NCBI GenBank assembly: GCA_020723385.1
Contig: DYIZ01000014.1
Location: 1-47,621, forward strand
Direction: 5' to 3'
Length of the DNA stretch: 47,621 nt
Source of the DNA: Candidatus Aquidulcis sp.
Lineage (GTDB): Bacteria > Chloroflexota > Anaerolineae > Anaerolineales > UBA4823
The first letter of the stretch is position 1. Each line of letters starts with the position of its first letter. Position numbers and translations under genes: made by a program. The notes beneath the pieces were generated by a model. It did not search any database. It had not been told where the DNA came from and saw nothing but the letters and a program-made list of their open reading frames with translations. This document shows positions 1 through 47,621 of the stretch, piece after piece.

Positions 1-1144
1 TCTTGAAACGCTTAAAATAATAAGCTTCCCAGGAAATCAGCGAAACATCATGGCGACCCTGTACATGATGCGAGAGCCGATGGATTGTTTGCTCCAGGTC
101 TGTTCCAGGCGGTAATATCAAATGGCGCAAACGCTCCATAATCCGCCAACTCGTGCTTTCATGAATATCCTTCAGCGATTGCTCGGCAACGGTTAGCCGC
201 CAACCCAGGTCACCTACTTTGGCTGAAAGATCCTTAATTTCCTCATACAAGCCAGTGATGGTGTGATTTCGTTGGACAATTTCCTTGTTCAGATTAGTGA
301 TGAGCGTGTCCCGATTGGCGATCTCACCTTCCCGCCAGGCGGCGGCATCCACCATCTCTCGGATCTGTTCACGCATCAACTCACGCCGGTAGAGATGCGG
401 CTGCCAGGGCTGGCCCCATTTTTCTTCAAACTTATCCCGGTTCTCCTCGAATAACTGGCGATAGGCAGTCTGCCCCAGTTTCGAGAAGCTGGCGCTGCCC
501 CAGTGATGGATGAACACATCCTCAGCGCACAGGATTTTGTAGCTCGCCTGTTTCAGCCGCAGGGCGTAATCATCGTCTTCGAACATGCCGCGCCCGAAGC
601 GCTCATCCAGCGGGCCGATTTGCTCCCATACAGAGCGGCGCAATGCAACGCACAGGAAAGCCAGCACATCAATCTCGAAAGCCTCACCGTTATGGGCCTG
701 CGTATACTTTTCGGCAAACTCATCCATCCCCGCCAGTCCCTCATAATCCACCCGGATGCGGGTTTCGTTCCCGGAGGAGTTGGTCACCGGGCCGGCCATT
801 CCCACTGAAGGCTCTTGCAAGTGACGGATCAACCCCGATAACCAGCCGCGCGTCACTACTGTGTCGTTGTTTAGGAAAACAAGATACTCCCCATTTGCCG
901 CTGCTGCACCCTGGTTGTTCCCCGCTGCAAAGCCAGTATTGGCATCATTGAGCATCACCCGTACATTGGGATACGCCGCCCCCAGATCGCGCAGGTAAGC
1001 CGGGGTCTCATCGGTCGAGGCGTTGTCTACGATAACGATTTCGAACTCCGGCGCGTCCGTTTTAGCGAAGATGCTCTCAATGCATTGGCGGGTGAAATCG
1101 AGGTTGTTGTAAGTCAAAATGACGATGCTGGCAGTCGGGGGCAT
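1..1144 (-). CDS. GT2 family glycosyltransferase with C-terminal coiled coil (3' partial)
   Basis: Open reading frame from ATG at 1144 running off the left edge (381 codons visible). The first ~260 residues are a GT-A family 2 domain of the rhamnosyltransferase type: N-terminal SIVILTYNN, VDNASTDET, the DXD-like FLNNDT, and FEDDDYALR near residue 190. A long charged coiled coil follows (about 265-340), ending in STSWRIMERLR, a motif often seen at the end of such coiled coils in multidomain glycosyltransferases. More domains probably lie beyond the window. An AGGA sits just upstream of the ATG. It is the last visible gene of the operon that contains the rhamnose genes, so a role in adding rhamnose or another sugar to a surface glycan is inferred; the substrate is unknown. 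Confidence 0.85.
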   Translation of the reverse strand, partial: MPPTASIVILTYNNLDFTRQCIESIFAKTDAPEFEIVIVDNASTDETPAYLRDLGAAYPNVRVMLNDANTGFAAGNNQGAAAANGEYLVFLNNDTVVTRGWLSGLIRHLQEPSVGMAGPVTNSSGNETRIRVDYEGLAGMDEFAEKYTQAHNGEAFEIDVLAFLCVALRRSVWEQIGPLDERFGRGMFEDDDYALRLKQASYKILCAEDVFIHHWGSASFSKLGQTAYRQLFEENRDKFEEKWGQPWQPHLYRRELMREQIREMVDAAAWREGEIANRDTLITNLNKEIVQRNHTITGLYEEIKDLSAKVGDLGWRLTVAEQSLKDIHESTSWRIMERLRHLILPPGTDLEQTIHRLSHHVQGRHDVSLISWEAYYFKRFK

Positions 1145-1168
1145 AGAGAATCCTGAGATGGGGTTTTG

Positions 1169-1238
1169 AACACGGGTAAGCAGGATATTCAGGATTTGAA
1201 ATCGAATTTTATCCCGTTCATCCTGCCAAACCCTGTTT
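1169..1238. repeat. Imperfect palindrome in intergenic spacer
   Basis: The 115-bp spacer between the two glycosyltransferase genes is mostly an imperfect inverted repeat. The left arm 1169-1197 contains GCAGGATATTCAGGAT, and the right arm 1208-1238 reads back with GCAGGATGAACGGGAT. About 19 of 27 aligned positions match around a ~10-base loop. It is built from short degenerate AGGAT-type words. It resembles a dispersed intergenic repeat rather than a terminator, as no T-run follows. Confidence 0.6.
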
Positions 1239-1259
1239 GTTCTTTCGATGCGGAGGTAA

Positions 1260-3788
1260 TTACGATAATTCGAGAATAGCCTTCTCGATCAGTTCGAAAC
1301 GCTGCGCCCAGGTGTTCTGACGGGCAAAGGCGCGGCGGGCATCAGCGATCTCGGGCGAGGTATCTTCCAGCCCCGCCTCGACCGCCGCCAGCCATTCGGC
1401 TTCGGTCGAGGCCAGGCGAACCTGATCGGCGTAATGGCGCAATTCGTCGAGATCGGTCGCCACTACGGGTTTCCCGGCGCTGAGGTATTCGTACAGCTTC
1501 ACCGGATTGGTGGCCTCGGTGAGCGGCGTCTTTTTGAAGGGGATGATGGCGACATCGAAGGCGTGTAAATAAGGAGGCAGCTCACCATAGGGCTTTTCGC
1601 CCAGGAGATGGACATTCTCCAGCCCTTTGAGCGGCTCTAAATCAGCGTAGAGCGTGCTCCCGATGAGCACGAACTGCCACAGGGGACGCGCCAGCGCCAG
1701 GGAGCGAATCAGCCCCGTGTCGAACCAGTCGGCGATCGCGCCGTAGTAGCCGATGATGGGCCGTGGCAGCCCGGAAAGCGGCGACGACCCGGCGGGTTCG
1801 GAATGGAAATGCTCAAATTCTACGCCATTGGGCACGCGCAAAGTGTGGGGATTAAGCGGCAACAGCTCGGATTCCAGGAAATGAGATGTCACCAGCGCCA
1901 GGTCGCTCTCGCGGGCCAGCCGTTCCTCCATTCGCCACATCTGTTCGGTGTTGGTGGAGAATCCCTGGTGATAATCCATGCAGTCATACACCAGCTTCCA
2001 GCCATATTTGCGGCGCAGTTGCAGGGCCAACGGTGTCCAGAAAGGCAAATCCACGAGGCAGACCGCACGTCCGATGTGGAATGTTTTTCGCAGCGCCGCG
2101 CACGCCCGAACGAGATTTGTTTCCAGCGATCCATCCATCGCTTCCTGATACAGGTTGACCGGTTGCCCGGCAGGCAAATGGATTTCAATGATACCCGGCG
2201 CTACAGACCGTGCGCGAGGGTTGGGAGTTTGGCAAAAATCGGTGCGGGCATAAAAGACACGATGACCGGCTTGAGCAAACTGGCAGGCGATGTGTTGCGG
2301 ACGCTGCTTGCGGCTTTCCCAGTCCATCACGGGGAGAACGATGACATCGTAGCCGAGGGGATTCGTTGGCCCAGCGAGATTCACCTCGCCATCGAATTCG
2401 ACAGCAATCTTTCGGGGCGGGACGAACCGTAAAACAAGTTTTTGCAGTCGGGCTTTGAAATTGCGGTAACGCTGCAAGAGTCGCCACGCACGGCTGTGCT
2501 CGATCTGCCATAACCGGCTGCTGAAGCTATCCCGCTCGGCTTCGGTTTGTGTGACTTTGGCAGCCAACGATTGCGCTTCCAATTTCTGGACTGCCAGCGC
2601 CAGGGAATACGATTGTGTGGCAGCGTCTTTCTCTGCCATCCAGGACTCCTGCGCCTGCCGCGCCGCCCGCAGGAGTGTATCCACCTCCGGGGCCAGCGAC
2701 CGCTCGCGGCAGGGAGTCACCCGGTCGTAGACATCCGCCCATTGGTGAGCATTCACCGAGAGCAGCCAGCCCTGGCGAACGGTCTCCTGCGCCCGTTGGC
2801 CCATCTCAACCCGCAAATCCGCCGATTCGACCAGCCTCGAAAGGTATTCTTCCCACTCTTCCGGCGTACCCGCCAGAAAACCATTTTCTCCGTGGATAAC
2901 GATACCGCTGTAGGTGTCCAGCCGGCTGTACACGCCCGGCGCGCCCAGGGCGCTGTATTCCAGGAATTTGATGGCGCTTTTGCAGCGGTTGAAGCGGTTG
3001 TCGCGCAGCGGGGCGATGGCGATGTCGAAGGGCTGCTTGCCGAACTCGGCGGCGAAATCGGCGTAAACGAATGTTTTGGACGGCGACCAGCTCACATTGG
3101 GTAAATCGCCCAGCGCGGCGGGCGGTCTGGCCCCCAAGAAGTGAATTTGCACGCGTCCGGCGTAACGCCGAGCCACGCTGAACAGCGCCGGGGCAACGCT
3201 GGCTACGTCCGGCAGGTGCGACTCGCCGCCCATGCAGCAGATGGTGAGAGGGGCATCGTCTTCTTGCGAAGCAATCTCGCCAGGAGCGAGGGATTGCTTC
3301 GTTGCAAAAGGCGCTCCTCGCAATGTCACATCCCGCAGCGTCCACAACTGATCGTCGAGGCAATTCGGCAGGAGGAAAACGCTCGGATTGAACAGACGCA
3401 GCAGGTCGCACAGTTGCGGCGTGCTGGCAGTGACCGCATCCGCCTCGGCGATGGCTTCTAGCATTGGAAACAGCGCCGCGGCGTAATAATGGTTGAGACG
3501 GTCGGGGTGATCGTCGGGCAGGTCAAAGAGCCAGTCATCGAGATCGAAGATCACCGGCTTGCCCTCGGCGCGCGCCCGCCCGATGGTTTGCCTATACGCA
3601 GACTGATGGCGCGGAAAATCCCGCTGGATGATGATCCTGTCGGCCTGCGACACGCGTCCGGGGTCAATCGTCTCCCCCTCATTGCCGTGAATCAGCGTCA
3701 AACCGGCCTGGCGCGCCGGCCCTACCAGCCGCAGCATCGCCAGCGGGCTGACCCAGGTATTGGTGGTGTAGGCAACGAGAGTGGTCAT
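1260..3788 (-). CDS. Double-domain GT4-type glycosyltransferase
   Basis: 842 aa, ATG at 3788. Two GT-B modules are joined in one chain. Module 1 (about 1-370) ends with a family-4 C-terminal signature (KFLEYSALGAPGVYS, then HGENGFLAGT). A helical linker follows (about 385-460) with SRAWRLLQRYR, the same kind of coiled-coil end as in the preceding gene. Module 2 (about 475-842) starts YDVIVLPVMDW and carries the donor-site motif NPVKLYEYLSAGKPVVATD. A two-module protein could add two sugars in turn or one repeating pair; this is inference. It lies 7 bp downstream of the membrane glycosyltransferase at 3796-5244 in the same operon. Confidence 0.88.
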   Translation of the reverse strand: MTTLVAYTTNTWVSPLAMLRLVGPARQAGLTLIHGNEGETIDPGRVSQADRIIIQRDFPRHQSAYRQTIGRARAEGKPVIFDLDDWLFDLPDDHPDRLNHYYAAALFPMLEAIAEADAVTASTPQLCDLLRLFNPSVFLLPNCLDDQLWTLRDVTLRGAPFATKQSLAPGEIASQEDDAPLTICCMGGESHLPDVASVAPALFSVARRYAGRVQIHFLGARPPAALGDLPNVSWSPSKTFVYADFAAEFGKQPFDIAIAPLRDNRFNRCKSAIKFLEYSALGAPGVYSRLDTYSGIVIHGENGFLAGTPEEWEEYLSRLVESADLRVEMGQRAQETVRQGWLLSVNAHQWADVYDRVTPCRERSLAPEVDTLLRAARQAQESWMAEKDAATQSYSLALAVQKLEAQSLAAKVTQTEAERDSFSSRLWQIEHSRAWRLLQRYRNFKARLQKLVLRFVPPRKIAVEFDGEVNLAGPTNPLGYDVIVLPVMDWESRKQRPQHIACQFAQAGHRVFYARTDFCQTPNPRARSVAPGIIEIHLPAGQPVNLYQEAMDGSLETNLVRACAALRKTFHIGRAVCLVDLPFWTPLALQLRRKYGWKLVYDCMDYHQGFSTNTEQMWRMEERLARESDLALVTSHFLESELLPLNPHTLRVPNGVEFEHFHSEPAGSSPLSGLPRPIIGYYGAIADWFDTGLIRSLALARPLWQFVLIGSTLYADLEPLKGLENVHLLGEKPYGELPPYLHAFDVAIIPFKKTPLTEATNPVKLYEYLSAGKPVVATDLDELRHYADQVRLASTEAEWLAAVEAGLEDTSPEIADARRAFARQNTWAQRFELIEKAILELS

Positions 3789-3795
3789 GGATACT

Positions 3796-5244
3796 CTATT
3801 TTACAACAACGAACTCGGTATCTGAAACCTGCCGGACGACGAGGGCGGTTCCACTGGTTTTGGTATCCGGCGGGGCTGTGTAGCCCGCGTAACCGTCGAA
3901 TTGCGCTGCCACGCTGGAAAACATCACCGGGATCATTACCCCTTTGCCCACCGACCACCACATCAGGTCAGATGTGTCGAGGAAGATGATTTCACGGTAG
4001 CTCTTCCCGGCGGTGAAATCAACAAGCTGATCGTAGGCCGCCCGTGAGTACACCGCCTGTGTCAGTGCTGGCGACCGGTGGGCCAATACACCCTCCTGAA
4101 CGACCGCCGCTGACGCCCAGGCATACGCCGCCAGCCCAATTACCAACGCGGCTTGAGCGAGACGGCGCGGCCAACCGTCTCGTAACCGCTCGATGACGCT
4201 TGCCACGAACAACGCCGCCAAAAACGCCAATCCGAAAATGCTGAAATGCCCGTAATACGGCTGCAAATCAGCGGGCTTTTTCGTGACCGCAAAAACCAAC
4301 GCCGGGGCCAGCCACAACAGTAACGCACATATCGCCCACGCCTGGCGCTTCCCGCCACTGAGTACAATCGCTGCCACGCATAGCAGCACTGGAGCCAGCA
4401 GCCATGCGGCGGACAGCGGTTCGTAGAATTTCACGCCCGGCAGCACAGCGATGAGGCTGTTGAGCAGCACGTAAACCGCACGCGCTCCGTTCACTTCTAA
4501 AAGTTGAGATGCTGAATTATGACCTGTCGTAAATATTATCCACACCGCAAAATATACCCCCAGCAACGCGCCAAACAATATAGTCAGCCGTTGACCCCTA
4601 GGTGTGAGCCACGTTTCTCGATGTATCCACGCCCGCATACCCCGCGCTAATTGCGCCCCCATCCAGGCCAACGGCAGCATCACGACGATTTCCTTCGACA
4701 GCAGCGCCAGCCCCAAAAAGACGCCCACCGGCCATAGCGGTGACTTCTCAGCTTCGTAACTGGCGACCACCCACAACGCCAGCGCAAAAAAACAGGCCGC
4801 CAGCACGTCAATCGCCCCGGCGATCCAGCCGAGCGTAAACAAGTGCGCTTCTGCCAGGCCATACGTCACCGCGCCAAACGAGGCGGCGATAGCTGAACCG
4901 CTGACCCGATACAGCGCCCGGTACAATGCAAAGATCGTCAGGGCGAACACGGCCAATTGGGAGAGGTGAAACCCCCAGGGATTCAGCCCCCACAGGAATT
5001 GATTGACCAGCGGGAACCAATACGTCGGGAGCGGGCGGAAAAAGTCCGGCAGCACACCGGTGAGCATCATCCGGTTGGGCAGCGGCTGCTGCACAGCGCT
5101 CAAGAACCAGAAATCATCCTGGACAAAGAACACGTCGAGCGTGCCGCGAAACGACCAAAAGGCCAGCACAGCCAAGCACAACGGCAACACGTACCGACTC
5201 AACCAATCCCGCGCCGGGCGCGCCGTTACTTTCCCGTCAGCCAT
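3796..5244 (-). CDS. Polytopic membrane glycosyltransferase (ArnT/PMT-like, GT-C)
   Basis: 482 aa from ATG 5244 (MADGKVTARPARDW). The reading frame is open further upstream, but that part is out of frame inside the methyltransferase gene and has no membrane-protein character. Many hydrophobic segments begin at WLSRYVLPLCLAVLAFW. The first extracytoplasmic loop has the acidic motif FVQDDFWFL typical of GT-C enzymes using lipid-phosphate sugar donors. The C-terminal ~100 residues are a soluble domain. The start overlaps the end of the methyltransferase by 19 bp, implying translational coupling. Donor and acceptor cannot be told from sequence. Confidence 0.82.
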   Translation of the reverse strand: MADGKVTARPARDWLSRYVLPLCLAVLAFWSFRGTLDVFFVQDDFWFLSAVQQPLPNRMMLTGVLPDFFRPLPTYWFPLVNQFLWGLNPWGFHLSQLAVFALTIFALYRALYRVSGSAIAASFGAVTYGLAEAHLFTLGWIAGAIDVLAACFFALALWVVASYEAEKSPLWPVGVFLGLALLSKEIVVMLPLAWMGAQLARGMRAWIHRETWLTPRGQRLTILFGALLGVYFAVWIIFTTGHNSASQLLEVNGARAVYVLLNSLIAVLPGVKFYEPLSAAWLLAPVLLCVAAIVLSGGKRQAWAICALLLWLAPALVFAVTKKPADLQPYYGHFSIFGLAFLAALFVASVIERLRDGWPRRLAQAALVIGLAAYAWASAAVVQEGVLAHRSPALTQAVYSRAAYDQLVDFTAGKSYREIIFLDTSDLMWWSVGKGVMIPVMFSSVAAQFDGYAGYTAPPDTKTSGTALVVRQVSDTEFVVVK

Positions 5245-6143
5245 CGTTTCAAGGTCAGGAGCAGTTTTTCCCTCTGGCTGCCGTGCGGCGCCAGCATCAG
5301 CCGAAGCCCCCACCATTTCTTGACCAGCCGCCAGCCGCCGCTGCGCTCCACCTCGTCCAGTTGGGCAGTGAGCTCCTGGATTTGCTGATCCTTTTGCGCA
5401 TCCACAGCCTGAACCGACTGGCTCTGCCCGGCAAGCTGATCGGTCAAGCGCTGTTTCTCTATCTCGATAGCGGCAGCCAGCTCGCGCATCTCGGAGGTCA
5501 GCTTGCGCAAATCCGAGTTTTCTTTCCATAGCAGCCAGAATTTTCGCTCGTAGTCGCGGACAATCCGATGGGCTGGGTCAACCCGGCGGCGGAAGCGCGC
5601 CGCCCAGGGGGTGATGAACCCGGCGTCGAAATCCACATCACGGAAGAAATTCTGCCGGGCGAATAACTCGGCCCACACTTCCGGCGGCTGGACATTGAAG
5701 TGGGTCACTTCTTTGTAATCGAACGGCGTGGACGAAAACAGCACGTCATCGCTGAACCGGCAGAAATTGACTGCTGCCCGCTCTGCATCAGCCTGGGGCA
5801 TGTGCTCCAGCACCTCGATGGAGACGATGAGATCGTACTGCCGCGGGAACGGCTCGGCGATTGAACCTACCCGGCAATAAGATTGAATGTCCGGGTGAAC
5901 GCGCTGGATCGCGTATTCGGATACATCCACCCCGTAGGCTTCGACGCCGCGCCGCCGCAGACTCTCGACCAGAAAGCCCATGGCGCAGCCCGCGTCCAGC
6001 ACGGATGCCGGGCGAATATCGCTCACGATGCGCTCTGCAATCATCTCGAAGAATGCCAGCAGTTCGGGAGTACGCTCGTAAGGCGCGGCGCAGCCGTGAG
6101 CGTAATAATAGGCATCAAAAAAGGATGATGGATCAGGAGACAT
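5226..6143 (-). CDS. Class I SAM-dependent methyltransferase with coiled-coil tail
   Basis: 305 aa. Residues 48-56 are VLDAGCAMG, the SAM-binding motif I, followed by an acidic strand end at GVDVS and LIVSIEVLEHMP (motifs II/III of the Methyltransf_11/23 type). After ~200 residues the chain becomes a coiled coil (EKQRLTDQLAGQSQSVQ...) and ends with GGWRLVKKWW, again the linker type seen in neighbouring glycosyltransferases. It probably methylates a sugar or glycan end. It begins 5 bp after the small unknown gene and overlaps the next gene by 19 bp. No clear Shine-Dalgarno sequence precedes its ATG, consistent with coupled translation. Confidence 0.85.
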   Translation of the reverse strand: MSPDPSSFFDAYYYAHGCAAPYERTPELLAFFEMIAERIVSDIRPASVLDAGCAMGFLVESLRRRGVEAYGVDVSEYAIQRVHPDIQSYCRVGSIAEPFPRQYDLIVSIEVLEHMPQADAERAAVNFCRFSDDVLFSSTPFDYKEVTHFNVQPPEVWAELFARQNFFRDVDFDAGFITPWAARFRRRVDPAHRIVRDYERKFWLLWKENSDLRKLTSEMRELAAAIEIEKQRLTDQLAGQSQSVQAVDAQKDQQIQELTAQLDEVERSGGWRLVKKWWGLRLMLAPHGSQREKLLLTLKRWLTGK

Positions 6144-6148
6144 TTTGG

Positions 6149-6454
6149 TTACACAAATTCCAGTATGGGGTCATCACAAATATAAGCCGGGATGCTGCCC
6201 AGGAAGGGTAAGGATTGAAGATTATGCCAGCGGCGCAACAGATGATATGTGGGTGAAGTCAACAATTGACAGGCTTCTACTGCTTCGATCCATTCGGAGC
6301 GGCGAACCTCGCTCACAGTTTCCCAATCCGGCAGCAGCCCGAAATCCCAGGCAGCACAGAGTCGAGCGATGAAATCAATCCGCTCGGCTAGCGTGGATAG
6401 GCTGAGTGGTGGTTCTACTTCGGGGTAAAGGGCGCCGTCAACCCTGAATGTCAT
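6149..6454 (-). CDS. Small unknown protein paired with AbiEii-like nucleotidyltransferase
   Basis: 101 aa from ATG 6454 (MTFRVDGALYPEVEPP). The frame is open to 6520, but that part lies inside the upstream gene, so the later ATG giving a 17-bp overlap is preferred. I do not recognise the family. It is acidic, tryptophan-rich and probably alpha-helical (RIDFIARLCAAWDFGLLPDW; EWIEAVEACQLL), with a Pro-rich end. The tight overlap with the nucleotidyltransferase gene suggests that the two act together, as antitoxin/toxin or as subunits; that is inference only. Its position in the middle of a glycan operon is unexpected. Confidence 0.7.
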   Translation of the reverse strand: MTFRVDGALYPEVEPPLSLSTLAERIDFIARLCAAWDFGLLPDWETVSEVRRSEWIEAVEACQLLTSPTYHLLRRWHNLQSLPFLGSIPAYICDDPILEFV

Positions 6455-7136
6455 GCAACAATTCCTCGATAAACCAATTTCGCAATTGTTCTGCGGAGGC
6501 GCGCTGCCCGGTATCAGCAATTTGCGCTAATGGTCGGGCCTGCTCGATACGCGCCAGATGGGTACGAATTGCCAGTTCAGCTCTCTGTAAATCTGCATCT
6601 TCGCCAGCCCTTCGTTGTCTCTCTTGCCAGAGTACCCAGCAGCGTTTCACATCACACCAACCATGCTGGCAAAGTGTATAAATATCCTTAAAATCACGCG
6701 GCGCCCCCCGCTCGACCAAAGCCACCATTTTACTCGAAACCAAATCATCGAAAGAGTCAACTGCAATACCTCCCGGCCAAATGCCGGAAAGAGAATTTTG
6801 GAGCTGCACGGAACGATTGGCAATTTGAAAGCTAAAAACCGTTTTGCCTCCCTGGCTCAATTCGACGCTGACCACATCACCCCAAGCGCGAGTGCGAATC
6901 TGCCCGAAGGGGTGTAAAGCCTCCTCCAGGGTATGGACGACACGCTGGCGCTCTTCGTGAGTCACAGGTTCCACCCACCAGGCATCAACATCGTGGGTCA
7001 GGCGATATTCGAAATAATGAGCGAGACCAAAAGCGCCGCCCAACGAGAGCCACGGGCCACATCCATGAGAAGCAATCGCATCCAGGCACACCTGGGCATA
7101 TTCAGGCAAATGAACGGGACGATGTGGTTGAATCAT
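6438..7136 (-). CDS. AbiEii-like nucleotidyltransferase-fold protein
   Basis: 232 aa from ATG 7136. The stop of rfbD and this start share bases (TGATG), so coupled translation is likely and the earlier possible start at 7175 is not used. Nucleotidyltransferase-fold residues are visible: LGGAFGLAH (GG at 33-34) and the metal-binding pair in THDVDAWW (D49, D51). Later KMVALVERGAPRDFKDIY matches the K...R.RDF.D signature of the AbiEii/AbiGii toxin family (DUF1814-type). Known members transfer nucleotides to tRNA or other targets. The usual AbiEi antitoxin is not next to it; the 101-aa gene takes the partner position. Confidence 0.75.
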   Translation of the reverse strand: MIQPHRPVHLPEYAQVCLDAIASHGCGPWLSLGGAFGLAHYFEYRLTHDVDAWWVEPVTHEERQRVVHTLEEALHPFGQIRTRAWGDVVSVELSQGGKTVFSFQIANRSVQLQNSLSGIWPGGIAVDSFDDLVSSKMVALVERGAPRDFKDIYTLCQHGWCDVKRCWVLWQERQRRAGEDADLQRAELAIRTHLARIEQARPLAQIADTGQRASAEQLRNWFIEELLHDIQG

Positions 7137-8017
7137 CAGGAATTCTCCAACGCTAATCGAAGTGCATTTCTCCAATCGGGCAGACGTAGACCGAATGTAT
7201 CCATGAATTTATCACAATTCAGCGCCGAAAACAATGGACGGTGAGCCGGGGTGGGAAAATCGGTGGTGAGGGCTGGCTCGACCGCCTCGACAATTTGTTC
7301 CTCCGGGTGAGGGTCGAGACGCAAAATGGCCTGCGCCCACTCGTACCGGCTGGCGTAACCGTCTCCGGCCAGGTGGTATAACCCGGCGCGCTCGGCCAGC
7401 CAGGGCACCACCTGCAGACCGCCCTGCGCCAGCAATTGAGCCGTGATCTCTGCCAACGCCCGCGCCCAGGTGGGGTTGCTCACCTGATCGGCGACGATGC
7501 GCAGGGCGCGCTGCTGGCGCGCCCATTGCAGCACTTTGGTCACGAAACTCTCGCGGCGGGTGCTGTACACCCAGGCAGCGCGCAAGATGAGGTACACCCC
7601 GCCAACCTGCTGGATTGCCTGCTCCCCGGCGAGTTTGCTGGCTCCGTACACGCCGAGCGGGTTGGGTAAATCTGTCTCGACATAAGGCGCACCTTTCACC
7701 CCGTCGAAAACGTAATCGGTGGAAAAGTGGATGAGCGCCGCGCCGATGGCCTGCGCTTCTTCAGCGAGGAGCTGCGGGGCGCGGGCGTTGACGGCGTAAG
7801 CCAGGTCTGATTCGGTTTCGGCGCGGTCTACAGCGGTGTAAGCGGTAGCGTTGACGATCACCTGCGGAGCGACGCGGCGCACCAACAGGCGCACCTGCCC
7901 CTCGTCGGCCAGATCGAGGGCAGGATAATCCAGCGGGATCACCTCCCCCAAAGGGGCCAGCGTCCGCTCCAACTCCCAGCCAAGCTGCCCGGTGTTCCCC
8001 AACAGCAAAATTCGCAT
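7136..8017 (-). CDS. rfbD: dTDP-4-dehydrorhamnose reductase
   Basis: 293 aa from ATG 8017, which overlaps the rfbA stop as TGATG; a GTG one codon earlier is possible. It carries the N-terminal Rossmann motif GNTGQLGWEL, the STDYVFDG block with the catalytic Thr/Asp region, and the YGASKLAGE motif holding the catalytic Tyr and Lys. It catalyses the last step of dTDP-L-rhamnose synthesis, reducing dTDP-4-dehydro-L-rhamnose with NADPH in the cytoplasm. Length and order fit RmlD. It directly follows rfbA, with rfbB and rfbC upstream. Confidence 0.96.
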   Translation of the reverse strand: MRILLLGNTGQLGWELERTLAPLGEVIPLDYPALDLADEGQVRLLVRRVAPQVIVNATAYTAVDRAETESDLAYAVNARAPQLLAEEAQAIGAALIHFSTDYVFDGVKGAPYVETDLPNPLGVYGASKLAGEQAIQQVGGVYLILRAAWVYSTRRESFVTKVLQWARQQRALRIVADQVSNPTWARALAEITAQLLAQGGLQVVPWLAERAGLYHLAGDGYASRYEWAQAILRLDPHPEEQIVEAVEPALTTDFPTPAHRPLFSALNCDKFMDTFGLRLPDWRNALRLALENS

Positions 8018-8907
8018 CACGCCACGCCTCGATGAAAAGGCAGATTTTCTTTCAACAGAAGCAGTAAATATTCGCCGTACTGGTTGTTGATCACCAACGC
8101 CTGGCGGCGCACCTCGTCAGCGTCTATGTAACCCAGGCGGTAGGCGATTTCCTCGGGGCAGGAGATCATCATGCCCTGCCGATCCTGCACGGCCTGGATA
8201 AAGCCGCCTGCTTGCAGCAGCGTCTCGTGGGTGCCGGCGTCCAGCCAGGCCACGCCGCGCCCCAGGGCCTCGACGGACAGTTGGCCGCGCGACAGGTACA
8301 CGTTGTTCACATCAGTGATCTCGATCTCGTTGCGGGCGGATGGCTGGAGACCGGCGGCGATGCCCACAACCTGCTGATCGTAAAAATAAATGCCAGGAAC
8401 GGCATAATTGGAGCGGGGATGTTTGGGCTTTTCTTCAATGCTCAGCGCCCGTCCGGTCTCGTCGAACTCGACGACGCCGTATCGCTGCGGGTCGCGCACC
8501 GGGTAGGCGAAGATGGTCGCTCCCTCGGTGAGCTGGGCGGCGCGGCGCAGTTGATTGGGCAAGCCGTGACCGAAGAAAATGTTATCGCCGAGGATGAGGC
8601 ACACCGGCTCATCCGCAATAAAATCCCGCCCGACGAGGAAGGCATCGGCCAGCCCGCGCGGTTCGGCCTGGGCCGCGTAGGCGAAGCGCAGCCCCCACTG
8701 GCTGCCATCGCAGAGCAGGCTGCGGAACTGCGGCAAGGCGTCGGGACTGCTGATGACGAGGATGTCGCGGATGCCAGCCAGCATCAGCATCGAGAGGGGA
8801 TAATAAACCATCGGCTTGTCGTAAACCGGCAGTAGCTGCTTGCTGACCGCGGTAGTGAGGGGAAACAGCCTTGTGCCGCGTCCCCCGGCGAGAATAATAC
8901 CCTTCAT
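8017..8907 (-). CDS. rfbA: Glucose-1-phosphate thymidylyltransferase
   Basis: 296 aa. The N-terminus [17 protein letters not shown] is the nucleotide-binding signature; [12 protein letters not shown] and the EIEITDVNN region are typical of RmlA. It condenses glucose-1-phosphate and dTTP to dTDP-glucose, the first step of dTDP-rhamnose synthesis. A strong ribosome binding site (AAGGAGG, 8 bases from the ATG) precedes it, unlike the coupled genes around it. This may compensate for the 110-bp repeat-filled spacer that separates it from rfbB. Confidence 0.97.
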
Positions 8908-8929
8908 GTGATGCCTCCTTGTCAGGAAC

Positions 8930-9019
8930 CAGTCATCAGTGATCAGTTGTCAGTTATCAGTGATCAGTTAGCAGTCATCAGTTTTTTCACTGACCACTGA
9001 TCACCGGTTACTGATAACT
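8930..9019. repeat. CAGTNNN heptamer tract forming a 31-bp imperfect hairpin
   Basis: Eight consecutive 7-bp units beginning CAGT (8930-8985) are followed by ACTGANN-type units in the opposite sense (8989-9019). The arms 8952-8982 and 8989-9019 pair at 24 of 31 positions around a six-base TTTTTC loop. The tract fills the rfbB-rfbA spacer and supplies the rfbB stop codon (TAG at 9020-9018). It is not followed by a T-run in the direction of transcription. Confidence 0.85.
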
Positions 9020-10091
9020 ATCTCTTCCCGTAATTTCGCGCCATCCACCCCTGGTAGTCTTCCTTCTGGCGGATAGCTTCCACCCACTCGGGGTGCTGCA
9101 AGTACCACTGAACGGTGTGCAACAGCCCGGTAGAAAGCGACTGGCGGGGCTGCCAGCCCAATTCCGTTCTGATTTTCGTGATGTCCATGGCATAACGCCG
9201 GTCGTGACCGGGCCGGTCGGCGACGAATTTAATGAGAGAGGCGTGCGGTGCGTAGGGCGAGTGCGGAGCGCACTCGTCGAGGATGTCGCACAGCGTCTCG
9301 ACGACGGTCAGGTTAGCGGGCTGGTTGCCGCCGCCGATGTTGTACGTCTCGCCCGGAGCGCCGCGGCGCATGACAGCCCAGATGGCTTCGCAGTGATCTT
9401 CGACGTACAGCCAATCGCGGATCTGCTGCCCATCGCCGTACACCGGGAGCGGTTGCCCCGAGAGAGCGTTGGACACCATGAGGGGGATGAGTTTCTCCGG
9501 GAACTGGCGCGGGCCGTAGTTATTAGAGCAGTTGGTGATGGTGACGGGCAGGCCAAACGTGCGATGATATGAGCGCACGAGATGATCGCTGGCGGCTTTG
9601 GAGGCAGCGTAGGGCGAATTGGGACCATAGGGGGTGGATTCCGTCCAGGCGGGTTCATCCGGCCTGAGGGCGCCGAAAACCTCATCGGTGGAGACGTGAT
9701 GAAAATGGGGGAGGGCATCCCCGAGGGATTTCTCGACCAACCAGAACTGGCGGGCAGCTTCAAGCAGGGTGTACGTGCCGACAATGTTGGTCTGCACGAA
9801 CTTGCCGGGGTCCACGATGGATCGGTCCACGTGCGTCTCGGCGGCGAAGTGGGCGATGGCGCTGATCTGCCAGCGGCGCAGCAAATCGTCCACCAGCGCC
9901 CGGTCGCAAATATCACCCTGAACGAAGGTGTGCCGCGTTGGGTCGGGCAGGTCGCTCAGATTTTCGCGGCTGCCGGCGTAAGTGAGCACGTCGAGATTGA
10001 CAACATGAACATCCGGCTCCGTGCGGAGCAGGTAGTGGACAAAGTTGGAGCCAATGAATCCGGCCCCGCCAGTGACGAGAATATTGGGCAT
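9018..10091 (-). CDS. rfbB: dTDP-glucose 4,6-dehydratase
   Basis: 357 aa. Signatures of the extended SDR family RmlB are present: VTGGAGFIGSNFV at the N-terminus, STDEVFGAL, and YAASKAASDHLV with the catalytic Tyr and Lys. The YGDGQQIRDWLYVEDH block is also typical. It converts dTDP-glucose to dTDP-4-dehydro-6-deoxyglucose. A GAGGAGA ribosome binding site lies just upstream of ATG 10091. Its stop codon is contributed by the downstream heptamer repeat, so the last residue or two may be repeat-derived. Confidence 0.97.
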   Translation of the reverse strand: MPNILVTGGAGFIGSNFVHYLLRTEPDVHVVNLDVLTYAGSRENLSDLPDPTRHTFVQGDICDRALVDDLLRRWQISAIAHFAAETHVDRSIVDPGKFVQTNIVGTYTLLEAARQFWLVEKSLGDALPHFHHVSTDEVFGALRPDEPAWTESTPYGPNSPYAASKAASDHLVRSYHRTFGLPVTITNCSNNYGPRQFPEKLIPLMVSNALSGQPLPVYGDGQQIRDWLYVEDHCEAIWAVMRRGAPGETYNIGGGNQPANLTVVETLCDILDECAPHSPYAPHASLIKFVADRPGHDRRYAMDITKIRTELGWQPRQSLSTGLLHTVQWYLQHPEWVEAIRQKEDYQGWMARNYGKR

Positions 10092-10125
10092 GGAATCTCC
10101 TCAGATGTGAGCAATCAGCATTCAG

Positions 10126-10176
10126 GTAGCATAAGGCCTTGTGCCCGTTTGCGTCGCCCACAAGGGGCTAAACTAC
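10126..10176. repeat. GTAG...CTAC imperfect palindrome, copy 1
   Basis: An imperfect palindrome of 51 bp starts GTAG and ends CTAC. The inner words are GGCCTTGTGCCCG and CGCCCACAAGGGGCTA. Related sequences lie at 22188-22212 (half) and 37307-37361 (opposite orientation). It is flanked by heptamer units on both sides (AATCAGC ATTCAG before, ACTATCA GCCAATA after), so it appears nested within a heptamer tract in the rfbC-rfbB spacer. Confidence 0.75.
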
Positions 10177-10177
10177 A

Positions 10178-10219
10178 ACTATCAGCCAATAGTTTGCTGA
10201 CCGCTGATTGCCGACTGCT
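10178..10219. repeat. Heptamer tract at the end of rfbC
   Basis: Six degenerate 7-bp units (ACTATCA, GCCAATA, GTTTGCT, GACCGCT, GATTGCC, GACTGCT) run to 10219 and abut the rfbC stop codon (TAG, 10220-10218). They belong to the same CAGT/GCTGA-type family as the tract at 8930-9019. Confidence 0.7.
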
Positions 10220-10766
10220 AATCGAACACTTCCGCCTCGCGCAGCAGCTTGCCCTGGGCGTCTTTGGGCGAAAGCAGCAAGGGTACGCTATCGAGCAAAG
10301 GCCAGGTGATCTCCAGGGCGGGATCATCCCACAGGATTGTGCGCTCCCATTCGGGAGCGTAGAAATCGGTGGCTTTGTAGACCAGGTCGGCCGAGTCGCT
10401 CAACACGTAAAAACCGTGGGCGAAACCGGCGGGAATCCACAGCAGGCGCTTATTCTCAGCCGAGAGGGTCTCTCCCACCCATCGGCCAAAGGTGGGCGAG
10501 CTGCGGCGAATATCAACCACCACATCGAAGATCTCACCCGCGATCACCCGCACCAGCTTTCCTTGCGCCTGGCGAATCTGGTAGTGAAGCCCGCGCAGTG
10601 TACCCTGCCGCGAGCGGGAATGGTTGTCTTGCACGAAATCGGCTGTAATACCCGCCGCGGCGAACTTGCGCGCCTGGTAAGTTTCCATAAAAAAGCCACG
10701 CGCATCGCCAAATATTTGCGGCTCGATACAGATCACGTCGGGGATGGCGGTCGGGATGAATTGCAT
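10218..10766 (-). CDS. rfbC: dTDP-4-dehydrorhamnose 3,5-epimerase
   Basis: 182 aa, the usual length. Cupin-fold RmlC signatures are visible: FMETYQARKF, DNHSRSRQGTLRGLHYQ with the active-site His, FDVVVDIRRSSPTFG, and IPAGFAHGF. It epimerises C3 and C5 of the 4-keto sugar in dTDP-L-rhamnose synthesis. It is the first of the four rhamnose genes in the transcription direction and lies 12 bp after a membrane glycosyltransferase gene. Its stop codon falls at the edge of a heptamer repeat tract. Confidence 0.96.
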   Translation of the reverse strand: MQFIPTAIPDVICIEPQIFGDARGFFMETYQARKFAAAGITADFVQDNHSRSRQGTLRGLHYQIRQAQGKLVRVIAGEIFDVVVDIRRSSPTFGRWVGETLSAENKRLLWIPAGFAHGFYVLSDSADLVYKATDFYAPEWERTILWDDPALEITWPLLDSVPLLLSPKDAQGKLLREAEVFD

Positions 10767-10778
10767 AGTTAACGCCTT

Positions 10779-12263
10779 TCACCGGCAGTCGTAAATCACC
10801 AGATCCTGCGGCTGCTGGTAGTCGCTGGCAGAAAAAACCTTCACCGGCTGGCAATTCCCGGTGACGAATCCCTGCTCGAGGTCAGGGAAAATCCCCGAGA
10901 AGAGGGCCAGATAAGCGGGATGGTACTGCGCCACTGCCCAAAGCGCCGCATCCTCGTAAGTGGTTTGCGCCGAGAGCTGGGCAGCCACTTCCGGCTGGAT
11001 CAGCCCGGCGAAATCCACCATCGGGCGGCGGGCGTAGTAACCGATGATGCCGACCTCCAACGCGCCAACCGAGGCTTCGCACGGCGTATTCTCCTCCAGC
11101 CAAAGTCCGGCATCCCGGTAAAGCGGGTAGCGCGCATCGGGGTTGAGATGCAGCAGCCATAAACCATTCACCTGGAAAACAAACAATCCCACCAGCAAGC
11201 CCGTTGCCAGAAGGGGGCCAATAGTCAAGGAATGCCGGGCGACAGGCGAGGATGAGTCCGGGGATTTCGGCAAACGAATGCGGGCAACCATCTCGATCCC
11301 CAGCCCGACGAGGCTCACGAACCCCGGAACGAGCGGCGCGTAATACCAGAAATAACCGCTTACGCCGAGCCAGGCATATCCGGCAAAATAGAACGCTGTC
11401 CAACCCAGGAGTAAGAACCAGGAGCGCGCCCGCCAGGCAATGAAAATCAGCCCGAGCACAGCTAACCCGGCTGCAAGCCAGTAGGGCCATAGGTTGAACC
11501 ATCTCACCAGGGTGACAAACCCATCAACAAAGCGCTGGCTGCCCGCCATCGTTCCTTGCGCCTGCTTGGCCGCCAGAGTCGCGGGCAGGGGTGAGCCGAA
11601 ATACCCCCAGGCGAACACAATCCAGGCGAGCGTGACGGCGAGAAAGATCGCTATAGCCCGCCAGGGGATGGCAAGCTGCTGGCTTCCATCGCCGCTCGAC
11701 CGGCGGCTGCGCACAAAATCGAACAAGAAATTCCCCGCCAGAATCACCGCAGCAAGCGCCCCATCCGGCCGAGTCAATACTGCTAACGCCGCACACAGAG
11801 CCATCCAGGCATACTGCCGGCGGGCAAACAAAACAAACGATCCCAGGCAAAAAGCCAGGTAGAGCGGGGTCTCAGAGCCAAGTGTATTCGGCAATAATGA
11901 GAAGGAAGGAAAAAGCAGCAAGCCAGCCCACCCAGCCCAGGGCTGATTCCATTGGCGGGCGAGCAACCATAAGCAAATCCCGCCCAACCCCAGGCTGAAC
12001 GTCCCAATTAATTTCGCCACGCCGGGTACATTCAGTCCGATGCGCGTACCGCCTGCCAGGAGCAGGGTAAACAGCGGTGTGGTGGTGCTCAAAACCCGTT
12101 CGCCCGGATTGTAGACGAATCCCTGCCCAGACGCCAGATTATCAGCGTAGCGATAGGTGATGAACGGATCGTCGTATGTCTGATGGGCGAATAACACATA
12201 CATCCCGGCGGTCACGACCGCCAGGTAAATCAACAACCCCCATTTCAGGGAAATCATCCTCAT
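10779..12263 (-). CDS. Polytopic membrane glycosyltransferase (GT-C-like)
   Basis: 494 aa from ATG 12263. The frame is open to 12365, but that part overlaps the preceding secreted-protein gene and has a non-membrane character; ATG 12257 is an equally possible start. About ten hydrophobic segments are visible. The first exported loop holds YDDPFITYRYADNLASGQG followed by VYNPGERV, the acidic motif of a widespread GT-C family. A closely similar motif occurs in the plus-strand gene at 41624 (FDDAMISMVYARNV...NPGERV). The C-terminus is a soluble periplasmic or extracellular part. It likely transfers a lipid-linked sugar to a glycan; specificity is unknown. Confidence 0.8.
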   Translation of the reverse strand: MRMISLKWGLLIYLAVVTAGMYVLFAHQTYDDPFITYRYADNLASGQGFVYNPGERVLSTTTPLFTLLLAGGTRIGLNVPGVAKLIGTFSLGLGGICLWLLARQWNQPWAGWAGLLLFPSFSLLPNTLGSETPLYLAFCLGSFVLFARRQYAWMALCAALAVLTRPDGALAAVILAGNFLFDFVRSRRSSGDGSQQLAIPWRAIAIFLAVTLAWIVFAWGYFGSPLPATLAAKQAQGTMAGSQRFVDGFVTLVRWFNLWPYWLAAGLAVLGLIFIAWRARSWFLLLGWTAFYFAGYAWLGVSGYFWYYAPLVPGFVSLVGLGIEMVARIRLPKSPDSSSPVARHSLTIGPLLATGLLVGLFVFQVNGLWLLHLNPDARYPLYRDAGLWLEENTPCEASVGALEVGIIGYYARRPMVDFAGLIQPEVAAQLSAQTTYEDAALWAVAQYHPAYLALFSGIFPDLEQGFVTGNCQPVKVFSASDYQQPQDLVIYDCR

Positions 12264-12309
12264 CCCTGTGGGTTTGGTGATCACAAATTCGCCTTTTTCA
12301 GAAGCCGGA

Positions 12310-13317
12310 TCATTCAGAATCAACCCGAACCAATGGCAGCAGGATGCGATTGTAGCTCGATCCAATGAACGGGTGCGGAGGGCTGTAAAACGAGTTCCAC
12401 ATCAGCGGCGATATCGTCACCGTGTAAAAAGTCAGGTAAGAAATATACCAGTCGCCTTCCACACTTTGCCAAACCTCGTGCGCCCATCCAGGAAAAAGAT
12501 CATATGGGCCTTGCCAGGGACCGGATGGGCCAGGCCCGATGAAGTAGAATTCGCCTTGCCCGGGGTGGTGGTAAAAAAGATAGTAGGCGCTGTCATATTG
12601 GGCCAGGGTTGCGCTCTCAGGGATCGCGCCAGCCAGTGAGGGGAAAATCGCCCCCCAATCGGTCCACGGGCCATCGAGCGAGGTCGCCGTCGCCAGCCCG
12701 ATAATCCCGCCGGCTGTATCCCGCCCGGTGTAATACAGGTAATAAATATCGTCCACTTTTACCAGGGTTGGGTCGCGGCAATCGGCCCATTCACCATCCT
12801 GCCAAATCATCCCCTCATGATCCGGCTGAAAAATCATCCCTTGAGATTGCCAGGACAACGGGTCAGCCGGGTTGGTCGTTGTGGCCAGCATGATGCTCTG
12901 CGTAAAATTGTAATTATCTCCTTTGACCCCCGTATAAACCATGTAGAACGTTCCATTCTCCTGATACACGAACGGCGCCCAAATGGCCGTTTCATCCCAG
13001 CTTCCTGGGACGCGGGTCTCCATCACTGGCGATAGATCGTCCCAATTGCAAAGGTCTGTCGAGCGCCCGTAGGCAAATTTTTGTTCTCCAGGGAGGTAGA
13101 TCGAAATCAGGTAATAGTACCCATCGTACCAAAAGACGCTGTGGTCTTTCAAGCCAAATTCTGTGGGGAACCAGCCGAGTTGTTCACAATCCGCGGTATA
13201 AGCAGCCTGGCCTGCCAGGGGCTGGAACCCCAGGCAGGTCAGGCTGAGAACCGTCAAAGCGATTGCGCATCCGGCAATAACCCCCATCCGTTTCAATTGC
13301 CATAATTTTACAAGCAA
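12310..13317 (-). CDS. Secreted GH43-like five-bladed beta-propeller protein
   Basis: 335 aa. The N-terminal hydrophobic segment VIAGCAIALTVLSLTCLGF acts as a signal peptide or anchor. The mature part has repeated propeller-type blocks (DHSVFWYDGYYYLIS, IWAPFVYQENGTFYMVYTG, CRDPTLVKVDDIYYLYYTG) typical of glycoside hydrolase family 43/32/62-like folds. Candidate acidic residues include the Asp in KDHSV and that in CRDP; I cannot identify a full catalytic triad. The C-terminus ends in NRILLPLVRVDSE, similar to the LPLV motif of Chloroflexota exported proteins. With the next gene it may trim or modify the exported polysaccharide. Confidence 0.75.
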   Translation of the reverse strand: MLVKLWQLKRMGVIAGCAIALTVLSLTCLGFQPLAGQAAYTADCEQLGWFPTEFGLKDHSVFWYDGYYYLISIYLPGEQKFAYGRSTDLCNWDDLSPVMETRVPGSWDETAIWAPFVYQENGTFYMVYTGVKGDNYNFTQSIMLATTTNPADPLSWQSQGMIFQPDHEGMIWQDGEWADCRDPTLVKVDDIYYLYYTGRDTAGGIIGLATATSLDGPWTDWGAIFPSLAGAIPESATLAQYDSAYYLFYHHPGQGEFYFIGPGPSGPWQGPYDLFPGWAHEVWQSVEGDWYISYLTFYTVTISPLMWNSFYSPPHPFIGSSYNRILLPLVRVDSE

Positions 13318-13333
13318 CTGGCAGAATGCTCCG

Positions 13334-14839
13334 TCAAGGATGAACGGTCACGTAAACCGGCTCGAACCCGACTGAAATCTGATAGTTCTCACCGACGATG
13401 GGCGGAGTTATCAACGCTCCGCTACGGTCGCGCGCCTCGATGAATTTTACCTGGGGAACGAGGATGGTCAGCGTTTCATCAAACCTGGCCCAAACAACGT
13501 GAGTCTCCCCGGCGGGGACCGAAAATCTGTAAGCCTCGATACCCGTTCCGTACCCAACCGTGCCGAGGTATCTCCCCCCGTAAAGTTGCTCAGAAAGTTG
13601 TTGATATGCGATGAAGGATGGACGTGGCGTACTGGAGTCATACAGCAGCCCGCCATAACGCCATCCCGGGCCATCGAGCGTATACCAGGTATAGCCCGTA
13701 ATGCCATTGCTCCAGCCGCGCACCAAAGTGCGCACCAAAAAATCGGCCTGCGCCTGGTAGAAATCATCGGTCGGCGGCGTACAGACATCCGGATAATATT
13801 CAGCACACATCAACCCGATCTCATTGATGAAAAGGGGTTTATCTACGCCATAGGTGCTCATCATCTGGCGAAGAAAGTTTGCTTTGCCAGCCACAATGCC
13901 ACCCAAGGAGTACCAAAGCGCAAAGGGATCGCCGTTATCGTAATCAATCGTTTCGCCTCGATAAGCGATGTAGGCGTGAAAGGGAACTACATCGAAATAA
14001 GGCGCAGCCCCCGCTTCGAGAATCCCTTGTAAGAACAACTCCGACCGGCCGCAATTGGTATACGGAAAGCAGCTAGGTGGAACACTGACAGAATCCGGAC
14101 GGTCGAGGAGTAAGCCGCCAATCCAGACCTGGGCGCTGGGATCTTCAGCTTTTATGATTGGCGCCACGACCTTGAGCATTTCTCCATAATGTCTGCCGCC
14201 ATAAAAGGGGTCTTCCATATCGCCCCAACAGCCGAATACGCTCTCATTAGTTCCAAAAAGCTCAGGATCCACATCTGGCTCGTTGCCGATCTCCCAATTG
14301 TGAACATTGAATTCCGGCTGTTTGTAACGATTGGCCAGGCTGCGCATAAAACTCGCGTATGCCGAGAATTTTTCTGCGAGCAGCGGACCGCAGTATGATG
14401 GTAAACCATCGGTACGAGTATAAGTAGCCCATTCCGGGTAATCGCTGACGATCACGATAGGCTTGATGCCGGCCAATTTCAAGGCGCGCAACTCATTCTC
14501 GAAAGCTGCCACTACAGTCCAGTTGATCGCCCCCCCTTCGACAGGCTGCATCTCTCTCCAGGAAATTCTGCTGTTCATACGCAGCCATCCCACCTGAAGT
14601 TCCATGGCGCGATCAGCTAACGTACTGCCCGGCTGGATCGTTCTACCTACCTCTACTCCAAACAGACTATCCCAGGGGAAATTCTTGATAACAACGGGCA
14701 AATACAAATTGTTAGCCGCCACCGGCAGATTGACTGCTGCCTGACCCACGGACTGCTTGCTAAAAACCGCCGGGCTAATTACACCAACCAAAATAACCAG
14801 AGCAATTAACCAACGGTACCGATAAATTGTCACTTTCAT
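13334..14839 (-). CDS. Secreted clan GH-A glycoside hydrolase (GH39/GH5-like)
   Basis: 501 aa with an N-terminal signal segment (WLIALVILVGVISPAVFS). A TIM-barrel hydrolase is indicated by NWEIGNEPDVDP, whose Glu at about 186 would be the acid/base, and by KPLFINEIGLMC, whose Glu at about 340 would be the nucleophile. These are the beta-4 and beta-7 glutamates of clan GH-A. A short segment after the signal reads NNLYLPVVIKN, a motif common in Chloroflexota secreted proteins. A small C-terminal beta domain follows the barrel. It lies 4 bp from the Wzz-like gene, so it is probably co-expressed with polysaccharide assembly. Confidence 0.82.
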   Translation of the reverse strand: MKVTIYRYRWLIALVILVGVISPAVFSKQSVGQAAVNLPVAANNLYLPVVIKNFPWDSLFGVEVGRTIQPGSTLADRAMELQVGWLRMNSRISWREMQPVEGGAINWTVVAAFENELRALKLAGIKPIVIVSDYPEWATYTRTDGLPSYCGPLLAEKFSAYASFMRSLANRYKQPEFNVHNWEIGNEPDVDPELFGTNESVFGCWGDMEDPFYGGRHYGEMLKVVAPIIKAEDPSAQVWIGGLLLDRPDSVSVPPSCFPYTNCGRSELFLQGILEAGAAPYFDVVPFHAYIAYRGETIDYDNGDPFALWYSLGGIVAGKANFLRQMMSTYGVDKPLFINEIGLMCAEYYPDVCTPPTDDFYQAQADFLVRTLVRGWSNGITGYTWYTLDGPGWRYGGLLYDSSTPRPSFIAYQQLSEQLYGGRYLGTVGYGTGIEAYRFSVPAGETHVVWARFDETLTILVPQVKFIEARDRSGALITPPIVGENYQISVGFEPVYVTVHP

Positions 14840-14843
14840 TTTG

Positions 14844-16097
14844 TCATTCCTTTCCTGATTTCCCTGGCTGCGCCGGTGATCGCCACCATTGCACCAGAAG
14901 GATCATGCATACCGATAAAAACAGACCGGCTGCGCCAGAAACCGCTCCATAGAGCGAGGCGCGCGGGCCGCTAGCGCTTTCCGGGGGCTGTGCTTGTCCA
15001 GCAACTTTGACAACACGATCATTTTGCGCCAGTGTAATCTGCGCCTCGACCACCTGGCTTGATAATGCCTGGTAAGCCGATAAAGCCAGGTCGCGTTGCG
15101 TTGTCAGTTGCGTTACCTGATACTGCTCGGCTTCCAAATCTGCCGAAGTGTCTGTGATTTCTGATGGCAGTTCAGCTACACGATCTTGAAACTCGACCCG
15201 TTGAGATTGCAGCGTTGTAACCAACGCCTGCAATCTCACCCGTGCAGTCGCCACCGTCGTGGGGCTTTCAGGGATATTCGTCGTTACCAGTTGGATTTGC
15301 AAACCCGCCAGGCCGCCTGCCGCGCGCTGTTGCAGTGCGATCAATGCCAGGTCGCTATCCAGCGTCAAAGCATCGCCCTGACTCAGAGTGGCAAGATAAG
15401 CATCCATTGCCTGGGCATCGCTGATGAGCAAATCCAGCGACCGGATATTGTCGAGATATATTTTGAGGCTCTCTCGCTTCTGAGCCAGAGTTATCGCTAA
15501 CGAATCAACTCGCCCAACTCCCAGGCGCTCGATGACCGCCTGCTCGGCAGAATCCCAATTCTCGCGTGCTGTTTCCACTTGAGCCTGGATCTGCTCCAGC
15601 GAATTCTGGTTAATGTCATACAAATCGTTCAACCGGGTGGTTACGATCTCGGCCCAGGTGTTGACGATCTGCGCCGCCCGCGTTGGGTCAGTATCCGTGA
15701 CTTTCAAGTTAAGTTGGGTCGTACCGACCACAGTAGCTTCGAGGCGGCCTTTCATCGCACTCAAATCAACGTCCTCATCGAACAACGCCCGCACATCCGG
15801 CGACTCATAAACCGACAATACGATATCATCAGTGAGCGCCAAGGCCGTAAGTGACTTGGCGTCTGGCTGCTGGTAAACGGTTTGAATGCGGGGATCCAAG
15901 TTGGCCGAGAATAATGGCTTGGTGATAATCACCATCGTTGCCGCTTCGTATTGCTTCGGCAAGGTTAGCTTGGCAAAAACATACCCAGCTAAAGCCAAAA
16001 TCACTGTTGCCCCAAGAATGAGCCATCTATAGCGCAGCAAGGTTTTGGCAATCTCGCGCAAATCAATTTCATCGTCAAAATTGTCTTGTGAAATCAT
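14844..16097 (-). CDS. Wzz-type polysaccharide chain-length / co-polymerase protein
   Basis: 417 aa. It begins DEIDLREIAKTLLRYRWLILGATVILALAG, a Wzz-domain start with the first membrane helix at about 27-47, then a PKQYEAATMVII block, a long extracytoplasmic coiled coil (160-370), and a second helix near 385-405 (GAVSGAAGLFLSVCMILLV). There is no cytoplasmic BY-kinase domain after it, only a short basic tail. It probably controls polymer length or export. It is the first gene after a good promoter (16145-16173), so the long operon towards position 1 may start here. Confidence 0.85.
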   Translation of the reverse strand: MISQDNFDDEIDLREIAKTLLRYRWLILGATVILALAGYVFAKLTLPKQYEAATMVIITKPLFSANLDPRIQTVYQQPDAKSLTALALTDDIVLSVYESPDVRALFDEDVDLSAMKGRLEATVVGTTQLNLKVTDTDPTRAAQIVNTWAEIVTTRLNDLYDINQNSLEQIQAQVETARENWDSAEQAVIERLGVGRVDSLAITLAQKRESLKIYLDNIRSLDLLISDAQAMDAYLATLSQGDALTLDSDLALIALQQRAAGGLAGLQIQLVTTNIPESPTTVATARVRLQALVTTLQSQRVEFQDRVAELPSEITDTSADLEAEQYQVTQLTTQRDLALSAYQALSSQVVEAQITLAQNDRVVKVAGQAQPPESASGPRASLYGAVSGAAGLFLSVCMILLVQWWRSPAQPGKSGKE

Positions 16098-16144
16098 TGA
16101 TCACTCCATTTCATTCAAATCTGTCCTGCCCAACCAGTCGAAGC

Positions 16145-16173
16145 ATTCTCTCATAAGAGACAACGCTTGTCAA
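16145..16173 (-). promoter_or_regulatory. Sigma70-type promoter with palindrome in the spacer
   Basis: On the minus strand a perfect TTGACA (16173-16168), a 17-bp spacer and GAGAAT preceded by TG (extended -10; 16150-16145) lie about 48 bp upstream of the Wzz-like gene. The spacer/-10 region contains the inverted repeat TCTCT-cata-AGAGA (16147-16160), which could be an operator. This is the clearest promoter for the operon running left. Confidence 0.6.
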
Positions 16174-16184
16174 GAAAGGTTGAT

Positions 16185-17003
16185 TTATCGCGCCAGCAGG
16201 CGTCGCAGCCATACCTTGACCTGCAGAGGCAGCCAGGCGTAAACCAACGGCCGGATTTTGGCCTTGATGGTCAACCATGACAGCCAGTTTCCTCCATCCC
16301 GGTAGTGGACGCGCAGCATCTCGGGCCAACAGCGATCATCGGACACGGTGGTTTTCCCGCCCCCGTGGAGGCGGAAATTCGCCCACAACCGAGGGTAATA
16401 CTGCAACCGGGTGACCCGCGCCAGCCGCACCCACAAATCGTAGTCCATCGCGAAATAAAACGTCGGGTCGAGCGGGCCAACCTGCCGCCACAATTCCGCT
16501 CGCCAGAAACTGGCTTGCTGTGGGATATGCACATACCCCTGCCGCAGCCGCCGGTAATCGGTCTGCGCGGCTGGGAATTTACCAATCACACCCCCAGCCT
16601 CATTAATCAGATTGGCGTCACCATAAACCATACCAACATCGGGGTGAGATTGCAAGAATGCCACGGCTTCATAAATCGCCTCAGGTAAATAAGTATCGTC
16701 CGAATTCAGCCAGGCCAAAATCTCACCCGTAGCGTGGGCGAATCCCTTATTAATGGCGTCGGTCTGACCGCGATCCTTTTCCGATACCCACCATGCCAGC
16801 CGGTCAGAATACTTCCGAATGATCTCGGTACTGTCGTCCGTCGAGCCGCCATCCACAATGATGTACTCGATTTTAGGGTAGTCCTGCTCCAACACCGAGC
16901 GAATCGTCTCTTCGAGAAACCGCGCCTGATTGAACGAAGGGGTGATAATGGAAACAAGTGGCAGGTTACAGGTGGCAGGTTGCAAGTTAGCGGGTTGATT
17001 CAT
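16185..17003 (-). CDS. GT2 family glycosyltransferase
   Basis: 272 aa. The GT-A fold has SIITPSFNQARFLEETIRSV, YIIVDGGSTDDS, and the DXD-containing AWLNSDDTYLPEA. DYDLWVRLARV near residue 185 is the ED-type catalytic region. A short basic C-terminus follows. The first ~16 residues (MNQPANLQPATCNLP) are encoded by a heptamer tract and have no counterpart in the GT domain, so the true N-terminus is effectively repeat-derived. Its ATG overlaps the stop of the upstream membrane glycosyltransferase (ATGA). Paralogues lie at 20057 and 21147. Confidence 0.88.
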   Translation of the reverse strand: MNQPANLQPATCNLPLVSIITPSFNQARFLEETIRSVLEQDYPKIEYIIVDGGSTDDSTEIIRKYSDRLAWWVSEKDRGQTDAINKGFAHATGEILAWLNSDDTYLPEAIYEAVAFLQSHPDVGMVYGDANLINEAGGVIGKFPAAQTDYRRLRQGYVHIPQQASFWRAELWRQVGPLDPTFYFAMDYDLWVRLARVTRLQYYPRLWANFRLHGGGKTTVSDDRCWPEMLRVHYRDGGNWLSWLTIKAKIRPLVYAWLPLQVKVWLRRLLAR

Positions 17004-17024
17004 GGGCTTGGGGCGAGGGGTTGG
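16958..17024. repeat. GTGGCAG/GTTNCAG heptamer tract spanning a gene junction
   Basis: Consecutive 7-bp units run GTGGCAG, GTTACAG, GTGGCAG, GTTGCAA, GTTAGCG, GGTTGAT (16958-16999). After the shared ATGA stop/start they continue as GGGCTTG, GGGCGAG, GGGTTGG (17004-17024). The tract therefore encodes both the last residues of the gene ending at 17000 and the first residues of the gene starting at 17003. Confidence 0.8.
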
Positions 17025-18544
17025 CTCAGATCGAACAGAACGTAGCTGCCTTTATCGAGCACAACCGGGTAATGACCGTAGAGCATACTTTTCAACTGCG
17101 GCTGGGCGTCCAGCTCGCCCATCAGCGTGACCAGGAAATACTTTCTCCCGGTGGTCATCTCATCGAAATAGCGCTGGAAATCCTCCGATGGCGCGTTCCC
17201 TTGTAATGATTCGAGACTCAGGTCAGCTTGAGTAGGCCAGTAGGCAGCCATTGTCCAGCCATAATATTGCAGGCGGGTTCCGTAATCATGGGAAAGGGCG
17301 ATGATGCGCCCATCTGTGGGCAGAGATTCCCCGAGTTTCCGCCATCCCCCCGGCTCGCCGCGATAGTCCGATCCCAATAACCCGGAGCGCGCCAGCCAGG
17401 CCGGGTATCCAATCGCAAAGATCACCACGCCCGCAAAGATCAACCGCCAAAACAGCGGCTGCTCGGCGAGCTTGCCTGCCAACCACGCTCCGATGATCGC
17501 CAGCGACAGCGCCGCAATCGGGATGAGCATCAAATTATAATAATCGTGCGTCGAAATCCGGTAGGCGAAGGCCAGGCCGTAGACGCCGAACCCGACCCAC
17601 AGCCCGGCCATCAGCGCCCGGCCTTTTACAGGCAAAAGCAACGCTCCCATCACACCCAGTACGATCAGCGGCAGGCTGAAGTTCGCATCGAGCAGCTTGA
17701 ACCAGCCGGTATAGAATTTGGGATTGCGCAGCAATTGCAGCGTGACCGCCAGCGTGCCCGAGGCCAGCCCCTCCGAACGCCAGCCGATCCCCAGGTAATA
17801 GATTGCCGGGATGATTGCGACACAGGCTGTCATCGCCCAGAATTGCCGGTCTAAAACGATTCGACGCAGCCCGCGCGAGGCCAGCCCAACCACCAGCAGC
17901 GCCGCGGCGACCGGGAAAGCCGCTACCACCTTGACGAGGATCGCCAGCCCACCGAAGACACCCGCCAGGAGCGCCCACTTCCAGGTATGCGCTTCACTCC
18001 ACCGGTAGAGGGCGTACGTTGCCAGAATCAGCCACATCACCATGAACGGATCGGGCTGGAACGAGCGGCTGGCCGAGACCCCAAACGGCGCAACCAAATA
18101 AAACGCCAGCCCGGCCAGCGCCCCCCAGTGCGTGGTCATCCGCCTCGCCAGGGCATACAGCGCCGCCCCGCCGATGAGCCAGAACAGGATGGCATACACC
18201 CGCGCCACCCATAGATGTTCACCGCCCATTACCAGGTAGGTCAGCGCCGCCACCCGCTCGAAAATCTGCGGTTCGTACAATTCCTGGAATTTCCACAACT
18301 CGATAGCCTTCTGCCGGATGGCAGGATCGGCGTCGGGCAGCATTTGGTAATACATGCCTCGGGAAATAATTGCCGCCCGGAGCTGCCGCGTGGGGTGAAA
18401 ATCCAACGGGGGGTCGGTCAAATCCAGGAAACGCAAGACCCCACCTAATGCGAGGATTAGCACGAACAGCGCCCAACCCACACAACCGGGTTTTCTCCCG
18501 GGCGCAGGCATCTCTCGTTGAGAGGTCGAATCCATCGCCATCAT
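17000..18544 (-). CDS. Polytopic membrane glycosyltransferase (PMT/ArnT-like), paralogue A
   Basis: 514 aa, about eleven hydrophobic segments beginning WALFVLILALGGVLRFLDL. The first loop is LTDPPLDFHPTRQLRAAIISRGMYYQ, a PMT_2-type signature. The C-terminal soluble part includes DGRIIALSHDYGTRLQYYGW. It is the same length as, and clearly homologous along its whole length to, the neighbour at 18541-20085 (compare ISRGMYYQMLPDADPA with [16 protein letters not shown]), so the two are a tandem duplication. Start and stop overlaps (ATGA) on both sides indicate one operon. The last residues (QPLAPSP) come from a heptamer tract. Confidence 0.85.
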   Translation of the reverse strand: MMAMDSTSQREMPAPGRKPGCVGWALFVLILALGGVLRFLDLTDPPLDFHPTRQLRAAIISRGMYYQMLPDADPAIRQKAIELWKFQELYEPQIFERVAALTYLVMGGEHLWVARVYAILFWLIGGAALYALARRMTTHWGALAGLAFYLVAPFGVSASRSFQPDPFMVMWLILATYALYRWSEAHTWKWALLAGVFGGLAILVKVVAAFPVAAALLVVGLASRGLRRIVLDRQFWAMTACVAIIPAIYYLGIGWRSEGLASGTLAVTLQLLRNPKFYTGWFKLLDANFSLPLIVLGVMGALLLPVKGRALMAGLWVGFGVYGLAFAYRISTHDYYNLMLIPIAALSLAIIGAWLAGKLAEQPLFWRLIFAGVVIFAIGYPAWLARSGLLGSDYRGEPGGWRKLGESLPTDGRIIALSHDYGTRLQYYGWTMAAYWPTQADLSLESLQGNAPSEDFQRYFDEMTTGRKYFLVTLMGELDAQPQLKSMLYGHYPVVLDKGSYVLFDLSQPLAPSP

Positions 18545-20085
18545 TCTCCGTTTTCCTGTCGCAAATCGAAGATGATGTACCCATCTCCCTCGGCCACGAG
18601 GGGATAATCCCCGTAGAGCTTGTCTTTCAACTGAGGCTGCGCTTCCAACTCATTCCAGTCAGTTACCAGGAAATAGGTCATCCCTGCGGTGCGGCGGGCA
18701 AAATCATCCTCGAAATCCACCGTCTGGCCGCCCTCGCGGGCCGCGGCGAGATCGTAATCGAAGCGATACGGCCACGTCGCGATATTCCGCTGGGCGAAAT
18801 ATTTCACCCGCACGCCGTAATCCTGGGTGAGCGCAATCATCTCGCCGTCTTTGGGGATCGCCGCGCCGATCTTCTCCCAGGCGCGCCAGTTCACCCGCTG
18901 GTCGCTGCCCACCAGTTGGACACGCACCGACCAGGCCGGGTAAGCCAGCGCCAGCAGCGCCACGCCAAAGAATGCCGCCTGCCAGAATTTCGCCTGCCCC
19001 GCCAATCGCTCGAAGAACAGCGCCGCTGCCGGGGCCAGCGACAACCCGACGATGGGGATGAGCATCAGGCTGTAATAATCGTGGGTATGAATCTGCCACG
19101 GGAAAGCCAGCCCAAACAAAAAGTATCCCACCCACAGCCCAATGAGCAGGGCGCGGCTGCCGGCGCGGGCGACCGTCACACCGGCCAAACCCACGCAAAC
19201 CACAATCAGGCCGGCGATGCTTTGGACAAGATCCAGCCAGCGCACATAGAACCAGGGTTGCAGCAGCAAGTAAGCAAATGATACATTCCAGAACAGGAAA
19301 TAATCCGCCGAGCGCGCCCCGCTGTTCAGCAGGTAAAACAACGCCGGAATGGCGATCATCACCGCTGCCATCGCCCAAACCTGCCGGTTGCGCAGCCATT
19401 CGCGCGGACGACCGGAAACCAGCACCACCGCCACGGCCATCCCGGCTACCGGGAATACAACAAAAATCTTGACCAGCGCCGCCACGCCGCACAGCGCGCC
19501 CGCCAGTAAAGCCGTTTTCCAATCACGGCGCTCACGCCAGTGGTCGAGCGCCAGCGCGGCGAAGAGCATCCACATCACCATGAACGAGTCGGGCTGGAAG
19601 CGGCGGCCGACGAATACACCTAGCGGCACAATCATATAAAACGCCAGCGCCGCCAGCGCGCCGTCCACGCCCGCCATCCGCCGCGCCAGCCGGTACAGCG
19701 CCGCGCCGCCAGCCAGCCAGAACAGGATCGAATATAGGCGCGGTACCCACAACCGCTCGCCGCCCGTCACGAGATACGTGATTGCCACGATGCGCTCGAA
19801 AATTGGCGGCTCGAAGGCTTCGGCGGCGCGCCACATCGAGAGGGCTTGCTGCTGCAGCGCCGGGTCGGCGGCAGGCTGCATCTGGTAATACATGCCGCGT
19901 GCGATGAGCGCCGAGTTGAGGTGGCGATACCCCTCGTCGAGCGGGGGATTGTTCAGCTCGATGAGCCGTACGCCTAACCCCAGGGCAAACAGAAAAATCA
20001 ACGCCGCGCCCAAAAGCCACTTCGAGCGCTCAAAGAAAGTTCGTTGATGGGATAAATTACTCACGCCAGCGAACCCCATTCTCAT
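18541..20085 (-). CDS. Polytopic membrane glycosyltransferase (PMT/ArnT-like), paralogue B
   Basis: 514 aa. It has hydrophobic segments from [19 protein letters not shown], a first-loop motif [21 protein letters not shown], and a C-terminal soluble segment ([19 protein letters not shown]). It is the tandem paralogue of 17000-18544. The start at ATG 20085 overlaps the upstream GT2 gene by 29 bp; ATG 20079 is an alternative. It would use a polyprenyl-phosphate-linked sugar on the outer face of the membrane; acceptor unknown. Confidence 0.84.
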
Positions 20086-21145
20086 CCACCATCAACTGCT
20101 TCCCGCTGAACTGAACCTTGCGACGATTGCGGCGATAGGCCAGGAAGACGCCCATCAGCCCAAGCGACCCAGCTAACGCCTGAAGACCCTTACGCCACGC
20201 CTGCAGCGGAATCGGGGCTGAAAGGGGGAAAGCTTTCAGATAGTGACTCCACGCCCGGCGGTACTCACCCGCGTCCACGTAGCGTTTCGTGGCAAAGGTG
20301 TGCAGCCCGGCGTAGATTTTATGCCCGTGCTGTGCGAACACCTCCCGGTAATCGGGAGCCTTCTCCAGCGAGGGGATCAACCGAAAAGCCTCATCCACGA
20401 ACACCCCAGCCTGCGCCGTCGTCTTGGCGCTCTCGTGAACGCGTTCCACCGCCCAATACTCGCTAATGTGCAGCAACGGGTAGCTGCGGGCGATCCTGAT
20501 CCACAGGCTGTGATCGAGGACCATGTGAAAATCAGCCTGCAAGAAACCAGCCCGCTCCAATGCCTCCCGCCGCATGAACACGGCTGGCTGAAGCAGCACA
20601 TCGTAAGCCAGCAAATCCAGCAGCGAATACTGCCGGTAGGGATGCCAATCTAACAGGCGCAGATCGCCATCCACCATCACCCCGTCGCCGTACACCATCC
20701 CGACTTCCGGGTGTGACTGAAATGCCTGCACCGCGTGACTGACCACATCCGGGCGATAGTACAAATCGTCGGAGTTGATCCAGGCTACGATCTCGCCGTG
20801 GGCGTGGGCAAAGCCCTTGTTGATGGCATCGGCCTGACCCTTGTCACGCTCGGAGACCCACCAGGATAAACGGTTGGCGGTTGGCGGTTGGCGGCTGGCG
20901 GCTGGCGAGTGATGAGCTTGGGCAGCGTATTTTTCGATGATCGCCACGCTGCCGTCTGTCGAGCCCCCATCGGCCACGAGATACTCGATCGCCGGATAAT
21001 CCTGCCACAGCACCGATTGGATGGTCTGCTCGAGGTATTGAGCCTGGTTGTAGGAGGGGGTTACAATTGAAACTAACGGTTGAAGGTTCACAGGTTGGAA
21101 AGTTGAAGGTTCAGCAACGGTCATCGGTCTTCGGTCAACGGTCAT
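20057..21145 (-). CDS. GT2 family glycosyltransferase with in-frame repeat insertion
   Basis: 362 aa from ATG 21145; the longer open frame upstream is a shadow of the neighbouring gene. GT-A motifs are [39 protein letters not shown] and [10 protein letters not shown]. Residues about 78-94 ([18 protein letters not shown]) interrupt the conserved stretch [14 protein letters not shown]. The paralogues at 21147 and 16185 read straight through at this site. The interrupting DNA is five GGYTGGC heptamers. The N-terminal ~28 residues are also repeat-encoded. Homologous along its whole length to the neighbour 21147-22181 (tandem duplicates). Confidence 0.86.
20872..20906. repeat. GGYTGGC heptamer x5 inside a GT2 gene
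   Basis: Five perfect-phase units: GGTTGGC at 20872, 20879, 20886 and GGCTGGC at 20893, 20900, followed by partly degenerate sequence to ~20918. The tract lies in frame in the glycosyltransferase coding sequence, at a site where both paralogues in the window have no insertion. Confidence 0.9.
21078..21145. repeat. Compound GGTTNNN / CGGTCNN heptamer tract over a start codon
   Basis: GGTTGAA, GGTTCAC, GGTTGGA, AGTTGAA, GGTTCAG (21078-21114, with two single-base slips) are followed by four CGGTCNN units (21118-21145: CGGTCAT, CGGTCTT, CGGTCAA, CGGTCAT). The final CAT is the start codon of the GT2 gene on the minus strand. Two repeat families are thus fused back to back. Confidence 0.85.
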
Positions 21146-21146
21146 T

Positions 21147-22181
21147 TTATTCCCAGCGCGTCCCGTTCTCATCCACCACCAGCCGATGCGGGCGGTTCTG
21201 CATCCGGCGGCGCAGATTGCGATAGGCCAGGAACAACCCGCCCAGCCCGACTGCTCCCCCCATCGCCTGAACAGCTTTGAACCACAGGCGCAGCGCGGTC
21301 GGCGGGTGCAGCCGGAAAGCCTGCCAGAACTGCGCCAGCGCCTGGCGCGGCTGCCCCGCGTCAATCAATCGCCGCCCGTGGAAGGCGTGAATCCCGGCGT
21401 AGATTTCGTTGTGATATTGAGTGATCGTGGGCGCGAACAGCGGGTCTTTTTGCAGCGCGTCCATCAACACGAAAGCGTCCGGCCCGTAGTGGGCCGCCAG
21501 CGAGATGGTTTTGGCCGTCTCGTGGGAGCGCTCGACCGCCCAGAAGCCATCCACATGCACCAGCGGGCAGCGCGCCGCGATCTGGAGCCACAGCTCATGA
21601 TCGAGCAGCAGTCTCGACTCAGGCGGCAAATAGCCAGCGGAGGCCAGCGCCTCGCGGCGGGCAAACGACGCTGGCTGCAACAGCACGTTGAAGGCCAGCA
21701 AATCTTTCAGTGCGTACTGCGGGTAGCGGAACCAGTCCAGCAGCCTGCCCTCGCCATTGATCTTCAGCCCATTGGCATACACCATCCCGGCTTCGGGATG
21801 CGCCTGGAATGCCCGAACCGCCTGGCTGACCACCTCGCGGCCGTAGTAAAGATCGTCGGAGTTCACCCAGCCCACAATCTCACCGGTGGCGCGGCGGAAA
21901 CCCTTGTTGACCGCATCGGCCTGGCCGCGATCCTTCTCAGAGGCCCACCACGCCAGCCGGGACTCGTAACGCCGGATAATGTCCACACTGCCGTCTGTCG
22001 AGCCGCCGTCCACCACAAGGTACTCGATGTTCGGATAATCCTGCGCCAGCACCGATTGGATGGTCTGTTCGAGGTATTGGCCCTGGTTGTAGGAGGGGGT
22101 GATGATGGAGACCAGCGGTTGAAGAGCTTGCCCTGAGCTTGTCGAAGGGTTGGAAGGTTGGAAAGTTGAAGGAAAACCCAT
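21147..22181 (-). CDS. GT2 family glycosyltransferase
   Basis: 344 aa, ATG 22181. GT-A motifs: [39 protein letters not shown] and [10 protein letters not shown]. The C-terminal ~120 residues, after the GT domain, are shared with the tandem paralogue at 20057-21145 and end in a conserved basic stretch ([13 protein letters not shown]...VDENGTRWE). The first 22 residues ([21 protein letters not shown]) are encoded by repeats, including the 24-bp element at 22124-22147. The N-terminus is therefore unlikely to be functional sequence of ancestral origin. Substrate unknown. Confidence 0.88.
22117..22170. repeat. GGTTGRA heptamers with a nested 24-bp element (CCCTGAGCTTGTCGAAG)
   Basis: GGTTGAA at 22117-22123 is followed by a 24-bp element at 22124-22147 containing CCCTGAGCTTGTCGAAG, then GGTTGGAA, GGTTGGAA, AGTTGAA (22148-22170). 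The element encodes the peptide STSSGQAL, in frame. The same word is known to me as a dispersed repeat in many environmental bacterial genomes. Here it looks inserted into a heptamer tract. Confidence 0.8.
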
Positions 22182-22187
22182 GTTGCT

Positions 22188-22212
22188 GTAGCCTAGCCCC
22201 TTGTGGGCGACG
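22188..22212. repeat. GTAG palindrome, half copy (copy 2)
   Basis: GTAGCCTAGCCCCTTGTGGG and following bases match, as reverse complement, the right arm of the palindrome at 10126-10176 (CGTCGCCCACAAGGGGCTA). Only one arm is present. It fills the 31-bp space between the DUF115-like gene's stop and the next gene's start. Confidence 0.65.
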
Positions 22213-23022
22213 TTAGAACAAAGTCGAGTAATCCACCTTCGGGAAGATGGTCAATTTGCCGCCCACGGTGGCGTCGAGCACGCGGCGGCTGGCTTGCTCA
22301 TAGGCTGCCCGCGCCCGGTGATAGCCTTGCTCCGAGCCTTCCAGGTCTGGCAACTGCCATTTGAACCCCTTGCCGAAGTAGCCGGGCGCAAAATGATTGG
22401 GGTCATCGCCTTGGGAGACGATGGCCAGGTTAGGCTGGCCTTTGGTGACGTAATTGTGATCCACACCGATCAGGATGGAGGTCTCGAACCCCATAAAAAA
22501 CGCCAGTTGGAGGGCTACATTGGTCACAGTGAACCCCTCGAAGAGACGGCGAGTCGCATCCCCGGAGAAAACCGCCGGGCCAGTGAAATCGGTATCCAGG
22601 AAGATCGTCTGCTTGTCGCCGGCCAGCCAGCGGCGTGAGCGCCAGGTGATGAACTTGGGCAGCGCCAGGGTTTTCATCTCCCCCGCACACTGCTCGATCA
22701 CCAGATCGTTGACCACCACCAGGCAGGAGGTGGAGAATCCCAATTCCGAGAACATCAGGTAGATGCGATTCATCCCAAAGGTGAATTCACCCTTCAGGCG
22801 AGAGAGATCAGTCTGGCGCAGCGAAGGCCCGTTGCCGATGATGAAACAGCGCTGGCCTTTGTATTTATCGCGATATTCCAATAACCGGCGGCGGCTCTCG
22901 GCCCAGCGGGAGTCGAAAACCTGGGCAGCCACATGCCGCCCGCGGTTGCGCCATAACCAGTAGGTGTTGGAAGCGAAGTTCCAGAGGGGGGAGGGGGTAT
23001 ATTTTTTGAGAGTCGTTTTCAT
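22213..23022 (-). CDS. DUF115/MptE-like protein (possible glycosyltransferase)
   Basis: 269 aa from ATG 23022; the frame extends to 23064, but those codons are a repeat tract. A conserved block [18 protein letters not shown] (about 55-72) is followed by [27 protein letters not shown] in the second half fits the DUF115 / 6-hydroxymethylpterin pyrophosphokinase MptE-like fold found in glycan loci. The GNGPSL motif also recalls GT42 sialyltransferases (Cst-I/II), which is notable because a NeuB/NeuA pair is in the window. Family membership in DUF115 is likelier. It lies in the operon between an SDR and the GT2 genes. Confidence 0.7.
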
Positions 23023-23040
23023 GGGGTTGGTGATGTAGGC

Positions 23041-23124
23041 AAGTACACAGGTAGACAGGTACACAAATCTTGTCTACCTGTTACCTGTCTACCTGTTTAC
23101 TTGTTTACCTGTCTACCTGTTTAC
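23041..23124. repeat. CCTGTYTA octamer tract with inverted arm
   Basis: Units CCTGTTA, CCTGTCTA, CCTGTTTA, CTTGTTTA, CCTGTCTA, CCTGTTTA (23077-23123) form an 8-bp-period tract. It is preceded by the opposite-sense arm CACAGGTAGACAGGTAC (23046-23062), which can fold against the tract. It occupies the whole spacer between the SDR gene and the DUF115-like gene. Confidence 0.8.
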
Positions 23125-23128
23125 CCTC

Positions 23129-23905
23129 TCACTCCGTTCTCAGCCGTGCCGTCGCCCCGCCGTCCACGATCAGCGCCTGGCCGGTCATGAACGAGGATTG
23201 GGTCTCATCGGCGAGGAAATAGATGGCGTGAGCGATCTCGGACGGCTGCCCGACACGCCCATTGACCGTCCTGCGGGCCAGGTTGTCCAGCCGGGTCTGG
23301 ATGTCGCCTCCGGCCACGTGACCGCGCCCCAGTCCTGCGCGCAGCATCGGGGTGTCCACCGCGCCCGGCAGGATGGCGTTCACCCGGATGTTATCGGGCG
23401 CGAACTCGATGGCCATCGCCCGCGTCAGCGCCAGCAGCCCGCCCTTGCTGGCCGCGTAAGCGGCGATGTTGGCCGATGTCGCCACGGCATGTACCGATGA
23501 GACGTTGACGATGGCCCCGCCGCCCGCCGCTTTGAACAGCGGGTGCGCCAGCTTGACCGAGAGGAACACCGAGCGCAGGTTGGAGGCCATCACCGCGTCC
23601 CATTCTTCGACGCTGGTTTGCAGCAACGGTTTGGCGATCTGCACGGCGGCGTTGTTGACCAGGGCGTGCAGCGCGCCGGTGAAGGCGTGCGCCTGGGCGA
23701 AGATGGATTCGAGGTTCTCGCCGATGGAGATGTCGGATTGGATGTACAGGCCATCGGCTGGGAACGGCTCACCATCGAATTCGCCGCGGTCCACGCCGAT
23801 GACGCGCCAGCCAGATTCGGCGAACAGCTTGACGGTCGCGCGGCCAATGCCGCCCGCCGCGCCGGTGATGAGAATAGTTTTGGGGGAGAGAGGAGTAGGG
23901 GACAT
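23129..23905 (-). CDS. Short-chain dehydrogenase/reductase
   Basis: 258 aa, classical SDR: TILITGAAGGIGRA (cofactor TGxxxGIG), NNAAVQ, catalytic Ser in VNVSSVHA, and YAASKGG with the catalytic Tyr and Lys. The C-terminal FMTGQALIVDGG block is typical. It probably oxidises or reduces a sugar or a sugar nucleotide in the glycan pathway, but classical SDRs are too diverse to assign a substrate. A GGTTGAA heptamer tract starts 3 bp upstream of its ATG. Confidence 0.9.
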   Translation of the reverse strand: MSPTPLSPKTILITGAAGGIGRATVKLFAESGWRVIGVDRGEFDGEPFPADGLYIQSDISIGENLESIFAQAHAFTGALHALVNNAAVQIAKPLLQTSVEEWDAVMASNLRSVFLSVKLAHPLFKAAGGGAIVNVSSVHAVATSANIAAYAASKGGLLALTRAMAIEFAPDNIRVNAILPGAVDTPMLRAGLGRGHVAGGDIQTRLDNLARRTVNGRVGQPSEIAHAIYFLADETQSSFMTGQALIVDGGATARLRTE

Positions 23906-23908
23906 ATC

Positions 23909-23943
23909 GGTTGAAGGTTGGAGGTTGAAAGTGGAAGGTTGTC
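23909..23943. repeat. GGTTGRA heptamer tract upstream of SDR gene
   Basis: Five in-phase units: GGTTGAA, GGTTGGA, GGTTGAA, AGTGGAA, GGTTGTC. The tract begins 3 bp upstream of the SDR start codon and occupies the place where a ribosome binding site would be expected. It is the same family as at 21078, 22117 and 26427. Confidence 0.85.
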
Positions 23944-23965
23944 GGTAAGCAATTACCGCTCAATA

Positions 23966-24493
23966 TCAGAGGGCATCTTTTGACGATTTTTCCTGTGCCA
24001 GCGTCTTGCGTAGATCAGCAATGAAGGCTCGGAAATTGGGAATAGCGCGGTGGTTGAGAAAACCGAGTGATGCAGAAGGATAAATACTGAAAGCATGCAC
24101 CTGGATTGTGGATTTAAATTCCGTTAGCATGATTTGAGACCGTTGTTCTTCGTACCGGATTCCATGTTTGCGCAAAGTTGCGAAAAGGCTATCGTAAAGG
24201 GATTTCTCGTCAACATTGAATGCCAGAAAATGGCTGGCCCGCCCTAGCCAGGCTCCGACTGCTAAAGCGATCAGCGAGAGTACCACCGCTAGGATTATCG
24301 GGATCATCATTAGCCAAGACCGTCCCTGGCCAATTGATGTTACACAGAAGGAAAGTAAAACCCAAGTTATTAGAAATGAACCAATGATCCACCCACTTGC
24401 CACCAGCCCCGGCTTGCGGCTCAACAGCCTGATCCCGGCGATTAAGAACAATCCGCCCATTAGCAATACCGGCACTACCAAACCCCAATTCAT
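23966..24493 (-). CDS. Unknown small membrane protein
   Basis: 175 aa with a strong ribosome binding site (AGGAGG, 7 bases from ATG 24493). Three hydrophobic segments occupy the first ~85 residues (VVPVLLMGGLFLIAGI; WIIGSFLITWVLLSF; MMIPIILAVVLSLIALAV). They are followed by a soluble ~85-residue cytoplasmic-type domain (SLYDSLFATLRKHGIRYEEQRSQ...). I do not recognise the family. It is slightly more AT-rich than the glycosyltransferase genes and is not overlapped with its neighbours, so it may be an independent unit. Confidence 0.75.
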   Translation of the reverse strand: MNWGLVVPVLLMGGLFLIAGIRLLSRKPGLVASGWIIGSFLITWVLLSFCVTSIGQGRSWLMMIPIILAVVLSLIALAVGAWLGRASHFLAFNVDEKSLYDSLFATLRKHGIRYEEQRSQIMLTEFKSTIQVHAFSIYPSASLGFLNHRAIPNFRAFIADLRKTLAQEKSSKDAL

Positions 24494-24509
24494 CTTCGCC
24501 TCCTACAGA

Positions 24510-24605
24510 TCACTGGTCACTGAGAAATCCCCCCAACCCCTCCACCAATTTCCGTATCGTATTCGCATGTACCCGCTCCCACATCGCCGGACCGAAATCG
24601 CCCCA
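24510..24605 (-). pseudogene. Remnant of a D-2-hydroxyacid dehydrogenase 3' end
   Basis: On the minus strand this stretch translates as FGPAMWERVHANTIRKLVEG and on to LGGFLSDQ-stop. It closely matches the C-terminus of the intact gene at 25460-26458 (SPAAWERVHANTIRNLVEGLG). The DNA match covers roughly 70 bases with most positions identical. Nothing upstream of 24606 continues the frame, so only the last ~30 codons survive. Its stop codon lies in CAGTGA heptamer-like sequence, as in the intact copy. The two copies flank the UPF0175/DUF3368 module. Confidence 0.8.
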
Positions 24606-24657
24606 CCCAGTTGAAATAGGAACACTGTTAGTGTGAACTTTGCAACTTCTTGAAAGG

Positions 24658-25146
24658 CTACTCCTCGCCTGCCAAAGTCAGCGCCGACTTGTAAACCGAC
24701 TCGCTCAAATAAAATCCCGCTGTCTGGCGCAAACTATCGAGACAAGGTTGCAGCTTTTCAATAGCTCCCTGCGCTTTGGCTTCGAGAAGCACCCCAACGA
24801 CGCCCACTACGCGTAATCCAAATCGTTGAGCGGCATGGCGGCCCTCTTTTTCATCCAGCAGGATCATGTCAGCGCCTAATTCGACAGCCAAAGCGATGCT
24901 TTCGGCTTCACCTTTATCGAGGTCACGTCGCAGTGCTGCAACCAGAGCCTGGTTTTGAACAGTGTTGCGATGTATCCAATCGGCGCTGGCAACTTCATTG
25001 CTACCCGGCCACTGCCTGCCCTCAGCGTTCAGCTCCTCCCACACGCCCCAAGCAATGTGCAACTCGCCATACAGACGTCGCAAAACCTCGAATTGTGCAA
25101 TAGCGGCCAGGTTCGTAATCGGAGATGTATTGCTGACAACAATCAT
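24658..25146 (-). CDS. DUF3368-family PIN-like toxin
   Basis: 162 aa. The N-terminus IVVSNTSPITNLAAI, the central GEAESIALAVELGADMILLDEKEGRHAA and the following GLRVVGVVGVLLEAKAQG are the DUF3368 signature, a PIN-like ribonuclease fold. The acidic residues in GEAE and LLDEKEGR would form the metal site. Members pair with UPF0175 antitoxins in type II toxin-antitoxin systems. The start overlaps the antitoxin stop (ATGA). It probably encodes an RNase toxin, inferred from family and context. Confidence 0.85.
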   Translation of the reverse strand: MIVVSNTSPITNLAAIAQFEVLRRLYGELHIAWGVWEELNAEGRQWPGSNEVASADWIHRNTVQNQALVAALRRDLDKGEAESIALAVELGADMILLDEKEGRHAAQRFGLRVVGVVGVLLEAKAQGAIEKLQPCLDSLRQTAGFYLSESVYKSALTLAGEE

Positions 25147-25400
25147 AACCGCCCCATCTCATGCAGCGTTGCGGCATCTTCGCTCAAATCCGTTTCGTCA
25201 TAATGCGGCGACACTCGACGCGAAGCCAGCAGTTGGCGGAACTCCCACAGCGACATGCCTGCCAGCTCGCGCGCCTTACCAATGGACAGTCGTCCCTGGG
25301 CGTACAAATACACGGCCATCTCGACCTTCAAATCCGCCAACGTTAGGCGGGCTGAGTCGAGAATATCCTGTGATACTTCTAAAGTCTGGAAAACGCTCAT
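25143..25400 (-). CDS. UPF0175-family antitoxin
   Basis: 85 aa from ATG 25400, preceded by AAAGGAG at good spacing. The C-terminal half has the helix-turn-helix-like UPF0175 signature (LSIGKARELAGMSLWEFRQLL, then a basic turn SRRVS). The order antitoxin-toxin with a 4-bp overlap is standard for UPF0175/DUF3368 modules. The protein probably represses its own operon by DNA binding. Confidence 0.85.
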   Translation of the reverse strand: MSVFQTLEVSQDILDSARLTLADLKVEMAVYLYAQGRLSIGKARELAGMSLWEFRQLLASRRVSPHYDETDLSEDAATLHEMGRL

Positions 25401-25432
25401 CGTTTTCTCCTTTCTTGCCTTCAATCACATCA

Positions 25433-25441
25433 ATTCTACCA
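25433..25441 (-). promoter_or_regulatory. Candidate extended -10 for the UPF0175/DUF3368 operon
   Basis: On the minus strand TGG-TAGAAT (25441-25433) is an extended -10 about 33 bp upstream of the antitoxin ATG. No good -35 is visible at 17 bp, so this is tentative. Confidence 0.35.
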
Positions 25442-25450
25442 CCCACTTCT

Positions 25451-25478
25451 GCAAACTGCTCACTGCCCCCTGATCCCC
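25451..25478. repeat. Heptamer tract at the dehydrogenase stop codon
   Basis: GCAAACT, GCTCACT, GCCCCCT, GATCCCC: four 7-bp units. On the minus strand the tract reads ...GGGCAGTGAGCAGT..., and the TGA at 25462-25460 is the stop codon of the dehydrogenase gene. Confidence 0.65.
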
Positions 25479-26458
25479 AACCCTTCCACCAAATTCCGTA
25501 TCGTATTCGCATGGACCCGTTCCCACGCCGCCGGGCTGGAATTGGCGTTGTGCGGGGCCAGCATCACCCGGTGTTCTTTACCGTCGTTGTCCATCGTAAT
25601 CAATGGGCTGTCGTGCGGCAGCGGCTCGACCTCGTACACATCCAGCGCCGCGCCGCCAATCTGACCGCTTTGCAGCGCCGCCACTAGCGCCGCCTCGTCC
25701 ACGATGGGGCCGCGCGCCGAGTTGATCAGCACCCCCGTGGGCTTCATCAGCGCCAGGGTGCGGGCGTTGATCAGGTGATAGCTGGTCGGGTTGAGATCGC
25801 AGTTCAGGCTGACGAAGTCGGCGCGTGCCAGCAGATCGTCGAGCGCGGTCATCTCGACGCCGGTCTCGGCCAGGAAGACGTGGTCAATCTCGACGATGTC
25901 GTTGCCCAGGAGCTTCATGCCAAAGGCCCGCGCCCGCCGGATGACGGCTTTGCCGATGGTTCCCACGCCGACCACGCCCAGCGTGCACTCGCTGAGCGAG
26001 CGGCCCATCAGCTTCTCCCATCGGCCGGCCTTGACCGCCCGATCCATCCACGGCTGGCGGCGGGCGAAGGCCAGCATATAGCCCATCACTGTATCAGCCA
26101 CGGGCAGGGTGAAGGCGTTGGGCGTGTTGCGGACGGCTATTCCCAAGCGGGCCGCCGCGTCCCGATCAATCGAGTCGATTCCCGTTCCCCACTTGGAGAT
26201 GACCTTCAGCCGGGGGGCGCATGCTTCGAGTACGCGCGCCGTGTAACGGTCGTCGCCGCAGATCGCCCCATCGAATTGCCCGGCGTATTTCAGTATGTCG
26301 GCTTCTTCGAGGCGTTCATGTACTTCCGGGACGATCAATTCCAGCCCGTAGCCCTCGAGGATCGGGCGGAAACGGGGGAGGAAGGGGATCATGTAGGGAG
26401 CGGAGAAAAGGACTGTGTAGCGTCGAGGTTGGAGGGTGGAGGGTGGAGGAGTTATCAT
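25460..26458 (-). CDS. D-isomer-specific 2-hydroxyacid dehydrogenase
   Basis: 332 aa from ATG 26458 (a TTG two codons earlier is less likely). It has the NAD-binding GVVGVGTIGKAVIRRARAFG. The catalytic Arg lies in LINSARGPIVDE, the Glu in ALDVYEVEPLP, and the His in LAPHNANSS. It resembles phosphoglycerate/lactate-type dehydrogenases found in glycan and serine pathways. The first ~12 residues (MITPPPSTLQPRR) are partly encoded by GGGTGGA heptamers. In the cluster it may oxidise a sugar-derived 2-hydroxy acid; the substrate is not evident. Confidence 0.9.
   Translation of the reverse strand: MITPPPSTLQPRRYTVLFSAPYMIPFLPRFRPILEGYGLELIVPEVHERLEEADILKYAGQFDGAICGDDRYTARVLEACAPRLKVISKWGTGIDSIDRDAAARLGIAVRNTPNAFTLPVADTVMGYMLAFARRQPWMDRAVKAGRWEKLMGRSLSECTLGVVGVGTIGKAVIRRARAFGMKLLGNDIVEIDHVFLAETGVEMTALDDLLARADFVSLNCDLNPTSYHLINARTLALMKPTGVLINSARGPIVDEAALVAALQSGQIGGAALDVYEVEPLPHDSPLITMDNDGKEHRVMLAPHNANSSPAAWERVHANTIRNLVEGLGIRGQ
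26427..26447. repeat. GGKTGGA heptamer x3
   Basis: GGTTGGA, GGGTGGA, GGGTGGA in phase, inside the first codons of the dehydrogenase gene. It encodes PPPSTLQP, resembling the STFQP peptides at the starts of the GT2 genes at 20057 and 21147. Confidence 0.75.
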
Positions 26459-26475
26459 AGGCAAGGGTTCGGTTA

Positions 26476-26504
26476 TTGAATAAAGGGCTGGCTTATGCTA
26501 CAAT
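26476..26504 (+). promoter_or_regulatory. Sigma70 promoter for the RHH/RelE operon
   Basis: TTGAAT (26476-26481), 17-bp spacer, TACAAT (26499-26504) preceded by TGC (extended -10). The ATG of the antitoxin follows 35 bp later, with GGAGG 5 bases before it. It lies in the divergent region upstream of the dehydrogenase. Confidence 0.7.
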
Positions 26505-26538
26505 ACAGACGTACAGACCGGCACAACTGGAGGTCAAT

Positions 26539-26790
26539 ATGACCATTACGAAATTGACGATCAAATTACCTGAAGAACTGCGCCGCCGGACGAAGGCAGT
26601 AGCCGCCCTTCGAGGCGAAACGGTCTCGGATGTCATCCGCGAAGCATTGCTGAATTATATTTCCGAAGCGATGGAAGAGGCCGAAGATGTGCGGGCTATT
26701 CGCGAAATCGAGAGCCGCATTGCCTATGGCACAGAGACCGTGAGCGATTGGAGTGAGTTTGAGGCGGGGTTAGATGAGCTACCAGCTTAG
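26539..26790 (+). CDS. Ribbon-helix-helix antitoxin
   Basis: 83 aa from ATG 26539, chosen for its GGAGG site; a longer frame from 26476 starts within the promoter. The N-terminal TKLTIKLPEELRRRTKAVAALRGETVSDVIREALLNYI is a typical MetJ/Arc RHH DNA-binding domain. The acidic C-terminus (SEFEAGLDELPA) would wrap the toxin. It overlaps the toxin gene by 17 bp. It is one of only three confident plus-strand genes in the window. Confidence 0.88.
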   Translation: MTITKLTIKLPEELRRRTKAVAALRGETVSDVIREALLNYISEAMEEAEDVRAIREIESRIAYGTETVSDWSEFEAGLDELPA

Positions 26791-27055
26791 GATCACCGAT
26801 ACGGCTAAAAAGGAGATCGAGCGATTGCCTGGCAATATCCGCCAGCGTGTTCGCCGGATCATAAACAGCCTTGCCGATAATCCTTGTCCTAAACAAGCGA
26901 AAGAGTTACGCGACTTACCTGGCCGATACCGGATACGCCTGGATGATTGGCGCGTGATTTACCGCGTCGAACAAGATCAGATATTGGTTTTGATCTTGCA
27001 TGTCCGCCGTAAAACCGGCCCTGAGACTTATCGCGACCTTGAAACAAAGGGGTAG
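26774..27055 (+). CDS. RelE/ParE-family toxin
   Basis: 93 aa. The family signature is clear: YQLRITDTAKKEIERLPGNI, RVRRIINSLADNP, then ELRDLPGRYRIRLDDWRVIY and a basic C-terminus VLILHVRRKTGPETYRD. It is similar to RelE-type ribosome-dependent mRNA interferases, with the Arg/His residues LHVRRK near the end. It forms a type II toxin-antitoxin pair with the overlapping RHH gene. It converges with the cytidylyltransferase gene, the two stops being 7 bp apart. Confidence 0.9.
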   Translation: MSYQLRITDTAKKEIERLPGNIRQRVRRIINSLADNPCPKQAKELRDLPGRYRIRLDDWRVIYRVEQDQILVLILHVRRKTGPETYRDLETKG

Positions 27056-27062
27056 GTTTCCC

Positions 27063-27758
27063 CTATCCCTTCCTCCCTCCCCCCTGCCTCATCAAAAAAT
27101 CGCAAATCGCGAAATCCAATTCTTCGTCAATATCCCAGGCTTCCGCCGCGGGAATCTCGAACATCAGCGGGCGTTCGCCGAGACGGTTGCGGCGCGCCAG
27201 CAGATTCTGCCGGGTGAAGAGGTACAAGCACGAATTTTCCTCGTACACGGGCGGCAAATCCTGGGTTTGCAGCAAAATCGCCGGGTTGTGATTGATCGCC
27301 CGCCCAAGCTGATCCCACAAGCGGGTTTGCAGGCGGGTGACGGTGAACATCGAATCGTAGGCCGGGTACACCGCCAGGAATTTCTGGATCGCCGCCGAAA
27401 CGGTTTGCGAGCGCAGCAGAGGGTTGGTGGTGTGAGTTTGCAGATAGAAGCGATGTTCTTTATCGCCGTCGGCTTCGACCTGGGAAGTATCGTAAGCCAG
27501 GATTTCATTCATCGGGACAGTATCAGCGCGCAGGTGTTCGGGGCGCGGCAGAACACGAACGGCAGGAAAATCATGGCGCAGGCCGTCCATCACGGGCTGG
27601 CTGTCGGTATCCACCACCACCTCAGCGATCTCGGGGCATTGCAGCAGCGCGCCGATGATGTGCTGGAACAGCGGCTTCCCAGCCAGCGGGCGGTAATTTT
27701 TGCCCGGCACCCGCTGGGAGTGATGGCGCATGGGAACGAGAGCAACGATTTTTGTCAT
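27063..27758 (-). CDS. CMP-sugar synthetase-like cytidylyltransferase
   Basis: 231 aa from ATG 27758, overlapping the preceding stop as ATGA. N-terminal VALVPMRHHSQRVPGKNYRPLAGKPL is the CMP-NeuAc/CMP-KDO synthetase motif, although the usual ARGGSK is replaced by MRHHSQ. AEVVVDTDS and QTHTTNPLLRSQT follow. It has no phosphatase domain, unlike the fusion at 37386. It could activate a second nine-carbon or other acid sugar. The C-terminal RQGGGRKG is low complexity and may derive from repeat sequence. Confidence 0.85.
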   Translation of the reverse strand: MTKIVALVPMRHHSQRVPGKNYRPLAGKPLFQHIIGALLQCPEIAEVVVDTDSQPVMDGLRHDFPAVRVLPRPEHLRADTVPMNEILAYDTSQVEADGDKEHRFYLQTHTTNPLLRSQTVSAAIQKFLAVYPAYDSMFTVTRLQTRLWDQLGRAINHNPAILLQTQDLPPVYEENSCLYLFTRQNLLARRNRLGERPLMFEIPAAEAWDIDEELDFAICDFLMRQGGGRKG

Positions 27759-29419
27759 GGTTTCTCCAACGCGTACAGCTTCCAACCGAATGAAAATGGC
27801 CGCAGGTCAATTACCGGCGCGGTCGCAGTGCAGTATTCTCCTCTCCGGATGAGTGGGCAGAGCAGCCGGGGCAGATCAACCATCACCAGCCTGAACTGCT
27901 CTGCCGGAACCGCGCTCACCTGCCAGTCGCTGGTCAAATAATCTTCCAAAGTCTTGTTCCACTGGTTCTGCGTGGCTTCCACCACCCCCAGCCGAACTGT
28001 CAAAAGCGGCTGGTTGGCGATTTCGGGGGCGATGACGTAGATTTTTTCGGGATTGTCACCCTCGCCGGGGTTGATACCCTGGAATTTGAAGGCATCCACA
28101 CTGATATCGGGCCGGTCGAGGATCGCGTTCAGATAGATGCGCGTCTCGTACACCCATTCATTGGTCTGCTGGATATTGACCAGAACCGTGCTGAAGGGGG
28201 GCGCTGATTCCGCGAGTTGGCGCAGCACCCGGTCGTTAGCCGCGTCCACCGCGAGCTGGATACGGGCGGTCGAGACGTTGGTTGCCAGCGTCCCCAGGAA
28301 CAACACCCCCGACAATCCCAATCCCGCCGCGAGGGTAATCCGCCGGCGATTACCGGCCGCGGCCAGCAGCCCTGCCGCCTCGATGATGAGCCAGCCGGCC
28401 CACACCGCAAACCCGGCAGCGAATGGCAGCAGATAATACTCGACCGCAAATGTCCACGGCAGGTAAACACAAATCCAGGCTGTCATCCACACCAGCGCAT
28501 CGAGCGCCAACGGGTTTCGGATGCGCCCTGGTTTTGCCAGCGCCCCAAAGAATGTGACGATCAGCAACGGGACAATAAAAACAAAATCCCGGCCTAACCA
28601 GATCATCCAACGCAGGGCAGACGCCGCGATTTGCCCCAAATCGAGTGCATATCCGCTGGCATACGTCCCGCCAAAAAGATTGGGGGAAACGAAAACGAGA
28701 CGATAAGCCAAGAAGCCCAGGCTTCCCGCCAACGCGGCGGCCGCGTACGCGCCCCGGTTCGCCAACCCCCATCCATCCCCGGAATGTCGCCCGCGCAGCC
28801 AGCCCACTGCCAACCAGGCCAGGCTGATGGGCAGCAGCAGCAGGCCGGTCTCTTTCGTCAGGCTGGCGAGCATCACTGCGGTTGCCGAGGCGGTTACTAC
28901 TCCGAGCTTTTGCCATTTTTGGCGCATTCGCCCGAAAGCCGCGATGCACAACAGCGAGACCACCATCCAGGCCAGTTGTCCGGCTTCCGGCTTCGATAAA
29001 GTGTAATAGCTTTCGATCACCGGCCCCGACAGGGCGAACAGCAGGCCGCTCACCCACGCCTGGGTCTTGCTGCCTCCCCCGCAGCGCACGAGCCCCATCA
29101 GCCCGGCGGTCGTACCCACCAGGACAAGCGTATTACCCAGGAAGAACCACACCGGTCGGCTGCCGAAAATCCAATAGATCAATGTAAACGACAGCCAGTA
29201 CATCGGCCGCGAGCGGCCTTCCTGGTCGTCAATGCTCATATCCCAAACCCCCTGGGTGATCTGCCGGGCGGTGACAACCGAACGCCCGTCGTCGAACAAG
29301 CCGAACTGCGCCGAGCGCAGGCGCGGCAGCATCAGCGCCACACACACCAGGAGGGGAAGACACCCTAAAATCCAGTTCCACTGTCCGCCGCGGCGAACAG
29401 GTTTTACGGCTTCATTCAT
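27755..29419 (-). CDS. Polytopic membrane glycosyltransferase-like protein
   Basis: 554 aa from ATG 29419, overlapping the preceding GT2 stop by 8 bp. About ten hydrophobic segments begin at WILGCLPLLVCVALML. The first loop is LFDDGRSVVTARQITQG, an acidic GT-C-type motif, and a ~150-residue soluble C-terminal part follows. It belongs to the same general class as 3796, 10779, 30370 and 41624 but is not a close duplicate. It probably acts on the outer face of the membrane; substrate unknown. Confidence 0.78.
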   Translation of the reverse strand: MNEAVKPVRRGGQWNWILGCLPLLVCVALMLPRLRSAQFGLFDDGRSVVTARQITQGVWDMSIDDQEGRSRPMYWLSFTLIYWIFGSRPVWFFLGNTLVLVGTTAGLMGLVRCGGGSKTQAWVSGLLFALSGPVIESYYTLSKPEAGQLAWMVVSLLCIAAFGRMRQKWQKLGVVTASATAVMLASLTKETGLLLLPISLAWLAVGWLRGRHSGDGWGLANRGAYAAAALAGSLGFLAYRLVFVSPNLFGGTYASGYALDLGQIAASALRWMIWLGRDFVFIVPLLIVTFFGALAKPGRIRNPLALDALVWMTAWICVYLPWTFAVEYYLLPFAAGFAVWAGWLIIEAAGLLAAAGNRRRITLAAGLGLSGVLFLGTLATNVSTARIQLAVDAANDRVLRQLAESAPPFSTVLVNIQQTNEWVYETRIYLNAILDRPDISVDAFKFQGINPGEGDNPEKIYVIAPEIANQPLLTVRLGVVEATQNQWNKTLEDYLTSDWQVSAVPAEQFRLVMVDLPRLLCPLIRRGEYCTATAPVIDLRPFSFGWKLYALEKP

Positions 29420-30347
29420 GGTAGCGGATGGGCTGGACATCCCGCTGAGCCGGTGCGCCGGAGGGCGTCACGCCGCGCGGGTAGTAGAATGTCTGGCGCA
29501 ACTGCCAGGTGAGCGGGCCGGAGCGGCGGTATCCCTGATAAGTGCCCCAAAATTGCATCAGGCGAAATCCTACGATGCCGCCCAAGCTCTTCCACATCAC
29601 CCGCTGGCGGGCGGCGTGCCACAGGTCGCTTGCGACGTTACTGGCGACGAGACGCGCAAAATCCCACAAATGAAAATGCTCGCGGGGGAAGATGCGCTTG
29701 AAAGCCATCGCCTCGCGCCGGTAGCGGTTGGACACTCCGCGCAGACCCTCGTTGTGGACATGAATGATCTCCGCCTCCGCGGAATAGGTGATGGCATGGC
29801 CCTGCTCCATCGCCCAATGCGCCCAGGCCAGGTCTTCCAGACCAGGGAGCGTCTCATCATACGGATGCTGCTCCCACAGCGTGCGGCGAATGGCGGCATT
29901 GGCATTGTTGCAAAATGGGACAGGCTGGCGGGACTGTGACTGATCGGGGAACCAGCGGGCAAAGATCTGATGCTCTGAAAAATGAGTACTTGCGCCGCCG
30001 CGCTGCTTGCCATACGTCAAACCCACCTGTGGATCGGCAAACGGAGCTAACAGCCGCTCCAGCCAATCGGGATACACCGGGTAAACGTGGGCGCTGGCGA
30101 TGACGATGAAATCCCCTTGGGAGGCCGCAATCCCCCAGTTGAGCGAGCGCCCAAAGGTGAACTCCTCCGGCTGGATGTGAACGACCTGCACCGGGTAGCG
30201 CGAGGCAATCGCCAGCGTGGCGTCGGTGGAACCAGAGTCCACCAAAATGATCTCCACCTCGCACAGAGTCTGCTGCCCGATGCCGGTCAGCAGACGCCCG
30301 ATATGTTCTTCCTCGTTATAAGCTCGAATGACGATCGAACAGCGCAT
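29412..30347 (-). CDS. GT2 family glycosyltransferase (rhamnosyltransferase-like)
   Basis: 311 aa from ATG 30347; the open frame upstream to 30467 lies within the previous gene. Motifs: MRCSIVIRAYNEEEHIGRLL, ILVDSGSTDAT, FGRSLNWGIAASQG, SAHVYP in the DXD position, and LPGLEDLAWAHWAM holding the catalytic acidic residues. A long C-terminal tail after residue 230 lacks membrane segments. Such sequences often transfer rhamnose or other deoxyhexoses, which would fit the rfb genes, but this is inference. Confidence 0.87.
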   Translation of the reverse strand: MRCSIVIRAYNEEEHIGRLLTGIGQQTLCEVEIILVDSGSTDATLAIASRYPVQVVHIQPEEFTFGRSLNWGIAASQGDFIVIASAHVYPVYPDWLERLLAPFADPQVGLTYGKQRGGASTHFSEHQIFARWFPDQSQSRQPVPFCNNANAAIRRTLWEQHPYDETLPGLEDLAWAHWAMEQGHAITYSAEAEIIHVHNEGLRGVSNRYRREAMAFKRIFPREHFHLWDFARLVASNVASDLWHAARQRVMWKSLGGIVGFRLMQFWGTYQGYRRSGPLTWQLRQTFYYPRGVTPSGAPAQRDVQPIRYHE

Positions 30348-30369
30348 ATTATTTGAACAGACAAACCTC

Positions 30370-32085
30370 TCACGGCTCGCCGAGTAAGACCTCGTACAAC
30401 GGCCCCCGCTCCCGCAAGAGCAATTGCCCCGGCTTATCTGGCCGCAGGGGGTACGCCTGACCATCAATCACCAGAGACCCGGCATCCCGAACTAAGTGCC
30501 CGCCCCGCATCTTCAACAAAATAATATCGCTGCTCTCCACCACACTCACATCCGACGGCGGGGCGTTCGTGGTCAGTCCGTTGATTTGGAAAAGGCCGTC
30601 AGCCGTCAAAATTCGTTCCTGCCAGCCCTCCGCCAGCCGGAAGACACGCGGCGGGTGCCCCCAGGCTTGCGGGAATACGTAAATCTGCTTCAGCAGGCGC
30701 GTGACCATCCACGTATTTGCCCCGATCTGCTCGGTATCGGGGAAACCATCGGGATCAATCAACACCACCGTGCCTTCGCTCACGTCTGTGATCAGCGGCA
30801 GCGCCTCCCGCCAGAAATCCCGCTGGTACTGCCAGCCCAGCACGTAATCACGCTGGATCACGAACCCGTAGCCAAGCAGCAGCGCGAAGAAAATGGCAAC
30901 CCCAGCCGCTGCGAGCCATTGTTTTCGACGGGATTCGGCCCAAGACAAGATTACCAGGATCACACAAGCTGCCAGAATCGCCGCGCCGATCACCGCGGCG
31001 AAATGGACCCGCGTATCCCGCCCGCTGATGGCATAGGCGCGAACGGTGAACGTCAGCGGATAAGCCAGGATGAGCATCGCCAGCCCGGCGATTGCCAACC
31101 GGAGCAGCCTCGCCTCGCTGGAATTGAAGAGGGTCAATGAGCGCTTCGAGATCGCCAGCCCGAGAGTGCGCCCATCGAGCGGGGTATCCGCCTTCAGCCG
31201 TGAGAGAATCCACGCCAGCAGGGGAATCGCCAGCCCGATGGCAATCGCCGCATCCCAGCGCAGCGCCAACAGCGCCTGAATCGGGCGGTACACGAACATC
31301 GCCAGGCTCACTGGCGGGCCAATGAGCATGTGGATGAGAGGGGTTATGACGGCATCTTTCGCACCCAGCTCGCTCACCCGCCCCTCGCCGATGAGCAGCC
31401 GCAAACCGGTCACGCCCGCCAGCATGACGCCGAGGATCACCGCATGAACGACCCATCGTTTGAGCCACGCCTTATCCCATTTCGTTTCCAACAATGGCGC
31501 GGCCAGGAAAATCGGAAACGGCGTTTCGTAGATGAATAAAACGGGGATCACCAGCCCGTAGGCCAGCCATTTCTTACCTGAAAGGAAAGCATGCATTGCC
31601 AGCAGCAGAAATGTGAGCGAGGGCTGCAAGCCGAGAGCATGCGTCAAAAAAGCCTGGGTCGTATCGGCAGAAAACAGGCAATACGCCAGCGCCCCGGTGA
31701 GCGCGACAATCCGGTTGTCGTAAAGACGTTTCAGCAAACCATAGAACAGCCAGGCGTTGAGCGTAAAAATTGCATATCCAACCCAATACACCCCTCTCAA
31801 CCCGCCGAGTTTTCCTCCCACGAAGGCCAGGCCGTAGATCAAAGTCGAGTGCAGCGGCTTCCCGTGGTCGCTGAAAGTCGTCAGCGCAGAGACGATCTCT
31901 TGCCGAAGGTCAGAGACGCTCATGGTCAGCGCCTGCGGCACACGGGTGTAATCGTCTTCGTACAGCCCGAACGACGCGCTGTGCCAATAACGCGCCGCCC
32001 AAATCATCACCGCTATCAGCATAAAAGGCCAAATTGGATCGAGCCAGCGCCTAACCCGGCCCGCACGATCAGCTATCGTATTCAA
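30370..32085 (-). CDS. Polytopic membrane glycosyltransferase-like protein
   Basis: About 571 aa. No ATG fits; a TTG at 32085 overlaps the methyltransferase stop by 4 bp, and a GTG at 32103 with a weak GGTGGG upstream is an alternative. The longer open frame to 32631 is a shadow of the methyltransferase gene. At least ten hydrophobic segments begin WPFMLIAVMIWAARYW. The first loop reads SFGLYEDDYTRVPQAL (acidic GT-C-type motif) and HGKPLHSTLIYGLAF follows. The C-terminal ~150 residues are soluble. Function inferred from topology and context. Confidence 0.75.
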   Translation of the reverse strand: MNTIADRAGRVRRWLDPIWPFMLIAVMIWAARYWHSASFGLYEDDYTRVPQALTMSVSDLRQEIVSALTTFSDHGKPLHSTLIYGLAFVGGKLGGLRGVYWVGYAIFTLNAWLFYGLLKRLYDNRIVALTGALAYCLFSADTTQAFLTHALGLQPSLTFLLLAMHAFLSGKKWLAYGLVIPVLFIYETPFPIFLAAPLLETKWDKAWLKRWVVHAVILGVMLAGVTGLRLLIGEGRVSELGAKDAVITPLIHMLIGPPVSLAMFVYRPIQALLALRWDAAIAIGLAIPLLAWILSRLKADTPLDGRTLGLAISKRSLTLFNSSEARLLRLAIAGLAMLILAYPLTFTVRAYAISGRDTRVHFAAVIGAAILAACVILVILSWAESRRKQWLAAAGVAIFFALLLGYGFVIQRDYVLGWQYQRDFWREALPLITDVSEGTVVLIDPDGFPDTEQIGANTWMVTRLLKQIYVFPQAWGHPPRVFRLAEGWQERILTADGLFQINGLTTNAPPSDVSVVESSDIILLKMRGGHLVRDAGSLVIDGQAYPLRPDKPGQLLLRERGPLYEVLLGEP

Positions 32086-32972
32086 GAAACTTTGACTTTG
32101 CACACACCCACCGGCTGGTACTGCGGATCCCACTTGCCCCACGGCATCCCATTGTCTCCCGATTGGAAGTAGAGCGGGGCCAGGTTGTCGCGCAGCTCGG
32201 CGCAGGCTTTCAGCGCGGCCAGCAATTCGTCGTGCTGGCTGTAATTCGAGGGGGTATCGGTCGGCAGAGCGAACAGGCGGCGCAGGGTAACGTCGGTATA
32301 ATTCCAGCCCTTCGACGGATCGTGGAACCAGTCGGCGTCGCGGCCCGCGCCGAGCGTCGCCAGCAGCAGGCCGCCCGGTTTGAGCGTGCGCATCAACTCG
32401 GTCACGACCAGCGCCAGCCCCTCGGGAGTATTGTGCTCGAGGGCTGAGACGGCGACCACCGCGTCGAGCGAGCGGTCGGCGACCAGCGGGAGGCTGCGCA
32501 AATCCTGGTTGTAGATCGTCACCCGGCCGGGCGAGGAAACGGGCAGCGCCAGCCGCGTCAACCCCAGGGCGCCGCGCAGCCCGGCGAGAATCTTGCGCCC
32601 CCCGGCGGCCTGGCGCACATTCTTCGCCCACACCGCCCCGGGAGAAGATAAATCCTCCGGGCGCATCGCTCCCACGCGGTAGCGGGCGCGGTAGCGCAGC
32701 GACAAATCGGCGCGGCTGCCGCGGTCCACTGAGATCACCTCGGCCCCATGTTCAGCAAGATACCACTGCATCAGGCCAGTGCCTGCCCCGGCATCCATGA
32801 TGCGCTTGCCGCGCACATCGCCCAACTGGCTGATGATCCACGACAGGTCGAGCAGGTAATGCCAGCCCAGGCCGATACCCAGCGAAGCCGCCAAGCGTTT
32901 GATTTCTTCTACCAGCGGGCGGTTTTGGTCGAGCAAAGAAACGGGGAGAATTTCGATTTTTTCAGTTGTCAT
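32082..32972 (-). CDS. Class I SAM-dependent methyltransferase
   Basis: 296 aa from ATG 32972; the frame beyond it lies in a repeat. RIMDAGAGTG (residues 57-66) is motif I; VISVDRG, LDAVVAVSALEHNTPEG and LKPGGLLLATLG follow as motifs II to post-III. A long insertion between motifs is unusual. It is probably a sugar or lipid methyltransferase in glycan decoration. Coupled to the downstream membrane protein by a 4-bp overlap. Confidence 0.85.
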   Translation of the reverse strand: MTTEKIEILPVSLLDQNRPLVEEIKRLAASLGIGLGWHYLLDLSWIISQLGDVRGKRIMDAGAGTGLMQWYLAEHGAEVISVDRGSRADLSLRYRARYRVGAMRPEDLSSPGAVWAKNVRQAAGGRKILAGLRGALGLTRLALPVSSPGRVTIYNQDLRSLPLVADRSLDAVVAVSALEHNTPEGLALVVTELMRTLKPGGLLLATLGAGRDADWFHDPSKGWNYTDVTLRRLFALPTDTPSNYSQHDELLAALKACAELRDNLAPLYFQSGDNGMPWGKWDPQYQPVGVCKVKVS

Positions 32973-32984
32973 AGCAAAATATAA

Positions 32985-33058
32985 CCACGAAGGGCACAAA
33001 GGGCACGAAGGTCACAAGAGATTTTCAAATCCTTTGTGTTCCTTTGTGTCCTTTGTGG
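32985..33058. repeat. CACRAAGGN nonamer palindrome, copy 1
   Basis: The left arm has 9-bp units CACGAAGGG, CACAAAGGG, CACGAAGGT (32986-33012). The right arm 33031-33058 holds three CTTTGTG words (CCTTTGTGTT, CCTTTGTGTC, CTTTGTGG), so the two arms fold into an imperfect ~27-bp stem. It fills the 93-bp gap between the acetyltransferase and methyltransferase genes. A relative lies at 35649-35735. Confidence 0.8.
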
Positions 33059-33065
33059 TGAAGAA

Positions 33066-33926
33066 TTAACCTATTGCAAAGCTTGCAAACCCAAAAATCC
33101 TGGCGTGATTGATCGGGTTGGCCGCGCCGCCGCGGCGCATGTGACGGTGCGGGCGCTCGGGGCGAAAGCCAGCGCGCCCCAGGATTTCGGCAGCCGCCGT
33201 GTTCGAGGCGGTGCAGATCGTCATCGGCGAACCAAACTCAAAGGGCAGGCTCAACGCGGCGGCCAGTAAGGCTTCGGCAGCCTGGGAGGTACACGCCGCC
33301 CACGGGCCGATGCGCCGCCATTGGACAATCAGGTAACCCGCAATCATCCCATTTTCGTCGCGGGCAACCAGCGCCCGGTCGGGAAATTCCGACCGGTAGG
33401 CTTCGATGACTGCCGGGCGATGCGCACCGAAGATGGGCGCATCGAAGGCGGCGACTGCGGGAATGTCTTCCGGGCGCAGGGATTCCACCCGGATGTCACC
33501 ACCCCTTTCCGGTTTGAGAGATGCAACCGTTGGCTGCACCCACACATCCGACCGGTCATCGTCCACGAATCCCAATTTCGGGTACAGCAAAGCCCCGGCG
33601 GGCGAGGCGTCAAGCAGCGTCATCGGGCAGCCGCGAGTGTCCAGCCAGGCCAGGCAGTGTTCCATCAGCGCCCGGCCGAGGCCGCGCCCTTGCTGATGCT
33701 GAAACACTGCCATCATGCCGAGGTAGGCGAACGGCCCATAATCCACTGCGCCCACCATCCCCGCCGGTTGGCCGTCTACATCGGCCACGAACCAGCCGTC
33801 GGGCTGGAAAGCCAGGTAGCGCTGCAATTCGGGCACACGCGTTTCCAGCGTGCCAAAAGCCGAAGACAGAATCGCGTCGCAGGCGGGAAAATCAGATTGC
33901 GTGAGCGGTCGAATATTCATCGTCAT
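33066..33926 (-). CDS. Tandem GNAT N-acetyltransferase
   Basis: 286 aa, ATG 33926 overlapping the upstream stop (ATGA). The first GNAT domain (1-140) has the acetyl-CoA motif QQGRGLGRALMEHCL and ends with SPAGALLYPKLGF. The second, more divergent half (about 155-270) matches the Acetyltransf_18-like C-terminal GNAT domain (RPEDIPAVAAFDAPIFG; AGFRPERPHRHMRRG). It could acetylate an amino sugar of the glycan, as GNAT genes often do in sialic-acid-like loci, or be an unrelated passenger. Confidence 0.82.
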   Translation of the reverse strand: MTMNIRPLTQSDFPACDAILSSAFGTLETRVPELQRYLAFQPDGWFVADVDGQPAGMVGAVDYGPFAYLGMMAVFQHQQGRGLGRALMEHCLAWLDTRGCPMTLLDASPAGALLYPKLGFVDDDRSDVWVQPTVASLKPERGGDIRVESLRPEDIPAVAAFDAPIFGAHRPAVIEAYRSEFPDRALVARDENGMIAGYLIVQWRRIGPWAACTSQAAEALLAAALSLPFEFGSPMTICTASNTAAAEILGRAGFRPERPHRHMRRGGAANPINHARIFGFASFAIG

Positions 33927-35605
33927 TGCGGTATCACGAACGGTTTGCCCTGCAAGATGCCCTCTGCCGCCACCCGCTGGGTTGTAGAACCCTCCGGGGT
34001 CATTTGCCTCCAGGGGAGGCGTTTCAACACGACAAATCCGGGTTGAACGTGTGGCTCCATAAAGTCGCTAAACGGCAGTTCCGAAATGTACTGGCTGTAA
34101 TACAGGTAGCGCCGGGCGTTGCGGACGAACTCGGTAGGAACGATGATCTTCTCGGCTGACAAAAAGTCATCGGCTTGCTGGCGGTAGGCTGCGGGCGTGG
34201 GGGGCAGGAACACGGTTGGGATCTGGGTGTAGCGCGCGCTCCCGCCGCTCAACACGGCTGCGCCCATCAGCGCCGCCTCCATTCCGATCGTCGAGTTGTA
34301 CACCATCACGAACTTCGAGCGCTGGATCAGCTCGTAGGAGCTGATGAATTCGTTGGACGGCACGAAGATCACATTGGGCAGGTCACTCACCCGGCTGCGG
34401 GCGGCCCATTCGGCCACGCTCTCGCGGCTGGCTTTGCCCACACGCTGCTCGTCGGGATGGGCGCGGATGACGAAGAGCGTCTCCGGGTGGCGGCGGGCGA
34501 TGTCGAGAACAGCGTCGAGCCAAGCGAACATGGTATCGAAAACCACGTTGGCGTGAATCTGGCTGGTGTCGAAGATGACGTTGGAAAAGACGGGGACGAT
34601 CTGGTGAAACTGGGCAGCGCGCTGCAAGAACGATTCATCCAGCCCCTTCATATCCGGCCAGAAGCGGATGCCGGCCATGCTGAATTTGCCCTGGAAACGG
34701 GTTTCCAGGTACTCGTCGAGGCGGGCATCCTGCTCGGGAGTCAGCTCGAAATCGGCGGGGATCTGCACCGGGTAGGCGGTCGGATCGCCGTCGGTGAAGA
34801 AGGCCGAGAAGGGGGTGTGGCCCACCTCGTGGGCAACGACGCGAATGCCGCGCTGCCGCGCCAGCCAGCGGGCGGTGGCCTCCGGGTACATCACACCATT
34901 GAAAATCACCAAGGCCTGCGGGTCCACAGTATCGAGAAAAGCAGTGAACTCACGGGCGAGGTGATATGCGCTGAGAATGTATTCGCGGAAGAGGAAGCGG
35001 GTAGGTTCGTCATCGAGCAGGTGGTGGCGGCGCAGGGTCCAGCGTAGAGAGGGGAGGACGAGGGGGCCGAGTGGCAAGTGGCAGGTGGCAGGTGGCAGGT
35101 GATTAGTTTGAGGCTGCGAGGATGGATGAATTTCAGGACCCAGGGGGTACTCGAAACAGGAGAGTTCCTCGATCCCGAGGGTTTGAATGGCAGCAGATAG
35201 GGCGGCGTCACGCTGGAAGGTGTACCAAAGGGTTGGCGCATCGGAGAAGAGGAACTCGGAAGTGGCGATGCAGGCCTTGCATGGCGGCGGGGCAGTGGGG
35301 TTGCCCGTCTCGAAGGCTTGCGCGCTGGCCAGCACGCAGCGGCTGAGACCGGCTTTGCAAGCGAAATGCACCACCGGCGTCCCGGCGAACTGCACGGCCA
35401 CCCCCGCCAGCAGTGAAAAGGCGGCATTCTGGCTGATGCCCGAAAGGCGAGTAGTGGTGTTGAAGAATGCAACCGGTCGCTGACCAGGCTGGATTTTGGC
35501 GTGGGCGGCCAACTGCCGCCCGATGTAGGCAATATTACGCCTGTTCTGCCAGTCCTGCCATTCGCGCCGGGTGCGGCGTTGTAGACGAGGGATCAGATTT
35601 TGCAA
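33923..35605 (-). CDS. Capsule-type polysaccharide glycosyltransferase (GT-B-like)
   Basis: 560 aa. No ATG is available near the start: TTG 35605 (LQNLIPRLQRR) follows an in-frame stop closely. The second half carries HEVGHTPFSAFF, RRHPETLFVIRAHPDE and YNSTIGMEAALMGAAVLSGG, the pattern of capsular polysaccharide synthesis/export proteins (KpsC-like, PF05159-type). Residues about 165-178 (QTNHLPPATCHLPL) are encoded by GTGGCAG heptamers and interrupt the protein in frame. It may add KDO-like or nonulosonic residues, an inference from the adjacent neuB-type gene. Confidence 0.75.
   Translation of the reverse strand: MQNLIPRLQRRTRREWQDWQNRRNIAYIGRQLAAHAKIQPGQRPVAFFNTTTRLSGISQNAAFSLLAGVAVQFAGTPVVHFACKAGLSRCVLASAQAFETGNPTAPPPCKACIATSEFLFSDAPTLWYTFQRDAALSAAIQTLGIEELSCFEYPLGPEIHPSSQPQTNHLPPATCHLPLGPLVLPSLRWTLRRHHLLDDEPTRFLFREYILSAYHLAREFTAFLDTVDPQALVIFNGVMYPEATARWLARQRGIRVVAHEVGHTPFSAFFTDGDPTAYPVQIPADFELTPEQDARLDEYLETRFQGKFSMAGIRFWPDMKGLDESFLQRAAQFHQIVPVFSNVIFDTSQIHANVVFDTMFAWLDAVLDIARRHPETLFVIRAHPDEQRVGKASRESVAEWAARSRVSDLPNVIFVPSNEFISSYELIQRSKFVMVYNSTIGMEAALMGAAVLSGGSARYTQIPTVFLPPTPAAYRQQADDFLSAEKIIVPTEFVRNARRYLYYSQYISELPFSDFMEPHVQPGFVVLKRLPWRQMTPEGSTTQRVAAEGILQGKPFVIPQ
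35071..35112. repeat. GTGGCAG heptamer tract inside a glycosyltransferase gene
   Basis: GTGGCAA, GTGGCAG, GTGGCAG, GTGGCAG, GTGATTA, GTTTGAG: six 7-bp units (42 bp = 14 codons) in frame. Same family as 16958-17024, and both encode the peptide LPPATC/LQPATC-NLP or -HLP type. Confidence 0.85.
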
Positions 35606-35648
35606 TGCAGGGTCTCGTTAGAATTTGTTCCGATAAATTGTGAAATCT

Positions 35649-35735
35649 AAACACAAAGGGGACGAAGGATTCACAAAGGAAAACAAAGTTCAAAACTTTT
35701 TACCCTTTGTGATACCCTTTGCGCCCTTTGTGTTT
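35649..35735. repeat. CACRAAGGN nonamer palindrome, copy 2
   Basis: The left arm 35649-35679 (AAACACAAAGGGGACGAAGG and following CACAAAGG) and the right arm 35703-35735 (CCCTTTGTG...CCCTTTGCG...CCCTTTGTGTTT) form an imperfect ~31-bp stem. It fills the gap between the capsule-type gene and the neuB-type gene and begins 7 bp past the latter's stop codon. Confidence 0.8.
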
Positions 35736-35741
35736 ATTTTT

Positions 35742-36626
35742 TCATTCATCCCCTTCTTGCACGCGGCGCAGCTTGCGCATCGAGGGCAACTCGCTTTCGT
35801 AAACGCGCTTCACGCCGTCGCCGAGCGACTCTTCGGTGACGCGCACGTATTTGACCAGCCGCTCGAAGCCGCTCGGTTCGACCGAGGCTGCCTGGTCGCC
35901 GCCCCACAGCGCCCGGTCGAGGGTGATGTGCCGCTCGACCATGCACGCCCCCAGGGCCACCGCTACCGCCGACGGCACCAGACCCACTTCGTGGCCCGAA
36001 TACCCCACCGGGCAGGAAAATTCCGCCCGCAGGGTTTCGATCATCTTCAAGTTGAGTTCTTCGGGATCGCAGGGGTAGGTGCTGGTGGCGTGGGTGATGA
36101 CCAGGTTTTCTTCGCCGACAACCTTCACCGCAGCGCGGATTTGATCCATGCTGGACATGCCTGTCGAGAGGATCAGCGGGCGGCCAGTCTTGCGCAGGTG
36201 GCGCAGCAGGCTGTGATCGGTGAGCGAGGCGGAGGGGACCTTGTAGCACACCGGGTCGAACGGCTCCAGGAAATCCACCGATGGCTCGTCCCATACTGAG
36301 GCAAACCAGGTGATGCCCTTTTCTTTGCAGAAGCGGTCTATCTCGCGGTATTCTACCTCGCCAAACTCGACTTTGTTGCGGTATTCGAGATAGGTGATGT
36401 AGCCCCAGGGAGTCTCACGCATGACATTGCGCTGTTCAGGAGGCACGCACAACTCAGGGGTACGCTTCTGGAATTTGACGGCGTCCACCCCGGCGTGGAT
36501 GGCAGATTGGATCATCTGCTTCGCCATGTCGAGGCTGCCATTGTGGTTGATGCCAATCTCGGCGACGATGTAGGCCGGGTGGCCGTCGCCAAGCATACGG
36601 TTGCCAAGTTTGATTTCGCGGGTCAC
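35742..36626 (-). CDS. NeuB-family nonulosonic acid (sialic/KDN-type) synthase lacking the SAF domain
   Basis: 294 aa from GTG 36626, supported by AAGGAG six bases upstream. The TIM-barrel NeuB signature is clear: YIVAEIGINHNGS (19-31), DAVKFQKRTPE, YKVPSAS, LILSTGMSS, and VGYSGHEVG. The catalytic loop reads WGGDQAAS (241-248) where typical NeuB has GPDHKAS. The protein ends just after the barrel; the ~60-residue C-terminal antifreeze/SAF domain of canonical NeuB (about 345 aa) is absent. It would condense phosphoenolpyruvate with a mannose- or ManNAc-type sugar or its 6-phosphate. With the fusion at 37386 it forms the core of a nonulosonic acid pathway. Confidence 0.88.
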   Translation of the reverse strand: MTREIKLGNRMLGDGHPAYIVAEIGINHNGSLDMAKQMIQSAIHAGVDAVKFQKRTPELCVPPEQRNVMRETPWGYITYLEYRNKVEFGEVEYREIDRFCKEKGITWFASVWDEPSVDFLEPFDPVCYKVPSASLTDHSLLRHLRKTGRPLILSTGMSSMDQIRAAVKVVGEENLVITHATSTYPCDPEELNLKMIETLRAEFSCPVGYSGHEVGLVPSAVAVALGACMVERHITLDRALWGGDQAASVEPSGFERLVKYVRVTEESLGDGVKRVYESELPSMRKLRRVQEGDE

Positions 36627-36659
36627 GTTTTGCTCCTTGTTGATAAATTGGTTGGCTCC

Positions 36660-37043
36660 CTATGGAGCCACGACCATATAAACGGCGAATGCCAATGCAA
36701 GAATAAGACACACGACTCCCGACAGTAAGTTCATAACGCCCAAAAGTTTCATTCTGCCTGGTCGCTGATAGCGTTCTTCCCATCGCCGCGCCGCTTCTGG
36801 CCGCCCGATGGCCCTAAAAAACCATAAATTCAGACCCTCTTGCGGATAAATTACCATCTCTTCGTGGAAAACTATCAGCCATCCTAAACGAATGGTGATA
36901 ACACTCAAGGCGATGAGAGGCGCGAGTGAAATCCAGAAAAACACAGATTGTACCGTTACCTGGCTATAAGACGAGATAATCGCCAAAACCGCCCAGACCA
37001 GGGCGAGGAAGAATTGAATTTTCGCCAGCGGGTGAGTTTTCAT
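36660..37043 (-). CDS. Unknown small two- to four-helix membrane protein
   Basis: 127 aa from ATG 37043, with GGGAG five bases upstream; the open frame to 37184 includes repeat sequence and is not used. Hydrophobic segments: IQFFLALVWAVLAIISSY, FFWISLAPLIALSVITI, and LLSGVVCLILALAFAVYMVV at the C-terminus. Family not recognised. It is more AT-rich than its neighbours and is flanked upstream by 340 bp of repeats. It separates neuB from the cytidylyltransferase fusion gene. Confidence 0.7.
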   Translation of the reverse strand: MKTHPLAKIQFFLALVWAVLAIISSYSQVTVQSVFFWISLAPLIALSVITIRLGWLIVFHEEMVIYPQEGLNLWFFRAIGRPEAARRWEERYQRPGRMKLLGVMNLLSGVVCLILALAFAVYMVVAP

Positions 37044-37111
37044 AAACTCCCTTTCCAAACAATGGGCGGATAAATGCATTGGTTCGTAGTTTATTGCCCA
37101 TTGCTGCCAAT

Positions 37112-37263
37112 TGTCATTCCGATTGAAACGAGGAATCCCTATGACATCTGCCCGTTCGATCCTGCATAGGCACAAATTCAGCAACGTATTCAGGGATTTC
37201 TCGCCGTCGCCGCAATGCTTTGAGTCTAATCAACAGTATCGAGGGCGACAGCTCGAAATGACA
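37112..37263. repeat. TGTCATTCCG...CGAAATGACA palindrome with nested stem
   Basis: The left arm TGTCATTCCG...AGGAATCCCT (37112-37140) is complementary to AGGGATTTC...TCGAAATGACA (37192-37200 and 37253-37263). The right arm is interrupted by a segment with its own ends GTCGCC/GGCGAC (about 37206 and 37245). The outer words match a dispersed repeat widespread in bacterial genomes that I know as the TGTCATTC...GAATC family. Confidence 0.7.
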
Positions 37264-37306
37264 TGCTTTTTGAAAACGCAGGGCTATTCTTTTACAACCT
37301 CTACCC

Positions 37307-37361
37307 GTAGTCTAGCCCATTGTGAGCGGCAGCGATAAACGGGCACGAGGCCCTAAACTAC
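37307..37361. repeat. GTAG...CTAC imperfect palindrome, copy 3
   Basis: A 55-bp imperfect palindrome starting GTAG and ending CTAC, with inner words TAGCCCATTGTGAGCG and CGGGCACGAGGCCCTAAA. Its reverse complement aligns with copy 1 at 10126-10176. It lies 24 bp upstream (in coordinates) of the fusion gene's stop codon. Confidence 0.75.
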
Positions 37362-37385
37362 AGATATTCCAGAAAGATTCTGCTG

Positions 37386-38642
37386 CTACGAATTAGCCAG
37401 CAACAAATCACACAACTCCCTCACCGCCCCCTGCCCGCCGGGTTTCGACAGAACCAGGTCGGCTTGCGCTTTGGCGGCGGGGTGCGCGTCGGCGACGACG
37501 ACGGCGCAGCCCACCAGCGGGAAACAGGGCAGATCGTTGACATCGTTGCCGAGATACACCACCCGGGCAGGATCCACACCCCGCTCGTCGAGCAAGCCCC
37601 GCAGGGCAGCGGCCTTGTCGGCGATGCCTTGCAAAACAGGAAGCTTCAACTTTTGGCAGCGGGCCGACACCACCGGATTCGGCTCGGTCGAGAGCACCGC
37701 CATCTCGATGCCGGCCTTGCGCAGCAGGCTGATGCCCATCCCATCGGAGCGGCTGACCATCACACTTTCGCGGCCGTCCTGGTCTACCCAGGCGTGGTTG
37801 TCCGTCATCACGCCGTCGAAGTCAAAAATGACGAGAGATACTTTTTGGGGGAGGGGACGCTTTCCCCTATCCCCTATCCCCTCTCTCGAAGGAATAGGGG
37901 ATAGGGGATTAGGGGAGGGTGTCACCATCGGCATGTCGCCCTGGGCGATGAGCCATTCAGCGCGCAGCCAGTCGTTGCGGGTGTCAATGTCAATCGTGTA
38001 TTTCGGGTCAATCACCAGCGGCAGGATCACGTCGCCGCTGAGCGAGTGTTTTTGGTAAATCGTGCTGACGCGGATGGCGTCAATGTGGCCGGTTTGCCAA
38101 TAGGTGGGCGGGAGGGCCTGGCGGGGAGCGTTGTACGGCTCGGCCAAGCCAGGCACAGGGAGCAAGGGGGTCATGCGCCCATCGGCGCCGATGCGCCACA
38201 TCTTGTGAGGGTTCTGCCCGGAGGGCACCACGCCGCGCACGCTGTCAGCTTCAGGATGATCGAGCAGGAGCTGTACGGCGCTGTCCACGCAGTCCGGCGG
38301 GCGGACGGGCGAAGTGGGGCGCAATTGTATCACGATCTCGGGGCGATAGCCTTCGTGCTCGGCCAGCCAGCCCAGGGCATGCTCGAATACCGGCAGGTCG
38401 GTGGTGTTGTCCTGGGCGAACTCAGCCGGGCGCAAGAAGGGCGTCTCAGCCCCATAGCGGCGGGCTACGGCAGCGATTTCATCGTCATCGGTCGAAACGA
38501 TGGTGCGGGTGACGAGCCTGGATTGCACTCCGGCGGCGATGCTGTACGCAAGCAGGGGATGCCCGGCAAAGGGCAGGATGTTCTTGCGGGGGATGGATTT
38601 CGATCCGCCGCGGGCGGGGATAAGAGCTAACACTTCGGGCAT
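37386..38642 (-). CDS. Acylneuraminate cytidylyltransferase fused to KdsC-like HAD phosphatase
   Basis: 418 aa. Residues 1-~238 are a CMP-nonulosonic acid synthetase: LALIPARGGSKSIPRKN (NeuA signature), IVSTDDDEIA, QLRPTSPVRPP and IDIDTRNDW. Residues ~262-418 are a HAD phosphatase of the KdsC/YrbI type: FDFDGVMTDN (nucleophile Asp), LSTEPN, and YLGNDVNDLPC with the metal-binding Asp residues. The joint, about 242-260 (SPNPLSPIPSREGIGDRG), is encoded by CCCCTAT heptamers. Such a fusion would dephosphorylate a nonulosonic acid 9-phosphate and activate it with CTP. It stands 4 bp after the lipoprotein gene and upstream of neuB. Confidence 0.9.
   Translation of the reverse strand: MPEVLALIPARGGSKSIPRKNILPFAGHPLLAYSIAAGVQSRLVTRTIVSTDDDEIAAVARRYGAETPFLRPAEFAQDNTTDLPVFEHALGWLAEHEGYRPEIVIQLRPTSPVRPPDCVDSAVQLLLDHPEADSVRGVVPSGQNPHKMWRIGADGRMTPLLPVPGLAEPYNAPRQALPPTYWQTGHIDAIRVSTIYQKHSLSGDVILPLVIDPKYTIDIDTRNDWLRAEWLIAQGDMPMVTPSPNPLSPIPSREGIGDRGKRPLPQKVSLVIFDFDGVMTDNHAWVDQDGRESVMVSRSDGMGISLLRKAGIEMAVLSTEPNPVVSARCQKLKLPVLQGIADKAAALRGLLDERGVDPARVVYLGNDVNDLPCFPLVGCAVVVADAHPAAKAQADLVLSKPGGQGAVRELCDLLLANS
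37864..37915. repeat. CCCCTAT heptamers with inverted ATAGGGG arm at a domain joint
   Basis: CCCCTAT, CCCCTAT, CCCCTCT (37864-37884), a nine-base centre, then ATAGGGG, ATAGGGG, ATTAGGGG (37894-37915). The halves are complementary, giving a hairpin of ~20 bp. It lies in frame exactly between the cytidylyltransferase and phosphatase domains. Confidence 0.85.
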
Positions 38643-38645
38643 TTT

Positions 38646-40124
38646 CTATTTTTCCTCGGTTGCCATCCATTGGATAATTTCAGCTTCGGAGGGCAGGTCA
38701 ATTTGAGAGATTTGCCAGGTTTCGGTGTCAATCAGGTAATTGACATTGCCTTCCGGCATTTCGATTGAGGAGATAATCATATACCGCCCATCCGGGCTCC
38801 ATAACAACTGATCTCGGCCAAGCTCAGTCCAAATAATGACGTTTTCGCGCATCCAGGTCCAATTTACTTTTGCATTGTTGAACCAATCGCGGTCCGAAGG
38901 GCCAACATCAAAACTAATTTCATGGGTTTCTGACTCATCTGAAATACGCATAAAGAAAGCAAAAGGCTGCCCTACGAAACGGTCAAAGGCCAGATGCACA
39001 AACCATTCTCCATTTGGACTGATATATGGAACTTCAGTGAGTTCTGTTGCACTTGATCCATCAATGTCCAATAGCCAATGAATATCACGTGAGTAATTGT
39101 CGAGAATTATTTGCTGTTCATCGGGCAGCCAGTACAGATTGCTTCCGGCATCGTATCCCCCACTCGCAAAGGGGTAGAGAAAAGTCGAGGTGTGACTCCG
39201 GGTATCGAAAATCCCTACGCCGCTGACTTCTTCGTCATTCAAAACTCCAGAAACCGTCCAGGCAAGTAACCGACCGCTAGAAGACCAGGCAGGATGAGAT
39301 AAATAAACTCTTGTCATCTCAGGGAAGCCATAACTTTTTAGATTAAGCTGTTTAGAATCAATTCCCCATTCATAAATCCACGGCTCACCTGCCTGGCTGA
39401 ATGCAAGCGTATTGCCATCTGGAGAAAGAGCAAATGCATTATCCCAGTGTGGTTGATCCCCAATGACATGCTGGAGCTTCCCATCAAAGCTAAAAATGGC
39501 TGGCATACCCTCACAGTGCATACCACCGGCCTCGTCTATTGGCTCGACAGTGGCAATAATCGCATCCAACCTTGCCTTCCACCAACTTAAGCCGCAAATA
39601 AAATATTCTTCGCCCGGGTCGAGTTTCACCCGGTTATTGGTTTCGGTTTCGGTAATCCAAAATTCTCTTTCGGTCATAGTATCCACGAAGCTGATGAAAT
39701 GCTTGTAATCTGGCGATGGAAATAGGTTTTCCTCCATCGAAACTTCGTAGATCAATTCAGGCTCCCCGTTGGAAGCGACTCGCCAAAATCCCTCTTGGTC
39801 ACGATAAACCAGTCCTACAGGAGGCATCACAAGCGGCGGCAGGATTGGGGTAATAGTGGGTATGAGAGTTCGCGTAGGGATTGATGTAGATCGTAACGTG
39901 GAAGTAGGGAAACGAGTCACCCATGAGGTGCGAGAGGGCGTTGGTGAAACTGTAGGCGATATAGATGGCGTGGCTGTGATAGGCTGGCGCGTCGAAGTCA
40001 GCGTAGGCGTGCCGGATGGGGTAATCGCGCCTCCAGCACAACTGACAAGCGACAAGCCGAACAGGCAAATCCATATCGCAAGCTTGAAACGACTCAGGCC
40101 ACGAGGCAATGACAGTGATTTCAT
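38646..40124 (-). CDS. Lipoprotein with TolB/WD40-like beta-propeller
   Basis: 492 aa from ATG 40124, overlapping the upstream stop (ATGA); the open frame to 40391 is out-of-frame shadow. The signal peptide ends in LFGLSLVSC, a lipobox with Cys at about 22. A Thr/Ser/Pro-rich spacer (about 25-95, e.g. TPSISPTVSPTPSRTS) follows. The rest is a beta-propeller with repeats such as FALSPDGNTLAFSQ, PAWSSSGRLLAW and LLWSPDGRYMIIS. Part of the gene is strongly AT-rich (19 of 60 G+C at 39301-39360), unlike its neighbours, suggesting a different history. Role unknown; exported and surface-anchored. Confidence 0.82.
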   Translation of the reverse strand: MKSLSLPRGLSRFKLAIWICLFGLSLVSCAGGAITPSGTPTLTSTRQPITATPSISPTVSPTPSRTSWVTRFPTSTLRSTSIPTRTLIPTITPILPPLVMPPVGLVYRDQEGFWRVASNGEPELIYEVSMEENLFPSPDYKHFISFVDTMTEREFWITETETNNRVKLDPGEEYFICGLSWWKARLDAIIATVEPIDEAGGMHCEGMPAIFSFDGKLQHVIGDQPHWDNAFALSPDGNTLAFSQAGEPWIYEWGIDSKQLNLKSYGFPEMTRVYLSHPAWSSSGRLLAWTVSGVLNDEEVSGVGIFDTRSHTSTFLYPFASGGYDAGSNLYWLPDEQQIILDNYSRDIHWLLDIDGSSATELTEVPYISPNGEWFVHLAFDRFVGQPFAFFMRISDESETHEISFDVGPSDRDWFNNAKVNWTWMRENVIIWTELGRDQLLWSPDGRYMIISSIEMPEGNVNYLIDTETWQISQIDLPSEAEIIQWMATEEK

Positions 40125-40729
40125 TGGATCAACGAGATTCTCGTAATTTCCTCGAACGTGTCTGGCCCTTTTACCCGTGAAAAAATCACCTGATCCACCG
40201 TGAACAGATAGTGCGGGAAAGAAACCTTCGACAGCAGAAAATCCAGCATGGTGGGCGGGATGTCTTCCAGTGCGGTGACGAGGGTGGATACCCATCCCGG
40301 CGGGTAGAGGCATTGCAGCTCGGCTGCCTCCAACGCCTGCTCCATGCGCTCGACGAACAGCCGCAGGGCCGGGTTGATCTCGATGCGCCATTTGAGCAGA
40401 TTGAATTCGCGAAAATCCGAGTACATTGGAACAAAACCGGTTGCGACGATCGGAAACGGGTGAATGTTCGCCAACACCAGTCCGAGGTTGTCAACGAAAG
40501 CCCACAGCACCTCATCGTTGCAAACTTCGAAGCGGTGGCTGGTGAGGTGAACGGGCGTGACGATGCGCCCACCCAGCATAGTTTGCAGCTCAGTCTGCCG
40601 GGCGGACAGGCTGTCAGCGTCGTCCGAATCCGACGAGCACAACAGCAGGCAGATGTCATGCTCGCGGGTCGGGCGCAGGGCTTTGAGCGTGCTGGGACGC
40701 TGGTAGCGGGCGTGAGCGGGCGTCACCAT
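40121..40729 (-). CDS. Unknown protein, possibly 2H phosphoesterase-like
   Basis: 202 aa from ATG 40729; GTG 40726 (4-bp overlap) is an alternative. It contains ICLLLCSSDSDDADSL, then GGRIVTPVHLTSHRFE (HxT at about 61-63) and, ~85 residues later, PPGWVSTLVTALEDI. This spacing and the HLT motif recall the 2H phosphoesterase/2'-5' RNA ligase fold, but the second His-x-Thr is degenerate (STLVT). I would not assign catalysis. It lies between an SDR and a lipoprotein gene in the nonulosonic-acid segment and overlaps both. Confidence 0.65.
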   Translation of the reverse strand: MVTPAHARYQRPSTLKALRPTREHDICLLLCSSDSDDADSLSARQTELQTMLGGRIVTPVHLTSHRFEVCNDEVLWAFVDNLGLVLANIHPFPIVATGFVPMYSDFREFNLLKWRIEINPALRLFVERMEQALEAAELQCLYPPGWVSTLVTALEDIPPTMLDFLLSKVSFPHYLFTVDQVIFSRVKGPDTFEEITRISLIQ

Positions 40730-41556
40730 GCCGTCCACCCGCCGTCCACCACCACGTTATTGCCGGTCATGTAGGATGATGCGTCCGAGGCCAGGAAGAG
40801 CAGTGCGCCGTTCATCTCGGTTTTGTCGGCCATGCGGCCCATCACCGTGCGAGCCGAATAGGCTTTGAGAAAGACTTCATCATGGTTATTGAACACGCCG
40901 CCGGGCGTCAGGGCGTTCACACGGATGTCAGTGCCGGCGTAATACGTTGCCAGGTATTTCGTCATCCCAAGCACACCGGCTTTGGTCACCGTGTAATAGA
41001 CCGGTTTGAACATGGTTTGCTTGCCATCCCGCTGGTACAATCGTTGGTCGGGGCCGCCCAGCCCGTAGGTGGAGCAAATGTTGATGATCGAGCCTTTCTT
41101 TTGCTCGATCATCGGCCTGACCGCCGCCTGGCAGCACAGGAACATGCCGGTCAGGTTCACGTCGAGGGCGGCTTTCCAGGCGTCGAGCGGGTAGTCTTCG
41201 AATGCGCCGAGCGGGGTGCTGCGGGCCGCCAGGGCAGCCGGATCGAACTTGGGGTCGAGGGCGGCGCTGTTGACCAGGATGTCCAGGCGGCCAAAGGCTT
41301 CCAGGGCGGCGGCGACCATCCGGTTGACCGAATCCTTGTCGGTCACGTCGGTCTGCACTCCCAGGGCAGGATAGCCCGCCTGGGAGAGCGACTCAGCCAC
41401 CGAGGCCGCGGCCTCACGGTTGACGTCCACCACCACGACGGAAGCGCCCGCCTCCGCCAGCGTCCGGCAAAATTCCTTGCCCAGCAGCCCGGCCCCGCCG
41501 GTGACAACACCCACGCGGCCGGTGAGATCGAATTTCTTGAAAATTTTATCTGTCAT
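40723..41556 (-). CDS. Short-chain dehydrogenase/reductase (PtmA-like)
   Basis: 277 aa. N-terminal KKFDLTGRVGVVTGGAGLLG with the cofactor loop, VVVVDVNRE, NSAALDPKF, INICSTYG with catalytic Ser, and VYYTVTKAGVLG with catalytic Tyr and Lys. The GGAGLLGKEF start and a longer insertion after the NSA motif resemble PtmA, an SDR of legionaminic-acid flagellin glycosylation loci. The nearby Gfo/Idh gene would match PtmF. This pathway assignment is an inference from neighbours and general similarity. It is divergent from the plus-strand gene at 41624. Confidence 0.85.
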   Translation of the reverse strand: MTDKIFKKFDLTGRVGVVTGGAGLLGKEFCRTLAEAGASVVVVDVNREAAASVAESLSQAGYPALGVQTDVTDKDSVNRMVAAALEAFGRLDILVNSAALDPKFDPAALAARSTPLGAFEDYPLDAWKAALDVNLTGMFLCCQAAVRPMIEQKKGSIINICSTYGLGGPDQRLYQRDGKQTMFKPVYYTVTKAGVLGMTKYLATYYAGTDIRVNALTPGGVFNNHDEVFLKAYSARTVMGRMADKTEMNGALLFLASDASSYMTGNNVVVDGGWTAW

Positions 41557-41582
41557 CTTTCAACTCGCTATCTGGATTGTGT

Positions 41583-41591
41583 TGTTATAAT
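41583..41591 (+). promoter_or_regulatory. Extended -10 promoter candidate
   Basis: TGT-TATAAT at 41583-41591 is a consensus extended -10, with the ATG of the membrane glycosyltransferase 33 bp downstream and GAAGAG as a weak ribosome binding site. No good -35 is seen. The divergent SDR gene starts 27 bp to the left, so the 67-bp gap must serve both genes. Confidence 0.5.
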
Positions 41592-41623
41592 ATCGGTTCG
41601 ATACTTTTCCGAAGAGACCAATT

Positions 41624-43285
41624 ATGACCCAAACCCGTATTCGCAATCTGATTTTCGTGCTTATCCTCGTCGCCTACGCAGCTTACGCGGCGGTGTACAT
41701 TTTCGAATCCAGCTTCGTGGTGGACGGAACGCGCTACTATGTGCTGTTCGATGATGCTATGATTTCGATGGTCTACGCCCGCAACGTGGCGCATGGACTG
41801 GGGCCGGTTTGGAACCCCGGCGAGCGAGTGGAGGGCTTTACCAACCCGCTGTGGGTGGCCTTTATGGCGCTGTTTCACTTCCTCCCGATCTCCGCGCCGC
41901 TAATCAGCTTGCCCATCCAGATCGCCGGAGGGCTGTTCTTCATCGGCAGCCTGTATTTCACCAAAAAGATCGCCGAAGAGCTTAGCCCCGGGGCGCTCGT
42001 GCCGCTGCTGGCGGTGTTCGTGACTGCTTTCTACGGGCAGCTCAGTACGTGGAGCCTGCTGGGGATGGAGGTCAGCGTCTTGCTGCTGATCACCACCGCC
42101 GCAGTCTGGCTGGCGATCCGGCAGATGAAGACCGGGAAATTCTCCCCATGGTTGTACATCCTGCTCGGAGTGGGCACGCTCGTCCGGCTGGATATGGCAG
42201 TGCCCTACCTGGCGATCCTGTCATTTCTGTTCGTGGCCGACCCCGCCAATCGCAAGCGGCATCTGCTGTGGGGCGTGAGCCTGTTCGTCGCCTTCCTGGG
42301 CGGGCAGACGCTGCTGCGCTGGCTGTACTACGGCGAATGGCTGCCGAACACGTATTATCTCAAAGTCACCGGCGCGCCGCTGCTGCTGGTTTTGAAACGC
42401 GGCGTGTTCGTCTTTGTCAAGTTCGTGTGGAACTTCAACCCGGCGCTGTTTGCGCTGCCGTTTCTGGTGATCCTGGCCCGGCGGGAAAAAGCCACGCTGC
42501 TCATGGCCTGGGTGTTCGCCGCCTTCTGCGCCTACAGCGTCTACGTGGGCGGCGACGCCTGGGAGAGCAAAGGCGGTGCCAACCGCTTCATCTCGACCGG
42601 CATCCCCCTCTTCTTCGTGCTTTTCGCTTATTCCCTGGAACTGATCCGCCAGGCGTTGGTGGGCAGTCAGCAGTCAGCACTCAGCACTCAGCAGTCAGCA
42701 GTCAGCAACGGTACAGAACACCGTGGTCAGCCCTCGGCTCTCGCCCACCGGCTCTCGGCCCTCGGCGTTATCATTTTCGCCCTCATTGGCCTGGTCAATT
42801 TCAACGCCCTGCTAGACACCAGCTCGCTCAAATACTGGCTTCTGCTCGAACGGCATCCTTTCGTCCCCGGCAGCGAGCGGTATGTGAACATCGCCAATCT
42901 CGTGGATCAGGTTTCCACCCCAGATGCCAAAGTGGCCGTGGTGACCGCCGGAATCATCGCCTATTACAGCGAACGTGACACGATTGACATGCTCGGCAAG
43001 AGCGACAAAGTCATCGCTCGCGAGCCGATGCACCTCATCCCCGGTTTGCCGTTGATTGACCTGCGCCCCGGTCACATGAAATGGAATTACGCTTACTCCA
43101 TCGGCGAGCTGAAACCGGATGTGATTGCCCAAATGTACAGCGAAAGCCCCAGGGAGGAGCGGGACAAGTGGGTTGTGGGGTACACCCCCATCGTGGTCGG
43201 CACGATCACCTTCTACGTGCGCGACGACTCGCCGTATGTGTTGTGGGATGAGGTGGAGAAGCTCAAAAGCGAAAGTAATCAGTGA
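41624..43285 (+). CDS. Polytopic membrane glycosyltransferase (GT-C-like), plus strand
   Basis: 553 aa. Hydrophobic segments begin LIFVLILVAYAAYAAVYIF. The first loop has YYVLFDDAMISMVYARNV followed by NPGERVEGFTNPLW, closely related to the motif in the 10779 gene. About ten segments precede a ~130-residue soluble C-terminus. Residues ~347-380 (VGSQQSALSTQQSAVSN and QPSALAHRLSALG) are two heptamer tracts in frame in a loop between two membrane helices. The stop TGA is within another heptamer tract shared with the convergent gene. Confidence 0.82.
   Translation: MTQTRIRNLIFVLILVAYAAYAAVYIFESSFVVDGTRYYVLFDDAMISMVYARNVAHGLGPVWNPGERVEGFTNPLWVAFMALFHFLPISAPLISLPIQIAGGLFFIGSLYFTKKIAEELSPGALVPLLAVFVTAFYGQLSTWSLLGMEVSVLLLITTAAVWLAIRQMKTGKFSPWLYILLGVGTLVRLDMAVPYLAILSFLFVADPANRKRHLLWGVSLFVAFLGGQTLLRWLYYGEWLPNTYYLKVTGAPLLLVLKRGVFVFVKFVWNFNPALFALPFLVILARREKATLLMAWVFAAFCAYSVYVGGDAWESKGGANRFISTGIPLFFVLFAYSLELIRQALVGSQQSALSTQQSAVSNGTEHRGQPSALAHRLSALGVIIFALIGLVNFNALLDTSSLKYWLLLERHPFVPGSERYVNIANLVDQVSTPDAKVAVVTAGIIAYYSERDTIDMLGKSDKVIAREPMHLIPGLPLIDLRPGHMKWNYAYSIGELKPDVIAQMYSESPREERDKWVVGYTPIVVGTITFYVRDDSPYVLWDEVEKLKSESNQ
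42663..42764. repeat. Two adjacent heptamer tracts in frame (GCASTCA x6 and GCYCTCG x5)
   Basis: GCAGTCA, GCAGTCA, GCACTCA, GCACTCA, GCAGTCA, GCAGTCA (42663-42704), then 25 bases, then GCCCTCG, GCTCTCG, CCCACCG, GCTCTCG, GCCCTCG (42730-42764). Both arrays are mirror-ordered in their variants. They encode a hydrophilic 34-residue insertion between predicted membrane helices. Confidence 0.9.
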
Positions 43286-43307
43286 GCAGTGATCAGTTGT
43301 CAGTAAC
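43280..43307. repeat. CAGTNNN heptamers shared by two convergent stop codons
   Basis: CAGTGAG, CAGTGAT, CAGTTGT, CAGTAAC. The TGA at 43283-43285 ends the plus-strand gene, and TCA at 43300-43302 is the TGA of the minus-strand dehydrogenase. Same family as 8930-9019. Confidence 0.88.
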
Positions 43308-44316
43308 TGATGAGCTGGCCTTGCTTGGCTGAATCCAGCGCGCCCAGCGCCAGGCGCAGGGCGGCGATGCCGTCCTGAAGCGTGCAGACTGGCTCGACTT
43401 CGCCGCGGCAGACGGCCAGGAAATGGCGCGTCTGATCGAGGAACATCACGTTGCGATCGAAGCCATCTGGAAACGGGTGGGGCTCCCAATCTCCCGGTTG
43501 ACCATCCCCCCGGGCGCGGCTGACCCGCACGGCCCCCTCGGCATTATCCCAGTGAATCGTCCCATCCGTGCAGACTATCTCCAGCGTATGCTGCGGAGGG
43601 CGCTGAACATAATTCAGGTGGATGCTGCCCACCGTCCCGCAGCTAAATTTCAGTCCTATCTCGGCAGTATCATCCACCGCCAATTCCAGGTCGCTCAATT
43701 TCCCGGCGAACGCCCACAGCGCCGCCACATCCCCTAACAGCCAGCGCAGATAATCCAGCGGGTGACTCAGCGTCAACACCACCCCGCCGCCCAGGTCGGG
43801 CCGCGCCGCGTAACCCTGGCGGTAATCTTCCCACGGGTGCCAGTTGGGGAGGTATTCACCCCAGTGGGCGCGGAAAGACAGGGGACGGCCGACCGTTGAC
43901 CGATGACCGTTGACCGGCGCGAGGATTTCTTTGATTGTTTGCAAGCCGGGATGGAAGCGGAATTGAAAACCCACCAGGATTTTTGCGCCGCCGCGGGCGG
44001 CGGCAGCTTCGAGCTGGTCGAGCCGGTCGAGCGAGTGGGAAACGGGCTTCTCGAGGAAAAGATGACAGCCCTGCTCGGCGGCGGGAATCGCCACATCGAG
44101 GTGCAGCGCCGTCGGGTTGGCGACGATCACCGCATCCGGGTGGTGAGCCAACGCCCCCCGGATGTCGGTCTCCACCGGGTAAGCAGCGATCTCATCGTCT
44201 GGCAGCGTGCTGCGGCGGGAGCGCAAGAAGACGAAATCGTCTTCGCCGAGGGATTTCAGGTTGCGGAAATGTCTCCGGCCAATCGAGCCAAAACCTGCGA
44301 TCAAAAATTTTGTCAT
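43300..44316 (-). CDS. Gfo/Idh/MocA-family oxidoreductase
   Basis: 338 aa from ATG 44316, overlapping the HIT gene's stop (ATGA). The N-terminal Rossmann motif is FLIAGFGSIGRRHF; CHLFLEKPVSHS carries the conserved EKP; and a GGVVLTLSHPLDYLRWLLG block holds the family's catalytic His region. It resembles sugar dehydrogenases such as PtmF of legionaminic-acid loci. A short insertion (about residues 133-142, PVNGHRSTVG) is heptamer-encoded. The stop codon is supplied by a heptamer tract. Confidence 0.88.
   Translation of the reverse strand: MTKFLIAGFGSIGRRHFRNLKSLGEDDFVFLRSRRSTLPDDEIAAYPVETDIRGALAHHPDAVIVANPTALHLDVAIPAAEQGCHLFLEKPVSHSLDRLDQLEAAAARGGAKILVGFQFRFHPGLQTIKEILAPVNGHRSTVGRPLSFRAHWGEYLPNWHPWEDYRQGYAARPDLGGGVVLTLSHPLDYLRWLLGDVAALWAFAGKLSDLELAVDDTAEIGLKFSCGTVGSIHLNYVQRPPQHTLEIVCTDGTIHWDNAEGAVRVSRARGDGQPGDWEPHPFPDGFDRNVMFLDQTRHFLAVCRGEVEPVCTLQDGIAALRLALGALDSAKQGQLISY
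43890..43917. repeat. TGACCGN heptamer x4 inside oxidoreductase gene
   Basis: CGACCGT, TGACCGA, TGACCGT, TGACCGG in phase, in frame in the coding sequence between the NAD-binding and C-terminal domains. It is the reverse complement of the CGGTCNN family at 21118-21145. Confidence 0.85.
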
Positions 44317-44756
44317 AGCCGCTCCTGTATGGCTTCGGCAATCCGGCGCATCAACTCCCGGTCGCGTTCGGCGTCGAACATGCGGCCGTCCATGACCTCT
44401 TTCGGGTACGACCAGGGCGGGCCGAGGCGCATCGCTTCCGGCTCGGAGAGGTAGCGCGGGATGATGTGGGCGTGCAGCGCCGGGTCGGAATTGCCGAAGA
44501 TGGCGTAGTTGATGCGATAAGCGCCGGTCACTTCGAGCAGCGCATCGCCGATGAGGGCCATATCGCACAGGTATTCGGCCCGCTGCGCCCGGTCGAGATC
44601 ATTCAGGCTTGGCACAACCGGGTCGGGGAGCAGGATGCAATACCCGCTCAGGTATTGCATATCGCACAAGACCACCCAGCCGGAGGGGACGCGGCAGATG
44701 AGTGAGGGCTTTATGCCACTGCGGGCGGCTTCGACTTGAATATGGATGTTGGACAT
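44313..44756 (-). CDS. HIT-superfamily protein
   Basis: 147 aa. The histidine-triad region reads DPALHAHIIPRYLSEPE near residues 92-108; the canonical HxHxH is reduced to HAHIIP, which still holds two histidines. Upstream, GYCILLPDPVVPSLNDLDRAQ is the typical HIT second block. HIT enzymes hydrolyse or transfer nucleotides from nucleoside phosphates. Here it precedes the Gfo/Idh gene and may act on a sugar nucleotide (inference). A GGTGTCA heptamer tract lies just upstream of its ATG. Confidence 0.8.
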   Translation of the reverse strand: MSNIHIQVEAARSGIKPSLICRVPSGWVVLCDMQYLSGYCILLPDPVVPSLNDLDRAQRAEYLCDMALIGDALLEVTGAYRINYAIFGNSDPALHAHIIPRYLSEPEAMRLGPPWSYPKEVMDGRMFDAERDRELMRRIAEAIQERL

Positions 44757-44768
44757 GAAGGGTGCTCC

Positions 44769-44789
44769 GGTGTCACGTGCCAGGTGTCA
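44769..44789. repeat. GGTGTCA heptamer x3 at a stop codon
   Basis: GGTGTCA, CGTGCCA, GGTGTCA. The last TCA (44787-44789) is, on the minus strand, the TGA stop of the WD40 gene. Confidence 0.75.
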
Positions 44790-46730
44790 AGGTATCCCCC
44801 ATACACGAATACTTCCATCCATCGAGGCCGAGATAATTCTACGACCGTCGGGGGTAAAGGCTATACTTGTGATTTCTTCATCGTGACCTAGGAGCCTGGA
44901 TAGCCAATAGCCATTGCTACTCATCCACAATTGGATAGCATCATTATCGTTTTGCGATGCTGTGGCAATCAACTGGCTATCTGGTGAATAGGCGACGGCG
45001 GTAGTACCCCACACTGCCCATAATGAGGTGATTGAATAGCCATCTTTTGTGCGCAGAAGCCTGACACCGCCGGGATTCTGCTCATTCATCGAAACGACAG
45101 ATAGAAATTCTCCATTAGGAGAGAGCATCATTGCAGAGATTATTCCGCCTCCTCTGAACAACAAAAACTCAGGTGTCATTGTGCTCATCCCCCATTTTGC
45201 AATATCGCCGTTCTCTTGTCCCAAGATAAACGCATTTCCCTCAGGCAAAAAATCTATAGCGGTACCTTGGATCGTTGCTAACAAAGAACCATTAGCCGCT
45301 TGAAAAAGCCGAATTTCTTTTTCAAGAGTTCCTACTGCAACAACATCGCCCTTTTCCGAAAAGGCTAATGTACTGGCTTCTGAAAATAAGTCAGTTGACC
45401 ATAATAGCATACCGCCATCAACCCGCCATACTTCAAGATTACCATCTTTGGAAGCAGTTGCTAACAAATCACCATCTGGAGAAAAGCGGACTTGTTTGAT
45501 AGCGCTATACCCGAGTGTTTGCCTATCATAGAAAATAATACCTGTCTGTGTTCCTAACATTTGCAAACAACCATCCATCGAACCTAAAGCGATTTTTTGT
45601 CCGTCTGGGGAAATATCCATGGAAGTTACTATGCCGACAAAGCCCTTCAGGTAGACCGTTTCACTACTATCATCAACCATTGACCAAAACTTGACCCTTC
45701 CACCATTCGAAGCCAGCGCAAGCTGCTTATGGTCTGGTGATAGGGCAGCCTTTGAAAAACCCTGTTTTTTATCAATTTCCACATGATGGATGACTTTACC
45801 ATTTTCAACACCCAAAACGGTGATTTCAAGTTGCTCTGGTTGAGATAAAAATTCATCAGTAATGATGCCTATGGTTTTCGAATCGTCCGAGAAGGAAATC
45901 GTTGTATAACCTGCACTGGCACGAATTTCATGAACTATCTCGTTCCTGTCCAGCCCCCAAATAGCGATTACATTTTCAGCGGATTCCATCGCCAGAAATC
46001 TACCATCTGGAGAAAAATCAATTGCACTAACCTTGCCGTGATGACCTTCTAATCGGTAATACTCTGAGAAATTATTTGCCAGCAATAACAGAATATCCTT
46101 ACCGGAGCTTATGGCTAGAATCTGCCCTCCTGGCGAATATGACATATCCCAAACATTTGGAAAATAACGAATCGAATTCAGTTTTGGATCATTCAACTGC
46201 CAAACTTTGACTTCCCCATCTCGTGAGCAGGACACAAATATTTCGTTGTCGGGTGAAAAAGCTATGGTAATAATCGGCTCTCGGTGGGTAATAAAAATCG
46301 GCTCTATGGAATCATCAGTTCGTGAAATGGCGACAACATTCGAATCCTCACCAAGACGAATAGCAACCCAACTTTTGTCTGGGGAGTAGAAATATTCATA
46401 GTGTTCCACGTATTTAAAGTCATTCACCACCTTCATCCCTTGAACCCCATATTGGTATGTTCCAAACGAACTATTGACCATAAGGGATTTACCATCACGT
46501 GAGTATGTGATCCCTTGTAACAGGCCATTGCCCCATTGCTCTAGCTCGATTAACTGATCTGTATTTTCTATCGAAATCACTTCATCACTTCTACGCCTTC
46601 GGGTGCCCAATTCATCCGCCTGATGCGCCAGGGAATTTGGCAAGACACAACTAAAATTAGCAAGAGCCAGCAGACTAGCAACCAGAACAACACAAGCATA
46701 TTGCTTGGTTGAACAAAATCTAAGCTCCAT
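44787..46730 (-). CDS. Exported WD40-repeat beta-propeller protein
   Basis: 647 aa. An N-terminal hydrophobic segment (ACVVLVASLLALANFSC) suggests export, with Cys ~28 as a possible but non-canonical lipid site. The rest is two beta-propellers of WD40-like repeats: IAFSPDNEIFVSCSRDGEVK, AIDFSPDGRFLAM, MDISPDGQKIALGS, VRFSPDGDLLATASKDGNLE, and finally IAFTPDGRRIISASMDGSIR before IRVWGIP. The coding sequence is AT-rich (24 of 60 G+C at 45301-45360), unlike the glycosyltransferase genes. This suggests later acquisition. Function is probably protein binding; the partner is unknown. Confidence 0.85.
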   Translation of the reverse strand: MELRFCSTKQYACVVLVASLLALANFSCVLPNSLAHQADELGTRRRRSDEVISIENTDQLIELEQWGNGLLQGITYSRDGKSLMVNSSFGTYQYGVQGMKVVNDFKYVEHYEYFYSPDKSWVAIRLGEDSNVVAISRTDDSIEPIFITHREPIITIAFSPDNEIFVSCSRDGEVKVWQLNDPKLNSIRYFPNVWDMSYSPGGQILAISSGKDILLLLANNFSEYYRLEGHHGKVSAIDFSPDGRFLAMESAENVIAIWGLDRNEIVHEIRASAGYTTISFSDDSKTIGIITDEFLSQPEQLEITVLGVENGKVIHHVEIDKKQGFSKAALSPDHKQLALASNGGRVKFWSMVDDSSETVYLKGFVGIVTSMDISPDGQKIALGSMDGCLQMLGTQTGIIFYDRQTLGYSAIKQVRFSPDGDLLATASKDGNLEVWRVDGGMLLWSTDLFSEASTLAFSEKGDVVAVGTLEKEIRLFQAANGSLLATIQGTAIDFLPEGNAFILGQENGDIAKWGMSTMTPEFLLFRGGGIISAMMLSPNGEFLSVVSMNEQNPGGVRLLRTKDGYSITSLWAVWGTTAVAYSPDSQLIATASQNDNDAIQLWMSSNGYWLSRLLGHDEEITSIAFTPDGRRIISASMDGSIRVWGIP

Positions 46731-46789
46731 AACAAATCAATTCTCCATTGAAATGTATTCGATAATCAGCTTTTTGTTCCATCTCACTG

Positions 46790-47621
46790 CTAAATCAACC
46801 GCAGCAGATATTCCCCCGTCCGTTTTCCTGCACTGCCGTCCGAGAAAGTCACTTCCTGCTCGATGAACTTCTGCCGTGTGTCGCGGTCGGCGCCGGGGTT
46901 TTGCAAATAGAAATCGAGCGCTTCGCGCAGTTCGGCCTCGTTCAGCGCCACCCGCCCGGCGCCGGCGCGGCGGAAACGGTCGTGGGTGGGCCAGTTGCCG
47001 ATCTGCGAGAGGGGCAGGGAGAATTTACGGAAAGTGTTCCAACCGCCCGGCGCGTCAAGGCACACGCTGACAATCGGCGCGCCGTGGCAGGCCGCCTCGA
47101 CCACCATCGTCGAATACACGGTGGTGAATACATCGGAATACGCCATCATCGAGGACTTTTCGGGCATATCCTCCCCGGAATAGTAGCCCAGCGAGCCGCC
47201 CAACGGCACCGGCTCGACAACGTGTACGTGCGGCAGGTCTTGCGCCAGCTTGTGGATTTTCTCGCGCTCCTCGGCGTATAGATGCACATTCTGGAAGTGA
47301 TTGGGATGCAGGCGGATGAGCAACTGCGCGGGCGCAGCCAGACTGTCGCTGGCAACCAGCCGCGCCAGCGCCTCGACGTTCTGGTAATTGGGGGAAAAGC
47401 TGACGAAACTGGCCGCGTAGGAGATCAGCTTGCGCTGCAGGTCGAGATTGTGCAGCCGGAAATACTCATCGCGCGGGACTTGCCAGGTTTTGCGGAAATA
47501 ACCGTCATACGAGGGGATGCCGCCGATGTTGACCCGCCCCGGGGGGAAATCGTCGCCCAGGGTCAGTTCCTGCTTCTGAAGGTCTGACCAGCAGGTGACG
47601 TAATCCACCGGAGTGGCGGGG
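46790..47621 (-). CDS. GT-B-like glycosyltransferase, C-terminal part (5' partial)
   Basis: 277 codons visible; the frame continues past the right edge. The sequence has LLIRLHPNHFQNVHLYAEE, VEPVPLGGSLGYYSGEDMPEKS and TTVYSTMVVEAACHGAPIVSVC. These match the C-terminal half of GT-B enzymes of the capsule/CDP-glycerol transferase type, where the conserved Ser/Thr-Glu motif binds the donor. The end KRTGEYLLRLI is a typical terminal helix. It is related in style to 33923-35605, but no close similarity was seen. Substrate unknown. Confidence 0.75.
   Translation of the reverse strand, partial: PATPVDYVTCWSDLQKQELTLGDDFPPGRVNIGGIPSYDGYFRKTWQVPRDEYFRLHNLDLQRKLISYAASFVSFSPNYQNVEALARLVASDSLAAPAQLLIRLHPNHFQNVHLYAEEREKIHKLAQDLPHVHVVEPVPLGGSLGYYSGEDMPEKSSMMAYSDVFTTVYSTMVVEAACHGAPIVSVCLDAPGGWNTFRKFSLPLSQIGNWPTHDRFRRAGAGRVALNEAELREALDFYLQNPGADRDTRQKFIEQEVTFSDGSAGKRTGEYLLRLI

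Follow-up and report, generated by a model that had tools for sequence, protein, structure and literature searches.

STRR heptamers are the short tandemly repeated repetitive arrays of cyanobacteria, and we know of no accepted mechanism for the abundance of 7-nt arrays in some bacteria. TAACTGA repeats are known in Beggiatoaceae, Cyanobacteria, and Bacteroidetes; as far as that account describes them, most repeats in the Maribeggiatoa genome are intergenic, those in genes lie mainly at protein ends, and one is an indirect repeat (MacGregor 2015, PMC4679880). The GGGNATC heptamers of Xanthomonas and Nostoc are described as intergenic repeats lying nearer the 5'-side ORF, whatever its orientation, and as G-rich, quadruplex-capable sequences that prefer four units and are under-represented in coding regions (Rehm 2015, PMC4692102). 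Rickettsia palindromic elements (RPEs; Ogata 2000) are described as families of ~150-bp elements (PMC10969869). We found no paper on heptanucleotide repeats in Chloroflexi in the open-licence literature, which is weak evidence of absence.

Here, we analyzed a heptamer array in a glycosyltransferase gene within a stretch of 47,621 nucleotides (the window), which is contig C72 of the draft genome G000 (6.43 Mb, 95.55% complete, with 4.5% estimated contamination). We proposed that the gene probably underwent a lineage-specific in-frame insertion of a member of a dispersed heptamer-array family.

An In-Frame Insertion in a Glycosyltransferase Gene

The gene (20057-21145, minus strand) encodes a glycosyltransferase of family 2 (GT2) with 362 residues from the ATG at 21145 (PF00535, E value 3.4e-24), and is surrounded by glycosyltransferase and nucleotide-sugar type genes. 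Named records with this gene were mostly Anaerolineae-type metagenome-assembled genomes, together with one isolate (Longilinea) and a few other groups. A previous sequence-only reading had noticed five tandem GGYTGGC units at 20872-20906, and TRF confirmed them as a real array on the plus strand (CGGTTGG/GGYTGGC, 20871-20907, period 7, 5.3 copies, 96% matches). The array scored 27 on a scale on which five first-order Markov samples of the window contained no period-7 array at the cut-off of 12 or above. GGYTGGC was also found in 86 copies in the whole window compared with 23 expected; however, 81 of these copies lie outside the array, and this excess of single copies was set aside as evidence for it.

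Codon-level alignment showed that the gene is 48 nt longer than the orthologue at locus L047, than locus L014, and than both GT2 paralogues in the window (21147-22181 and 16185-17003, both minus strand). The corresponding insertion (20873-20920, minus strand) is in frame and separates the "KY" helix from the "RLxWW" strand. Thus, the earlier claims of an in-frame tract at a conserved GT2 site, and of paralogues running through that site uninterrupted, were borne out, whereas the ~18 extra residues estimated at that time proved to be 16. The placement of the insertion is a choice, since it slides by 1 nt either way. With only this 1 nt of shift, the short target duplications that had been suggested for the borders were absent at the GT2 site, the only one examined at the nucleotide level, and transposition with target duplication at this site was therefore unsupported.

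The insertion consists of the five GGYTGGC units and two degenerate heptamers. On the plus strand it reads as three copies of GTTGGCG, two of GCTGGCG, then AGTGATG and AGCTTG, that is, seven heptamers minus one base. The units are therefore impure (three GGTTGGC, two GGCTGGC, and two degenerate); the intact ones adjoin the conserved RLxWW codons and the degenerate ones lie toward the KY helix. The AGTGATG heptamer resembles a CAGTGAT unit. At this site, a single, oppositely oriented GGCTGGC is present in each of the two paralogues and in the L047 orthologue. No inverted partner of the tract was reported by a search within 120 bases.

We addressed the direction of change by searching for empty sites in homologues. 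At the protein level, the insert was absent from all 38 aligned homologues, which represent at most 37 distinct loci (L013 is L047) and for which orthology is not proven in every case; moreover, none of the 38 had the kind of similar-length loop that would have spoken for ancestral drift. This alignment combined 29 loci from one homologue search with nine of 14 from another; of the remaining five, L051-L054 were aligned separately and were likewise empty, and L055 was left out. None of the 16 other rows of the second alignment, in which L051-L054 and three paralogues were new, had the insert. In particular, the syntenic orthologue in genome G009 (L047:3040-4065, on the same contig as G009:C809) is 72% identical to the GT2 gene and has no insert. 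The local order is kept around it (two GT2 genes, a long gene, and another GT2 gene), with two such long genes in the window. By sequence comparison, the L047 orthologue is the true "before" state of the site and the 48-nt insertion is the derived state. The sequence-only reading had regarded the paralogues as a direct before-and-after picture, and its answer was right; however, paralogues alone are insufficient, and the direction of change was established because homologues in other genomes are empty.

The AlphaFold2 model of the enzyme (mean pLDDT 87.1, pTM 0.84) matched solved glycosyltransferases, for example SpsA (1h7q) and 6p61, and its structure neighbours confirmed the glycosyltransferase fold and nothing further. 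Residues 79-90 had pLDDT values below 50 and lay between a helix (66-75) and a strand (93-98). Judging from the model, the insert is predicted to be disordered in an otherwise confident fold and is most likely a floppy loop on the surface. The enzyme most likely just tolerates it, with no functional role.

Other Arrays in the Window

Further heptamer arrays were observed in the window. An inverted pair of CAGTNAT arrays, of the family of the GT2 array, lies between two genes at 8930-9013, with the CAGT arm first. Within genes, we observed a GTGGCAG-type array in a linker (35070-35101, plus strand, gene 33923-35605), an inverted CCCCTAT...AGGGGAT pair in a variable inter-domain linker (37863-37916, gene 37386-38642), a GCAGTCA-type array (42663-42707, plus strand, gene 41624-43285), and a further array at 26425. 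The arrays at 35070, 37863, and 42663 were rejected as equally clean insertions, since homologues vary in length there. The gene at 37386-38642 encodes a cytidylyltransferase fused to a HAD-type hydrolase domain, with the CCCCTAT/AGGGGAT pair in the linker. Beside the heptamers, an octamer array of TGTCTACC with seven copies was conspicuous at 23071-23125.

Heptamers are also present at the 5' ends of the GT2 genes of this cluster. The gene with the insertion has a CGGTCAT-type array at 21118-21145 (plus strand) and the paralogue at 16185-17003 has an array at 16954-16987; in the G009 cluster, such heptamers lie at L047:1909-1934 and 3013-3032. These 5'-end heptamers differ in sequence between G000 and G009, as if the place had been kept but not the unit. 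The paralogue at 21147-22181 has an N-terminal extension with heptamer-like and REP-like sequence. A word that we take to be REP-like, CCTGAGCTTGTCGAAGG, adjoins heptamer arrays in the window (22120-22172), in L047 (1863-1895), and in the gene for dihydroorotate dehydrogenase (DHODH) of L119 (8361-8522), and it is also found inside genes, where it encodes NPSTSSGQA or LSLSKG; thus, insertions appear to be compound in some cases.

Heptamer Arrays across the Genome

The family was surveyed with a period-7 self-match scan (score 11) of the window and 39 other stretches of the genome, 714,313 bases altogether. This sample contained 60 period-7 arrays, compared with one in a Markov-3 control. Periods 6, 8, and 9 gave 4, 20, and 15 arrays at the same score, and period 8 ranked second after period 7 among periods 5-11. 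At score 14, G000 had 31 period-7 arrays in the 714,313 bases, whereas the G009 sample had 4 in 107,715 and the G003 sample 0 in 186,445.

Separate arrays have heptamers in common. When each of 49 places was counted once, 39 pairs of places had an identical heptamer, whereas 300 draws of random genomic 7-mers gave 1.5 such pairs on average and never more than 8; when both arms of inverted pairs were counted, there were 70 such pairs compared with 2.4 expected. A single array at L065:2450-2495 holds CAGTGAT, CAGTTGT, and CGGTTGG. Only one other site in the genome has three GGYTGGC units (with at most one mismatch), near position 10001 of L101, and this array continues into GGTTGAC and CAGTTGAC. 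As far as these two mixed arrays, L065:2450-2495 and L101, can be relied on, GGYTGGC may be tied to the CAGT core.

Among 298 genomes of the class, four tandem GGYTGGC units were found in 3 and three tandem CAGTNAT units in 46. In this genome, the latter pattern had 66 plus 86 matches, and the variable position of the CAGT unit was G in 45, T in 22, A in 18, and C in 17 of 102 cases. The backward control for CAGTNAT, TANTGAC in three units, gave dozens of matches in genomes G295, G305, and G339; its abundance in these few genomes points to a different heptamer family there. The backward control for GGYTGGC (7 forward and 2 reverse matches) is not independent, since reversing the word merely rotates the repeat, and its matches may also point to a few more arrays of this type than the pattern itself found. 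Taken together, the GT2 tract is probably one member of a large dispersed family, with units that are drifting variants of a CAGT/GGTT core.

Arrays within Conserved Genes

Called genes account for 81% of the sample but hold 29 of the 60 arrays; thus, genes have fewer arrays than their share of the sample would predict, but are by no means free of them. The simple gene caller missed the GT2 gene, and window arrays near 20871, 21118, and 43891 were mislabelled as intergenic in this count. Host genes encode LeuRS, PheRS-beta, a UvrD-type helicase, a DEAD helicase, DHODH, hydantoinase A and B, and an FtsW-type protein. Compared with solved structures, the array region amounts to 14 extra residues in LeuRS (1h3n) and nine in PheRS-beta (2rhs), and DHODH has 34 residues between two conserved blocks that are separated by 6 in 7t5k.

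Most relatives lack the LeuRS and DHODH insertions. Among the 28 LeuRS sequences of related genomes that cover the site (L188 stops short of it, and rows L227-L230 were dropped for low similarity), 25 have a short loop, two have a loop extended by six residues, and L187 of genome G039 carries a heptamer pair of its own. In DHODH, the loop is short in 23 of 25 sequences; the two exceptions are L202, with a heptamer-like insert, and L203, with an unrelated insert. The second LeuRS copy of this genome (L234) also has a heptamer pair at the same site, so that one editing-domain site carries arrays in three LeuRS genes (L108:6092-8923, L234:15657-18437, and L187). Thus, arrays recur in the same protein loops, likely by independent insertion. 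The LeuRS residues between the arms (GED; TDPL) resemble the native turn QGDPL, and these few residues suggest that the arms flank native sequence.

Order and Direction of the Arrays

An inverted partner within 120 bases was found for 28 of the 60 arrays, with the arms of one pair counted separately, compared with 2 of 60 controls. These pairs have a fixed order. In the whole genome, a CAGT arm followed after 2-32 nt by an ACTG arm gave 81 overlapping matches, with 25 distinct sites among the matches listed, and the opposite order gave none. With looser patterns, the sample showed 7 to 0 for CAGT, 3 to 0 for GGTTG, and 4 to 0 for CCCCT; the exceptions were CAGC (4 to 1) and CGGTC (0 to 1), with one opposite pair each. 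We do not think that hairpin formation explains the fixed order, since either order makes a hairpin. The loops between the arms, of 2-32 nt as set by the search pattern, looked unrelated by eye in the listed pairs.

For intergenic CAGT arrays, the closer gene is mostly the one on the 5' side, by 13 versus 2 in the sample and 32 versus 1 in further stretches, partly as a consequence of pairing; among ten unpaired intergenic arrays the ratio was 9 versus 1, with two of the nine representing one region. Both of the former counts follow the plain CAGT rule, whereas a wider motif list (20 versus 3) was picked after the rows had been seen. The further stretches were partly picked for known CAGT-first pairs, and their order of 19 to 0 is therefore not independent.

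Possible Mechanisms

As to how arrays are made and inserted, we infer that DNA synthesis with slippage or strand switching would seed and extend them, with a direction of growth set by the CAGT strand, inside stretches left free by selection, namely intergenic DNA and protein loops. In genes, their survival would require a net length divisible by three, and the GT2 insert would be a one-armed case. Growth by slippage was not observed, because we saw no pair of strains with a one-unit difference; the array is known from one genome, and none of the 60 relatives compared is of the same genus. The GT2 array itself is short and has impure units, an argument against active slippage at present. Tentatively, one could imagine that a directional process begins at the border of constrained sequence and proceeds inwards, following the CAGT strand, leaving inward-facing pairs around native sequence and invading unconstrained DNA from intergenic gaps to the loops of essential enzymes. 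Such a process would be either polar growth, treadmilling until halted by selection, or templated repeat addition at broken ends.

It is possible, although unlikely, that slippage in situ explains the GT2 array by itself, a chance heptamer in the gene having been tandemly multiplied with no relation to other arrays. In one survey, heptamers made up the largest class of long simple repeats in most of the genomes, and slippage has been proposed as the cause (Mrazek 2007, as cited in PMC4679880); the single GGCTGGC at the empty sites, although oppositely oriented, likewise speaks for this reading. However, identical heptamers are found at separate places far beyond chance and the insert itself contains the CAGTGAT-like AGTGATG; neither the heptamers common to separate arrays nor the fixed order of the pairs is explained by slippage alone.

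A mobile palindromic element of the RPE or MITE kind, moved by a transposase in trans, is a very unlikely source of the arrays. Insertion in frame into unrelated conserved genes and the excess of inverted partners are both RPE-like, as far as these elements are described (PMC10969869), but the lengths of the arrays vary, the inter-arm loops look unrelated, and the GT2 tract is single-armed and has no target duplication.

Highly improbable, in our analysis, is a directional addition in which a telomerase-like or templated process would extend the free 3' ends of broken DNA with CAGT-type heptamers, and the joining of two such ends would leave inward-facing pairs. Such addition predicts the CAGT-first order that was seen in 81 matches to none, and tandem-repeat DNA is known to be produced in bacteria by reverse transcriptases of the DRT10 type, with a motif length that differs between systems (PMC12632851); however, DRT10 products are protein-primed cDNA with 9-nt repeats in the main example, the parts of that account considered here do not mention entry into the genome (PMC12632851), and one position of the CAGT unit varies freely, unlike a fixed template. 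Most improbable of all is a phase-variable contingency repeat, in which gain or loss of a 7-nt unit shifts the frame and switches a surface-polysaccharide glycosyltransferase on or off, since, although 7 is not a multiple of 3 and the gene has neighbours of glycosyltransferase and nucleotide-sugar type, the GT2 units are impure and like arrays are present in LeuRS, PheRS-beta, and DHODH, where the off state should be lethal or costly, with the caveat that this genome has a second LeuRS copy.

Insertion of a member of a dispersed family is thus the reading that we prefer. With exact empty sites, repeated hits on the same loops, and a strict orientation rule, the mechanisms become testable, because slippage from chance seeds predicts neither common heptamers nor a fixed order. 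Array insertions of this kind also show how conserved enzymes can gain new loops.

Comparison with Known Systems

Like the phase-variable repeats of Haemophilus hmw1A and others, so far as these are described, the GT2 array has a unit length that shifts the frame and lies in a glycan-type gene; in contrast to them, it is impure and short, and like arrays are also present in essential-type genes. The RPEs likewise insert in frame into unrelated conserved ORFs (here GT2, LeuRS, and DHODH) with the protein retained; as described, however, they differ from the 7-mer arrays of this genome, which vary in length, are often one-armed, and have unrelated-looking loops (PMC10969869). No conserved palindromic family sequence was seen here, the loops of the listed pairs being unrelated by eye.

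The arrays resemble the STRR and TAACTGA repeats in their tandem direct 7-nt units and in the many dispersed copies of related units in one genome. With the TAACTGA repeats, as that account presents them, they also have in common a patchy distribution, mixed heptamers in some genomes, and some copies in genes, and TAACTGA, when read as its reverse complement TCAGTTA, is a circular permutation of the CAGTTAT found here (PMC4679880). The Maribeggiatoa repeats, to the extent described, differ in the features noted above, whereas in this genome 28 of the 60 sampled arrays are accompanied by an inverted partner and several occur within conserved enzymes (PMC4679880). Similarly, the GGGNATC repeats are dispersed heptamer arrays with a directional rule much like that observed here, but the G-rich family of this genome pairs with the C-rich arm first (4 to 0), which is the opposite sense to that described (PMC4692102). 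Taken together, the heptamer arrays of this genome are of an established kind, going by the systems described so far (PMC4679880, PMC4692102), and what is less familiar is their in-frame invasion of conserved enzymes and their fixed, inward-facing pairs.
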